Both the position numbers and the translations under genes were made by a program. This document shows, in pieces, positions 1-64,000 of a stretch of 64,000 nt of DNA; the first letter of the stretch is position 1; the number at the start of each line of letters is the position of its first letter. The notes under the pieces are model-generated. The model ran no database searches, was not told the origin of the DNA, and saw nothing but the letters and a program-made list of their open reading frames with translations. The DNA comes from Ceratobasidium sp. AG-K (Eukaryota; Basidiomycota; Agaricomycetes; Cantharellales; Ceratobasidiaceae), in the NCBI GenBank assembly GCA_037039685.1, contig JAWNGF010000002.1, positions 3,038,001-3,102,000 on the forward strand, read 5' to 3'.

Positions 1-1590
1 TCGCAGTCTTCATTCTGTACATGTCCGCTGTCGTTCTGTACCAAGCTAGAATCATCGAAAAGCATTCATGTCCCACGAGCCTCGGTTTTGCCCTGTTGAC
101 AACCTCAACTCGGAGCCAACTGAGCCATATGCGCGCCCGACGCCCTGGCCAGTTAGTGTTGGAATGAAAGCCCGTGCCAAGGAATGTTGCATGTGGGCCA
201 TCCTTAATAAAATACATTTCTACTCAACTCATGTAACACAGAGGCGAATTTAAACTTCTGCAAGTCAAAGGGACCGAAAATCTACAAAGTTGTCAACCAT
301 GCGATGGCATGAGAACCCATTTCCTTTTTGGGAAGAAATCCTTTTGCCCAGCGAGGTCCGAGCCCTGGAGTCATAGCCTGGGGTACGCGTGGGCGTGACA
401 CCATGTGAAATACCTGTCCGCGCGGTTCTAGCCTCCTCATAAAGTTGTAGAATTTAGGTTCTTTACTCTCCACGATCATACCACTCGGCGAAATGCGTCG
501 TAACGGTGTACGTACCGCACATTCCAACGGTATACATGCTGAACATCCCATCAATATGAACGCCGTTGACAAACGCGAGCGCCTTCAAACTCTAAGTTGG
601 GAGCGACTCGGTGTCGTCGCGCTCGCCGCTGTTTGCCTCGTCTCGGGGACGATATATTACCGCTCGGAAGACAGACTTCGGACGGTGTGACTTCGTCCGT
701 GCATTTCAACGTACGCTTACGTCTCGGTAGTGGACTGAACGCGACTTGGACAATTGCCTCAGTACATGGCCACAGGCTAATATCACGATGCGCGGCGATC
801 CAGAACAGTGTTGCATGTGCGTATGTGTATATTTCTTGGATAATGGCTAATAATAGAGCAGAGGGGATGTACTGTTGTTTTGGGTTCCGCGCCCACCAGA
901 CGCTGAGATGCCGTCCGCGTGTTCGCCTTGTCAGTCGACGGGTGGTTATCGACAGTTCAAAGGGGTCATTTCAGGCGAGGCGTATACATGGTCTTGTATG
1001 GGAGGTCCTCACTATGGTGAACTGAGCTGGTTGGATTGCGAGTTGTTTTCCAAGTGATGGCGGGTCGTGCCGCTGAGATGTGTTTAACGGGGGGCTAGTA
1101 GTGAGCGTAAAACAAGTCGAGTCACGGAGGCGGTTGAATGTGTGCATTGGTAAGATGGAAGCTCGAGCCATGAGCGATTGCATGGGGCAGAGTCGCACAC
1201 AACGCTAGTACTCTAGTATCTAAGTTTTCTAGTATCTAAGTTGGCCGTTGGACCTTTTGACAAGCATCTTCGGCCAATGACGACCGATTTGATCACCCGA
1301 TTCGCGAACACGTCATAACACTTCCCGCCCCAACCGCCGACGCATATATTTTAGATCGTAGCCATTTACAAGGTCTAATTGGCCTAAACAAAGCATGTGG
1401 ATCTCATCCGACCACGAGCTCTGCTCGCTCAAGTGCGACTAGACGAGCTCATGCCCCTCTAGCGCCCAGCCGTTCCTTGACTGTTTTCGTGAGCCCCAGC
1501 ACAGACTGCTCATCCATCCGCATTCTTGTGATCTGTCAACGTCCTAAGCGGTAAATGTTTGTCATTCGGCGCTATGAAGAGCAAATTATC
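1..1590. other. anonymous DNA, no supported gene
   Basis: No convincing gene is visible. Short open frames occur on both strands. One at 493-690 (+) ends with a hydrophobic run that could be a membrane segment, but it has no partner exons and no recognisable family. A 15-bp motif (TCTAGTATCTAAGTT) is tandemly repeated twice near 1211-1242. Confidence 0.5.
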
Positions 1591-1599
1591 ACTGTCTTG

Positions 1600-2515
1600 G
1601 AAAGCAAATCGATTAAAAAACATTCGCCTTGTGGCAAGGCCCAAGTCGTGCGTCATCAAACCCCTAGACTACCCAACGCCGAAAATCGAGAAAAATCCCA
1701 CTAGGGATGGGTAAGGAAAAAAATTAGACTCAAGTCTGGGAGCCATGACATGCGCTCAGGCGTGAAGCCCGAGCGCGAACCACGAGCTAGACATGGACAC
1801 CCCAGTTGCTACTACGAGTCCGTCCTTAGCTGCAGAAGCTCCTCGATTACAAGGAGAGACGGCGCCGCCCAGGGACGACCAGTAGAACAACCAGTACCCG
1901 CAACGTACTAATCTACAAGACAGACAGCGTTAAGTCTATGCTGCACAGGCAGACGTTCGTCACGAGCCCGGATGCCCAGGTGCCAGTCGACCTCAGGAGG
2001 ATATGAGGTGTCCAGTGAGCGCCACCTAACAGTCGACTTCACCGGGATTACGCCGCCTCCCCCTCAGCAGCGCAACAGAAAGCAGGAATGGGTGCGTAAA
2101 CCCGCATGTGATCGCAGTCGCACGGAGCCGGCGCTGGGGGTACCAAGGACCATAGTCAGGCTCGGACGCGACACGTAGTGTGCGTCGGGGGCGACCCCAC
2201 TCCCTCACCTTACGAATCATAGGGAGATGGCGCCCAGCTCGAGCGCGTCCCCGGGTGTTCAGCGACGGGTCGCTGGCTCCACAGAGGACTGGACACTCTG
2301 AGCGGCGAGGTGGGCTAGCGGACTAGGTTTACAGAGAGGAGAGAGGGAGAGCACATACCTGTTGCTGTTGAGCAAAAAAGCAAAAGCGAGGGAGACAGAG
2401 GCATATATAGACCACTTGTTCCGGGTAGGTGGTGCATTCAGCTCCGCAATCGCCCGGCGCTTCGCAGCCAACCGAGGGTGGAACTTGCCAGCACCAGTAA
2501 GGTTCCTCTTGCGTG
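1600..2515 (+). repeat. dispersed repeat family R1, copy 1 (~0.9 kb)
   Basis: This stretch aligns by eye, with scattered mismatches and small gaps, to 62000-62900 in the same orientation. Shared blocks include the segments around 1975-2175 and 62400-62610, where even a conceptual frame is conserved (GITPP, TEPALGVPRT, GRLGRD-like strings), and a TATA-type box (CATATATA) at 2402-2409 followed by GGTGCATTCAG and CGCCCGGCGCTTCGC. It could be a solo LTR or a MITE-like element carrying its own promoter. I see no clear TG..CA ends or target duplication, so the class stays open. Confidence 0.7.
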
Positions 2516-3550
2516 TTTTGACTGGGCTCCTGTCAACGAATAGTTGCGTTCAAACATTTATAATAGCCCTCATTGCGTTCCAAGATGATTCCGCTCTTGA
2601 TGACCTTTTTAAATTTGCGTTGCAATTGGGTGTCTGAGTCCTGCGCGATAGCACGGCGCAATTTGGGACTCCGTATTTGTAGAATTATAGGCGACTGCGT
2701 AGTAAGTAGCTATGTTTAGCCCGGTAAATTATTATCGATCAACATATCTCTGTAGCGTCCGCCCGCTGCCCTTGTGGGCAGTGTTGTCAACTTGGGGTCA
2801 GGAGGAAAACGTAGCGGATATAAATGCAAGGTCTTCTCAGCATTGGCCATTCACAAAACCATGACTTGTTCTATTATCCCCGCCCCAGACATTGAGTTGT
2901 AGGTTGCGGAGAAAAGGGTAATACAACTCCGCGCTTGGCCCCCAAAACGACGCTGCTGCTTGTGGGTGTTGCCGAAATACCATGTCACATGGTTAGCCAC
3001 CTCACCTCTCCGTCTCCACACTAAACAAATCCCAGCCTCCTATGCCAACTTTAGGGGCCTGCCAAGGAACTGATCCTCATGCTTGGCATGATAATCGATC
3101 TTTGTTACGCGACGAAGGCGCTATTCAAGCTCGCTTCCGTAAAAGTTCCCTACTCTAACTTGGCCATGAGCGTCCACAGCTGGGGAGGAAGTAATAGTGC
3201 ATGTATTGGGAACATGATAATGTCCGATTCTCACAGGAAGGCTCCTCTTTCCCCCGTATTTTGAAGACTCTCGACGTCAATAGCGCCCTGCAAATCAATA
3301 CACTACACCCTCTTTTGACTTTGCACTCCTTGGCGTCTGTGCCCTTGAGCCTAGTTAGGTTGAGCCGGCTATTCACTATTCCTGATATGGACGTGGTAGG
3401 CGGCCGGCAGAGGCCTGCGTATCGATCCGATTGCACAGGTACGCTACTCGTTGTTCTTGGCACACCTCATGTGCCTGGCTGTTCGACCAGCGTGTAGAGC
3501 GTACATAGGTCAGGGGTTGGTTGTAGCGCTCAACTATTCGATCCCCTTTA
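2516..3550. other. anonymous DNA between repeat R1 and the membrane-protein gene
   Basis: No gene recognised. Short overlapping frames at 3079-3500 on both strands look like chance open frames. The last ~100 bp presumably hold the promoter and 5' UTR of the gene starting at 3560. Confidence 0.4.
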
Positions 3551-3559
3551 TTGTGCGTC

Positions 3560-5130
3560 ATGTGCATCCTGCTTGCATCGCTCTCTTTGTTAGCATTACT
3601 AGGACACGCTAATGGGCAGTCACCACAGCAGTCAGTATTGCGTGTTGATGACGCGGACGTTTACACCTCATCAAACCCCTATGGAATCCAATACTCATTG
3701 GGCTGGGTTCAGCTATCCGACAAAGGCGCTGATGGAAGGTACCTTAATACGCTAAGTGCGACAAACATGACGGCGGCCTCGGCTGTCTTTATTTTTCGAG
3801 GTGCGTCCTTTGAAGCTTGCGTAATGAACCAATAAGATTACCTAATTTTATTCAGGAAGTTCTCTCGCATACTATGGAGACGCCCCCGACGACCATGCTC
3901 CTGTCGGGATCACTCTTGACGGCAGAGTGTTAGAAACCAACCTACATATTTCGCACACCAATTCCTTCCAGCAATTACTTTGGTCTAGCTCGGAATTGGG
4001 TGAAGGTGATCACCAATTTATCGTTCGTCGTGGCGATGCGGGTGGCACACAGACGGCTTCGATCGACTATCTGGAGTATGTATTAGTGGCGTGTTGTAAT
4101 TAAAATGCCTCAGCCTTGTACAACAGGATTGGCTACCGCGAAGATCCACGCCCCTCAATTCTTGGCCCGTAAGCTAGTCCCTTCAAGATCACCCGTGTTA
4201 ACCCGGCAAACTTTTATTTGACAGAGCAGCCACGGACGCGCCCTTTGATAACATCGTTGACGATGACCATGATAGTATCGCCTACCAAGGACAATGGGTC
4301 GTAGAGGCAAGTTTGGACACAGTTGGCGCTGAGCCCAAGTTTACTGTTCCTGGCAGCCAAATAACAATATGAGCCATTTTTTCGGCAACTCTCAACACAC
4401 TACCACAACGCCGGGATCCAGTCTAACTTTCACCTTTAATGGTACGGCGGTATATTACTTCTCGGATACTCGCGCGCAAAACGGGTGGACCCTTGTTAGT
4501 GTGGATGGCGGCGAGGGAAATCTTGTCAGCACTTTCCTTAGTTCCTCAGACAACCGATGGGTAGGAGCACAGCCTTTTTATAGTTTCGCCGGACGCTGAC
4601 GACCCACTCCTGGACAGTTCTCTCAGGTCTTGTGTTGGAGTAAGACCGGCCTGAGCAACGGCCCTCATACTGTCAAAATCACACATGCTGACCAGCGAGG
4701 CAAGTATGTGAGCCTTGATTTTTTCAAGCACGGTGTCGAGTAGTACGTCCCTCGTTCAGTTCTCCTAGTCACTGTTTTCTCAAGGTCTCATAGTGGTGGT
4801 TCAGGTCCCAACCTAAACGTTACCTCTGAAGCCCCCAGGTCCGATGAATCGAAAAGGACTCCCAAAGCCGCGGTCGTAGCTGGTTCGGCAGCTGGGGCGG
4901 CGGTGCTACTGCTAGCAATTGCTGCGTGCTACTGGTTCTATCGCCGACGCTCACAAACCACCACAGCACAGCGCAACGACTGGAGCAAGCGTGCAAATAT
5001 ACCACCCTCAACACTGACAGCAGACCCAGCTTTACGAGGTTTATCCTATACCAGCGAAAAATGGAATCCTAATAATCGGGTTTGTATTCACAGTTTCCCC
5101 CTTTTACCTTTTTTTCTTAAAGAATATTGC
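3560..5130 (+). CDS. single-pass membrane protein with signal peptide, one frameshift
   Basis: The start is the ATG at 3560, since the open frame three codons upstream lacks an ATG. A hydrophobic signal peptide (MCILLASLSLLALLG) is followed by an extracellular domain with N-x-T sites (NMT, NGT, NVT) and then, near 4868-4945, a single transmembrane helix followed by a basic YRRR stop-transfer and a short cytoplasmic tail. Supported exons in phase: 3560-3800, 3856-4075, 4127-4168, 4225-4560, 4618-~4730, ~4785-5081; the junction near 4730-4785 is uncertain. At about 4363 one base seems missing: the frame ends in TGA after PGSQITI and resumes one frame over at MSHFFGNSQ. This layout recurs in agaricomycete genomes as uncharacterised surface proteins; no enzyme motif is seen. 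The frameshift may be real or a sequence error. Confidence 0.68.
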
Positions 5131-8100
5131 TAGAATGGCCGCCTGAATCCGACAAATAGACATAATGGCAAGTGCCTGAACGGCTGTTTTGCGTTTTAAG
5201 AGTTGACAGTGCGTAAACGACAGAACACCCGGGCCTGCAGTCATACACTGGACTCCCGGAGCCGCATGCAGTATGATTCCTACCTTGTATTATAATCGTG
5301 GTTCAACAAGCAGAAATAATGGTTTCCATGCTGAAAATGTGTCAGATTCGTTTACTTGGCAATGCGGCTGCGGTAAGTTACGCAACCACTCCCATAAACT
5401 TGCGCCTAGATCGGTAAACTTTTGGTCGCCGGAAACAAAAGCCATTAGCGTACCTCAGACACGGCTGTTCCAACGCTACAAGCCGAAGGGCTGGCTATAT
5501 GCGATCATGATGAGCTACTCAAACGGTTATAGTATTTTGTCACTCAAGCTCGCCAGGTTGAGACTCCGCCCAGGTTTACAAATGAGTTCGGATCTCTCGT
5601 GCGTCGATACCCGAGTACATGATCTGCCATTGAGTCAAAATTAGTAGACCGATAAGATAGGACTTGAATATGGCTACTCGATCACTTTTGATGTGAATCA
5701 CGGCAGCGGTCCATGTGGAGCAAATGGCTGCGTTGGGCTTTTGGGGTTTCCACAGACAGTCTGCCGATGACGATATGCTTAAGAACAAACCAGGGGGGGG
5801 TCTTTAGTGAGTGTGTATTTGTGTAACTAGAATGTTGTGAGGGTCTTTTGCCGAGACATGTTCATTTTTGGACCTACATGCCCCAATGGTGCCCAGCTAT
5901 TCAAGCCCCATCAAACAGGTTCGTGTGGTTTCGATACTTGGCGCCGCCGTATCCACTTCCCTATAATGGGCCTTTCCTCTGCTCGAGTGTCAAAATAAGC
6001 TTCAAGTAATCCGGTGAGGTAGGATCAGCGTACGTGTATCAGCACCGGGACCACGGACCGAGGCTACAAGCTGGACAAGCTATCCTAACTGTCAGGCTAC
6101 AATAGCATCCACTCAGCACTATGCAGGTCCACGTGTTGTGTGCAAATTCGCGCATACATTCCTTGGTCTCTTCTCAAGGATGAGCGCTACCTTTCCGGCT
6201 TCTCGCCGTCCCTGAGTGCCACCCATAACCAGGCTTATCTCAGCAATTCCTTTTCAAACCCCCGTGTCCTCCATTTCCCAAAGTATCTCCGGATGAGAGT
6301 AGCACCTGGGCCCAAAGCCGGCGGCTCTTCGACCAATGACTTTCTGTAAATCGGAGTTTGCCACCGGCCCTATATGGGGCCATGAGATGAACCCATGCTG
6401 TACCATCGCTGTACCATTGCTGAATTACACAACGTTTTGATGCAATCTCTTCACAATCGCAAACTGACAAACATCTAACAGAAGTGTTTATGCTGTAAGT
6501 GCACGATCCAAGCTAACCCTCACTTGTTGAGAACCGGTCCGCTGATTCAACTATGTGACCATCAGCGATCGGCATCAAGTCGCATTTGTTCTCTTAGTTC
6601 CCAGGTTTCTTTAAATATCTTCAGCCACGATTACCAAGATTAACTGACCGTCTGGAAGAATCATACTTTTAGGGCCCCTGGTGGTCGTGATTTACGAGCT
6701 TGATTGATCTGACTGTAATGAGTCGGATTGTCTATTTATGGTTCCGGTGGTTCTCGAACCCGGAAGGGGTGCGTGGGAATCTGAGCTAAGCACACTAGCT
6801 CGTCCATAACGTGGAACCATGAGCACAGATACGAGTATCGCGCAATTTTATTGAACTATGTTGGTTTGCTCGAGCACCGCGAATAGGCACATTCTTCTAT
6901 CCTCGTGAAAACCAAAGGGGTTCTAGTTTGCCACGAGCCTAGATACTCTATTTACATGGCGCGTAGGCCTCTGCTCTCTCTCTCTCAGTTTTGATTGTAT
7001 CCGTATATGCATCATACCAGTACTGTGACAAGACCTGTGATACCTTGTTTATCCGTGCTTATCCGTGCTTATGTCATTGAATAGCCTTGGTGCTCATGGA
7101 TTGGAATCCAACCAAAATCTTGACCATAGTGCATATACACCACCGGGTTCTTTTGAAAAATTAACTGCTAATCTTATTTGTATTACCGTGATGCACAATC
7201 GCATCTCAAAAACACCTATCGATCATGCACCAGCACTTTCAGAGATACAATGGTCTTCGATGAGCAGACTCGAGCGAACGCTGAGATGGCGTGAGTGGAA
7301 GATGCTCCAGAACGTACTCACTGACTATTAATTTTGTATTCACGCAGACGAGAATAGACGCCGAGTACCCCGAGAACGGCAGTTTAGATGGTGCGGATAT
7401 ACACCACGCCCGGGCTTGGTCGATGGCCTAGGCTGGTGATTTCGGGGATAGCAGAGCCGGCCTTTGAGTACCTCAGGATCGGCTATCACATCATTTGGCG
7501 CGTGGACACAATAAGCACCAAGTTCACGTTGCTGAAAATTTCCCCAATCCCCAGTGGACTGGGAGGCCCATGTTCACAAGAGTCATTCGCCGCCTTCATG
7601 ATCAGAGAGATGGAGCTTGACGGATGAGCGAGCGCGTAATCTCAAACAAGTACAATTGACGACACGGTGCATAGATATTGGCAGAATTCTTCTGGAGATT
7701 AACTGAAATTCGCAGGAGCAGAATACGCGCTCGCCTTCGAGCCTTGTTTCGAGCCTACGTTTGGGAAAATGTTCGACCCCCGCACGATTTATCTATAGCC
7801 ATGCTCCAACGCTTGATAAATCTCAACGAACCGTGTCGCATTCATGGGTGTTACTTATGGTTAGGTACCCTACGATCACTGCTAGCAGTCGGCACGTTCC
7901 GCCTTGCAACCCGCCTACAATAGGGGAGCACCATTGGCCAATATAGAATAGGGTAGGGTCGTCTGATTACAGAAATCCACAAGAGCAATGGCAGAGCAGG
8001 GGAATTGTGTAATAGATCGGTAGATTGAGCAGATACCCGCATAGTTAGCTCTCTGCCCCCATGAGTTAATCCGTAGCCACACCGTGAAACGGTTTAATGG

Positions 8101-10450
8101 TCTACCACAAGGTAGATTAACGGTATAAACAATTGAATTGTGCTTATTTCTCAATTGTACATTCGGTTTTAGTCCATATATGCGCTGTTAGCGAGTCAAA
8201 ACTATCCATTGCCGCCAATGGAGGCCGCTTTCACCATCCTACCAGGAGAGTTTAACTGGCTCTGCCATGCTTTGGATTCCAGACATGTATTGGACGAATG
8301 CCAGTGAGTGGTGATGTTTCAGGGGTCAGAACTGTTCCACAGTATTATCATGGTCACATAGGCATCCCCAGCCTACGTGCATGCTTTAGCCCACTGGTTT
8401 ACTGCATTTTTTGGCGCAGGTAGAGTGCGTGATGGCAAGTGGGAAAAATGTAGATCCGTCATGACCCAGTCTGGGGGCAGTTGTATGCCGCTTTGGACCA
8501 AGAGGACCGGGACAATGCAACTCCGAAGGATGCAAGCCTGACCGCAAGTTGAAACATCGGATTATATGGCTCCGTTTTCCCCCAGAGACTCGAAAATACG
8601 ACGAAAGGCATGGCACGGGACAATCGGCCAGCCACAGGATTCCCCTTTTGGGTTTGGCTGTCGCGTTGCGCTGCGTTGCTGCTGGTGGATGGCGAGGACT
8701 GACCACTATCATTTGTTAGAGAATCCATGCGGTAAAATATATTTAGCTTGGAAGTAGTGACCCCCAATCAAGGGACAAGATAGTGCAAGACTCAATAGAT
8801 CAAATTGTGTCGCGTTCAAGGCCAACGTTGAACAATTTGTTTGGTGTATTTTTCCCGAGACCTTCCCACGAAGTTAGTTAACCTCGGAGTTCAGTTCATA
8901 AGGAGCTGGAATTGCTTATCTATCACGATAACATACTCGTTGTGGCACTTCGAACAATGATTTTGGTTCAAAAATAGATACCTCCTTATGCGTCAAATCT
9001 TAAGTACTGGCCAGGATGGCCGAGACCTGCGAGGTCGTAAACCTTGCCATCTCAATCGTTAATTCCCAAATAGGTGCATGATGGCGCGGTGTACCTACCT
9101 GACACGATTTTTGTGACTAAAATACGCTCGGAGCCGTTCGGTATGGTCCTCCGACGAATTCGCGAAGGCGTTACGCAGAATCGAGATTTCTGATGGACCC
9201 AGGGTTTACCCCGGGATCATTTATTTTAACCTGTATGTGGGCCCCAGATACTGAATCAACCGATAGATTTTCCATTGGCGACTAAGGAAACGCATACACG
9301 CACACTGGTCGAGGAAACGGAGACTACGACTTTTCTAGGCACGTCGTGAGCATATGCGAAATACGCAGCACTATGGGCTGTATCCGTGGTCTTGACCCCA
9401 CGTCTGAGTTGACCAAATTACAGATATTATACGTCACTTTCACAGCAGTAGGATTTTTCTCTAATACTGCAATCTTCGATACCGTCGTAAATTGACCTTG
9501 TCCTATTCTACCGCGTGATAAATGTCTTGCCGCAATCGGGTGCTGAACCGGACGGATAATACCCTTCTCACGCCTCAAGTTCTCAGCATTTCTGTTTTAG
9601 ATGCTAAGCCGCGCGGCACGATACCCTTTCCAAGCCCTACTTCGTCCGCGTTTGATCGACATTAGTAGTTATGCTATTACTGGCAATACTGGTAGCCCAT
9701 GCTCCGGTACTGCTTTGTATCCATCACTCTACATCAAGATACCGGCACCAAACGGGCTCCTTCTGAAAGGCTTTCGGCAAAAACACGACACCATGAGTGA
9801 ATTTGGATCCATTGGATAGCCGCGCCACTGAATGTAAAATTAGCTCTACTCACTATCCGAAGCCGTCGCGCTAGATTTACCTCGATGTATTCTTAATAGG
9901 TGACTTTGATTTCCCGAAATTAGAAAAGCAATACGTGCATGGGAAGGGAACTCTTCAACTCTTCGAGAGCCTCTGATGATCACCCTGTTCAAGCCACAAA
10001 GGGCCTCTGGAGCCAAGATGGTTTGTTTGCTCACATCTCAGTGACAGAGCCGCCTGTTTGTCACAGAGTTACATCCTTGGTATTGGGATTTCAATGCGCG
10101 ATCAGACCGGGAGGCAACTCCATAGCGTCAGTGATGCTCGAAACACGTGCAGCACTTGATCGCAGAGGGTTGAGCCAAAGAAGGACTTACAGCCACGTGA
10201 TTAGTGGCAGACAAGCCAGAGCTTCTTCATACAGGGGAGACCGCAGCGGCTGTGTTGTAAACCCTGATTGTTCATGGTTGTTGCTATACCGAGTCCATTA
10301 AGTGATTGAACATACCTTCCAACTGTCAAATTTAGCTATGCATTCCTACTCGCATGTGTCTTGAACATAATTTCAAACTTGAGCATGATTTCGCCTTCCT
10401 GGAATTGTCCTGATCTCCCCAGTTCGTGGCTTCTCACTAAAAATCCTGGC
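5131..10450. other. long gene-poor stretch
   Basis: About 5.3 kb with only short frames and no domain, signal peptide or splice-consistent exon chain, apart from one open frame at 7388 listed separately. Small direct repeats are present: TTATCCGTGC twice near 7050-7070 and GCTGTACCAT twice near 6397-6418. Decayed intergenic DNA is the simplest reading. Confidence 0.45.
7388..7627 (+). CDS. possible gene fragment, unknown function
   Basis: A 79-codon open frame with protein-like composition (Ile/Pro/Gly mix, GLGGPCSQESFAAFMIREM near the end) in otherwise anonymous DNA. I do not recognise a family. No signal peptide, membrane segment or neighbouring exon could be tied to it. It could be an exon of a decayed gene or a chance frame. 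Confidence 0.2.
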   Translation: MVRIYTTPGLGRWPRLVISGIAEPAFEYLRIGYHIIWRVDTISTKFTLLKISPIPSGLGGPCSQESFAAFMIREMELDG

Positions 10451-10544
10451 TTTGGAATATGCATCCAAAAGGAACAGTGGATCTCGATCTTTGATAGGCG
10501 GACCTGAGGACCCGTACTCTGGCTGCCGGCAGCCTCAACCGAAA

Positions 10545-12745
10545 CACTGGGTCCATGCTGATGAACCCCAGACGATGGCACAGCCGCCCTCAATGGGCTT
10601 GAAAGCTTTAAATATTGGCCTGCAGCAATTCGGCACAATCAGTACACCTCCACACCTCTTCCCGACTAAACCCATAGTCTTAACTGATCTTGCAGTCCTG
10701 GGTCTGACCAAATTATTCTCTCTGACTACGCTTACGGCTATTGACACCCCGGACTCATCTTACAGTCCGTCACACCCCCACCTCAGCCGGTAGATTCTAC
10801 GTGCGTCTGGATGGCTACAAAAGTGCTTGCGTACTCGCAGTCTACTGATCCTACGTGCTGGTCGACTCTATCAGTTGACATGACCCAAGATGACCGACAA
10901 CAGCCAGTCTACTCCAATGGAGCTTACGCTTTGGTCCCTCCGTTAGGCTATCTGCAAATACCCGATGGCTCTGCCCCCTTTTATTGTGACCCCTCCAGCT
11001 TTTCTACACCATACGACCCCAAATACGACCCCGAGTCTCATCAATGTTCCCCCTCCGGCTACTCAAACGATTCCTCCGAAGCCACAGATGCTGCGTCTGC
11101 CAACCTCCCTTGGGTCGACGTTCCTCTCGACCCCAACGCCATTTATCACGTAAGTGTTCGCCCTTTTCTTTCGGACGCTCAAACTTACGCACACATTGTA
11201 ATGGCTAGATGCCGCTCCATGGATCGGGCTGGCCGGGCACCACAGAAATGGAGTCGCCGTACGAACGCGATCGCACAGTAATACGTCAGGTTTGGGAGCA
11301 GAGGATACGCGACAGCTGGCTCAGAAGGAACGGGATCACTGCATCACCGTCCGACACCCAGTATGACCGGTTTATTCCTGAACTTCGAGCCGGAGAGTAC
11401 GCCGAAAGATACTTCGGGAGTGCGGAAACCCCATTGGGTCTAGCTGGCCGACACACGTGAGTAATATGTGCCTATGATCTCCACCGTAGCTAAGGCCTTA
11501 TAGACGCGTCACACTCCCGCCGGCTCGTGCCGCTCCCCTTCATTCCGCAAATCCGCATTCACTCGATGGCTATCCTTCTAGGACCAGGGCATCTCAATAC
11601 ACCACGACAACGTTTGGACACCATATGTCCCAAGACCCAACGTCATCAATTGACAACGCCTTTAGAATCCCTTCCCCGGCGACCTCTGGCCATATGCTCG
11701 GGTCCCAATTATTACAACCCCCCTATCGAGATCCGCCGGCTCCGCTCTCGCCGACTGACGCTAGCAGCCCTTCGAGTCTTTATCCAAATAACTACAGTTC
11801 ACAAATATCTACTAGTCCTGCAACAGTTCTCTCAGCTTTGGGGAGCGAGACGGCCGACTCGCCCTTGAGCGACATTCGCGAGACGCGTTCAACATCCCCG
11901 ACCGGCTCGGCTTCCGCAGTTAGCGCGGCTGACGAGTTTTCATTATCAAAATCGTCCAGTAAACAGGGCTCTGTACATCATCCTCCAAGGATGACACGCT
12001 CTCGATCCTTGGAGGGTAGCTTTGCCGGGCAACCGGGCATGGGCCCCGTACGACGCGGGAATAGCGCGAGCGAACGGGGAAAGAACGCCGCTGGGACCAT
12101 CCGTGTTCATCGACCAGCCGGTGTTAAATGGAACCAACGCACAAGGCAAGTACATTGTTGTTGCCCCATTTCCCGTGCGCAGGATAAGCGTGGGTATTCA
12201 TGTGCGAGAATGGGGCAATCTATAATATCAAAGGCTATACATGCTGACTCATTGGTGCCATACTATGTAGATGCGCTTACATCAACCCCGTCACGGGCCT
12301 ACAATGTCGAACGAGCGCGGGTAGAGGACCAGATTTGGAGCGACATCTGTGAGTATATCGATCCCTATGGATAGGGACATGATCTTACCATTTCCTGTTT
12401 CTCTAGCCGAACCGTGCATTTGAGGGAAGAGGTGAGTTTTTGGAATATTCGTTGCTGGGCGTTCGGTTGGCTAACAACACAAACTCTTTCCTTGCATGCA
12501 ATTTGACTACGAATCATTTCCCCTAAAATCTCCCATCACTGTCTCCTTTTGTGTCGTACACGCGGATGCGTACCAGGCGCGCGCTGTTTCAGACGGATTG
12601 ATCCCACGGGAAAAAGCCGAGCTCCTGCCGCCAGACTGGGTGATGGGCGACCGACTAGATTTCGACTGCCCGCATTGTGCAGTTCGGTTCACGCGTGAAG
12701 ACGCACGCGACAGACACGTCAAAGTTCAACACCAGGTACGTCATG
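10545..12745 (+). CDS. C2H2 zinc-finger protein, probable transcription factor
   Basis: The best-supported coding exons are 10811(or ~10764)-11150, 11211-11457, 11506-~12148 and a finger-encoding exon ending near 12735, joined by GTAAGT/GTGAGT donors and CTAG/ATAG acceptors in phase. The frame is open upstream of the ATG at 10811 (SVTPPPQPVD) to a TTACAG acceptor at ~10763, so the true start probably lies in an earlier exon. The N-terminal half is Ser/Pro/Tyr-rich low-complexity sequence, as in many fungal regulators. Near the C-terminus lies CPHCAVRFTREDARDRHVKV..H, that is C-x2-C-x12-H-x4-H, one classical C2H2 finger. Exons between ~12150 and 12560 are unsettled because two frames compete. 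Nuclear location and DNA binding are inferred from the finger. Confidence 0.62.
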
Positions 12746-15527
12746 CTTCGTTCTTCCACCCAAACCCCGCACCGCATTGCGGCCAGCAGCCTTGGCCGGC
12801 CTAGAATGGCCCGAGTGCGTTTTTAAACGGGCAATGTGGTTTGAATTGATGGATTGGTGCGGGGACGCGGTGATCTATCATAATCCATGGGCAAACGTAT
12901 TGATCAAAACTTCTTTATCTTCTGATGCAACCAGAAATGACCGGATGGATACACCTTGGCGACCGTATATGCACTCTCTTCTCGATTTATTTTACTCGCG
13001 CCCCACCATGACTATGTTCATAGCTGGTCTCGAGCTCGGTTGGTACAGCAATTAATGACGGGCACACGATCCGATGGATAAGGACTGATTGGGATAGATG
13101 GTTTTTTTTTTCGACTGTGTACCACTGTATTCTAGGCACCGACTGCGCATTTATTCGTCCTCTGCTTATTCTACTGTTACTTTGTATTCTCGTACCATAA
13201 TCGTGGCTGGACAGTCTGCAATGCATCTTGCTCTTCATCTCAGCCCCAGAAATGCGCAAATGGCAATACCCCAGATTGACTGAGCTTACCAGAATGCTAT
13301 TGGATGGATGTGATCGCGTGTACGGCTTAAGCCGGTAATAATGACGCATGTGACATTTAGCCGTACGTCCCGTTTTGGTACTAAGACCGATGCTCTCTCT
13401 GGATGTACACCGTTTTGAGATTGCTCGCAGGTTGTTCTAAAGGATGAGGTATAGGGTTCTGCTTGTCCAGCAGGCGTGCGCACAAGCGACGAATCTCAAC
13501 TCTCACGGACGCGCAGCCATTCATTCCGAAATTCCAACTCTAGAATACAGGACTGGGCGTTGCTTATAATAACAACGTGCTCTTCTAATCCTTTCTGTGG
13601 GTTCCGGCGCCATAACGAGTTGTGTGGCAATACTTTGTAGGGTTACCTTCACGGTACCCCACTTGTACGCACGCGGTCGTGCCTTTCAAGGAACATCAAA
13701 CCCTAACGAGTAATATATCAACCATTCGAGTGTTGCTCGATCGTTCAAGAATCGCATTTTCTAACCTTTTTTTCTGCCTCAGGAACGGAGGACGTGGAGT
13801 TTTCGCCGAACCGGCGGTCGGCGGTCGGCGGAAGCAAAGGGGGACGGGAATCTGTGATTAATAAACGTGGCTGTACGCGCAGAAGTCGTTTGTGCGCTGA
13901 CGCTATTGGTCGCAAACCCGAGTAAACGTCAATCCGCCACGACCCAACTTGGTCCGGTACGATGTGATCTTCAAGAACGTGTCTGCACCTTGGCTCAAGG
14001 TTGGAATGATAGGTATTGCTCAATGTGAGATCGGGACCAAGAGTGGTCGAACCGACGGATGGACGAAATGCAAGTAACTTCCCGCTGAGAGATGCGATTT
14101 CGGAGCCGATAGATTCCAAATGCCAGCGGTGACTAATTTGACTTTTGGATCGTCGGTCGGGTATCAGGTCAAACCGATCCTTCCCGACATCGGGCCGGGG
14201 TGGACCACCGACCGCCAACCTCAGTTGGCAGAAAACTCACACCGAGAGCGCTAACCCGAAACGCACTATTCCTCATGTGCGGTTATCCGTCCATCCCAAG
14301 ATTTACTGCAGAACCCAGGAAGTGGAGCAGCTTTCGGACTCTGGCGAAATTTACGAATCTGTATTGAGTTGGATCGCCGACTGAATCCAACAGCGTGAAA
14401 GCCGAATCTCGCGCCTGATCAACGTTTGGTTTATCTAAAGGTACGATTCAGTTGAGCTAATGACGATGACTGCGTCGTACGTCAATCTCAGAGTGTTCGG
14501 TCTTCCTAGCGTCCCCAGCAGAAGCGATGCTCTCGTTTAACGTTTTACCATTATCCCGCGTGATGCAAATTGGAATAAAAATTTTGTAGGCAGAAAGTAT
14601 AATAACGTGCCCCCTCCCCTGGTGCGGTGAGTAAACATCTTTTCGTGAGGGGGGCCAGTAATCCCAGAGCATGAAAATTAGCAAATGCATTTGCGCGACC
14701 TGGGCCCTCGATCGACTAAAGAGCCCTTGCCTCACTTAATTTGCTTTCGAAGAGCCAACGACAGGATCACTCGATCAGGGGCGTCATCAAACACACTAGA
14801 TGTGATAGCTCCCTCTCACAACGGGCGACTGTGTATGGCCGGGTGGTGGAAGCAGAAACTCGGCTATGTGTGAGTTAGTCAACCGCCGCCTAAAGACGTG
14901 ATGCTGCTTGTACTGTACCGACTCGCATAATCAGCGGAACCTGCGGGCGAATGAATTCCATAAAACCAGGTTTCCTGATACTTAGCCTCACAAGGCGGCT
15001 GTGCATCGCCGAGGCTGGAGCTTTGAATCGAGTTGATTGAGAGCGAATCAACTAGGAAGGCCAATGTGATGGAATAGGCGCTCACGTGGATATTACCACC
15101 GGCGAAAATCGCTCCTAATGTTAGGGAGGTGGTATGGAGTATCCACATACATAAACCCATGAATTGTCCGACTGGTCAGAAGAGATGCATACTTTGGTCG
15201 TTACTGCGAAGTTTCATCATTACCAGAGGCAGACTTTAGGACGCCATTAACGCGGTGTTCTTGAAACTCGTTTATATTGTGGTATGTATCTTGGGAATAT
15301 CACGATAGACAATAAGTTTTACTCGAGCGGTTTCATACGATAGGTTATGGGACCAGTGTGGGTGTAAGGTGGCGCACATTGGACCGTCCTGTTTAGGAGC
15401 ACGCGTCACATGACTCATGACCAATTACCTGCGCCTAGCGCTTGTTTCGTGGCTGCCTCTGTTTCTTACCTCCATCTTGATATCCGCTATTTCATTTGAC
15501 CTCTGAACAGATTGCCAAGACAGACGA
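12746..15527. other. region without a recognised gene
   Basis: Contains overlapping frames on both strands, the longest a 157-codon frame on the minus strand (13745-14218) and a 92-codon frame on the plus strand (12777-13055) just after the zinc-finger exon. The latter could be a continuation of that gene but shows no domain. A GGCGGTC motif is tandemly repeated near 13815-13832. Nothing here can be assigned. Confidence 0.4.
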
Positions 15528-18500
15528 ATGTCCTTTGCTCAAGAAGAAGAAGAGCTGGATTGGGGTGATGCGGTCGACGTGGTTTCTCTCGGTGACGAGG
15601 AAGAGATACCTTATACCCGTCCTCAAGTAGACGAAAATGAGGTTCAAGAACCGGCGCCTACGACATACACGCCTGATCAAGCTCCGGAGCCCGCTCCGTT
15701 TCCTGCCAAAAGTCGTTCAACAGCCTCATCTATTCACCCCCTAGGTCTTTCTCATCTTCCCCCTAAACCCCACACAGTTGTTTCTGGTAGGCGCTCTAGG
15801 GAAACGATTACAGCAGCTGTCATGTCTCGTACCTTGTTAAGCTCGCGGTCCTCACCTGGTTCAGCGCAGAATGACGTTCCTCGCAGTTGGGAAACTCGTC
15901 GTTCAGAACACACCGAGCATCATACGACGTCCCACCTAAAGCGGCCACCGCGCGACGAAACTCGAGTGGATAAAGATTATCGGGAAGAGGAAGCGCCTCC
16001 GATCATCATCCGATCGCCTGCACTCAGCTCGCAACGCCTCGTCGGTGAGAACGGTTCGCCTGCGGATTCACACGAACGCACGGCCTCATAATTTATCTTC
16101 TTATCCACTTTGGACTTGATTACTCTTAGGGCCGCGCTGCTTGGCCAGAGCGCTCACCAGCACACCATACCAAATCCTCCACAAGGACTTTGACGCCCTC
16201 CTCGAGGGAAGAGTCTCCACCGCCACGAACAAGATCACCCGATGCTCCGTCACGACAAAAACCGAATGAGGTTCAACCACCTCGTCCTCGCTCTCTGAGC
16301 CCCTCTTCAATGCTTATTCCGCGACGGGGGCAAAGTCCTGCTCGGGGGTTGGCAAAGCACGCCAACAATGCGAGCGTCCAGGGACCATATGACGCACCGG
16401 ATGACGGATACTCCAACGGCAGTCGTGAAAGCTATCCCGATCGCTATCGAGAGACTGGGCGCGACCGACACTCCCGAAACGAGAGAGATACTCGCTCGAG
16501 GGCAGACCATTATACTGCTGGCGCTCAAGTCGATGGTTTGAGTCGGGTTGATGACATGACTAACACTGGCTTTCCGCGCGAATCGAGAGACGACACTAGA
16601 CGACAGCGAGATCGCGATGTGGCCAATGGCACGACGGACCATTATTCACCTCCTCCAGAAGACGACGAAGCACGCCCCAAGCATGATTCCCGTGCGTATC
16701 TCTCTAGTCGAATGAGTATCCATTTCTTAAAAAATTCTCAGGGCGTCGAAGTATTTCGCCCCCTCGTCAAACAGCGATGCGCTCCGATGCAATGGCTTTG
16801 AATCAACGTGAGCTCGCGTTGCATTGTGTTCACTTATATATTTATTAGCCGTTCCACTTAACCGCTCGTCTATTTTCGTTTGATTAAATCGCTGACTTGG
16901 TATTCAAGACGTTCGTCGATCTCTCTCACCCCGGGTTCAAGGCGATACCCGAGCCTATGGGCGCCCTCCACTTGAACGAATGGCAAGCGACTCGCACGTT
17001 GACCGAGGCTTTACTAGGGGCCGCACAATCGACGACGGCGGTTTGTCAAGAAATCGGAGAGCTGGGGAGCACGATGGGCGAAGGAGTGGTGTTGACTATG
17101 TTGATCAAAGGGATGAGCAGTTTCGTGGCCGAGATATGCGCATCCCTGGTCAAATTTCGCACGTGTTGCCTGCGCCCTCTGCCCCGATTCCATTGCACAC
17201 TCGAGAAGTTGAGCAGCTTCCTCCCGATGCGAGCGACCCAAGGTTCCATGGCCCAGTCCAGTTTCGAGATGAAAGGTTTCAAGCTAGGCCAGACAATCGG
17301 CGGATGCATTCGTCGCGTTCTGGCCATGTTCAAGCGCCCCGAGTCGACCCCTCTTCTGAAACGCCTAGGCGCTCGCCACACAATATACGCAACAACGTTC
17401 CTCTCCCACCGCGCCGCGATTTCGTTCCGGTTCACGAGGGCGCATCCCACGGGCGTGGGCGAAATGGAGAGATGAGGGAAAGGGGCATGCCCGGAGAGCG
17501 CGATACCATGGATCAGCACCGTGAGCTTTTGCCACTCAACCACGAAGTGATGGCTATGCCACCAGAAGGACACGAGTTGCACCATGAAGACCTCGTCCGA
17601 CAACATCGGCATCGGCATACTGGGTCTCGGGAGGAATACATGGCCGTCAACGAGCCTCCGCCCCCAGAAGTCCATGAGCGACACATGGCTAACGTTAACC
17701 CCCAGAGGCGAACCTATACGCCTCGGAATCGTAATTTCCCTCCTCACCAAGCCTCGGGCCCTCGTGAACCAGAGTTTAATGAAGCCCCCGACTTTAGGCC
17801 ACGCGAGTCGGGTCACTTCCCTGCAACCGAACACCGTGGTCGCGGCGCTTCTTTTACTGGATCCCATCCACAGGACGTGATATCACACGACTATGAGCCT
17901 TCTTCACTTCCGCACGGTCACCACTTGCCGCTTCATGATGCCGAGTCCATCCCTTCGAACAGACCGTACCAAGTCTCTGAACCGCAACGCCGTGACCAAC
18001 CCCCAGGTCGACGGGACACGTACCCTGGCCGCCATGAACAGGATGGTCAACTTATCGAGCGCACATCTCGGACCTGGGAGCGTGGAGTCGACGTTCCAAC
18101 CCCGCCTGATGAATCACGGCACCGAGGTCGCAGACAGCAATCCGACGTACGTAGGCCACAGAGGGAAGTTGTATCCGACACCGAGTTCCTCGATCTCGCG
18201 GGACAGCGCGTGTGCATCCTGAAGGCGGTCGGGTTGCCTATGACGACATGGCTAAAGATATTCGTTCTGGACGACAACGCCCTCAACGCGATGTCAAGCA
18301 GTCCTATGGCCCAGAGAATCGCGGATGGGTCCCTCGCGACGCTCCACCCCATCAGGAGATGTCTTCTGTGGCTCACATGGAGATTGACCCCCACGAAGGT
18401 GCACCCTTGCCTCCAGGAGAATCGCTGCCCGGTTGGGCCGGATTGCATCGTCGCGATCGCTCGCCTCAAGTTAGAAACCAAACCCGTCCGTACCGGCCTC

Positions 18501-20125
18501 GCACCGGCACGCGCGAGACTTGGCCCCCACCTCCTGGCCATGATCGCGAGGCAGCCGGGACCGAGAATGGTCCAGAAGGCAAGCGCCAGAAAGTAGACGG
18601 TGGGACAAGGGCCATCAATACTTTTAGTCGTGATGAGGGTGAACTTTGTAAGTGGCCCATCTTTTTACTTGGCGTGGGTCACTGACCGGCCAATTGCAGC
18701 TCGCAAGGTTCCTCAGCACTCCCCCATACAGCGTCCAAAGCCGCGTTCTCCGGTCAACACGTTTACAGCACTTCCTCAGCCTGCGATTATTCCTCCCACC
18801 GTCATTCCAAAAGTGGACATTGAAGCCGCTCGCGCGCGTGCGAAAAATGTAGCTAGCCAGCTTGGACTTGCCAACCCAACTGCTCGAACCAAGTCGAGGT
18901 TTAGCCAACTTGTTCCCGATTCCACGCCCACGATATTGGTTACAAATTCATCAACAGAATCCCATAATAATTCCGGGCCGGCGATATCCTCTGATCCCAA
19001 ACCTCGATGGGCTTTTGCTCATGACAGTTCAACTTCGGTCGGCGTCAAGGAAAGCCAAGGGTCTCGACTGGAGGAGCCGCGCCATGATCGGCAGGGTTCG
19101 GCCGACTCGAGTGACCCACTCGTCGCGAGTATGGGGGGCGCCCATTTAGACGAGAATGAACGGGCTGGCGTTTCCCAGGTGCTTATCTTTTGCACGGCAC
19201 GATTCTATTTCTGATGATTTCTATCGCACAGGAGGGTCAAGGACGCCCAAATACACACCGAAACTCTCGTTGGGACCCGAATTTCCACAACCGTGATCGC
19301 AACAGAACGGAGCCCCCGAGGAATGGTAATGGCAATAACGGGAATAGGAATCCCAAGGTACGCACCGGAGTGCGCCGGCACCGAACAGCTGTTGACTATA
19401 TGGCCAACAGGGTGATTTCTGGAGAACTGAAAATAGCGACGCGCCACGAACCTCTGGGATGCGTGCGTGGGGCGGCCAAGAGGGCGTGATTCAGCGCGAT
19501 GCCCCGCACCACACCTTTGCGCCTCCTGTGGATCGCGCATTTGTTCCCTGGCAAGCGGGTGAACGAAACTTTGTACCTCGTGAAGCGATGAATCGTCCGT
19601 TCGTTGCGCCCGAGGGCCTCCCTGCACGCCCTCCGACTCCCACAGAATTCCTGCCCGGGATGGCAAACCCTCGGTCTCGTAATCGTGCAAACACGGGTGG
19701 ACAATCGCGATCTCCGCAAAGGAATCGGTCGTTTGTGACCGACAGCGGGGGGCCTGATACCACCATGGAGGTATGTGGTCCTGGGCCTCTGCTCAATTGC
19801 ATTGTGGCTAACCCAAAGTAACCGATCTCGTGCTCCGTTGAACCTTGCCGTTTGGCCTGTTTCGCTTACACGTTGCTTTCCGGCCTGGATCCCCCAGACT
19901 TTCCCGTCCCAGCCAAGCGGCAGTGAACAAGCTCCTGTTGGCCTCTCTTTTTTACCAGCGTCTAATTCATCTCGCAAGCATTCGCTACTGTACCGGATGT
20001 CCGATCCTGACAGCGGTGAACCTCTGGTGACTCGACTCTCCGGAGAACAGCAGGGTGGTAATGATGGACAATACCAACGCCAACAGCGGCGTCCCAGGGT
20101 CAACAGGCCCATCACTCGTCGTTGA
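15528..20125 (+). CDS. large intrinsically disordered Arg/Pro/Asp-rich protein
   Basis: The ATG at 15528 opens an acidic N-terminus (MSFAQEEEELDWGDAVD), followed by long regions rich in Arg, Pro, Ser, Asp and His without globular domains. Exon chain in phase: 15528-16044, 16149-~16692, ~16744-16808, then from ~16910, on past 18600 to a T|GTAAGT donor near 18650, ~18703-19177, and exons to a TGA at 20123-20125. RD/RS-like dipeptides (RDRHSRNERDTRSRADH, RHRHRHTGSREE) recall RNA-processing or nuclear scaffold proteins; that is only an analogy. Around 18155-18230 the protein-like composition moves from one frame to another with no splice site between, suggesting a one-base frameshift. Near 19850 the splice phase would meet a TAA, so the 3' exons are less certain. 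Function unknown. Confidence 0.62.
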
Positions 20126-20249
20126 TTTTAGCCTCCAAATGCCCCACTCTGTCAGCTCTAGTTTTGCATAATTTTTTAGGTGTCCAAAAGATATATCCTG
20201 GAGAGGATATTGGTTGTAGTCTATCGCGGGCAGGCTCGCTACCTCGACG

Positions 20250-21170
20250 ATTTTGGGATCGATCATCTGTGACTTTTTCTTTCTTTCCCAGCACTTTCAA
20301 AGGCGGAACATGATGCGCCTTGTTACCAATGTCATGTTGTGTCTCCTCAATCAAAACGTTTCCGACTTTCACTGGACCGTTGTCCTCCGTTGGCTATGCC
20401 TCTGGTCTTTGTGGGCCGTTCTGCTCCGTATTTTCAGGTCCTTGGTGCCATATTCACCTGGTTTCGCCCGAGTGAAACTAGCAGAACCGCTGCCAACACA
20501 CGTTCAAAGTATCAATTCCTCCAGCGGATCTTCCAACATGCTCTCGCGGCGCGCATTATAGTAGCACGTGCTCTACACGTGTCCCATTTCCCCCATTCCA
20601 CGACCTCCCCAACTTCGACCGTTATCTTGTTAAACAGCATAAACAACATACCCAGCATTCACCAGGATTCGCTCGGTCTAAATTGAAAGACTCGAGGGTT
20701 GAGAGTTACGCCAGTGGTTTCGCGGTTTCGCTTGCGACACAAACGACCAGCGTCAAACCTATCCAGCGACTAATTCATTTACGCAGGTTGGCAACTCCCG
20801 TATTTGGGCGTGATACTACGGCGTAATCGTTCACCCCATTGACGGTCCTTTCCTCACAAACTCGGGTATCGGGCTTCCCCGTCCATACAGCAACCTTCGT
20901 TCTCTATTTTTTCAGCTGGTCGGCGTAAGACTAGCGATGCCCACTGCTTTCGACGCTGCCCGATCACGACCGGCGGATTATCACCCCGCCACATTGCCAA
21001 GCTACGGCGACTGCAACCAGCGTAGGAACTCGGGGTACCTCGATCTCCAATCCCTTCCGCAGCACCAGTAGCCAAACTGGGCGGAAGATCGACGCTGACC
21101 GGGGACAAATCGCTCGGGGAGAACTTGCCGAATATGAAACCCTTTGATTGGTGAGTCCGCACGATGGGTA
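20250..21170 (+). CDS. possible 3' exons of the disordered-protein gene
   Basis: Several stretches in this interval read like coding exons with similar Ser/Pro/Arg-rich composition, for example near 20345-20440, 20595-20785 (FHDLPNFDRYLVKQHKQH) and 20940-21150, separated by plausible GT..AG introns. They lack an obvious own start and may belong to the upstream gene or a second related gene. No domain is recognised. Confidence 0.3.
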
Positions 21171-21693
21171 TCTAATGGAACAGTCGGGCAGAAATAATGA
21201 TGTGATCGCCCACTCGACTTGTGCACTAGCGCTAATGGGCCAAAAGACTAAAACGTTCCAGAGGTGTGTACCGAGTGTTATCTCCTCTACGGTGCTGGTG
21301 CTTCTCCGAATGCTTTTGGACTGTGCCTTGTTTATTCTTTGTTCGTGCGCGGTTTGCCTACATGTACCTAATTCGGTTTTAACGTTGGGGCAATCGGAGT
21401 GCCAACCTCCGCAGACCCGTATGGAGTAGCATCCATCAGTCCGACTCACTTGTATTGATGACAATTGCCCGAAATTATAAGCATTTGTCTGAATGTCGAG
21501 AAACACGCTAGTCCTGGAGTCGGGAAACCATCGAATTGTGTCTCCCAACCCCAAGGCGACAAATGCCAAGTTAGGAAATGGTAGTCCGGAACCAAACTAT
21601 GTGCCGGATGCAGCCGGACCGGACCCTTTCCGAACCTCCGTCCCCGCCTCTATCATCAACGCCGTCAAGACTCGATTCGACTAACGGAACGAC

Positions 21694-22608
21694 ATGCCGG
21701 TGAGTATCTTGGATGTTAATGATGCTCCGAGGTTATCCTGGAGGAAGAAGTGATGAAGGAATGGAGAAATTCGAGTGGGTTGGGCCGGATGGATGGATTT
21801 TGTGTGGATGGACCGTTGGATAAATTTGTCTTGTCCTAATGGGCGACTTGTAATGCCCTATCGGCCGCCCTATTCGACGAATCAAGAAACGAATATACGC
21901 ATGCTGACATTACACTAGGCCCCATCCACCTTCAAGCGCTTCGTCGAGACTGGACGTGTTGTGCTCCTCAAGAGCGGCCCGTCCGAGGGAAAGATTGCCG
22001 TTATTGTTGAGATCATTGACCACAACAGGGTGAGTTCCAAGGCTATTATCAGGTGGTGTACGAGCTTGGGAGGCAGGGAGGAGTGGATTGGCATTCAGGC
22101 AGGGAGGGAAAATAGTAGGAAATGGTGGGGCGAAATGAAGACATTGGGAAGCTCGTACACCAGAAGCAAAACATTCAGCTTGTGCTAGAGCTAATCTGGA
22201 CTTGATAGGCAATCATCGATGGCCCCACCACCGACGTTCCCCGCCAGGCTTTCCCCTACCGTCACCTCGTCCTCACCCCTCTGACCGTCAAGGGCCTTCC
22301 CCGTGGTGCCGGTGCGCAACTAATCTAGTTGCCGTTATACCAGCTAACTCCCATGTTTAGGCACTGGTGTCGTGAAGAAGCACCTCGAAAAGTCCGACAT
22401 CGTCTCCAAGTGGGAGCAATCTTCGTGGGCAAAGAAGCGCGCGGCCGTCTCCAAGAGGAGGACACTCAACGATTTCAACCGGTGTGTGAACCCATCCCTC
22501 TCGTTCTGTATTGAAGCTAACTCGGGACACAGCTTCTCCGTATTGGTCCTCAAAAAGCAGCGTCGGGATGCGGTCAACAAGTCCTTGGCCAAGTCGAAAA
22601 AGGCGTAA
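21694..22608 (+). CDS. rpl14: 60S ribosomal protein L14 (eL14)
   Basis: Five exons join cleanly: 21694-21699, 21919-22029, 22209-22311, 22361-22481 and 22533-22608, giving 138 residues. The first exon is only ATG CCG before a GTGAGT donor, a common layout of fungal ribosomal protein genes. Family hallmarks: [21 protein letters not shown] (KOW-like start, written in part), [32 protein letters not shown], and the basic C-terminal half with [21 protein letters not shown]. eL14 is a structural component of the large cytosolic ribosomal subunit. The pyrimidine-rich stretch upstream of the ATG fits the start region of a highly expressed ribosomal gene. An unrelated open frame (21493-21684) ends 9 bp before the ATG and is probably chance. 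Confidence 0.97.
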
Positions 22609-23344
22609 ACTTGGAGTCTGTGATGTCAGGCGCTTTCGTGCATGCCCCTCTTTCTACTTTGTATGAATCGATTTCTATGCATATGGCCAGCGTGAAGCAA
22701 GAAATGATTGGTTGGAATGTGAATGAACACGTGACTTTGCCACTAGGTAGCCACCGCAGCGCTTAATCCTCGCCGGAAACGCATCGATTCAGTGCAGGCA
22801 ATTCAGCGTGCCCATGGCTCGTAGGAATTTCTCAATGGGCATATGCTTTACTTAACCTGCAGTTGTGAGACACTGAGTCCCAACCCTCGTCAAATGCAAA
22901 GCTCCTAGCAGGGGGACTGCGGCATCACTGGATCTCGTTCGCCAAACCATGCCTCCGGTACTTCTTCAGGTTGCCCCCGTCCATTACTAGCACGGCACGC
23001 GTGGAATCACCACGCGGATTTCGCGAAGCACTGAGAGAAGGTCAAGGGCTCGGACAAACGCATGGATGAGTATTCAAGACGATAATACACATGTGACGAC
23101 ACAGTGAGTAACCCCCAACGTCAGTGATCTTCTAGTCTGCAACGCATGTATCAAATCTGCCTCGGAAGTGTTAGAAAATGGCAAAAGAATCCTCGAGCGA
23201 GCCGAATAGAGTTCAAAGAAGCTATGTCATGACACTAGAATTGATCGAACACATGCTGTCAGAGAAGCCGCCTGTATTTAACTGCTTTACACGCCCGTCG
23301 TCCGCCCTCACCCACCCCCCTCCACCCACTCTGCTCGCCCAATC
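22609..23344. other. intergenic DNA downstream of eL14
   Basis: No gene recognised. The last ~60 bp before 23345 are C-rich (CACCCACCCCCCTCCACCCACTC split by few other bases) and resemble a pyrimidine-rich 5' leader for the short signal-peptide ORF that follows. Confidence 0.4.
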
Positions 23345-23416
23345 ATGCGAACTGCACTAACCTTCCTCACATTACTAAGCCTCCTTGCGCTATCCAGGGT
23401 TAATGCCGCCCTCTAA
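23345..23416 (+). pseudogene. signal-peptide-only ORF, relic of a small secreted protein
   Basis: A 23-codon ORF reads as a complete secretory signal peptide: basic start (MRTA), a Leu-rich core (LTFLTLLSLLALS) and an RVNA/A cleavage-like end, then a TAA two codons later. The length and the VNA cleavage pattern match the start of the 48-residue peptide gene at 27158. Most likely it is a truncated copy of a small secreted protein gene; a chance hydrophobic ORF cannot be excluded. Confidence 0.4.
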
Positions 23417-24508
23417 ACAACCAACCTGAATATGGAGATGTGTCTCTGGGAGCAAAGAGATCCGACGGGAACGCTGGTACCAACGGTCCAGACACAAGGC
23501 CCTGGTGATATCGATTAGCGGAATGGCGTATGTACGGCTGACCAAGGTACGTTCGCGGCTTTGAGCTGCTGTATTCATAGACCATGAAGTTTACGCCCAG
23601 TGTTGTCTAGTTCACCAGTTCGTCATTCGTGGCATTGAATCAGTGCCATAAATCTGCCCCACCTTGAAGATCTCGGGATGGAGATATTTCTCGTCAAACC
23701 GCTCGTTAATTCTGCCGACCCAAACCCTTCGTTTCCTCTCACCCTGTTTATACTTTATTCTTTCAACAATTGTATGTTCTCAGTGCGCATCATTATCGCC
23801 GAGCTGCGGTTGTACCAGGGATTTCAAGAGGCTTAGTTCAGTGGGCCAACCCCCAAAAGGCGGCTATTTTAATCATCAGAGGCAGTTCCATCCTTCAGCT
23901 CCTAGTTGAATTAGTCACACGAGGCGTGAGACCCTTCCCCGACCAAGCTTGAAATGAAGCTGCATCAATCCAACATTGTCATTGGAACTCGGAAGAGTCG
24001 ATAATACAAATTTCTACCTTGAGTTACAGCACACTGGCTGCATAAGGCCTGGTGCCCGTTTAGCATTTGCCGAGTTCACTTCATGGATCCTGGCAAACTG
24101 GGCTACGGCTTATTTCACGACACCTCATTGTACCGTACACCCAATACTATCCCCCCCCCCCTCCCGTAGCTTTGAGTATGTCATTTCCACTTACCTATCA
24201 CAGCGCGGGCGGAATTACAACGTGTATTTCGCAAAGAGCTGGGAGGGTACTACCATGACTAGTGTGCTACTGTCGTCTTGAACTTCCCTCGGCAACAACT
24301 GCGTTGGACGTGTCCCAAGTCCAATGCGAGTGATGAAATAATATTCTGTTTGGAGCTGATTGGGAGGTCAAAATGGCCAACTTAGCCTTGAAGTTGGTCG
24401 GAAACGAGCAGCTTACGATAGGTGGCTTAAACTGGTCATCCCATGGTCTGTTCTCGCAACACCTACCCTGCTTAGTGTTCTTACCCACCACACTCATCTC
24501 ATCTCATC
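23417..24508. other. anonymous DNA within the secreted-peptide cluster
   Basis: No supported gene. Frames at 23664-23909, 23770-23952 and 23976-24281 overlap each other and lack family features. A homopolymer C run lies near 24151-24160. Confidence 0.35.
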
Positions 24509-24681
24509 ATGGGCTTCGCATCGAGCTTTCTTGCCCTGCTGAGCTTTCCGGCGTTACTTGGATTCACGCCGCCCCAATTAACGATCAACCCGAAGCTAGC
24601 GATATTTCTCGAAGACCAGATGAAACCGTCAATTATGAAGGCATTACCGTCGTGGTTGGATTAACGCTTGACGTTAAGTAG
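24509..24681 (+). pseudogene. frameshifted small secreted protein relic
   Basis: The ATG at 24509 starts a hydrophobic signal-peptide-like stretch (MGFASSFLALLSFPALLGF). The matching mature part lies in the other frame at about 24560-24681: HAAPINDQPEAS..ISRRPDE, closely resembling HAAPVDHQAESGLVSREPG after the signal peptide of the Gly-rich gene at 25874. Frame 2 followed by frame 1 implies an indel between about 24545 and 24565. As it stands, frame 2 ends after 51 residues (stop 24662-24664). It looks like a decayed paralogue of the Gly-rich secreted peptide. Confidence 0.5.
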
Positions 24682-24689
24682 TTCTCCCA

Positions 24690-25768
24690 ACGGTATAGGC
24701 AGGTGATTATCAAATCTGAAATAGCTAAAGTAGGTCTACCTTTTCATCCTATAGCGCTGGAACAAGCTGCCTCTAACGCACAGCTACGTATACATAACAT
24801 TGATTCGACGCGTGGTCTTCGCATCATCAAGGTTAGTAAATGATCCAATTCTTTTTATGAAATTCTTCACATGATGTTGTGTATATGCCTCTGGTTGAGT
24901 ACATCTGCTGGTTCGAGTTCGAAAATGTCAAAAATCGTTCTTTCGGTTCCTCAGCCTTCATTCTGTGTTGCTTACGTTGTATGATTCATAATGCTTATCG
25001 CATGTATGACTATCGATATTTCAGCGCTCGAAGTTGATCGGTTGCGACGCGCCACACCAATTCTCGACAGAAGTCCAAGGCAGCATTTGAGGCGACAGCA
25101 ATTGCGCACTGGGATTCCTATTTTGAACATCTATTAATAAGCAGAAAACAAACGTCAAGACTCCCAGGGGAGACTCGAACCAAGGATAAGCTGCTCGTTG
25201 TAAGCTGGCGTGGCCTCAGCCATACTCCGAAAGCAAGATTGGCTAGAGATTCTTGGCTGGAAGCTAGCACCAGTGGTGGCTGACCTTGGGTATATACAAC
25301 CTCCCTTGTCGCGCTGCCCTCTACCATCAACTCAACTTAATCAGACTCGTCCAAACCATGAGTTTCCCATCAATTTCTTGCTAGCTGAGGGTTTATCCCG
25401 CTCGCGGGAGCCTGCATTGCTCCTCCTTCTCAGTACCCCCGGTAATCAAATGGTCTCTGCTGTATTCTCTTCAAACGTATTCAGCCTCCCCATATTGTAA
25501 TTAATTCAATTTCGCTGATTCTCGTACCTCGAGTTTTTTCCGGGTGTATCCGTTTGCGCCTTTGGCGCTGGGATGATACATTACTCACGTGCCGCTCCAA
25601 CAGCCACTGTGAACCCTCAACCGGATCACCCATCTAAGGTTAGGAACCGACCTTCTTCGATGGCGGTCCACTCAGACACAAGGTCGGAGCCAAGCGGTAG
25701 TGACGTGCGTCCATAACTTCGATTAATCTACGACGTCATACCGTTCGGTGGTCTATGAGGTTCAGGTG
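24690..25768. other. intergenic DNA with a possible further relic start
   Basis: A TATA-like TATATACAA near 25291 followed at 25358 by an ATG that opens only eight codons resembles the promoter/start layout of the neighbouring secreted-peptide genes. The following C/T-rich region shows no intact frame. Nothing else is recognised. Confidence 0.3.
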
Positions 25769-25777
25769 TATATAAAA
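25769..25777 (+). promoter_or_regulatory. TATA box of the Gly-rich secreted peptide gene
   Basis: TATATAAAA lies 97 bp upstream of the ATG at 25874, leaving room for a short CAACT-containing leader. It is the clearest core-promoter element in the cluster. Confidence 0.6.
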
Positions 25778-25873
25778 ACCAGCAACTTGACCCCGCCAGT
25801 TCAGCATTCGCAACTATTACCCGTACTCCTCAAACTAAGCGTACCGCTTTCACTCGCTGGCCATAAATACGCG

Positions 25874-26197
25874 ATGCGCCTTCTTTCGAGTATCCTGATT
25901 GCTATTGGCTTAATCGCCGTTACCGAAGTCCATGCAGCTCCAGTGGACCACCAGGCAGAATCTGGACTTGTTTCTCGAGAACCAGGTGCAGGTTGCGAGG
26001 ACGTTGACATAGGTATCGGAATTTCAATAGGTATTGGTGGGCAAGGGGGTGGGCCAAGCAGAGGCCGGGGTGGTGGAAAGACGTACGGCCGGTCAGGTAC
26101 TGGGCGAGGGGGCGGATCGGGTTGTGGACCGGGGCGTGGACGGGGCGGCGGACCCGGTCGTGGAGGGACAACTCGCGGACGTGGTGGACGTGTGTGA
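25874..26197 (+). CDS. small secreted glycine/arginine-rich (RGG) protein
   Basis: The ORF gives 107 residues from the ATG at 25874; upstream in-frame codons have no support because the TATA box is at 25769. A classic signal peptide (MRLLSSILIAIGLIAVTEVHA) ends before APVDHQ. The mature part has an acidic linker (GCEDVD), a GIGISIGIG repeat and a long Gly/Arg tract with many RGG and GRG motifs, and only two cysteines. Composition resembles glycine-rich cell-wall or nucleic-acid-binding tails; an effector role is only a possibility. The frameshifted relic at 24509 shares its HAAP post-signal motif. No function is assigned. Confidence 0.65.
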   Translation: MRLLSSILIAIGLIAVTEVHAAPVDHQAESGLVSREPGAGCEDVDIGIGISIGIGGQGGGPSRGRGGGKTYGRSGTGRGGGSGCGPGRGRGGGPGRGGTTRGRGGRV

Positions 26198-26199
26198 AG

Positions 26200-27157
26200 T
26201 CGTCCAAGGTACGCTCCCGTTCTGTAGGCTCAAATCTGTGGCTGATTGATGGATAGTAACATGCCAATCCGAACGACCCGAGTTCTACGCAATTGAACAA
26301 GTCATGGATACGCCGAGATTTGTGTCCCACTTCCTCGAGCTTTTTGTTATACACGTTAATTCAGTCAGATTTTCTCGTCTTTTCTAAACACCTACCGATT
26401 CACACCGTTGGTAAATCTCTGCGGTGACTGTTAAGATATGTGAATATATGCGAGGTATATGCCTCGTCTTTTAGTGGGTTGGCGGAATCGTTTACAGGGC
26501 GCCTTGCCCGCTACGTTGCCGTGATATTATTAGTAGAATCACAAATACAAACGGCCCAAAGGGTTTCCCTCATCGGGTCCTTGCCTCATCTGTGCAGTAT
26601 AATATTTGCTTATCATGGCCCAAGGTATGGGTCATGTGCAGGTCTTGTCAGATTCCGCCGGTGGCTTTGGCTGGATTCAGCCATGATAGAAACCCGAGTC
26701 TTCTTTTGTTCATGACTCGGCTGACCGGAACCAACCATATGCTCTATGTCACCCAGATAGGCTACTCACTCGTTCTTACGGATATAGATCCTTACGTTGG
26801 AGCCCAACATCAGAGCAGAAGTTGGGAGAACGCGTGGTTATTCTTCTAAAGCCCATCGAATAAGGCTACCTGGCCGCTCGGAAGTCTAGCTATCCCGTCT
26901 CGGGGACGGATATCGGGGAGAATGACCCGACTCGGGTGTCGAAGCCCGCAACTCCAGCATATATGATGCCTGTCATGAATGATTGCAGCTTGTGCGGTTC
27001 ACCACCTTGTGATAACTTCTCGTGAGTAGCATAAGGCCCCGTTTTACGACCCTATACATTGTTTCTAACTCTCTGCAGCCCTGATAGTCTCGAGTCGTGA
27101 GCATCATACACATTGCCATGATCAGTTGTTTTAACTCACGCATATAATTCCCAGGAC
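26200..27157. other. intergenic DNA with a possible 5' leader of the Cys-rich gene
   Basis: No large gene. At 26963-27100 a short frame (MMPVMNDCSLCGSPPC...) ends after about 26 codons if spliced at GTGAGT/CTGCAG near 27020-27078. Two GTGAG..CAG intron-like segments lie just before 27158, so the Cys-rich peptide gene may have a spliced 5' leader, or this may be a second tiny Cys-containing ORF. Confidence 0.3.
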
Positions 27158-27304
27158 ATGAAGCTTCCTACTCTCTCCACCCTTGTTTTCGTCGCTGCCC
27201 TACTGTCAGGTTCCGTCAATGCTTTGCCTGAACCGTGCACATGTTGTATCTGCGTCTGTCCCAAGTCCCTGGGGATCGAGCCGCGCTGCCCACCCAAGGT
27301 CTAA
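27158..27304 (+). CDS. small secreted cysteine-rich peptide (48 aa)
   Basis: ATG at 27158 to TAA at 27302-27304. The first ~23 residues form a signal peptide (MKLPTLSTLVFVAALLSG then SVNA). The mature ~25-residue peptide starts LPEPCTCCICVCPKSLG and ends RCPPKV, with six cysteines in a CxCCxCxC..C pattern. Size, secretion signal and Cys density are those of fungal small secreted proteins. The stretch before the ATG ends CCCAG, so a 5' UTR intron is possible. It lies 1 kb downstream of the Gly-rich peptide gene. Role unknown; similarity to a toxin is not claimed. Confidence 0.58.
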   Translation: MKLPTLSTLVFVAALLSGSVNALPEPCTCCICVCPKSLGIEPRCPPKV

Positions 27305-30300
27305 ATATCAGTAGGGTTGTAATATGGCGACTAGAGGCTCTCTATCGTCAATTCATTGTAGCATGAGGCCCAGCACACGAAGTGAAATAAGCTATATTGT
27401 TCAAGAGGGGCAGCAAACCGGAATAAAACCGTAAAAAAAAAGAACTTCGACTTGATCTTGGTTTATCAGGCCAAGGCCCAAGCGCGCATCTTCATCCTTG
27501 CAATACGCAGCTGCGCATTAATATAGCATGGAATTCGTAATCACAGTATCTCATTCAATTAACCAGCGCTTGTGCCCTTAGTCACTGACACGATGACCAA
27601 TTGTCCTCATTCGCGAGACTCGCTCGGAAAGCTCCGAGAGACACCTCGGTTTCAGCTCTTTCATGCAGCAACTACACGATGGCTCAGCCAAAATCGGATC
27701 CTATCTCTTCCGACACCTAGTGATCAAAAGTCTTTTCCCTGGTTGATCAGCGAGCGAGCACGACCGCCAATACTATGGTAAGTAAATCGCTCATAAATTA
27801 TACTGCGTCTATCATTCACCCCCCCTGATCCGCTGGAGGTTCGGTAGCGAACTGCAGACACTGACAGGGTGTCATAAGACCGCCTATTCGCTCTAGCCAG
27901 CTTGAGTAGTCCGCTGATTCGAGATGCACATACCTCGATTCATTGAGCGGCCCGGCTATCAGCATGGAGGTCTCTTCCTGCAGCGAACATGAACCCACCG
28001 AGGCGCAGCTTATTCGCCCAAGATAGCAGCGCGCTACTTCCACTAAAGCCTCCTTGGTCTATTGGAGTGTAGGTCTTACCAAATGATAGGCAGACTCCCA
28101 AGGTGAGACACACCATAGGTCGCCTCAGTGACAACATGAAAAAAGTGGCGTGGCTTTCAAAAGTGGAGCAGTTAGGAAGGGTGGAATCATTTTGTTGGTG
28201 CGAAATCCGCACTAAAATCAAGTTCTTCCGAGAGGCTTGGCGACCATCGGCTAACCCAAGGAAATCCAAATAAACATGGCCGCCTTGTACTTACTCATTG
28301 AGACTATCCAACTACTTGGACTATTGAACGCTTGGTGGTGAATTATACAGATAACGCACGTTAATCAAACACGCACGCCCCAAACCCGTGTTTCCGACAA
28401 GTAGCGTTGAGGAATCCTCGAACCCAATATGCGTCTCACATCATCTCCCCAACTTCTGGGGGGTTGGCGACCTGGTATCAGGAGTTGCCTATCCTCAGGC
28501 ATTCGGGAGGTGCCGGTAGAAACTGGGCTCTTATTGTAAGGGGGATCGATCGCGATTCAAGGATGGTAATGCACTGCTTTCCATGATTAAATCATCATCA
28601 TGCAACCTCAAGTATGATGAGCTGCTGACCCAATGAGGCATAGTACTCTATCAGGGTGGCTGAGGTACGCCCGCTAAGCCCGGGAGACCAGGAACAGGAG
28701 TGCGATCCCTAAACCAAGTTGAGCTAACCTATATTGGCTCCACTATGCATGACCTGTATCAACATCAATCAGCGTTTTGCCTCGATTGAATAGGGAGTCA
28801 TGGATCGCCGAGGCAGACCCTCCACTGTGGGTCCATAGTATTCTACCAATAATATATAGTCTCTCACGTTGTTACAGCCAAAAGACCACTGAGCATAAAA
28901 ATGAGCGCCAATAAACAAGGAGCGAAATAGTGTGTAGAGATATGGCTCAACGAATACGTGGGTATTAGTGCCTGGCCTGGGCGCGGTTCATCTCAACCAA
29001 TTAGTCCACGCGTAAGATGAGCAGGCCCTTGCACGTGTGGAGTAATCTCGGAAACCCTCAGTTTATTTGATATTCAGCGAGGGATCGCAAGTATGCCATG
29101 ATGCGAATGACTCTACAATATGGGTTTAGAAGCACGAAGCGAAGCAATTCGTATCGAGATACAACAGGAGAAAAGCGCATCAGTGTTACGTGAACCACTT
29201 CACGAAAACTAAGTTGGTACTTCAGGTCTAGGAGTGGAGTCCTCCTTCATCCAAGTTTTCTAAAGGGAATTAGGATTTTATAATGTAAAAAGTCATTTCG
29301 GTCAGAGCATTCAGACCTGAAGCTAAATCAGCAGTAGGCCGTGATGACTATACAAACAGGCTCACATACATCTTGTCATGACTCGTTATAGTGCAAACTA
29401 GACGCTATTAGAATTGGCATCCAACCAACGCAAACACAGATAGCATCGTGACTCTCTGATGGCCCAGGCTGCGAGCGATGTAGCCACTAGTATAATGAAT
29501 GCGGGAATCCTGTCCCCCTGCTCAGAACTAAGCCAATCCTCACGACCAGCTCCTAGAGGCTTTATACTAGGTACACAACACTCTCAATCAACGGAAATTG
29601 TGGGATCGCCCGATGCATTGCCAGAGAAGCGGTTTTAACCATTCCCAGGGTTTTAGCCAAATCAGTGGTAAGGCTATGGGCTAGTATAGACTTTGCTCAC
29701 TCGGGGTTTTTTCCCAAAACTAAGTTCTATCCAGATAATAAGCATTTACGAAACTTACCGAGCATGAGGGGTCACTTGCCGTAGGTACTGACGCGTCTCC
29801 CGCAATGATCAATAAACGACGTGGGACCCAAGACATATCGTGCAACCCCCGGAAATGGAAGGGAAAATATGCTCTGATGTAATATGGAATTGGCTGAATC
29901 CGTTCTGTTGATCTTTGGGTAGCATTCTGATATATATAGGTATAGGGCCATGGCAGATCAGGCCTATCTTGTCCCTCCCCGCTCGTAGAACGACCGGGCG
30001 CTTACAGAGATGATTCTTGCGACGCTCTGCATCTCCAATCTCCACATGAAGCGAAGGTGAGGCAGATTAAGAACGACGTTCGACTCCGGGGGTATCACAA
30101 TGAACGAAAATGTTGACACGGCCAACGAGACTCTCAGCGATATCCAAATGCGCGGGAACGTGGCCTCCATGTTAATGTGGTCGGCGTGACATACAATATG
30201 TGGGATTCTGCTCCCAGTCACCATCAAGCTTGATAATGGGTGGCAAGTGAAATGGGTCTACGGGTCGGCAGGGGCCACCCAAAACACTCCAACTGCTCTG

Positions 30301-31350
30301 CGAATTTCGGGTGTAGGATTGACATACTACTTACGTTCATATTCCCCTAGGCTAGGTCTCAGTAAATATCGAAGGATTATTTTCTAGTAGGAGGGCACGG
30401 TCTCGAGCCACCCGCGCTGACCCGACCGGACTCCGTTTTAGATTCCCCAGTGCCAGTCATGAGTGCCAGACTATTTCAGTCACGTGCTATTAATAATCAG
30501 GACAAGTACGAATGGCACGACACAACACCCTTCCATGCCGTACGCGGTCCAGGCGGCCGGGCTATTCAGCCCGGTTCTGAGCTCGTACCTCTAAAACGAT
30601 TACCGGAGGCTAGGCTCTCTGATTACATCTTGGAATCCTTGGATTGCCTATTCAAAACCGGCCTATTTGCTCACCAGCCCTCGCTCGGTGCTCTTTAGCT
30701 ACGAGAAACTGATTTAATTGCCCTAGTAAGCCTCGCTCTTATATACTGGACTATCTCCTATGCATTTTACTCCCCGTTGCTGTCAATTGATGGCTCGTAG
30801 CACACTTGGGATCCTCATCGTCGCAAGCGAGCTTGAATTATGAGGCACTCGATGGAATCTGCCTTAGCAAATGCACGTCGAGGGCATCTATGCCACAAGT
30901 ATCACAACGTTTTGGGGTGCTGTCAAAACCTTGATCGCATCCATGACCGTGCAGCCGAATAAAATCAGTGGGAGTGGTGGTGGATTTGTCTTGCTTCCAC
31001 CACCGACTCAGTCCCGCTCAGTATGTCTATGATACTTAGGGGGTTTATACAACGAATAACCTATCTTTTAGCTGCTCGGACATTGTCAGGCGAGCCTAGC
31101 GGCGTAGATCCAGGTGTATCCCTGCATCACCTGAAATCTCGGTCAGGAGCCAGCTGGCCTTTGCACGGAAGTGACCAACTGCTTTGCTCGATATTAACAC
31201 AGCTGCCAATTTCACTTTATCTGGGATTGAGTTCCGTGAGAGGCGACTACCGCAGCTGGCTATAGGGAGAAAGGCTGAAATACAACATGTGTCTAGGCTA
31301 CACGTTGCCACAATACGGCTGTATCCCGATTAAGGAACAGTGTACACACG
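27305..31350. other. ~4 kb without recognisable genes
   Basis: No convincing coding chain. Short frames such as 27572-27781, 27940-28269 (-) and 30450-30698 (+, 82 codons) lack domains. Two segments (about 28650-28735 and, upstream of this interval, 25150-25240 on the minus strand) contain TGGCTGAGG...ACGCC and CGATCC/TTCGAGTC boxes reminiscent of tRNA promoters but do not fold as tRNAs. AT-rich 28.8-30.2 kb looks like decayed intergenic DNA. Confidence 0.4.
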
Positions 31351-32556
31351 ATGCTATTGGACGTGATCAAGATAGTTGCGCCGGAGGTGAGTACTAACGG
31401 GCATTACTACGTTATCCCTAGCATGCTAAAAACATGGTAGATTGCAAATTACCTTGGGCCTGCGGATCTGCTTGCACTCAGTCGTACATGTAAACCATTG
31501 AGGGCTTGTCTATGGGAGGATCGAGCAAGCTGGAGGCGAGCACTCAGTTCGGAGCCAAAGATCTATTCGGCACCAGGACTTGTCCGCCATCCCCGGAGTC
31601 TGGGCATACTCTACTCCACAAAGGAGTGTTCGGTAAGTCTTCGATCTGCCAGGCGATGTGCAATTCCCTACACATCTGAAAATTATTGCTCCCGTCTCCC
31701 AATCATAAATGTGGAACCTCATGGTCCTCCTAGACATGTGGAGCCGAGACGGATAATGCGATAATGAATGCGCTGGCGATTCGACTTTGTGATAGCTGTA
31801 GGCTGGTGGAGTAAGTCGGACACGGGGCGTGTTGACGTATCGTCAACGATTAATATGCCCACACCTAGACTCGTACCAGCACTACATCAGCCAACTGCGC
31901 TCCAGCCAATATTCTGGAAGAATGGTGGGACACTCTTTGCCCATCATATATTTACTTCAGCTTTTTGTTATCTGACCTTGGTAACAGGACCTTGCCGCTA
32001 CGTGGAGCTAGCTTTCCGTCACGACCCACAACCTATGGTACCTCACGACCCGGCGCCGAATGCTCAAGAGGCGGCCGCCGCTCGCCCTGTCTACTACCCT
32101 TCGACAGTGTCCTGGGATTGGCTAAACCATGAAACGATGCGGACTTTGTCTAACACCCGAGCCACGGTCGGAAAGGAAGCTTGCAAGGTCGCACGGAGAA
32201 ACAAGAAACAGAAATCCTTTGACGTGAATGATCGTAGTGAGCATGTTACTTGGGTCATACTGCCATGCATTTATTCGTTCCCTCAACAAGAACAAGCTAC
32301 CGACCACGCAGCCATAACCCGGTTCCCTTCCAAGGACCCAAACGTACAAGGAATTAACCCATGTATTCACTTCACCATGTTAACACACTTGAGTGATTCT
32401 AGGCACCCACTTCAAAGCCCCCAAAGTCCGGCAAAGACTCCTGCAGAAAAACGCCAAGAGGTTCAAACTTATGCATATGCGGCTTACTTCAGCTCATCAC
32501 ACGTTACAGGGTTGCATCGCACCTCGCCTTATCCTAGCCGCGATCGCCGCCAGTAA
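31351..32556 (+). CDS. F-box protein with CxxC motif, copy 1 of a duplicated pair
   Basis: Four exons join in phase to 330 residues: 31351-31386, 31441-31632, 31734-31810, 31869-32556. Exons 1-2 encode the F-box (LDVIKIVAPE, then IANYLGPADLLALSRTCKPLRACLWEDRASWRRAL), the segment that docks on Skp1 in SCF ubiquitin ligases. Exon 3 encodes TCGAETDNAIMNALAIRLC and DSC, a paired-cysteine motif. The exon sizes 192 and 77 are the same as in the gene at 42674, so these are duplicates. The C-terminal part (FRHDPQPM onwards) has no domain I know and may contain an unrecognised intron. The substrate is unknown. A CACTA transposon now separates the two copies. Confidence 0.75.
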
Positions 32557-32599
32557 GCTAGCGTATCCCGGGAATGGGTGCGGACGGACGTACCCCAGT

Positions 32600-32854
32600 C
32601 TTCAAAGCATACGTAGCCGAGGATAGGCAAGTGCTTGCCCTCGGACACGTAGGTCATGTATTCTGTGATGCGTTCACCGCGGCATTCCTTGGATGCGCAA
32701 GGCATTGGCATTGATCCTTTATCGTGAGTCGGAGACCAGCTTTGTCACGCCATTGTCGCCACGCTTCTATTGATGACGCCTTGGCAGATTCCCCCTCCTT
32801 GTCCACGAAAATACACGGCTGAACAGCCACATGAATGCTCGGATCCCACCCCAT
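32600..32854 (-). CDS. small convergent gene fragment, duplicated downstream of each F-box copy
   Basis: Minus-strand frame starting MGWDPSIHVAVQPCIFVDKEG at 32854, then a probable intron and KECRGERITEYMTYVSEGKH near 32690-32630. The second segment matches KNRHGKRVTDYRIYVEGGKL in the minus strand at 43930-43840, beside the other F-box copy. Conservation of a reading frame in both duplicates argues for a real small gene convergent with the F-box gene. I do not recognise the family. Confidence 0.4.
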
Positions 32855-33411
32855 AATCGTCTCATTATATGCTCCACCATGAGTTGCTCTTTTCTAGCTA
32901 CGCATGATTGTCTACTTCATGACCTTCACGACCTCTCTGTTTCCATCATGTTTGTCCGCATGTTTGCTTTCACGGTTAAACCATCACTCCCGAGGGGGTC
33001 ACTGACGAGATATCGTTTTTCTTGTGGAATATCGTTGTATTGTTCTCATTTCCTCATCTCGTTTACGCATACACAAAGTCTATGGTATCCAAAAATCTGT
33101 AGTAGCATCTTTGAAACACGATATGATACCCAACTTGCGTATTGCTTAGTTAGTTGCATGGGTACGAAAATCCAACACCTTCCCGTTCCTTCCTAATTTT
33201 AACTCCAGCCTTTGTTCACGCCAAGTGACTTGGTTACTCCAACATTCAAGCTTCTCTACGTGTGATCCAATCATACCGTTCAAGAATATATCTCATTTTT
33301 CTTGCCGCCATCCCAAAACGAGACGAGAGGGCGAACCAACTCCAGCCGGCATACCCGCCACTGCCGTTTTTACCTAGCTTGCTTAGGTCATCCAATGATA
33401 ACTACAAGCAC
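32855..33411. other. left flank of the CACTA insertion
   Basis: No gene recognised. The last three bases (33409-33411, CAC) are one half of the target-site duplication of the transposon. Confidence 0.5.
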
Positions 33412-33441
33412 CACTGTGGACCCCCCACTTTCGGACCATCC
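33412..33441 (+). repeat. CACTA left terminal inverted repeat
   Basis: Starts CACTGTGGACCCC; the first 13 bases match the reverse complement of the right end exactly, with five mismatches in the next 17. Confidence 0.93.
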
Positions 33442-34264
33442 AGAGGCAGGAAATCCGTGAACGACCTCCGAACCGTCCGAGGGAAAAGTCCGGTTGGTTC
33501 ACTATGGCGGGCCATAGGGACTTGCCTCCGGATTTGGCGGCAAAATCCGGACCCTCGGACGGTCCGGACCCCGACTATCCGGGCTTTTATTCCTCATATG
33601 GATCTGCCGACTACCCATTTCCCTCGGATCGTTTCGCAAGTCACGCACGGATAAGTGTACAAATTTTATAATACAGTCAACAATGTAAATACACACTAAT
33701 GCGATCCGATTAATACATTTGGATGGTCCGTAAGAAAAGTTCAACAAGTCCGTAGGAAAAGTGCGTTACAGGGGAAGTCCGAGGGTAACGTCTGGGAAGT
33801 CCGAAGGGAAATCCAGGAGAGTCCACAGGAGGGGCTAGGATAGTCCGGTTGAAGCTATACGAATGGGAATACAAATCGGGGGCGTCCTGTGGGAATCCGG
33901 GGGTAAAGCGCGATTGGTCCGGGAGCTTGTCACGGATCGTCTGGGGGAGGATGAAGGCACATAAATAAATTGAAACGGAGAAAGGAAAAAGGCTAAAAAG
34001 AAAGTAATTCAGCATGCACATGCTAAAACACCCAAAAACTCGTACGTACCAGAATGCGAACGAGAAACAAAAACCATTCTTGGGGCGAAGCGATCGGAGG
34101 GCCCTTAAGCACGGCTAGCTTGCGTCCTCGTGCTAAATTCAAGTTGTTATTTTGACTCGCGAGGAGTGTTGTGTGCTTACCGGGTCTGTTTGACAACCGA
34201 CTCAACGAGCTCAGTCTTGGCGGCCAGAGTCTTCGTTGGGGTGGGCGCTTTGGCGCTGGCGTTC
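33442..34264. repeat. left subterminal region with TCCGGA/GTCCGAGGG boxes
   Basis: About 820 bp with many short motifs in both orientations: TCCGGA, GTCCGAGG, GGAAGTCCGA and AGTCCGGTT recur at roughly 10-40 bp spacing around 33450-33600 and 33720-33930. In CACTA elements such subterminal arrays bind the element's own protein. No separate gene is seen apart from the 3' UTR of the minus-strand gene ending at 34265. Confidence 0.65.
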
Positions 34265-36708
34265 TTACGTCGCTTTCGGCTTTGGGGTGTCAAGCTCGGT
34301 GGCGGCCTGGGCGACTTGGGCGGCCTTGTTGGCGGCGGCCTGGGCAACTTGGGCGGCCTTGTCGGCGGCAGCCTGGGCAGCTTTCGCAGCCATGGTCGCT
34401 GCTCGCTTTTGCGCCGGGGTCACCTTCTTTGCGAGCTCCGTAACTTGCGCGGAGTAATTGGCGTTCCAGGAGTCTTGCTGGGCGAGTCCAACCTGCAATT
34501 TGGGGTCAGGTAAGTACGATACGCTTGAGCGGGGCTTACTGGTTGCTTTGCGCCGCCAGCTCCCTTCCCACCCGCGGCCTTCTTTGCGTTCTTGCCCTTT
34601 GGGTTAGATGCGACGGGCTCCTCGACCTCTTCGAGTTCGCTTTTGGACTCGTCTTCGGACTTGCCCTCGTTCTCGCCTTCGTCCTTGACTTCAGACAAGT
34701 CTGAGGAATTGGCCTCGGGCTCGGGCGCCTTGCGTTTCTACAAAAGCCGGTGAGTGATGGCAAGGATAGGTATCTCAATCTTACCTTGTTTCCCGTTGTT
34801 CCAGTGGCAACTGGTACGACCTGCTCCCCGGCTTTTGCTGCTCCCTTTTTCTTCTATTTACTGTTAGTAATGTGCGCTTATAGATTAATGCAAATACATG
34901 CCTTATTTTTGGTCGCGTTAGCGGCGGGTGGTGGAGCAACCGTGTCCGAGGTGTCTTCATCGACATCGCTTTCCTCTTCCTGGATCGGAGTGGCTTCCTG
35001 CTTCTGTTTGGTGCCGTTAGTTAGCCAGAAATGCGTCGGTGCAATCACTTACCTTGGTTGCCTTGTCCTTTTTGGTCAGAAGCGGCGCCTCCTTGCTCTC
35101 CAAGTCCGTGAGGTCGTTGGACTCCACCGCCAGGGCCTTTTGGTTCTGGTGAAGATAGTAAGCAGGTATGGCACTAGTCAAGGGAAAAACTCACATTGTT
35201 TTGTCCATTCTTGGCTACGGGGCAGGCGGAGCCAGGGCTTTGACGGGCGCAGCGATACCGGTTTCCTTGCACTTTCCCTCCAAGGTTTTAGTTTTCTACC
35301 AAGAGTGTGTCAATGTATCGAATATGTATCAAGTTGATGACTCACCTTTGCCGTTTTAATTGGCGCATCTTCCTCCAAGTCGATCGCCTCCTCTACGTCA
35401 GGAGTCTTGCGTTTCTAAGTCGCCATCAGAACCATCCTGGAAAGGCTCTGTAGAATACAAGTTACCTTAGAGGTTTTGTTGCCTGTGCCGACCTTGTCCG
35501 TAGTATCCTAAAATCGCGGTAGGATTGAGTATGGAAAAGCTGATCAATTAAATGAAAGCTTACCTGCAACGGTCCAGGGCTACTTGTACGACCGACAGTG
35601 CTTGTGAAAGGAGAGGTCGGCTTGTCAGTGCCGAGCGCTTGATTTGCCTCAGAGTTGGCGCTCTCAATGCGCCAAATCATCTGTAAGATTAGAGTTAGAT
35701 TAAAAAATGGAATTTTTCAACACATTCAGATGCACCTTGGGACGCACCTTGGGGCAACTAGATTCCTGGCGACGCTCAATCTCCTTGTCGCTGTTCACGT
35801 CGTCCTTGTCCTCGTCCGCGTCCGTGTCTTTGTTCGGCTCGGCTTGTTTCCGTAATGGACCAGGGTTGGATGTGCACCCAGAGTTGCTCGGGCCTGCTCC
35901 GTCAGCTAACAAGAGTCAATAGAATGTAATTATAGAATGAAATGAAACTTACTTTGGTTATCCATAATTGAGGTTGAGTGGACCTGGCTATCCTTCTGGT
36001 TGCCAGTCGCAGGCTGCTTGCCTTTTGCCTTTGCCTTTTGCTGGGACGCCTTGGCTCGTTGCTGAACGGACTTATTATTGATGTGATTGCGCTTGTTTGC
36101 AAGTACGCGCCGCATAATCTCCTGGGCGGCCCAGTCGTTTGCGAATTGGTAGAAATAAGGGTATTTTCTTTTAAGCTACAAAACCAGATAAGCATTGAGT
36201 GACTGCGGCAAATTCATTTACTTACCGCCGTGCTAACATTGATCCTTGCCTCCAAGGGGCAGTCTTTCCACTCGATGTTGGTGTTCCCTTTGAGCGCAAT
36301 CTTTGTGTCGTCGCGGACCTTTTGCTAAATAAAATCAGTCTCGATCAAATACAGGCAACAGATACAGGCAACAGAAACTTACTTGGTAATTTAAGTAGTC
36401 GCTGTGGGTCCTGGCAGCTTTGGGACCCTTGCACCGTAGCTCCTGCTTGAGCTTGCAACTCGAGGGGTCTTTGGGCCTTGGGAGGATATGGAACTTCTCG
36501 ACAGTGCCGTCGGCGTTTGTGATCTTGATGGTGGTACCATTTCGAATGTACTCCACCAAGGCTAGACCCAATCATAATCAGCCATGAGATCAAAGATGAA
36601 AATTGATCTGCACTAACCGTTCCCCATGTGTATCACGTTGCTATTAGACTTGTCATTGACGCCAGACTTCGATGTGGCGCCAGCATTTGGAGGGTTTGCC
36701 GACGGCAT
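34265..36708 (-). pseudogene. CACTA companion protein (TnpA-like role), 14 exons, one frameshift
   Basis: Reading on the minus strand, 14 exons join in phase: 36708-36618, 36561-36383, 36324-36226, 36175-35953, 35905-35748, 35680-35564, 35507-35466, 35414-35346, 35295-35195, 35145-35053, 35003-34902, 34853-34785, 34737-34540, 34492-34265; about 589 residues if intact. The N-terminal half has YPYFYQFANDWAAQEIMRRV and basic KAKAKGKQP stretches. The middle is acidic (DTDADEDKDD, EEESDVDED). Many short exons begin or end with Lys. The C-terminus is an Ala/Lys/Gln repeat (KAAQAAADKAAQVAQAAANK) likely to form a helix or coiled coil. Exon 9 has a run of four Cs at about 35220 where one base seems missing, giving TAG at 35217-35215. 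The intron after exon 11 starts with GC. Function is inferred from position only. Confidence 0.72.
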
Positions 36709-37037
36709 AGTAAATGCGCTATAAATAAGCGAAAAATGTGAACTAACGCGTCAGACCGCGTCAAATGAATAGATAACATGTAAGAAAGTCTTGTACACAC
36801 TGGTTATGAGGAAGGTAATAGAGAATGGGCCGTTCGGCGGGTAAGAGTGGAATGAATGCTGTGTCGGCGCGGATGGGGGTTTGGAGTGAGCAATAAAAAT
36901 TAGATACTCGGCAAGGGAACAGAAAACTACCTTGAGTTAATTAATGCGTTGAACTTATTGGAGCTGGTCAATAAATGGGCAATAGGAACAAGGGGGTGGT
37001 TGGGAGAAAGGGGGGGTGAGCACATGGAGGCGGATTG

Positions 37038-37045
37038 TATATATA
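37038..37045 (+). promoter_or_regulatory. TATA box in the divergent transposon promoter
   Basis: TATATATA sits 92 bp upstream of the transposase ATG at 37130, within the 36709-37129 interval that separates the two divergent transposon genes and must carry both promoters. Confidence 0.45.
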
Positions 37046-37129
37046 CATCCTCCGGCGCTTAAGTGGCAATGCACCGCCACAACTCCAAAATTTCCGCATT
37101 GCCCCTTGCATAGATTCTCCGCCTCATTA

Positions 37130-40100
37130 ATGGGAAAACGGAAAGTGCCTTGTGAATGCGGCAGATGCACCAAACCAGTGACGACTGAGACGCAGAAGCG
37201 TCACCTTCAAGGAATCTGGGGGAAAAAGCGTCAAAATTCAAAGGAGAATTGGGCAAGAATATGGTGAGCACGCTGTTTGACTGCAAATCGAAATCTTATT
37301 TGGCTAACATACATTACTGCAGTGAAATTTTTGTCAACATTCATCTAGTAGGGCGTCGCTCAACACACACCGTGGATCTGCTATTGCTTGGTCCAAACCT
37401 GGCATGCACCCCATGTTCAACAGCTCCCCCAAACCCCCAGATCCACCCTTTCCTATCCCCTACGAGCCCCAGGAACCAGATCTATCCCAGAGGTCGATTT
37501 AACGCACATCTGGGCGCAAGTGATGCGCGCACATCCACATACTGATATTGGCGATCGGACTATTACAAAGTCCTCTGAGCTTCCCAACAGCAATTCAGAG
37601 TCGTCTGTTGGACCCCCTGGCTCCGACACATCCAACCCCGGAGATGAGGGGTACAATCCAGCAACTGGTGGTCTTTCCCCCAAGGCATAACTGCCGGCAG
37701 GGTTCATGTTGGATGCAGCAAAGAATGGTAAGTCTCTCAGCACTCTTGATGCAATTCTTGCTAATTTCTATACGATTTAGCTTCGCTTTTCATTACTCCT
37801 GATGTTTTAGATGATATCCTGTCATTTAAATTTATAGTCCAGCACAAGCCAACTGTATGTAGTTACAAAGCAATGCAAGAAGCGTTTGTTCATAAACAGT
37901 CCCACGGAGCTCTTTGATGCTTAAACTTGTGCGTGCGCAGATGCTCTCCCTCTCAGCGCTCAAACCTATCAAATACCACTGCTGCAAAAACTCTTGCGTA
38001 TGTTACACTGGCTATCTAGGTGACCTACAGGAATGCCTGTACTGCAAGGCACCTCGACTAAATCCTGCTGGCCTGCCATATTCAGTCTTTTCATATGTTC
38101 CTATGATCCCTCAGGCTCTTGCTCTTTTTTGGAACAAATTGACTTGCGAGAAGCTCAAGTACCGCACAAACTATCAGCGATTGGGCAACATTGACAAAAT
38201 CTTTGGCGGCAAACAATACAAAAAACTGAAACGTACAAGGTGAAGATAGAGGGCAAGGAACAGCCCTATTATCACTTTGAAGACTGTCGCAAGCTTGCAT
38301 TTGGCCTGTTGATCGATGGCCTATGTCCTTTCAAGCATCGGAAAAACACTTGCTGGCCAATAATTCTGATCAACGATAACCTTCCGCCCAAAATTCAAAA
38401 CCTTCTTGAGAATATTATCTGCGTCGGCGTGATACCGGGTCTCATTTGCCCAAGGACATCAATTCTTTCCTACAACGCTTATTGATGAACTTATCAAGCT
38501 TGCTAAGGGAGTCAAAGCCGTAGATATGCTCCATGATGAGGTTTTCTTACTACGCGCATATCTTCTGGCGGTCTTTGGCGACATACCGGCAATCACTAAA
38601 TTACTCGAATTCTTGGGTCATAATGCTTGGTTCCCTTGTCGATTCTGTATGCATGAGGCAATTCCCGGTCGGACTGCCAAGGGAGGTACGCATATGTATT
38701 GTCCCCTGCATTGTCCAGACGGAACAACTACCGACCCACTAGACCTGCCTCTGCGAACGCATGCAGAGACTATTGAGCAAGGCCATGAGGTCCTCCAAAC
38801 ACCAAATGAGCACGCATGCTCCAAACTGGCCACAACTTATGGAGTGAAGGGGGTTTCGCTTCTTGCTCGCCTTTCATCAATTAGCATCCCGGCATCTTTC
38901 CCCGTCGAAGTGATGCACATGGTGTGGATTAATTTGATCCCTCAGCTTGTTGACCTGTGGACTGACAACTTCAACGACATCGACCACGGCAAAGAAAGCT
39001 ATCAGATCGATTCAGTACTCTGGGCTCTTATTGGGAATCTGTGCAAAGACTCTGGCTGCACGATTCCCTCTACATTTGGATGTCGTGTCCCTAACCTGAA
39101 AAAGCGAAGCCATTTTATCGCCGAGTCCTGGATGCTCTTTGCAACTCAGCTTGCCCCTTGCTTACTGCGCCGTCGCTTTGCTAAGCGATCATATTATACT
39201 CATTTTGTTCGCCTAATAACTCTGGTTAAGATGTGTGTCAATCATGAGATCTCTAGGGGCGACATTCCTATGATTCGCAATGGATTCGCCGAATGGATTC
39301 AAGAATATGAACGGTGCGTGAACGCATACATACACTTGCCGCCCAGCAGCTTATCGTTGAATAGCATATACTATCAATACAGTGCCAATCGACTACAAAC
39401 ATGCCCCGTCAATGTTCATTATTTATTGCATATCGCCGACTCAATTGAGTTCTTAGGACCCGTGTGGGCGTATTGGGCCTTCCCGATGGAGCGATACTGC
39501 AGCTTCATAGGCACTTCAGTCCGAAGCCGGCGATACTACTCAGCAAATATTGCACGACGAATCCTGGATTGTGCTCAACTCCGAGTGGTTCGCGAGGTAT
39601 ACAACCTCCATGATACGATCGTGCTTCGTCACCCGAGAGATGCCAGGGACGCCGAGGATGAAGGTCGGGCAACTGAGGGCGACCGACTTCCAGATTGTAA
39701 GTAACTTAGTGATCAGATACTTTATTTCTCATAGCCGCATACAACCTAGACCCAAATTGCGCGCTATTGACCCCACGCTCCGAGCGATTGACGGTGACAG
39801 AACCACTGTGCCGAAAAATTGCCAAACACTTAGTAACAGCATATGGAGTTACATTCCCAGAGGCCAAGAATTACGTTCCGGCGTCGGTTATGCAATGGGG
39901 ACGAATGCGCATCACCGAGGGAGGTGATTTAATCCATGCACGCGGGTATCATAAGCTACGGGAGGATGGACGCGACGCTTCTTTTGTTCGGGTAAGAACC
40001 TCATTTTTACGTTAATTTTCAACCATTCCTAAGATAAATTTAGTACGAGCTCGAGGTCGACCGACTCGCACATATTCCCAACGCCCCCTCCGACTTTATC

Positions 40101-40379
40101 CAACAGTCCTTTTATGGGCAGCTTCAGCACCTTTTCGCACTCCCGATTCCACCCAACTCGACCATCAATCCCAACGACCAAGCTCAAACTCTATTGCTCG
40201 CATTGATTCTGGAGGCTCGGACCGAAGTCAACACTTCGTACGAGTACACGGTGGTCTCGTACGAGGGACAACTTTCAAACGGGGAAGTCATCGACGCGGA
40301 TAACATCAAGTGTGCTATTGGGCGTGTTCGCGATGACAAAAAGTGGTGGATTATCGATCGGAGCCCGAGCGCTGAGTAA
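37130..40379 (+). pseudogene. Tnp2-family CACTA transposase, frameshifted
   Basis: Exon 1 (37130-37261) encodes MGKRKVPCECGRCTKPV, the Cys-rich N-terminus typical of basidiomycete Tnp2 proteins. The core follows: KPIKYHCCKNSCVCYTG, ECLYCKAPR, YHFEDCRKLAFGLLIDGLCPF, LRAYLLAVFGDIPAITKLLEF, NAWFPCRFCMHEAIPG, then the C-terminal LLHIADSIEFLGPVWAYWAFP and ERYCSFIGTSVRSRRYYSAN. The 3' part from 38493 to 39696 is one open frame, followed by exons 39735-39991 and 40044-40379 in phase, ending TAA at 40377-40379. Upstream the frame shifts near 37495, 37690, 38235 and 38445-38490, so the gene is degenerate. The intact enzyme would cut the element ends and integrate it with 3-bp duplications. Confidence 0.93.
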
Positions 40380-40727
40380 ACGCAAGGCATGTGAGCATTT
40401 ACCGTGCTTATTCGATCTTATCGTGCGGTCCCAGTCGGCTAATACAACATTTCCTAGGATTAGAAACCGTGTAATTACAGTTACAAGCACTTATAGTACT
40501 ATTATACACCCCATTCGATAAAACCCCTCGAAACTTCCGAACCATCCGAGAGTGGCCGACCGACCATCAGAGGCCACATCCGAGGGTAAGCAGCACGTCC
40601 GGAAGTAAGGTCGGGGATCGGGGGTAAGTTGAGCCGTCCGAGGGTCCGGATATAGAATCCGGAAGCCCGGCCACAGGCATCTGCGGACCTTTCTCCCGGA
40701 TTTTTGAGCGATCCGGAAGTCGGGTCC
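40380..40727. repeat. right subterminal region with TCCGGA boxes
   Basis: Dense short motifs (CGTCCGGAAG, GTCCGAGGGTCCGGA, ATCCGGAAG, TCCGGACGATCCGG) between about 40530 and 40740 mirror those at the left end, often in inverted orientation. Confidence 0.65.
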
Positions 40728-40757
40728 GGACGATCCGGAAGTTTGGGGTCCACAGTG
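40728..40757 (-). repeat. CACTA right terminal inverted repeat
   Basis: Ends GGGGTCCACAGTG, the inverse of the left end; the CAC duplication follows at 40758-40760. Confidence 0.93.
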
Positions 40758-40760
40758 CAC

Positions 40761-42673
40761 GAGCGGAATGTTATAGACCTCGCTCACAATCCCAACTCCG
40801 GAAATACCAGCCTAGGCGAGTGTTTTTGCCCGCGATACACGCTTGTGTACCAAGCTCGATCCGCAGGGTTCTAACTGGCTTAGTTCATTTGCGCTTTGAT
40901 CAGCAAAAGCTGCCGTTTCGTGAGACGAGAAATCGCTATGCTAACCTCGTTGGGCCTTTGGGAGTCACGGATGCGGCACAAGCGTTGGGCGCTTGGCTGC
41001 CTCGCGTTGTCCCCTCGTGTTTGAGGTGGCTGAATACGCGAGATGGATTCTTGGGTTTCCAATGGAGTTTTATACGGGATTTGGGGCACCTATCGATCGG
41101 TCCAGTAGCCTATTGGCAGCATTAGTATACCAATGTAAAGACCCAAAAGAAGCGCGAAGCAGCCTGCTGGCTTCAAGCGCGCAAGATTAGGTCCAATCAT
41201 ACTATATATAAGCTAGAGAAGTGATCGCTGCACAGAGAGCCGCGTATAGACTCGATCAATCCATACATTCTGCAACGCCTTTGTCTTCGAAACACCTCCG
41301 GGCCCGGGAAACAAGTAGTACCCTAGGATGCGAGCCAGTGACACGAGGTCGGGGTTACCTATAGCTCGAAAATCATGTAACAAGCGCTTTGAGATACGTA
41401 CTAAACCTCGTGTCAACTGGCCTGACTTCATAAGAGCCTGAACTAGTTGCTCAGGATGAGTACAGCCTCGAATACCCCCCCCCCTCAAGATATGTACCGC
41501 TAGCACCTCAGACTAGTGGTCGTAGGTATAAGTATCTGTTGATGATCGATCATGATCCAGACGGTTGATATTCGGATATTGATGCGTGATCTGCTCGCTT
41601 CAAACCGAAATGGTCAGTCTATCGCCAGCATATGAGTCGAGCTAACTGTGGTTGCCCACCACGCTTCTACCTCAGCGACATGTATAGGTCTATCAATCTC
41701 AGTGGATATATGTCAAGCAGGGATTTTGTGGGCTCGAGTCGTCACACGAGACCCTAGTGGTCGAAGATATTTCTTTATATCCGCCACCGCCACCAAAGTT
41801 TCAAATTCACAAGTGTTCCACTTCCGACCACAACTAGAACCGCCCTCGTTGATCAACAGGCGATGTACTTGTACGCCCGATTAATTGCACCTTTCTGCCT
41901 CTCAATCTGAAACCTCCGAACCTTGCGGGCTTATGGCTCTGTATGGAGCTTAACCTAATCTTTTTTTCGTTTCTTCTCAGTGTTGTGAGTGACGCGCTCA
42001 TTATCGCGTTTGGCCTACTATGAGCCTTGCGGGTGCTCGTTCGTATATCAGTTAGGTCTTCGCGACACGTCTGGCGGATTGTAAAACGGAGTTGCTTTAC
42101 ACGAGTCCGCCGAGCAGGCACATTGACCACAGGCACCCACCCCATCGGGGCAATACAGATGAAGGCGCGCAATTTGCTCAATGGATCATCTACATGCGGC
42201 TCCGGGTTCTCATGTGACCAATCGGTACGCCGCCATGGCTGTCGTGGAGAGCATGTTTCTCGCGTGCGTTGGACACGTTGTTTGCAAACGGCTCATCGAG
42301 CCATCACAGCCACGCTTGCCTCGGTTCGTTTCGTCCAGCTCCCACATTCCCTGAGGAATCGTCGCAAGGTACGATTGCTGCGTGTGTTGTCTAAATCGTC
42401 CACGCATATTGACGGCCAAGGTATAAGACTCTCGGGGCTCAGGGTGAACAACGAGCATAGTCGAAAACCTCACTAATTGCGTGTTACGGCCAGGTGATTA
42501 ACGTCTATCACCACCAGCTTATAGGCGTTCAATTAGTTTCGCAGCCTGTGGCTTATTGCTTAGTGCGTCGGAATGCTCTTAATGCGATCGGGGCGCTGAT
42601 TAAAGCATCGACAACTGAACTATTAGCAGGTCAACTCAAACATGACGACCCGGTCTATCGAGGTGCTGTTGTT
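40761..42673. other. right flank of the CACTA element, no recognised gene
   Basis: Several overlapping frames (40820-41190, 41648-41884, 42027-42476 on plus; 41213-41506 on minus) show no domain. A C10 homopolymer lies at about 41476-41485. The frame 42494-42712 runs into F-box copy 2 and could be an upstream extension of it. Confidence 0.4.
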
Positions 42674-43646
42674 ATGGGGTTGCCGACAGTCTTGTATCAA
42701 GTAAGCAGATAATTGTGCTAACGTCCGCTCGCAATCGTGCTGAACACTCACTAGATTACCCTTTACCTTGAACCCGGCGATTTACTGCGCCTCTCTCGGA
42801 CGTGTGTATTGCTCAACAAGCTTATGGGCAGCTCGGGGTTTATCTGGGAACGGGTACTTCATCAATATGGTTGTTCGGTTCCACCTGGCACGATTATGCG
42901 CCGGCCGCGCACTAGGGTTATCGTAGACTTTACCAAAGAATGTTCGGTGCGTTTGAATTTCGTTGATTATCGCTTTGACGCCTTGATTCCATCTGTCCCA
43001 CGTTTCTGCCCTTGCCAAAGTGTGACAAAAGATTACTGACATTTCTTACAATCCAGACGTGCGGCGACGAGACGGAAAACCTAGTATTGCATGAACTAGG
43101 CATTCGTCTATGCGATCCTTGTATGGAGACTGAGTAAGCACTTGGGAGTGTTCGGGGCTTGATTGAACTAACCCGAAAATCGTTACTAGACTTGTGGCTT
43201 TACCAGTTCAGCCGCCCGAGTTTGCTTATCCTAGATGGGAATATGGTAAATTACTTCAACCCCTACCGTTGTGCAATCTAAATAGCGAATATCTTCTATT
43301 AGGAATTGGCCGTTGTCAGTGTACGAGCGTCGTATTTCGACACGACCCTCCCGGTTCTATATCCGCAACCAGACGAAACCCCCTCGATGCCTACACATAC
43401 CCGGCCACCCTCTATCCCCAGTCGACCTTCTACCTGGGCTACGAGTATCCACAGTATGAATATAACTGGCTACATCCCGATACACAGCTCTTGAGGCTCA
43501 AGACGCAACAAGCAGCCGAGGAAGAGGTGATGAGCGGCCGGGACCGCCAAGGGCCAAGCGGGCCGGGCAGGCAGAACAACAACTATAATCGTGAGTTTTG
43601 TGATCCAAGCTTTAGGTATTATTACTTAGACGTTCAGAAAATGTAG
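42674..43646 (+). CDS. F-box protein with CxxC motif, copy 2 of a duplicated pair
   Basis: Exons 42674-42700, 42755-42946, 43057-43133 and 43190-43646 join in phase to 250 residues. MGLPTVLYQ plus ITLYLEPGDLLRLSRTCVLL forms the F-box; KECS then TCGDETENLVLHELGIRLCD and PC match copy 1. Exons 2 and 3 have exactly the same lengths (192 and 77) as in the gene at 31351. The C-terminal part (EFAYPRWEYGKLLQPLPL, then a Pro/Tyr/Gln-rich end) aligns only loosely with copy 1. The frame is open upstream of the chosen ATG to 42494, so a longer N-terminus is possible. Expected role: a substrate adaptor of an SCF ubiquitin ligase, inferred from the F-box only. Confidence 0.72.
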
Positions 43647-43950
43647 ACAACTCTGGTGTGGAGATGCCTCGGGCGGGCCCCCGACGCCGCACCACCACCC
43701 ATGGGACTGGCCCCACGAGGCAGTTGAGAGGTTCGTGCCCTGAATCTATCTGATTTAACCCAACACTGAGCAGTATTTAGCTCAAGCTCGTGCACGTGCC
43801 GAGCCCTACACCCGCAGATAGGCATAGCCGAGGACCGGGTGCGAAGGGGTGCGTCACAGGGTATACAAAGCCGACGTCTTGGTGGGCAGTTTGCCTCCCT
43901 CCACGTAGATTCTGTAGTCTGTGACACGCTTCCCGTGGCGGTTCTTGACT
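43647..43950 (-). other. convergent coding fragment next to F-box copy 2
   Basis: Minus-strand codons from about 43944 to 43855 read VKNRHGKRVTDYRIYVEGGK..LPTKTSALYTL and stop at TGA. They match the fragment beside F-box copy 1 at 32630-32690. Upstream exons were not found. The plus strand here continues the Pro/Arg-rich frame of the F-box gene only to 43646. Confidence 0.4.
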
Positions 43951-44965
43951 AGTCAGGGTGCATTAAATACGGGTATGGTGGATATTAACTTTGGGCGTGT
44001 TGTGCTGACTTTGCTGCTGTAGATTTCCTCAAAGCCGCTCTTAACTGCCAATTCTCAATTTTCAACTCACGATTCCCGACTCTCGACTCTTGTGAACTGA
44101 TTGCAGAAATCTCAGTCCATAATTATAAATTACGGGTTAAAGCTTGAGATACGCTCTATCTCATTCGTCGCTGAGCGACAAATTTGAATTTAGCAAAAGA
44201 TTCGCTCTTCACGATCCACAACCCGCGCAATCTCTCAACGCTGTCCATTTCAACTGCTTATCTTTGTTACGGTCGTACCCAAAATTTGCTCTGTAGGCTA
44301 TTTACGGCTTGGCTGATCCGAGCGAATTGATTTCCTACTACCCCATGTTCAAACGACCAGCCTCGTTTCCTCATATGCATAACTCTCGCATGCTCTCCCC
44401 ACACTCTTATGCTCTATTTAAGCCTCTGTTGTTTAGATACGTTCATGCAATCCCAATGGAGATTGATTTGGCATGCAATTAGCGCGATGTGTTGTCTTGT
44501 CGGGCTTTGAATTTTAGAGCATGATCTATAGCCGCCCGTATAGAGCTTTCTATACGAGATAGTGGCTTTGCTCCGAACGATAAGCAAATAACTCTCATAG
44601 TTCTCGCAATAAGCATCAGTTGTTCTGACCGATTACATGATCATCTGTCAGCAGCTCGCTTACATCAAGACAAATGTCATTTCTTCGGAGCCCGCACCGC
44701 TTTCGGGCGAAGTGCGGCGGTGTCGCGGGTTTTATGGCGTTTGCAAGGCACTATCGGCCTCTCAGGGGTTGCCACGGCGCGTTTTTGTTTCATACATCGC
44801 TCCTTCGCAACGTGGGACCCTTTCTATATAACCCCATGCCCCCACAATCTATCTCGCCCCACACGCCCCACTCTGGCACCACCCAGCTAGACATAGATCT
44901 ATTCCCTTAGACGCCGACATGTACGAGTCTGAACCAATACCTGCGTTGAACTATCTAACATCATA
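43951..44965. other. upstream region of F-box gene 3
   Basis: No separate gene. A TATA-like TCTATATAACC at 44822-44832 and an ATG at 44920 (MYESEPIPA) probably belong to the promoter and first exon of the following F-box/LRR-like gene, but the first splice junction is unresolved. AT-rich, repeat-free DNA precedes it. Confidence 0.4.
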
Positions 44966-46247
44966 GGTTTAATAGGCACGCAGTACTTCAGTCTCCCGAC
45001 ATTCTCTCAACGATTTTTGCCAATTTGGACCATGCAGACCTAGCTCGGGCACTTCGGGTTTGCAGGCTATGGAACGAATGGTCAGACGTGCTTTGGGGAT
45101 GCTTGCCAACGCTCGTTCCCATGCTACGTCTTGTATTTCCATTCGTTTTTACCAACAGCAATCAATATGTACGTACGAACAATCACCTGATCCCTGTTTT
45201 TCTATACCCCAGAACTGAACCTATTGTCGCAAGATCCACAGCGTTCCGTTATACCAACTAGACAAATCTCGGTTTGCTAAACTCGCCAAATCTGTGCGAC
45301 ACTTTAATCCTTCGCCTGCCCCTCGGTCATTTTTTGACGGCTTCAATCCCAATATTCCGGGACTTTTATTGGATCTCTGTGAACCAGGGGTACCCCTGTT
45401 TCCCCAACTCCAATCATTATCAACGGAATGCTCTAATGATTCCGAGCTTCTCGGCGTCTTGTCGCTTTTGACACCATCCTTACGCTCGCTCGACCTTTCG
45501 GTGCACCACTCCGCCAGTGACTATATGCACGATATTCTAACTGGAATTGAGGAGCGCGTCAAGAATCTCGAGCACCTCCGCTTACTCTGTCACCCTCCCG
45601 AAAAAAATCTCGATGCGAGTGGCGAAGAAGGCGCTCAGCGAGATTCCGCAGCATACATCTACGTTCCTCCTATCTCCTCAGCTCTAACTAAATCACTTCG
45701 TACTTTGAGTATCCCCGCATCCTGTATGTCCAGGGACACATTATCTACTCTCTCTCAACTACCACAACTCGAGTCGCTCGCCTTTACTGGCGCCTGGACG
45801 TCCGAAGTACATGGGGATGAATGGCAAGATCTCGAGGCGACCACGTTTCAAGCTTTAGAACGGCTCTCAGTGCCTATCTGCACAATTCACGCGGCTCTTC
45901 GGTTGCTGGCCGTCTTTCCAGATTCCACTCCACTCGGCGAAATTGAGATTGCCTATTCGGGAGAAGCCACAAGGCAAGAAGTAGTGGAGCTCGCCGCCAC
46001 ATTGGCTCGGTTCCGGAGTTCACTCCAAAGTGTCCGAGTCCGGCGTGCTGATGGCAGCGCTGGCTTGGAGTCCGTTCAGCCATTAGACGCGGCCACTTTG
46101 GAGCGGCTTGGCGGGTGCTTCAAGCTAGAAACATTGGTTCTTGGAGTCCCAGTTGAACTTTCAGACATGGAATTCCAAAGCTTTATCGTTCAATTTCCCC
46201 GGATTCGACTGGCACACGTGGGAAACAGTAAATATAGCTCGGAGTGA
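44966..46247 (+). CDS. F-box protein with leucine-rich C-terminal region
   Basis: The first clear exon (about 44966-45169) encodes FNRHAVLQSPDILSTIFANL, DHADLARALRVCRLWNEW and a hydrophobic stretch: an F-box with the usual L-x-x-L-x-x-V-C-R-x-W pattern. After a GTACGT..CCCAG intron the second exon (about 45230-46247) gives ~330 residues with repeated Leu-rich blocks (SLRSLDLSVHH, LRLLCHP, LESLAFTGAW, LERLGGCFKLETLVLGV), consistent with degenerate LRRs that bind substrates. It ends in TGA at 46245-46247. The start codon is uncertain (see upstream region). It differs in layout from the two CxxC-type copies. Confidence 0.68.
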
Positions 46248-48084
46248 GCCGGGTATCACGTTTAAGGGTCATCGTGAGCACTTCGAGGTGGTTTCCGTTT
46301 CATGTGTTCAAGCGACTGGTTCCACGAGCCATGACCGGAATCGAAGGATACTTTTCGGGATTATGATTTGTTTCTCCATTCACGTTTAATATCATAGACT
46401 AGCACATCAATGGAATATTTATTTGGGACTAGCAGAATAGCGTGTGAGCAACGTACTGCAGGGTCTTTGTAGAGCTTATTACACCTAGAAGCTGGATCTC
46501 CTGGATTATTGTAAATTACCTACTCATCTGCGTCACAACTACGTGTGATGACCCAAAGTTTTTGCTTGCACCTACCACCTCTTTCAAAGACTCGGAGACT
46601 ATGGCACTTGCACGACGCTCTCGACAATTCGAACAGGCTACCTCGTGAGCGTACTGAAGCCTCTAGTCGGCATTGAAAGCGCTTTGTCATGATACCCGAC
46701 AATGTGACTGCTTTTTCTTCTTTCTGGTGGGGTGTATAAATCGCAGTGCTGAAAGGCTAACTACAACTTCCTTTGAGTGCTTGGACCTACGTTCTGGCAA
46801 CTGGTTGCGACTAGGACACGCATCGAGCTCCCCCTTTCCTCCATGTGTTCGTACCTGTGTGGCAAGCGCAATTCCTTGATGGCCTGTAACTATTCGTTGC
46901 GAATGACTACTCACTCACACGCGAACCCCTAGCTCTACGCTCGAGGCTTTGTGTATTGCGGGATCCCCTGGTGTGTCGCATGCCAGCTTGCGCATGATGG
47001 CGCGCCGCTTCACAATACACTAGTTCAATAACTTCTCACGTGCGGAGATGAACAGTACTGCGCTAACTGAGGGTGAGCTGGCATAGGGTCTTGCATCAGA
47101 TTTGCTGGCGACCAGATTGGTACTAGTCTGCAAATTGACGGACTCCCCAGTCGATTGCTGTTTGCTTTGCTTGCGCATGTGAGATGCAACCCGTGGGGTT
47201 TTATCTTATTTGATATCATCTAAAACAAGTCTCAGGCTTTCGTCACTCCTCGAACATTCTCCTGATTCAACTGTGGAAGCTCCCGCATACACTCGGTTAC
47301 AGCACACGATAGGCGGTCCTAAAGCCGGAATACTAGGACGTACCATCCTTCGAGCTTTAGTATACTCAACATAATGTTAAATTCCCTCTTCTGGCATAAT
47401 AATGGTGTATATGTACACCTGATATCAGTTGCTGGCTGGAAGGGTTGTTGGCCGAAACTTACTGCTTGATTATTTGATGGTTGCTCGTTTGATGCTCCGT
47501 ACGTAATCTACAAATCGAAGAGTCTTCGGAGCATGTGCCTGGTCATTTATGGGAATCGTCAAGCTGCATTGGCGGCTTTGGGGGCCGCGTGGGTGACCCC
47601 TGCCAAAGGCGTTTGGTCCCGGCGGCGAACAACTTCATCTTTGCACTCATCTTCCACCACCATGGCACTGGAGCCAGACTCCCCTCGCAACCAGTATGCA
47701 AAAATGCAATACTACGTACGAGGTTAATTCATTTGTCTTTACCTTGATTTAACCAATATGTGTACAGATTCGTCTCGTCTCACAGATTCCACGCCACGTT
47801 CCTAGGGCCGGCGGGGGAGAGGAGGTAAAAAAATGCTGAGCTGCAACTGTGAGGAACCGATCTATGAGCGATCGACATCACAGTATCTCACACAGCCGTG
47901 ATGTATGCCGCCGGGAGGCTGCTCAATAGTAAACGCGAGCCCTTCAACGCGTCCATAATTCGGGCAGAGATGGATACGTTGTGATCTTGAGGTAAAGTTG
48001 AGATTGTAAATGAAAGGGGCGAGAAGGATCACGATCTAGTAGGTATCTGCCCCTGGTGCGCAAAGTTGACCTTTCTCATGAACG
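46248..48084. other. anonymous DNA downstream of F-box gene 3
   Basis: Two nested frames at 47533-47747 are the longest candidates and lack a family. Nothing else is supported. Confidence 0.4.
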
Positions 48085-50900
48085 TTGATTAGCTCGTTGG
48101 TAACACCACTGACCATGTACACCAAGTTCATATATCAACCCCACGTTGCGCATATCTGTCGCAGCTATTGCACAAGTCTTTCTACATTGGAAACGAGCTG
48201 GCTTTCTGGGTTGGTGCGCGTGAGGGCACCTCCCTTGTCCGAAATATTTATGGAAGGTCTGGCCTGGACTCCCTTGGTATGTGTGATTTTGGCTGGTTGA
48301 TTCAGCCCATAACCCTTACTTTTCACAGCAATTAACCAGCAATAACTGTGGTATCTATATGTCGATATTTCCGACCCACTTCAGCCCCACTACGCCTTTA
48401 TAGATGAGACCGACCCTTCATCAAAGGCACTGATTTGCGCCAGGAATATAATTCGAAGAACCCTAGGCCAATCCATTTGTTCAACGCCCGCGAGAATGCT
48501 TATAGTTCCATGATCCCCGAGTCCGAGGTTTTCTCCGAGGCCGAAAAGTTCGGGGAGGAACCTTGGCCACGACACATGGTGGGTATCGCACCCAAGGGAG
48601 GGCAACGCCCGCCCCGATTGCCCCCATACTACCAATCCAAACCCGAATATACGGCGCTGCTGGAGTTGCGTATGGAACGCGCGCGGGAACGCCCAGCCGT
48701 TGTCGTAATGAAGTAATTTGGATAGCTTAAGGAGGAGGATGAGGTCAAGCCCGACGGCTTAGCCTTACTTCAAGGCGTCTGGAGAGAATCTCTTACCCGC
48801 GGCCAAGAGAGTCTCCACGTATGAATTGTCGAGTGAGTGTACTGTGTCAACCAAGTATTGTGCCATGTGAGCTGTGTCTTTACGATTAGGGTACTTCTCG
48901 ATCACCTGGGGAGATCACAGTCGTTCGTTCCCGAAGCTTCGGGCGAGCCGGATCCCCAAGCCATCACCAAACGGGAGGATTCTCTAACCGGCCTCGGATT
49001 GGAAGCGTTTCCGTTCAACCACCGTGACCCGTCCCTGGAATCCACCCTGTTTTTCGCTCTGAAAGATCTCTGGCGGATTCCATCTCGCGAAACAAGCAAT
49101 GTACTTTCTCTGCTCCATCAACCAAGCGAGGTAGTAGTGCACCCTTCTCCCAAGAAAAGACTGCTCAAAAGCTGTGGATGACGTCTTTCAGACTTGGGGA
49201 TGCAACGTACCACCAGCTTCATCCAGAGGTGGCTCCCACACCAGCTTCAGACGATCAGTAGGACTCATGCGACAGTTGGCTTGCATCCGATTACGACCGA
49301 GACCAGGAATTTACAAGCCCACTCGACTCGGAGACGCCGTGGATTCTCATTTACCGAGCGCTTTGCTATCGTCATTCTGTCGCGCTGGAACGCTCAAACG
49401 AGCAGGAACTAGATGTTGGCCAGGCTCGGATTATTTGACTGACACTTCCGAACCTAAAAGTGTACTTGATTATGACTATCCTGGGCGTAATCTGGGAGAT
49501 GTAGCCAACCCAGCCATTGATGTGTCGCTATTTCCCCACATACCTAACCATGTGATCCTGAATGCGCTCCGAATCTGGTCCAAGCAAAGTTGGGCTCCGG
49601 TATCGCAGGCCAGGGCTGGGGCTGTGATAAACGGAATTATATTCCACTTCGAATGCTAAACGTACCTGGGTGTTACTTTATCACTCGCAACACTATCCGA
49701 AACCCCCTAGCAATAGGCGAATTATTATGATTGGATGTGTCAAATTTACCGAAGTTGATCTGGCGTTCCTCAACCTCAATGGAACTTTGAACAACGTGGA
49801 CAGCATTCTTACCTCAGAGTCTGTACGAACGCCATTCAGAGACCCGTCCAAGAAAAAGTCAATTAGAGATCAGGTCTACAAAGAGACTCGGGCACTCCTT
49901 CCACGGCCCCCAAATGACCGAGTCCGCGCTGCTTTAGTGCCTGTTCCGAAGGTCCTTTTCGGATCAACAAGGGATTCAGACCAAAGTATGAAGATTCTAT
50001 CCAAGAAGCGTATTTTCAAAATGAACTTCATTCTCGCTCGCTTAGCCATACATTCTCACGTCCACCAGCGCTAGGCTTTGACCCCGCAACCCATCGGATC
50101 GTCTGCGGGCCACCTCGCTTCTCCATTTTCCTCGCTTGAAACGTTATCACAAGTACTGCGGTGACCGGTGCAGCTTTTCCTCGCGTTCCGATTGATACTG
50201 AGATTGATGGGATAGCCACTAGTGGGTCTGGTTTAACTTCCATCTGGCGAGGAATCATTGATCTACTCGAGCTTTTTGGCGAACCCCGGATGCGAAACAG
50301 GCAAAGGTGGGATATGATAAACTGGAGCCTTCTAGTCAAATCCTGCTTCTCTGTCCCCGGCAAGAAATGGGAGCACAAGAGCGGCATCGCAGGGGGTGGA
50401 GAATTTTACGGCTTTCCAGCTTATTTAGAGAATGGCCGGACCAGGTGAGTTGACCGCATATAGCCAGGCGAATATTAACCGGATTTCAGGCCAACGAAGA
50501 ATGGATGTTTGCATACGGGTTCAGAGACGTCATTCAGCGCATACAAACGGAATGGTAAACCAGGTGAATTCCTCGTGCTCCGAAGCCGAATCGCGGGACA
50601 CCTGGAGATTTATTCGATATGAACGAGACGCGAATCCTATTTCGCATGAGGTGTCTAAGATCGTGCTACACAGCGTTTTGTCAGGCAATTTGCCCTGGCA
50701 TTTCGATTAGCGAGGACGAGGAAAAATGGGTCGCTCGTGTCGAAGACTTGCTCGCGAACGGGGTGTGGAAACACCATGACCACATTATGAATCGAAATGT
50801 TGACCGGAGCTCGGCGGCGGAGGGTAATCCTTTCTGGGAGAGGTTGCACGATGCATGCGAAAGGCTGATATAGCCACAGTTTTTGAAGCACGTTCCGCAA
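48085..50900 (+). pseudogene. broken unrecognised coding region
   Basis: A series of protein-like segments in changing frames: 48120-48280, 48435-48716 (HLFNARENAYSSMIPESEVF), 48890-49130 (REDSLTGLGLEAFPFNHRDP), 49410-49659, 49720-50074 and 50161-50448 (IDGIATSGSGLTSIWRGIID), with 50700-50873 (EDEEKWVARVEDLLANGVW). GTATGT..CACAG and similar signals separate some of them, but stops and frame changes cannot all be explained by introns. It may be one large decayed gene or remains of two. I could not assign a family. Confidence 0.4.
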
Positions 50901-52297
50901 GAGTTGTTGATATTGGTCGAGCGCATGATGAACTGCCAGATGAACAAAGGAACGGAAATTTTCTGAGTTGGCATTGGCCTAGTCATAAGCTCGCCTCGAC
51001 ATGTTGTCTGGTGTTTGTATGCGCTGTGAAGGATGAAATTGAAATTAGTGTAACGCTTTGGGCACCCGAGTCACTCTTGCCATCCGGGCGATGAAGAATG
51101 AGAAATTAGCGTGCTTGGGAGGGTCTATCAAGCCGAACAAGGCACGCTCACTAGGGAGCGCGAGTAGGGGATCTTTGCAGGATTGATCCAAAAATCGTTT
51201 ACTTTGTTCCTTGTTGGGTTATTACGTCTTCAAATCCCAGTTGACACGTAGAAGAAAAATATGTTGTCTATTCCATTAGCCGGTCTACAAAGGTATATGA
51301 AAAATAAGCAAGCATCGTCAAGTTCTATCCCAATTAATCCGACATAAGATAGGTTCGGTGTCATAAGGTCATGACGTCAACTTCGAGTCTATAAGAATAA
51401 CAATACTCATATCTGCAACCTCAATAAGCAATCCAGTCCGAGACACAAACAAACAAAAAACATACTGTGCCCAATCACCAATCTCTCTCCAGCCGCCACG
51501 ACCCGCTAATCGATGAGTACGGAACCTGTTTCCGTCGTCCGAAAAGCAGAACCACGGCAAAGGTCGTGATAATCGCCACTAGGCCGAGAGTTTGTGCGGG
51601 CCATGCTTCAACAAGATAAGCATCGTAGTAGTAATCCATCGTGGATCGGATAGGAGGTGGTTTATGAGAATGCTAATTTACACGTGGTGGTCGAGTTGAG
51701 CTTGGAACGAAGCGCTGGCGGAGGATGGATCCTGGGAAATGATCACGTGGCTCCCCCTTTCTCTCAAATAATAACTCAATCAGACTCCTTTCACGTTTGT
51801 TCACCTCAGTCGTGGAAGAAGTCTGCAAATGCGCCCGAATAACACATGCTACTGAGGATGGCTGGGTTCTTCGTTCTGTTTCTTGTGGATTTGCTAGGAA
51901 TCAAAGGCATTTGATCCATTTTCGTCAGATGCATGATTTGCTATAAGACATATTGTAATTTTATAAGTATGCCGAAACGGAGAGCGGTGACTGTCCGAGT
52001 TGTCGAACGATATGATCGAGTTCTGAGCGCCGGGATCGCCAGTGGTGCGATCGCCAGGGCTAGAGTGGTGGCTGTGCAGGACAAACCCTTATGTGGGACA
52101 ATCATTCTCGGTCGCACCCGTTGAGTTGGAGGACAGTGGGCGTCTTGCGGTCATTTTCAAGTGACCCCACAAGTTCCTGGTAACTGGCTATTTATTCCCT
52201 TTTGGCGGATTGTGTTGCGTTTCAAGAAGCACAATCGGGTTGCGAGTTTGTACACGTTTCATTACGGCGCGCTATAACGAACAGGACTCCTAAATCC
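50901..52297. other. intergenic DNA before the magnesium transporter gene
   Basis: No gene recognised. Short frames (51369-51560 minus, 51657-51842 and 51933-52124 plus) are unsupported. Confidence 0.4.
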
Positions 52298-53733
52298 TCA
52301 CTCCACCTTCTCGATCCCGACTGCCATGTCGACTGCCATGCCGCTCCCTCTCAGCCTCGTGCGCTCATCCCCTTCTTCGTCGCTTTCCTCTCTAACCTCT
52401 TCCAACGGAACTCCGTTCCCTTCCGGTCTCGCCTCTGGGTCGAACCGGTACAGACTACTACTCCTTCTCGTATGTCCCGCAATGCCAGCACTCGCGGGTG
52501 GGTTGGCCCAAGCAACGTCTTCGTCTTCGATCGGGTGGTTTTGTTGTTGTTGTTGGTGTCGAGACACGTTGAGGAGGTGCACGCCGAGAAAGGTGACGAT
52601 GAATCCGGCGATGAGGGAGACTGTGTTGGTAGGGTCTGTCGTATTGAAACCTCGGAAGAGGAGGGCGGAAGCGAGGATGGTGGCCGTGGAAAACCCGACG
52701 TAATACATTGGGTTTACTCTGCGCAGCCTTAACACTAGCAGGAACAAGGGGTTGGGAGACTCACACGTTGGTGGAAAACGTATCCAGAGCCTTGTTGAAG
52801 TAGTTCATCTGTACGGCAATACAGCTTGCGACGACAATCCCAAATACCCAAGTGCTCGGATGTGTGAGCTGGTTATTTCCGGCGACTGTAAGTTTAACGG
52901 CCACGCCAAAGCCTTTGATGGCCATGACGCTCACGCTCCCCACAAGAGAACAAATCGAGATATACACGAGTGGGGTTTTCTTGCCGTAGGACGGGACGAG
53001 GCGGTATATCGCAAAGAGGGACCAGATTGTGACAAGTAGGACGTACATTAAGAATCCTATAATGTGTTAGTGAAGTTATTCGAATGTTATTACGGAGAGC
53101 AATAGCCGAGGGACCCACCTGGCTGGAGCGCATAGTTAAGGATCTCGTCAACAGTTTGAATATCCTTGTCTTCGGGTGCGTGCAGGACGATGATAACTGA
53201 TCCTAGGAGACAGAGCGTGCATCCTACACGCCCAATGTGCCCTAGTTCTTCGTTGAGGAGAACCGAGGCCAAGACGGCGCTAGAGAATATTAGGACAGGC
53301 CGTCACTATAATGGAATTGCTCACCCAATTAATACACTCAGTGCGCCCAGCGGTGTCACAAGAATTGGCGGAGCAAACGTATACGCCGCAAAATTGGCGA
53401 CTGGAAGCGTGTGAGCAGTGGCCGCAACAACAATGGCAACGTACTTTCGCCCACCACCACTGCCCAATTATCAACAAGCGCCTGAGCTCCCAGTACTGGA
53501 CTCACGTGTAATCATCCCAGCCCACCATATGGGATTTTTCAGATACGACAAGTTGTCCGAGGCGCTCTGCGACGCTGGGCCACGTCGTGCTGCATCGTTC
53601 AAGCCCTGCACCCAGGTTAGCCAGCGAATACAACGTTTGAGCAACTTACCTTTTTTGTAATGATAAAACTGGTCCCGATTGCGAGTGAGCTCGAACACGC
53701 CAGCGCGAGCCCGATCCACTTGTCTTCCACCAT
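52298..53733 (-). CDS. NIPA-type magnesium transporter
   Basis: Seven exons on the minus strand join without conflict to 382 residues: 53733-53650, 53605-53506, 53459-53445 (15 bp), 53400-53325, 53279-53119, 53056-52765, 52718-52298. NIPA/DUF803 hallmarks appear in order: KWIGLALACSSSLAIGTSFI, NPIWWAGM, VGE then IANFAAYTFAPPILVTPLGA, LLNEELGHIGRVGCTLCLLG, VLHAPEDKDIQTVDEIL, KTPLVYISICSLVGSVSVMA, QMNYFNKALDTFSTNVVNP, MYYVGFSTATILASALLF. About nine membrane segments are expected. The cytoplasmic C-terminus is Gln-, Glu- and Arg-rich (HQQQQQNH, EEVREESDEEGDERT). The family moves Mg2+ at the plasma membrane or endosomes. The ATG fits the usual N-terminus. Confidence 0.95.
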
Positions 53734-54680
53734 CTCGGTGATTGAAAGCAAAGCGAGTTTAGCATCCGGTCACGTGCCGCAGTGATGAACCATGTCAATC
53801 GGTTGTATTTGTCCCTGGTCGAATGGCCACTCGCACCTCGATAGCACGCCTTGGCGGTTCAATACACCTGACCAATTATAATTTGGCCTCATTCGCCATC
53901 TCTGTTATGGTGTCAATTAGAAAATCCCCGTTCGTACCTCCGAGCTTCAGGGTGGAGCTCTGGTTAAGGCAAGTGGCGTATAAGGTCAAGGCGCCACTGA
54001 CTGTCAAATTGCCCTCGCTGGGTAGAGCGTCGGCCTCGCCTAGACGATCACACGAAGCTTCGTGGTCAGAATTCGAGCGAACTCTCTGAGACTGACGTTA
54101 CGTGCCATCAGGACTAAAGAACGAGCTGAGCATGTGCAACGGACAAAATATTTATCAGATTACGGACAATTGCTTTATTTGAAACTCAGTCTAGCGGGCT
54201 AGCGGTTCGAGTGCGTAACCTAAATAAGACACTTTCACGATAGGGTGCCTGATAATGATTATATGCCGAGAGAGAAGGGGCTCTAGGATCGAGGACGTCC
54301 ACAACTTGGCCCAAAGGGGCAATTGGGCAGTAGCTCATTTGACCTGGGCAAGCGCGCATGTACCGCTGGAAACTTCGCGATTGTGCAATGTACGTATACT
54401 TATTAGCTATGTACGTGCGGCTCAGATAAATACTTGATGCTTCGGGAGTCGGGCGGACGTCATCGGGGCATTGACGTCAAGCTCGGGCACCGATAAAAAA
54501 CCGTCTGTTCTGCGCGTGAGCAATACCACAAACGAGATTTATTTTTATTTTATTTTTCAATGGGGCGATCTGTAGGGAATTCAGGAACTTGAGACTTCTC
54601 ACCTTGAAATATATTTTTCGTGCCGCAATAGCCCCGCGACAAGCTCTCAATAATCAAGTCGAGCAAATGTGTTTCCATAA
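53734..54680. other. intergenic DNA between transporter and receptor locus
   Basis: No gene seen. A TGGGTAGAGCG box at 54019-54029 resembles a tRNA A box but no matching acceptor stem or B box follows in register. Confidence 0.4.
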
Positions 54681-54684
54681 TCTC

Positions 54685-54900
54685 GTTTCTTTGGGACACA
54701 CGTGAGGATTGTGGCGAAACGCCGGGCGAGTATGTGACTGAATGTGCCACCTACCCTGAACAAATGGCCTATATATGCCCCTATCTCCTTCGCATTCTCT
54801 CCTTTCCTCAACTGCAACAGGTTTGTGTTTCCTTTCCCTGGAGATTTGGTCCGCTAACCCACACCGCAGCTCTTCGCGTTCATTACGCACGGGCTAGGAG
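54685..54900 (-). repeat. dispersed repeat R1, partial copy 3 (inverted)
   Basis: The reverse complement contains GGGGCATATATAGGCCATT, GGTGGCACATTCAGTCACA and CGCCCGGCGTTTCGCCACA, matching the 3' portion of the copies at 1600 and 62000, including the TATA box. Only about 200 bp are recognisable. Confidence 0.65.
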
Positions 54901-55632
54901 CAGTTGGGTCGATAAGGATCACCTTTCCAAGCCACCAACCTTGAGTCTGCTCGAAGAACACGTTGGGAGTAGCCCTAGTGCTCATATCTGCATGGGTTCC
55001 GTCCTGCCCTTTTAATACATTTTTGTTCCACTCATAACCTGGCGGATACCAAACTCAAAACCAGTGCAAGCCCAAGGTACAGTATATGCATTGGTGCTCT
55101 CGAGGATTTAGATTACCTTATGGAGCAGGGCTAGTGGTTGTTTTCTCCTGGAGGTCCATGGTTACGATATGGCGTTGAATCAACGATGAGCCAAAATATC
55201 TATGCGCATACAATGAGAGTAGTGTCTCTCGCTTTCAAGGATGACGTGAATTGGGACTATGTCTCCTTTGGCATTTTCACACTATGAGGCTTATTCTTGA
55301 CCAACTGTTGAATTTTTTACCAGCGCAATGGCAGTCGCTACTACAAAAAATTACCTACTCGAAAACCCCCCAAGCGGGAGCTCATACGATGGCTTCTCCG
55401 TTGTCCAATTGACTCGCAGTTGCCACCCAGAGGGAGGACACCGCAGGCCTGACATGTCATGGGGGCCCAACCCTATACCCTCCTGGATAATCCTGATTCG
55501 GCACCATTTAAACCACAATATTGACTATGACATGTTTGACTTGGACCTGACACAAGATACTATACCGCACTAATATTACATACAAGCTAGCCATAGGAGT
55601 TCGTGGGCCGGCCATGCGGGCGGTAGAAGCGA
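54901..55632. other. unassigned DNA
   Basis: An 81-codon frame at 55328-55573 shows no family features and no CaaX ending. I searched both strands here for CaaX-type tails and found none. Confidence 0.35.
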
Positions 55633-55769
55633 TTGGCCACATTCGGGCATGAGCTAGCCATTTAGATGGCGCCACGGTATGGGCAAGTAGGCACCGCGAG
55701 GATCAAAAGGAATCATCCAAATTAATTCTCCTGGAGATCAGCTACGATTAGTTTCGTCAAGTACGGTAC
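55633..55769 (+). repeat. direct repeat A1 flanking the receptor/peptide unit
   Basis: About 137 bp resemble 58231-58365 in the same orientation, with shared blocks TTGGCCA, GAGCTAG, TGGCGCCACG, GGCAAGT, ATCAAAAG and GCAGTCATTAGTTTC-like ends. By-eye identity is about 70%. Confidence 0.55.
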
Positions 55770-56359
55770 GATCAGCGCCGAGAGAATGCGATATTACCTT
55801 CAGGGCGGTGAAGAAGCTCCTCGGTAAGAAAAGATGTTCATTTAGTGTAGTTTCTTGGCATTGGCTGTCGCTTTTATTTACCGCTCGATTCGAGGCTCGG
55901 GAAACTGATTACATCTTCCCTACTTACTGATCGACGGTGGGCCCTCACGACGCGCCACCCACGTGTATGGAGATGTGATGAAGCCCGGGGAGACTGGTTT
56001 GTTTATGAAATGAAGGATGCTCGCCGAATCATAGCACATCAATAATGGATTGAGACTGGGCTCGATATACATCTCCCAAACTTTGTTTCAGGAGATTGGG
56101 ACTGGGATATCCAATACAATACTAATTTGATACACTGGATAGGCTTGTCATGATCAAGATTGAGCGATGTGTCAGAGATAATCAGAGTATTGTATTACTG
56201 TAAGCGTAGTATATTAATATTTAGACACTGCCTACAAGCCCGCTGTTCATCCCCCGGTTTGTTTACAGCCCCAGGTTTCTGAATTAACGACCTTCTTTGA
56301 ATTTACCATTGTCAACCTACGACTGCTCTAGTTGTACATAATTTCTGCCCTTCTGCGTC
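55770..56359. other. upstream region of the STE3 receptor gene
   Basis: No gene seen; presumably promoter of the receptor. Both strands were checked for CaaX-ending ORFs without success. Confidence 0.4.
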
Positions 56360-57602
56360 ATGGGCGTCGAGCTCCCGATCGTCAGTTTCATTAGCGCCTT
56401 GCTAGTCCTCATGCCTCTGCCCTGGCAGTGGAGAACCCGCAACGTCTGCACAACTTCTATCATTCTCTGGCTTGCTGCATGCAACATCCTCCGCACAATC
56501 AACACCATCGCTTGGCTCGATAATGTCGCTGTAAAACACAGGATCTGGTGTGACATCGGTGTGCCCCTGTCCAGTCTAACCAACTCGTTGACTAAGATAG
56601 TACTCGTAGTTGCTAGATTCATTGCTGGTGCCAACATTGGCGTTCCAGCGTCAGCCGTGTGTATCTGTCGTCGCCTGGCTCGAGCGTCCACTCCATATTA
56701 CAGGACTCCAAACCCAAGGGAAAAACGGAAACAGGTGAAGTTTGAGATCGGGATGTGTATTGGGTTGCCTATCATATTTTCTGCCCTGCGTATGTTAGCT
56801 TCTTATAGTTTTGTGCTGGCGCTGAGTAAACTATGCAGACATAATGGTGGAACCGTGTCGATTCAATATCGAGGAGGAGTTTGGTTGCATTCCGGTGAGC
56901 TGATAATCTTGGCTAGTGGCTCAAGCTCATGTATTAACCCTCATTATTCACTAGTGTTATCATCCGTCAATTCCTGGCTTGTTTGTCACCTACGTCCCTA
57001 CAGTCCTGCTTTCGTTTACCGCATCGGTGTACTCAGGTGAGCACCATGTTATATGGGGCAGCCATGTGTCACAACTGCCATGCAGGGGTCGCACTGCGCT
57101 GGCTTATTCATCGCCGCGTTCAGTTTCATCAAGCCTCAGAACATACACAGTCAATTGCAGCATCCGGTCGCTACCTTCGTCTTGTTGCTCTAGCGATATC
57201 TCAAATGACGGGTGCTTCAGTAATGTCAATGTTCTTGATGTCGTCCTCGATTGGGGCCGGGATTCGTCCCTGGACTTCCTGGAAGGATGTGCATGAGAAC
57301 TGGCGGGAGGCCATTTCCCTCCAACCCAGGAGCTCGGTCTCCGATTTCCATTGGATGAACTCGTTGGTTGGTTGGTACTTTGTACCAATTACATCGGTCA
57401 TGACATTTGGATACTTTGGATTTGATGAAAGAGTAGCCACGGAATACAAGAACATGTTCGCTTGGATTGAGGCGCACGTCCACCGTATTAAAGCCAAGAA
57501 GGAAGCTGTACTACCTCTCAGGTATGTCTCCTTTGAAACGTGAGTTGCATAGTCTCCAACTACTATTTCACTCTCAGGGCCAGCAACTCGATAGCAGCAT
57601 AA
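56360..57602 (+). CDS. STE3-type pheromone receptor (fungal class D GPCR)
   Basis: Six exons join in phase to 328 residues: 56360-56558, 56601-56789, 56839-56894, 56955-57036, 57086-57521, 57578-57602. Family features: hydrophobic segment 1 from residue 6 ending PLPWQWRTRNV, segment 2 with AACNILRTINTIAWLDN, the IWCDI motif at 62-66, FIAGANIGVPASAVCICRRL, REKRKQVKFEIGMCIGLPII, FVTYVPTVLLSFTASVYS, RYLRLVALAISQM, and segment 7 with GWYFVPITSVMTFGYFGF. Intron 1 is 42 bp, in frame and without stops, so its removal is a choice based on family spacing. The protein should sit in the plasma membrane and signal through a G protein to the mating MAPK cascade. The C-terminal tail after segment 7 is short. 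A candidate pheromone gene lies 280 bp downstream on the other strand. Confidence 0.92.
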
Positions 57603-57881
57603 AACTAGTTCGAAGGTTGGTGCATTTTCGACTGAAGTAGGTTGTCCAATACTGGATTGCCTTCCAAGCCGCCAGCCTCCATTTTACTGAAGAACGTGTT
57701 AGGAGGCGCCCTACTGCTGTGCCTGTATTGACTTTGCATTGTTATCTGACTCGGATCCAATCCACGCTACAATACAACATCGATGTTACATTCAAGGTGG
57801 CCATATTAATCCGCACAAAAAGGATGAGAACGAAGGAGTTGCTCCGGAGCATAGAATGAACGAATATTTCGATGGACTCGC

Positions 57882-57980
57882 CTAGGTGATCCCGCAGCTG
57901 TCAATACCGCCATTACCCTGCATGTAGACAGGCTGGGGGATCTGGACGGTGTCAAAAGTGTAAGCAGCGGAAGAATACAT
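57882..57980 (-). CDS. candidate lipopeptide pheromone precursor (32 aa, CaaX-type end)
   Basis: Minus-strand ORF from ATG (57980-57978) to TAG (57884-57882). It starts MYSSAAYTFDTVQIPQP and ends QGNGGIDSCGIT, so the last four residues are C-G-I-T, a CaaX-type farnesylation box. Basidiomycete pheromone precursors are short, lack a signal peptide, and end in CaaX; Gly-rich stretches before the Cys are common in them. It lies convergently 280 bp from the STE3 receptor, the expected arrangement in B mating loci. Odd points: Gly in the first aliphatic position, and no Glu-Arg/Asp-Arg processing pair. In a window this size chance 4-residue C-x-aliphatic-x ends occur, so location is the main support. 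Confidence 0.6.
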   Translation of the reverse strand: MYSSAAYTFDTVQIPQPVYMQGNGGIDSCGIT

Positions 57981-58230
57981 GAGTAGACTAGTAGGCGAGT
58001 GTGAAGGGCATGTAAGATCTAGAATAGATTGCTACCGCCGAACCAGTGTCACTCACGCTGGGATTTATAGATGCTACGTCGACCCGAGGGAGCCCGTTGC
58101 TTTGTCCTAGTCCGCGATGCGTTGCTGGCCCAGATGAGTAGTAGAACTGTTTTCGCTTGTCGTCCGAGGCGTGGTCTATGACCTGTGGACCTCGAGCTTA
58201 GTATTTAGGTTATGTGGACCTGAGAAACTA

Positions 58231-58365
58231 TTGGCCATATTTGAGTGCGAGCTAGTCGTATAAGTGGCGCCACGATATAGGCAAGTGGGCGCCACAAAAA
58301 TCAAAAGAAATCACCTAGATTGATCCACCCAGCGATCAGCCGTCATTAGTTTCATCATGTACAGT
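58231..58365 (+). repeat. direct repeat A2 flanking the receptor/peptide unit
   Basis: Partner of the repeat at 55633-55769. It lies about 250 bp beyond the start of the candidate pheromone ORF. Confidence 0.55.
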
Positions 58366-59705
58366 CTACGTGGAAGATCTCGATCTGGAAATAACACAAT
58401 GCCAATAACTTCGGACGATTGACATCTGCAGACGCACCACGGTCACAGATGAATCATAGTCACGGGCCGCACCGGATGGTAATTCTAGTGACAGTACCCC
58501 GGGCTGAGCGTTATGCCCCAGTAGGCAGCAGCAGTATCGCGCGGGTATTATACTTTGTTCCCGTGTCACCGCAAAGTAATTCGAAGCGGGTTCTGGGAAC
58601 AATTGAGGATGGCATTATGAGTACGAGTGAAATCAAAGTGAGATTGGGAGAGTTCTGAGGCGAGAGGAACCGTGATTGGTTGCCGCGAGCCAGTTGGGCC
58701 TTACCCAACATTAGGGTTTATTCAGGGTCCGTCACACCTTCACTCTCTTGCTCGCCGCGATCGTCCGCTAACGCCCCGGCGCACTCGCAGCAGCCGACTC
58801 GACGCTGTGCAATCCGCAGAGCCAGTGATTAAGCTGCTAGATAAGCCGATGCGACGCCATACGGCAGCCAGGGACCACCGCAGCACGGATGACACAACCC
58901 CCGGCGCGAATTCGCACGCATCGCCTCGGTTTATCAGCGTTTCCTCGCGGTTTGTCACCCGCACAGCACGCCCCATTGGACTGGCGGCAAGTTCATCACT
59001 CTCGGCCTACACTTATCTAATCCAACTGGACCGTGCTGCGACCTCGATACGGCCCACGCGCGGCTCCTCTCCGGTTTTCGCTCGCGAAAATTAATGAGGT
59101 GGCCGACGGTCAATGTCACGAACTACGCCGTGTTTGGTATCCCAAGTCTGCGCGACTCGGGTGTAGATACTGCTAGGCTCAATGAACTTCACACTCGCGT
59201 CTGTATTGTCCGCACCTCGATAGCGTTTAAATTTTAATCTGACATCAAGTATTTCCATAGATGAGTGCTCTGCGACTCCAGCGCCTATATACCCATTCTT
59301 GGAATCATAGGGATATTTCTGGCCAGAGTACGGCTGGCTCGATAATGCTGTACAGCATAAGGAACCTGATTCAAAGCGCTCCATAAGCAGACTGGTCTGC
59401 CCCGGGCAGCCCGGGCACTCTACACTACTCCCAAAAATAGAGCTGTCCTGGTTTCAAATATTCGGAGCGTTCCAGGTAGGTTCCCAGCTGCGCAGATGAC
59501 TGTCTCATCTCTTACTCATTCTGATACAGGATCAGTTAGTAAGATTATTCATGCCGTCTTTTGGTGAACCTGCGCTTCGAGTGATTGTCAATCAATTCTT
59601 TTGATGAGCACCGCGTTCGATACGCGTGATCGTCCAAGTCGCTAAAGAGAATAAATACTTTGCGTCAAGTCGTAGGCATTCTTCACCTCTCGGTTCCTTC
59701 TCATA
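58366..59705. other. region between pheromone candidate and glycosyltransferase
   Basis: Short frames at 58366-59094 and 59091-59384 lack features. An ATAAATA box at 59651-59657 lies 49 bp upstream of the next gene's ATG and may be its TATA element. Confidence 0.4.
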
Positions 59706-61571
59706 ATGTCTACCGAACAAGCCTTGAAACATGTTGTTTTTGTCTCGACTCCGTCGTGGGGTACGTGTGTTCAGGTCTTCTGATTCGATCGAACTCTAGC
59801 GCTAACCATACCATAGGTCATCTCCGTCCAGCCATCAAGTTTTCCCTTCAACTAGTCGAAAGGTTTCCCGACTTATTCATCTGTACGTCCCTTCATCCTT
59901 AACCTAACTTTTACTAATGGCCAATTTAGCCGTCTTTGTCTCCGGCCCTAAACTCACTCAAGCACAGGAGTATATCCAATCTCTGACCTCTACACACATC
60001 CAGCGAATCCGTCTAGTTTCCTCGTCCAACTCGACTGGACCAGCCGCCGCAGCCCCCAACGCGCTCCAACTCTTCGCTCTTCTCCAAGAGTCCTTCAAAA
60101 CTTGGATCGCCGCCGAGCTTGAGGCTGGAACGACCCGTATACAAGGACTGGTTGTTGAAAAGCCAAGCTGGGCGATCGAGGACCTGTTTAATGGCGGTGT
60201 GTCGTTGGGACATGGGTTCCCGGTCGTAGCGTGGTGGTCGCGTACGGCCGCTTCGTTGATTGCGTAAGTCTGATTTTAGGCAGGGAGTCGACGGTGATAC
60301 TAATGCTGGTCTAGGCAAGCTGGAAATGAGGAAAATGGTCGTGGGGCGCGGATATTCGAGGTCATGGCCGAGCGCCAGGCTAAAGGCGAGGCAATTGGGC
60401 CTGATAACGCGGCTGAGGTGTTCCTCAAAGTACGGATTCCCTCTTCTGTTTTTAACCATGCCTAACTTGGATGAGTAGGAACTCTCGGATCGACTAGTAT
60501 GCATACCTGGCTTACCAGCGCACTATGAACACGAACAAATACCGCAATTGATGCCCTTCGTACCGGCCTTTGCGACGTTTATGACCCCACGGTTTATCAG
60601 CTTTATCAAGAACGTTGATTATGTAGTTTGTTGTACTACTTTCGAAATGGTTCGTCCCCTCACCCTCCCAAGTATGTCCCAATACTAATCCCATGATAGG
60701 AGCCTATCTCGGCCGCGGCACTATCCAACGCCCTAGCCAAGCCCATTACGCCCTTCTTCACTGGACCATCCGTCGATCTCCCTCCCACAATCTCTTCCAA
60801 TACCACGTCACCCGTTATGGAATTCCTCGACCGCGCATACACTGATCTCGGACCACATTCGGTCGTCTACATCGCGTTCGGATCGATGTTTTTCCCGCTC
60901 CCCGAGTCGATGAGCCATTTGAAGATTATAGTCGAGGAGATCGTGGCAAGTGGATTGAGGGTCGTTTTTTCGCTTTCCAACGCGAGTAAAGTGGGGCAAG
61001 AATGGGTAGATGGACTCGTGCAGGGGGGTGAAGCGATTTTCCCTCAATGGACGGAACAGACGCGTGTGCTTGAGCATCCGGTAGGTCCATCATGGTGATT
61101 GGTATGAGAATGGTGTATTGACAGTGCGTTTCAGGCGATTCATTATTTCCTCTCGCATGGAGGATGGAATTCTACCACGGAAGCACTTGTACGAGGTGTC
61201 CCAATGATTTTCTGGCCATTTGTGGTAAGCATATCCTTTGGCTGGACTTTCGTTTTGCTGATTATTAGTAGTCCGATCAACCAGGTAATACCCTCCAAGT
61301 CGCCACGATGCACAATTCTGGGTTCGAGTTACTCCAAGTCAGGAATGGACCGGCTCGCAAGATCGCATACCAAGGTGGAGCCAATTTGGCTATTGAGGGC
61401 ACGGACGAGGCGGTCAGAGAGGAGATCAAGGGAGTGTTGAAAGAATCTAAAGGCGCGAGGGGAGATTTGCAACGTACAAACTCAAGGTTGCTGGGACGGG
61501 TATTGGCCGAGAGTGTGTGCGCGGATGTGGATTTGGGTAGACTCGGAAAGGTGTTGGGTTTGGGTGTTTAG
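59706..61571 (+). CDS. UDP-glycosyltransferase (GT1 family)
   Basis: Eight exons join in phase to 503 residues: 59706-59760, 59817-59882, 59930-60263, 60315-60429, 60479-60649, 60700-61080, 61135-61224, 61272-61571. The N-terminus has VVFVSTPSWGHLRPAIKFSL with the catalytic His at residue 20. The C-terminal half carries the GT1 donor-binding region: SVVYIAFGSMFFP, FPQWTEQTRVLEHPAIHYFL, SHGGWNSTTEALVRGVPMIF, and SDQPGNT in place of the usual (A/S)DQ. The length is normal for the family. The enzyme should transfer a sugar from a UDP-sugar to a small lipophilic acceptor (sterol, phenolic or xenobiotic), which the sequence does not identify. No signal peptide. It separates the intact and the decayed receptor. 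Confidence 0.95.
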
Positions 61572-61999
61572 GCTAGGCCTAGAGATGTATGCGGTGTAGT
61601 AGGGGTTCGGAGTCAGGGTCCGAGGACCTATAGCCTGTGTATTGTCCATAGCCAATCCACCTTCCTTCTTCTGCCACGCTTCCCTAGGCGTGTCCAGCGG
61701 GCGAGTCGTCTTAGCGACTAGAAATCAAATGCCAAGTGTTCAAGCTAACTGACGCGAAGAGATTGGGTAGCCATAACCCCCACGTGTGTATGTTACGATA
61801 AATTCCCGAACACATCATGACATTGCACTATCCCAAGCCCAAAGCAATCAAGTACATATATAGTCAGCCCTAAATTACTCAAGAGCGTAATCCCGGATTA
61901 ACCTCTCAGCAGCGGCCCAATTTGCAGCGTTCCTAGTCGTTTCGTGGTGGCAATATCGGCGCTTCGGGCCGCCTCGTCTGTATGCCTCACTTGTCACCT
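61572..61999. other. intergenic DNA downstream of the glycosyltransferase
   Basis: No gene. Both strands were searched for CaaX endings; the only near hit (C-M-L-R, 61786-61800) has no ATG in frame. Confidence 0.4.
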
Positions 62000-62905
62000 A
62001 GAAAGCAAAGTATTATCGCCTTTGAAGGCAAGCCAAGAGGAGATATTCACCTCGTCTTGGACCCCGCCTCATCAAACGCCTACGTCATCATGCCCCTAAA
62101 CTTCCCAAGACCGAAAACAAGAAAAGTCTCACGAGGAGATGGGCAAGGAAAAATTAGACTCAATTCTAGGAGCCATGGGCTGCGCTCGGGCGAGAAGCTC
62201 GAGCGCAAAACGCGAGCCAGACATGGTCACATGAAGTGCTACCACGCATCAGTCCTCGCCTCAGAAGCTCCCCGAGTACAAGGGGAGGTGGTGCCGTTCA
62301 GAGACGGTCATTAGAACAACCGAGACTCGCAGCGTAATAGTCTGCAAGACAGCCAGCGTCATATTTGTACTGCTACATGCAAAATTCCGGCCAGATCTCG
62401 GATATCCAGGTGTCAGTCGATGTCAGGGGGATAGGGCGTGTCCAGTGAGCACCACCCGACAGTCGACCTCACCGGGATCACACCTCCTCGCCATCAGCGG
62501 CGCAACAGAAAGCAGCAAGGGGTGCATAAACCCACATGCGGTAACAATGGCACGGAGCCGGCGCTGGGGGTACCGAGGACCATGGGCAGACTCGGACGCG
62601 ATGCGTGGAATGCGTCAGGGGCAACCCCACCCCCTCGTCTTGCGGGTCATTGGGAGATAATGTCCAGCCCGTGCGTACGAGCGCGAGGGCGTGTGGTGAT
62701 GGTTAAGAGACTGAAAATTGGGAGAAAAGAGCGTGCCCATTGTGGTTGAGGAAAAGAGAGAAAGCGAGAAGACAGGGGCATATATAAGCCATTTGGTCAG
62801 GGCAGGTGGTGCATTCAGTCACACAATCGCCCGGCGCTTCGCCACAAATCGCAGATGGAACTTGCCAGTACCCGCAGTGCTCCTCACGCGCGCTCGAAAC
62901 AATGC
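62000..62905 (+). repeat. dispersed repeat family R1, copy 2 (~0.9 kb)
   Basis: Same orientation as the copy at 1600-2515. It includes the TATA-type CATATATA (62779-62786), GGTGGTGCATTCAGTCACAC and CGCCCGGCGCTTCGCC. Several overlapping frames are carried along with it. Confidence 0.7.
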
Positions 62906-63593
62906 AACCATCAAAAGGGACTGCCTCAAGCTCAGTATTAAGATTTTGTCGTGAGTTTGTTATTGTACGGGAAACGCACCAATGTGTAGAGACATCAAAC
63001 TCCTCGGATCCTCGGTAATGTAGTCAGTTGCTTGGCCTACACCCCACGACCGGGAGCAGTCTGAACGAATATTCCAATAATAATCTCATGATAATTATAC
63101 TCATTGCAATTCGCACCTGTAACTTATTTATATTTTAGATTAGTTTTACGTTTGGTTGGGAATTATCCAGCCCGAAGTGGGCGGAGTGCGGGGCGTCGTA
63201 GGCACGAATATACAAATTGAGAAGCTCATTTAGGCTATTGGTTAGGCCATAAACCGAATCATGGTTGTAGATAAGTGAGTTCATGCGATTAAGACGTTGT
63301 GCGGCGAGACATTCCCCAACCAGCTACCCGATTCGTAGATAAAAGGAAACGCACTCATTCAGATCTTCTCAACGACAACTTGGGTTTGGGCTTGGGCTAA
63401 CTTCAAGCCTGACATTCGTCAAACAGAGGTGATAGGGATGCTCGCTCACTCAATTAACCCTTCTTTCTCACTCAGGTAAGGAGGCTGGACTCGGGGAAGT
63501 CACGACCGGTTTGCGAGCTGGTATGATGCTATCCGTACTGGATGCAGTTCAGTGTTGGTTTGGATGCACTCTAATATTACGCAAGACACGTAC
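62906..63593. other. region after repeat R1 and 3' side of the decayed receptor
   Basis: No separate gene; the final short exon of the decayed receptor may lie near 63480-63520. No convincing CaaX ORF with an ATG was found on either strand. Confidence 0.35.
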
Positions 63594-64000
63594 CTCAGAG
63601 GTAGCACCGCTGTCTCCTCGGCTATGGTATGGAATAGGCACGCCTTGATCCAGGTGAACGCGTCCTTGTATACCACGATGGTTCTGCTATCAAATCCAAT
63701 GTATCCAAAAAAAAAACACGACTGACGCGAATGGCACAAATTACCAGGCAACCATGTGGAGTGCCCAGAAAAACTCAGGCATAGATTCCTGGGGTACCAG
63801 AGAAATCTCCAGCCAGTTTTCGTGGACGGCCGCCCAGGAATCCCATGGTTGACGACCAAACTGAAACATGGTGCCCAGTCCAAACAACGACATTGCTGTA
63901 GTAAAGGTCATCTGGGTGATCGCTAACGAACCAAGGCGAAGGCAGGGACCGGACGCAGGCATCGATTTCGTATATCACGGGGCTTGCTGAAACTTAGCTC
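63594..64000 (-). pseudogene. second STE3-type pheromone receptor, decayed, cut by the window edge
   Basis: The minus strand matches the C-terminal third of the receptor at 56360: KFQQAP..TKSMPASGPCLRL, GSLAITQMTFTTAMSLFGLG, RQPWDSWAAVHENWLEISLV, FFWALHMVAW, GYIGFD, VVYKDAFTWIKA, ending TAVLPLR at a GTACGT donor at 63593, the same splice position as in the intact gene. Three lesions are seen: TGA at 63977-63975 in the third cytoplasmic loop, TAA at 63743-63741 replacing the Tyr of GWYF in segment 7, and a run of ten T (63707-63716) where the frame needs nine. The 5' two thirds lie outside the window. An intron from GTAATT to GATAG could skip two of these lesions but would delete conserved segment 7. 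Confidence 0.85.

Follow-up and report, generated by a model that had tools for sequence, protein, structure and literature searches.

The window analysed here, a stretch of 64,000 nucleotides on contig C2 of Ceratobasidium sp. AG-K, carries at its right end a receptor gene of the STE3 family (STE3-A), a short open reading frame (ORF) on the opposite strand, and part of a second STE3 gene (STE3-B), together with a glycosyltransferase-like gene and a pair of direct repeats:

55614..55767, no strand: direct repeat, left copy, 154 bp (72%), which with the right copy brackets STE3-A and the short ORF
56360..57602, plus strand: STE3-A, intact STE3-family receptor gene, interrupted by four introns and possibly by one more close to its 3' end; 57543 is the alternative end
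57882..57980, minus strand: short ORF, 32 aa, ending in CGIT, a divergent member of a predicted family of pheromone-precursor-like CaaX genes
58065..58069 (approximate place), minus strand: TATAA, at about -89 relative to the short ORF
58212..58365, no strand: direct repeat, right copy, 154 bp, the 72% partner of the left copy
59609..61574, plus strand: glycosyltransferase-like gene adjoining STE3-A, with a weak UDPGT match
63596..64000, minus strand: STE3-B, broken STE3 gene, part of the last exon; the remainder runs to about 64750 (window-equivalent)

The exons of STE3-A lie at 56360-56558, 56610-56789, 56839-56894, 56955-57036 and 57086 to about 57522, and the 3' end is formed either by a possible short final exon to about 57602 or by the frame staying open to a stop at 57543. 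The spliced model encodes about 325 aa without a stop or frameshift, and the corrected model shows seven hydropathy peaks. The match to Pfam STE3 (PF02076), at E 3.3e-66 and covering positions 1-291 of the 292 in the model, refers to a first hand-spliced version in which intron 56559-56609 was retained and one residue was wrong, and not to the corrected model. An earlier note had claimed an intact STE3 receptor gene here, which the uninterrupted model, the Pfam match and the hydropathy peaks corroborate: the full-length model match and the predicted seven-helix protein place STE3-A in the STE3 family. Against five paralogues (dS 1.1-1.7) its dN/dS was 0.21-0.27, indicating an intact gene on which purifying selection acts.

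The same note had claimed a second, decayed STE3 gene, and both this and the assignment of the two receptors to the STE3 family held up: the last exon of STE3-B is broken by two in-frame stops, at 63975 and 63741, and then by a frameshift, and its other exons lie past the window end. Extending the sequence beyond 64000 for more receptors and peptides, as had been proposed, yielded the rest of STE3-B but no precursor-family member near it when searched with the four-member profile described below. The glycosyltransferase-like gene matched PF00201 at E 0.023, below the cut-off of that model, and a 72% copy of it (DNA match over 1975 nt) adjoins STE3-B beyond the window. A genome search for further copies of the 154-bp repeat reported none, which is weak evidence because the search overlooked the repeat's own 72% partner.

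The STE3 repertoire and the place of STE3-A

STE3 genes or their remains occupied 46 places in the genome, 39 of which were modelled, 24 being intact and 15 broken or partial. The seven unmodelled places include C13:1226846 and C14:1173126, both with 68% DNA identity to STE3-A. A first receptor search gave one database protein, while a receptor profile search gave 452, the best 120 of which were listed; the tree included 44 of these 120 and omitted 15 of the 39 gene models, which were broken, incomplete or short, two of them being restored as cut fragments. The clade of STE3-A took in 25 of the 26 own rows and 7 of the 44 database rows, and in a second tree, built from all 120 listed proteins and eight own genes, seven database proteins joined it.

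The tree had been proposed as a check on the mating assignment, and it went against that assignment: Coprinopsis Rcb2/Rcb3, Dendrothele Rcb3 and Hypsizygus STE3.2 all fell outside the STE3-A clade, and neither the tree nor the AU test grouped STE3-A with known B-locus receptors (set without RhiPra). Moving STE3-A to the Rcb2/Rcb3 side was 129.7 log units worse and was rejected (p 1.6e-38), for a group that was named post hoc, once the tree was known. On this phylogeny STE3-A lies outside the Rcb2/Rcb3 side, and so outside the mating-receptor set, in a separate amplified clade; it is from this position that I infer a non-mating nature for the clade as a whole, although the clade is not known to contain a functionally tested non-mating receptor either. 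Four R. solani proteins within it are annotated in the databases as 'Pheromone B beta 1 receptor', a label that was probably assigned automatically. The Rcb side held one modelled own gene, C2:4199743-4200854, which lies 1.1 Mb from STE3-A on the same contig and has 40.8% identity to C. cinerea Rcb3 (STE3-A: 28.7%); no family precursor was found within about 4 kb on either side of it.

The short ORF and its family

The short ORF translates as MYSSAAYTFDTVQIPQPVYMQGNGGIDSCGIT and is separated by 280 nt from the end of STE3-A. The CaaX-type ORF described in the earlier note is indeed present, and it gains by profile and DNA match a membership in a precursor-like family. Short CaaX-ended genes of this family were found at 20 places in the genome, 17 of them within about 250 kb of contig C13. 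A CaaX end alone carries little weight, because such ORFs are common (193 kb from other loci contained 42 with lengths of 15-100 aa), and single genome-wide protein matches of the window ORF were weak (E 0.012 to 0.04). A profile built from the C6 and C3 members, which had not been retrieved via the window ORF, ranked it first among 813 window ORFs with 20.0 bits, the next window ORF scoring 4.1 and the best of 40 shuffles 8.2; with the C6-only profile it scored 19.4 bits (best shuffle 12.5), and with the C3-only profile just 5.3 bits, under the best shuffle (11.6). A four-member profile excluding the window ORF gave 29.7 bits (E 1.3e-7, 4709 short ORFs across all loci examined), with the top non-member at 5.7 bits and the best of 40 shuffled windows at 11.8, a profile that is not independent, as its two C13 members had been retrieved with the window ORF. 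The DNA of the ORF matched the C13 copies with 76.5% identity over 81 nt (E 2.5e-9). Judged by these similarities, the short ORF genuinely belongs to a predicted pheromone-precursor-like family.

Using the C3 and C6 members as queries against the genome gained no further precursor places, and a protein database search with the family gave no match at E 10 or better. The Pfam Pheromone and Mating_N models matched nothing in the genome, which is no proof of absence since the positive controls were silent too.

The window copy differs from its relatives in several residues. Its CaaX box, CGIT, keeps the Cys at -4 and the Ile, while Gly replaces Val/Ile and the final residue is Thr; the four other members read end in CVIA or CIIA. 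Tyr replaces an Asp conserved in all four, and the ORF starts with MYSS, the others with MDSS, MDST or MGSP (by eye). The MD(S/A)F-like start and the charged dipeptide before the mature peptide, given as precursor features in excerpts of PMC8305134, are absent from the window ORF, and the literal dipeptide is missing in most other members too (by eye). A TATAA stands at -86 for the C6 member and at -96 for two C13 copies, against a background of 10 in 809 ORF starts at -80 to -100.

Readings of the pair

The earlier note had proposed a B-type mating locus or a derivative of one; the receptor, the family precursor and the decayed receptor stood, but the mating role fitted poorly with the separate amplified clade, the AU test, the lost peptide residues and the Rcb-type gene elsewhere. 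With a probability of roughly 0.58, STE3-A and the short gene are instead a pheromone/receptor module of an amplified STE3 system and probably not a mating-determining B locus. A second STE3 system would have been amplified in this relative of Rhizoctonia/Ceratobasidium, the pair being one module of it. The most likely ligand of STE3-A is a farnesylated peptide. Judging by its family, the receptor would signal via a G protein and the MAP-kinase route of the pheromone response, with hyphal growth or self-recognition as the presumed output, as proposed for the B-receptor-like proteins of S. commune. STE3-A sits in a large side family, and hyphal signalling is therefore likelier than mate choice. 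The short gene is a divergent copy, perhaps one losing its function, from a predicted lipopeptide-precursor family with its bulk on C13, and STE3-B is a dead copy. It is possible, if tentative, that the CaaX family and the second clade of STE3 receptors together make up a massively amplified non-mating pheromone/receptor recognition system, of which the window pair is a surviving linked module; in a Rhizoctonia-like fungus, such a system might act in hyphal fusion or in self/non-self signalling.

The amplification of the precursor family at a distance from the receptors (C13 has 17 of the 20 places), the likeness of its G-rich C13 part to non-mating peptides (by eye), the residues lost from the window copy and the location of RIC1 on C1 probably favour a non-mating role; the uniqueness of the pair among 46 receptor places, the Rcb-type gene without a nearby family precursor and the R. 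solani labels may count against it. A true B mating locus or sublocus, in which the second STE3 clade took over mate recognition and the Rcb-type receptor does other work, is conceivable because STE3-A is the sole receptor place with a family precursor alongside, though on balance it is unlikely. Receptor and precursor are closely linked, as in a B (P/R) locus, and STE3-A differs in this from the RhiPra variants of PMC7884421, which are described as having no precursor next to them; the chance of such closeness is 0.0019 (4 precursor clusters) or 0.0096 (20 places). The receptor is intact and under apparent purifying selection, Homeobox-KN was matched on C4 and C9 and not on C2, consistent with a tetrapolar layout, and polar residues in the CaaX box are known from Trichaptum pheromones (PMC8970355, in part). 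Against a B locus stand the clade position and the AU test, the dozens of close paralogues, the CGIT end with the lost Asp, and an assembly in which no second allele of the region was found and the second-ranked DNA match was to a paralogue at 70%. RIC1, DML1, PAK, RSM19 and SNF2 are conserved MATB flanks in Trichaptum. RIC1 matches occurred here on C1 only, hence not on the contig of STE3-A, and the DML1 model matched nowhere, its controls being silent as well, which is no proof of absence. MATB flank synteny is not expected to persist across orders.

It is rather improbable that the pair is a relic, in which the precursor gives no signal now and the receptor is retained for other reasons or is decaying like STE3-B: the altered CaaX box, the Tyr in place of Asp and the share of broken receptors point that way, but the ORF retains its start, length, stop, cysteine and the TATAA at -89, and the low dN/dS of an intact STE3-A speaks for upkeep. 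That the short ORF is a chance CaaX ORF unrelated to the receptor is scarcely credible, the frequency of such ORFs and the shuffle-level C3-only score notwithstanding, as the C6+C3 profile, the four-member profile and the DNA match contradict it.

The ligands of non-mating STE3 receptors in mushrooms and their kin are an open question in the excerpted texts of PMC8305134 and PMC8970355, and a genome with about 46 STE3 and 20 precursor-family places, and one receptor still paired, makes available a specific receptor together with a set of candidate ligands. The locus also warns that an STE3 gene adjoining a CaaX ORF does not alone make a mating locus. No report of a large STE3 amplification in Rhizoctonia/Ceratobasidium was found among the matches listed (titles/abstracts, open-licence PMC texts).

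Comparison with known systems

The closest layout is the RhiPra-RhiMfa P/R locus of Rhizoctonia (PMC7884421, in part), where likewise a single STE3 receptor adjoins a short precursor gene, HD genes lie on another chromosome and more receptor variants occur elsewhere, these variants being described there as without an adjacent precursor. Unlike that locus, which is on chromosome 15, the window pair lies on a 6.8-Mb contig and STE3-A belongs to an amplified clade, the two systems being compared by description. With the B (PR/MATB) loci of Coprinopsis, Schizophyllum and Trichaptum, as presented in parts of PMC8970355 and PMC8305134, the pair shares an STE3 receptor and a short CaaX-ended neighbour; it departs from these Agaricomycetes loci in the position of STE3-A off the Rcb side, the unusual CaaX box and RIC1 on another contig.

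In being intact, multicopy and apart from the mating receptors, STE3-A resembles, by description, the non-mating receptors Brl1-4 of S. commune (PMC8161036, in part) and those of A. bisporus and C. cinerea (PMC8305134, in part). Whereas S. commune has four such B-receptor-like genes, about 46 STE3 places occur here, one with a precursor-family gene 280 bp away. The C13 family, with GGGSGSGGSC ahead of CVIA and away from receptors (by eye), recalls the G-rich non-mating pheromone-like peptides of C. cinerea (consensus GGGSGNGAYC in excerpts of PMC8305134), from which it differs in its 17 clustered copies and in a window copy that is less G-rich and ends in CGIT.

The receptor gene and its neighbourhood

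The STE3-family receptor gene STE3-A and the short ORF facing it lie within bases 3038001-3102000 of contig C2, in a genome of 53.6 Mb on 17 contigs.

Features of the window
38433-39701, open frame matching Transposase_21 (tnp2, E 5.9e-6) and DUF4218 below threshold
52761-53751, minus, magnesium transporter NIPA gene (PF05653, E 2.9e-25 for one exon), upstream of STE3-A
55614-55767 and 58212-58365, direct repeat (154 bp, 72%) flanking STE3-A and the short ORF on both sides
56360-57602, plus, STE3-A
57882-57980, minus, short ORF
59609-61574, glycosyltransferase-like gene, with a 72% DNA copy beside STE3-B at 2239-4182 of L036, a stretch reaching beyond the window
63596 to past the window end, STE3-B, a broken STE3 gene

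The frame of STE3-A is intact across four, perhaps five, introns, and five exons were found in 33 of the 39 STE3 gene models of this genome, for which STE3-A and a single R. solani protein served as guides. A hand-spliced version retaining one intron matched the Pfam STE3 model across almost its full span and the product has seven hydropathy peaks, which upholds the earlier note's claim of an intact receptor gene. Against five paralogues, dN/dS was 0.21 to 0.27, figures that are rough because dS is 1.1 to 1.7. The nearest relatives of this genome's STE3 genes, among the matches listed, are from Rhizoctonia and Ceratobasidium, so the fungus is probably related to these.

STE3-B had been described as a second, decayed receptor gene, and it does carry stops at 63975 and 63741, both outside base runs, together with a frameshift that adjoins an A run and could be a sequencing error. 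It clusters with two other C2 copies, apart from STE3-A. Since the 154-bp repeat brackets STE3-A with the short ORF and the glycosyltransferase-like gene has its copy beside STE3-B, the neighbourhood has been copied.

A precursor-like gene family

The short ORF encodes MYSSAAYTFDTVQIPQPVYMQGNGGIDSCGIT, and searching the genome with this product returned six weak places on C13 (each E 0.012) that encode MDSSIAYTFEAVEVSQPVDMDGGAGGGSGSGGSCVIA. A search with MDSSIAYTFEAVEVSQPVDMDGGAGGGSGSGGSCVIA gave 20 places, 17 on C13 (236-487 kb) and one each on C6, C3 and in the window, where the E values of these single places were 0.02 to 0.04. Five distinct members, the window ORF included, were read and aligned. 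A profile of the other four scored the window ORF at 29.7 bits (E 1.3e-7 in a set of 4709 short ORFs), against 5.7 bits for the top non-member and 11.8 for the top of 40 shuffles. Because the C13 members came from the window-ORF search, the profile was rebuilt from just the C6 and C3 members, and the window ORF ranked first of 813 at 20.0 bits (runner-up 4.1, top of 40 shuffles 8.2); the C6 member alone gave 19.4 bits (top shuffle 12.5) and the C3 member alone 5.3 bits, which is not significant. TATAA lies at -89 of the window ORF, -86 of the C6 member and -96 of two C13 copies; 10 of 809 ORF starts in the window have TATAA at -80 to -100.

Judged by these profile scores, the CaaX-type ORF noticed earlier beside the receptor is a true family member, and judged by its residues the oddest of those read: it has Tyr after the conserved Pro (Asp in all four others), a further Tyr at position 2, where three of the others have Asp and one Gly, and ends in CGIT (CVIA in three, CIIA in one). 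The family is termed precursor-like from its form; no relatives of it came up in a search of protein databases, and the Pfam Pheromone model had no match in the genome, with control searches equally silent.

At C13:236429-487367, 17 copies of the CVIA-type gene lie within 250 kb, several identical and some as inverted pairs, with the nearest STE3 match about 739 kb or more away and a weak homeobox-KN match (below cut-off) inside the array at 426203.

Receptor number and tree

The genome has 110 STE3 matches in 46 places, among which are short fragments and a number of near-identical pairs; 24 of the 39 modelled genes are intact. Six gene pairs on C1, C5, C8, C15 and C2/C11 differ at 0 to 6 coding bases, four place pairs on C5 are offset by about 519 kb and those on C8 and C15 are inverted, which may reflect either recent duplication of large segments or an assembly that joined two nuclear haplotypes.

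The receptor tree (70 rows, 26 own and 44 database, named as in the source records and without RhiPra, the STE3 receptor of the Rhizoctonia P/R locus) split in two: STE3-A sits in a group of 32 rows, and the other 38 take in Coprinopsis Rcb2 and Rcb3, Dendrothele Rcb3, Hypsizygus STE3.2, further mushroom receptors and Ceratobasidium/Rhizoctonia 'a-factor receptors' (the Rcb side). On the side of STE3-A, the records of four R. solani proteins read 'Pheromone B beta 1 receptor', apparently a name assigned automatically. Forcing STE3-A onto the Rcb side was 129.7 log units worse (p 1.6e-38), and forcing it together with a set of five (Rcb2, two Rcb3, STE3.2 and a Schizophyllum receptor that is not named as B-locus) 561 log units worse (p 6e-6), both groups having been chosen after the tree was seen. 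Of the best 120 of 452 database matches, seven grouped with STE3-A: five from R. solani, one from Hericium and a metagenome protein. The comparison with known B-locus receptors that the earlier note asked for sets STE3-A apart from Rcb2, Rcb3 and STE3.2.

The only modelled gene of this genome on the Rcb side, C2:4199743-4200854 (six exons), is a likelier B-type mating receptor. Within roughly 4 kb on either side of it, no unspliced ATG-initiated ORF 15-100 aa long has a usual CaaX end, and the precursor family profile matches nothing there.

Linkage and possible role

Only the window's precursor place, 1 of 20, adjoins an STE3 place. The C6 member lies about 101 kb from a receptor close to STE3-A, the C13 copies at least 739 kb and the C3 member about 1.0 Mb from the nearest receptor on their contigs. 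The chance of a precursor within 280 bp of any of the 46 receptor places is 0.0019 for four clusters and 0.0096 for 20 places. Of the four contigs with precursors, C2, C6 and C13 also carry receptors close to STE3-A, a co-occurrence that is suggestive only.

STE3-family receptors bind farnesylated peptides and signal via G proteins, and STE3-A would, as a family member, do the same. The amplified receptor clade and the likewise amplified G-rich-type peptide array agree with signalling outside mate choice, the reading I favour (probability about 0.58).

That the pair is a true B mating locus is doubtful. According to PMC7884421, receptor variants of Rhizoctonia located away from the P/R locus have no adjacent precursor, by which rule the window pair would be the mating pair. 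Homeobox-KN matches above cut-off fall on C4 (five) and C9 (one) and none on C2, which would agree with a tetrapolar layout if these are HD1/HD2 genes; two weaker ones are on C1 and C13. CGIT is not fatal to a pheromone reading, as polar CaaX residues are reported for Trichaptum pheromones in PMC8970355. RIC1, a MATB flank in Trichaptum, lies on C1. STE3-A falls outside the Rcb side, and moving it there costs 129.7 log units. Of the B-type locus or derivative proposed earlier, the receptor with an adjoining precursor-family member stands, and the mating role is doubtful. The five C4 matches score equally within 400 kb (C4:3149536-3546584) and are candidates for an HD (A) mating locus.

A relic is an unlikely reading of the pair, and a chance ORF is scarcely credible given the four-member profile's E of 1.3e-7 and 20.0 bits against 8.2 for the top shuffle in the C6 and C3 profile.

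Overexpression of the S. commune receptor-like Brl3 and Brl4 altered growth form and led to self-avoidance, as PMC8161036 relates, and PMC8305134 describes G-rich, non-mating-type pheromone-like peptides located away from receptors, whose C. cinerea consensus GGGSGNGAYC resembles, by eye, GGGSGSGGSC of the C13 family. Among the titles and abstracts listed in literature searches on Rhizoctonia or Ceratobasidium there was no report of such amplification; PMC12842992 just notes an abundance of STE3-like receptors in Agaricomycetes. The component parts are all of known kinds; what stands out is their number, with 46 STE3 places and 20 precursor-family places, together with a receptor clade of its own and a single pair that is still linked.
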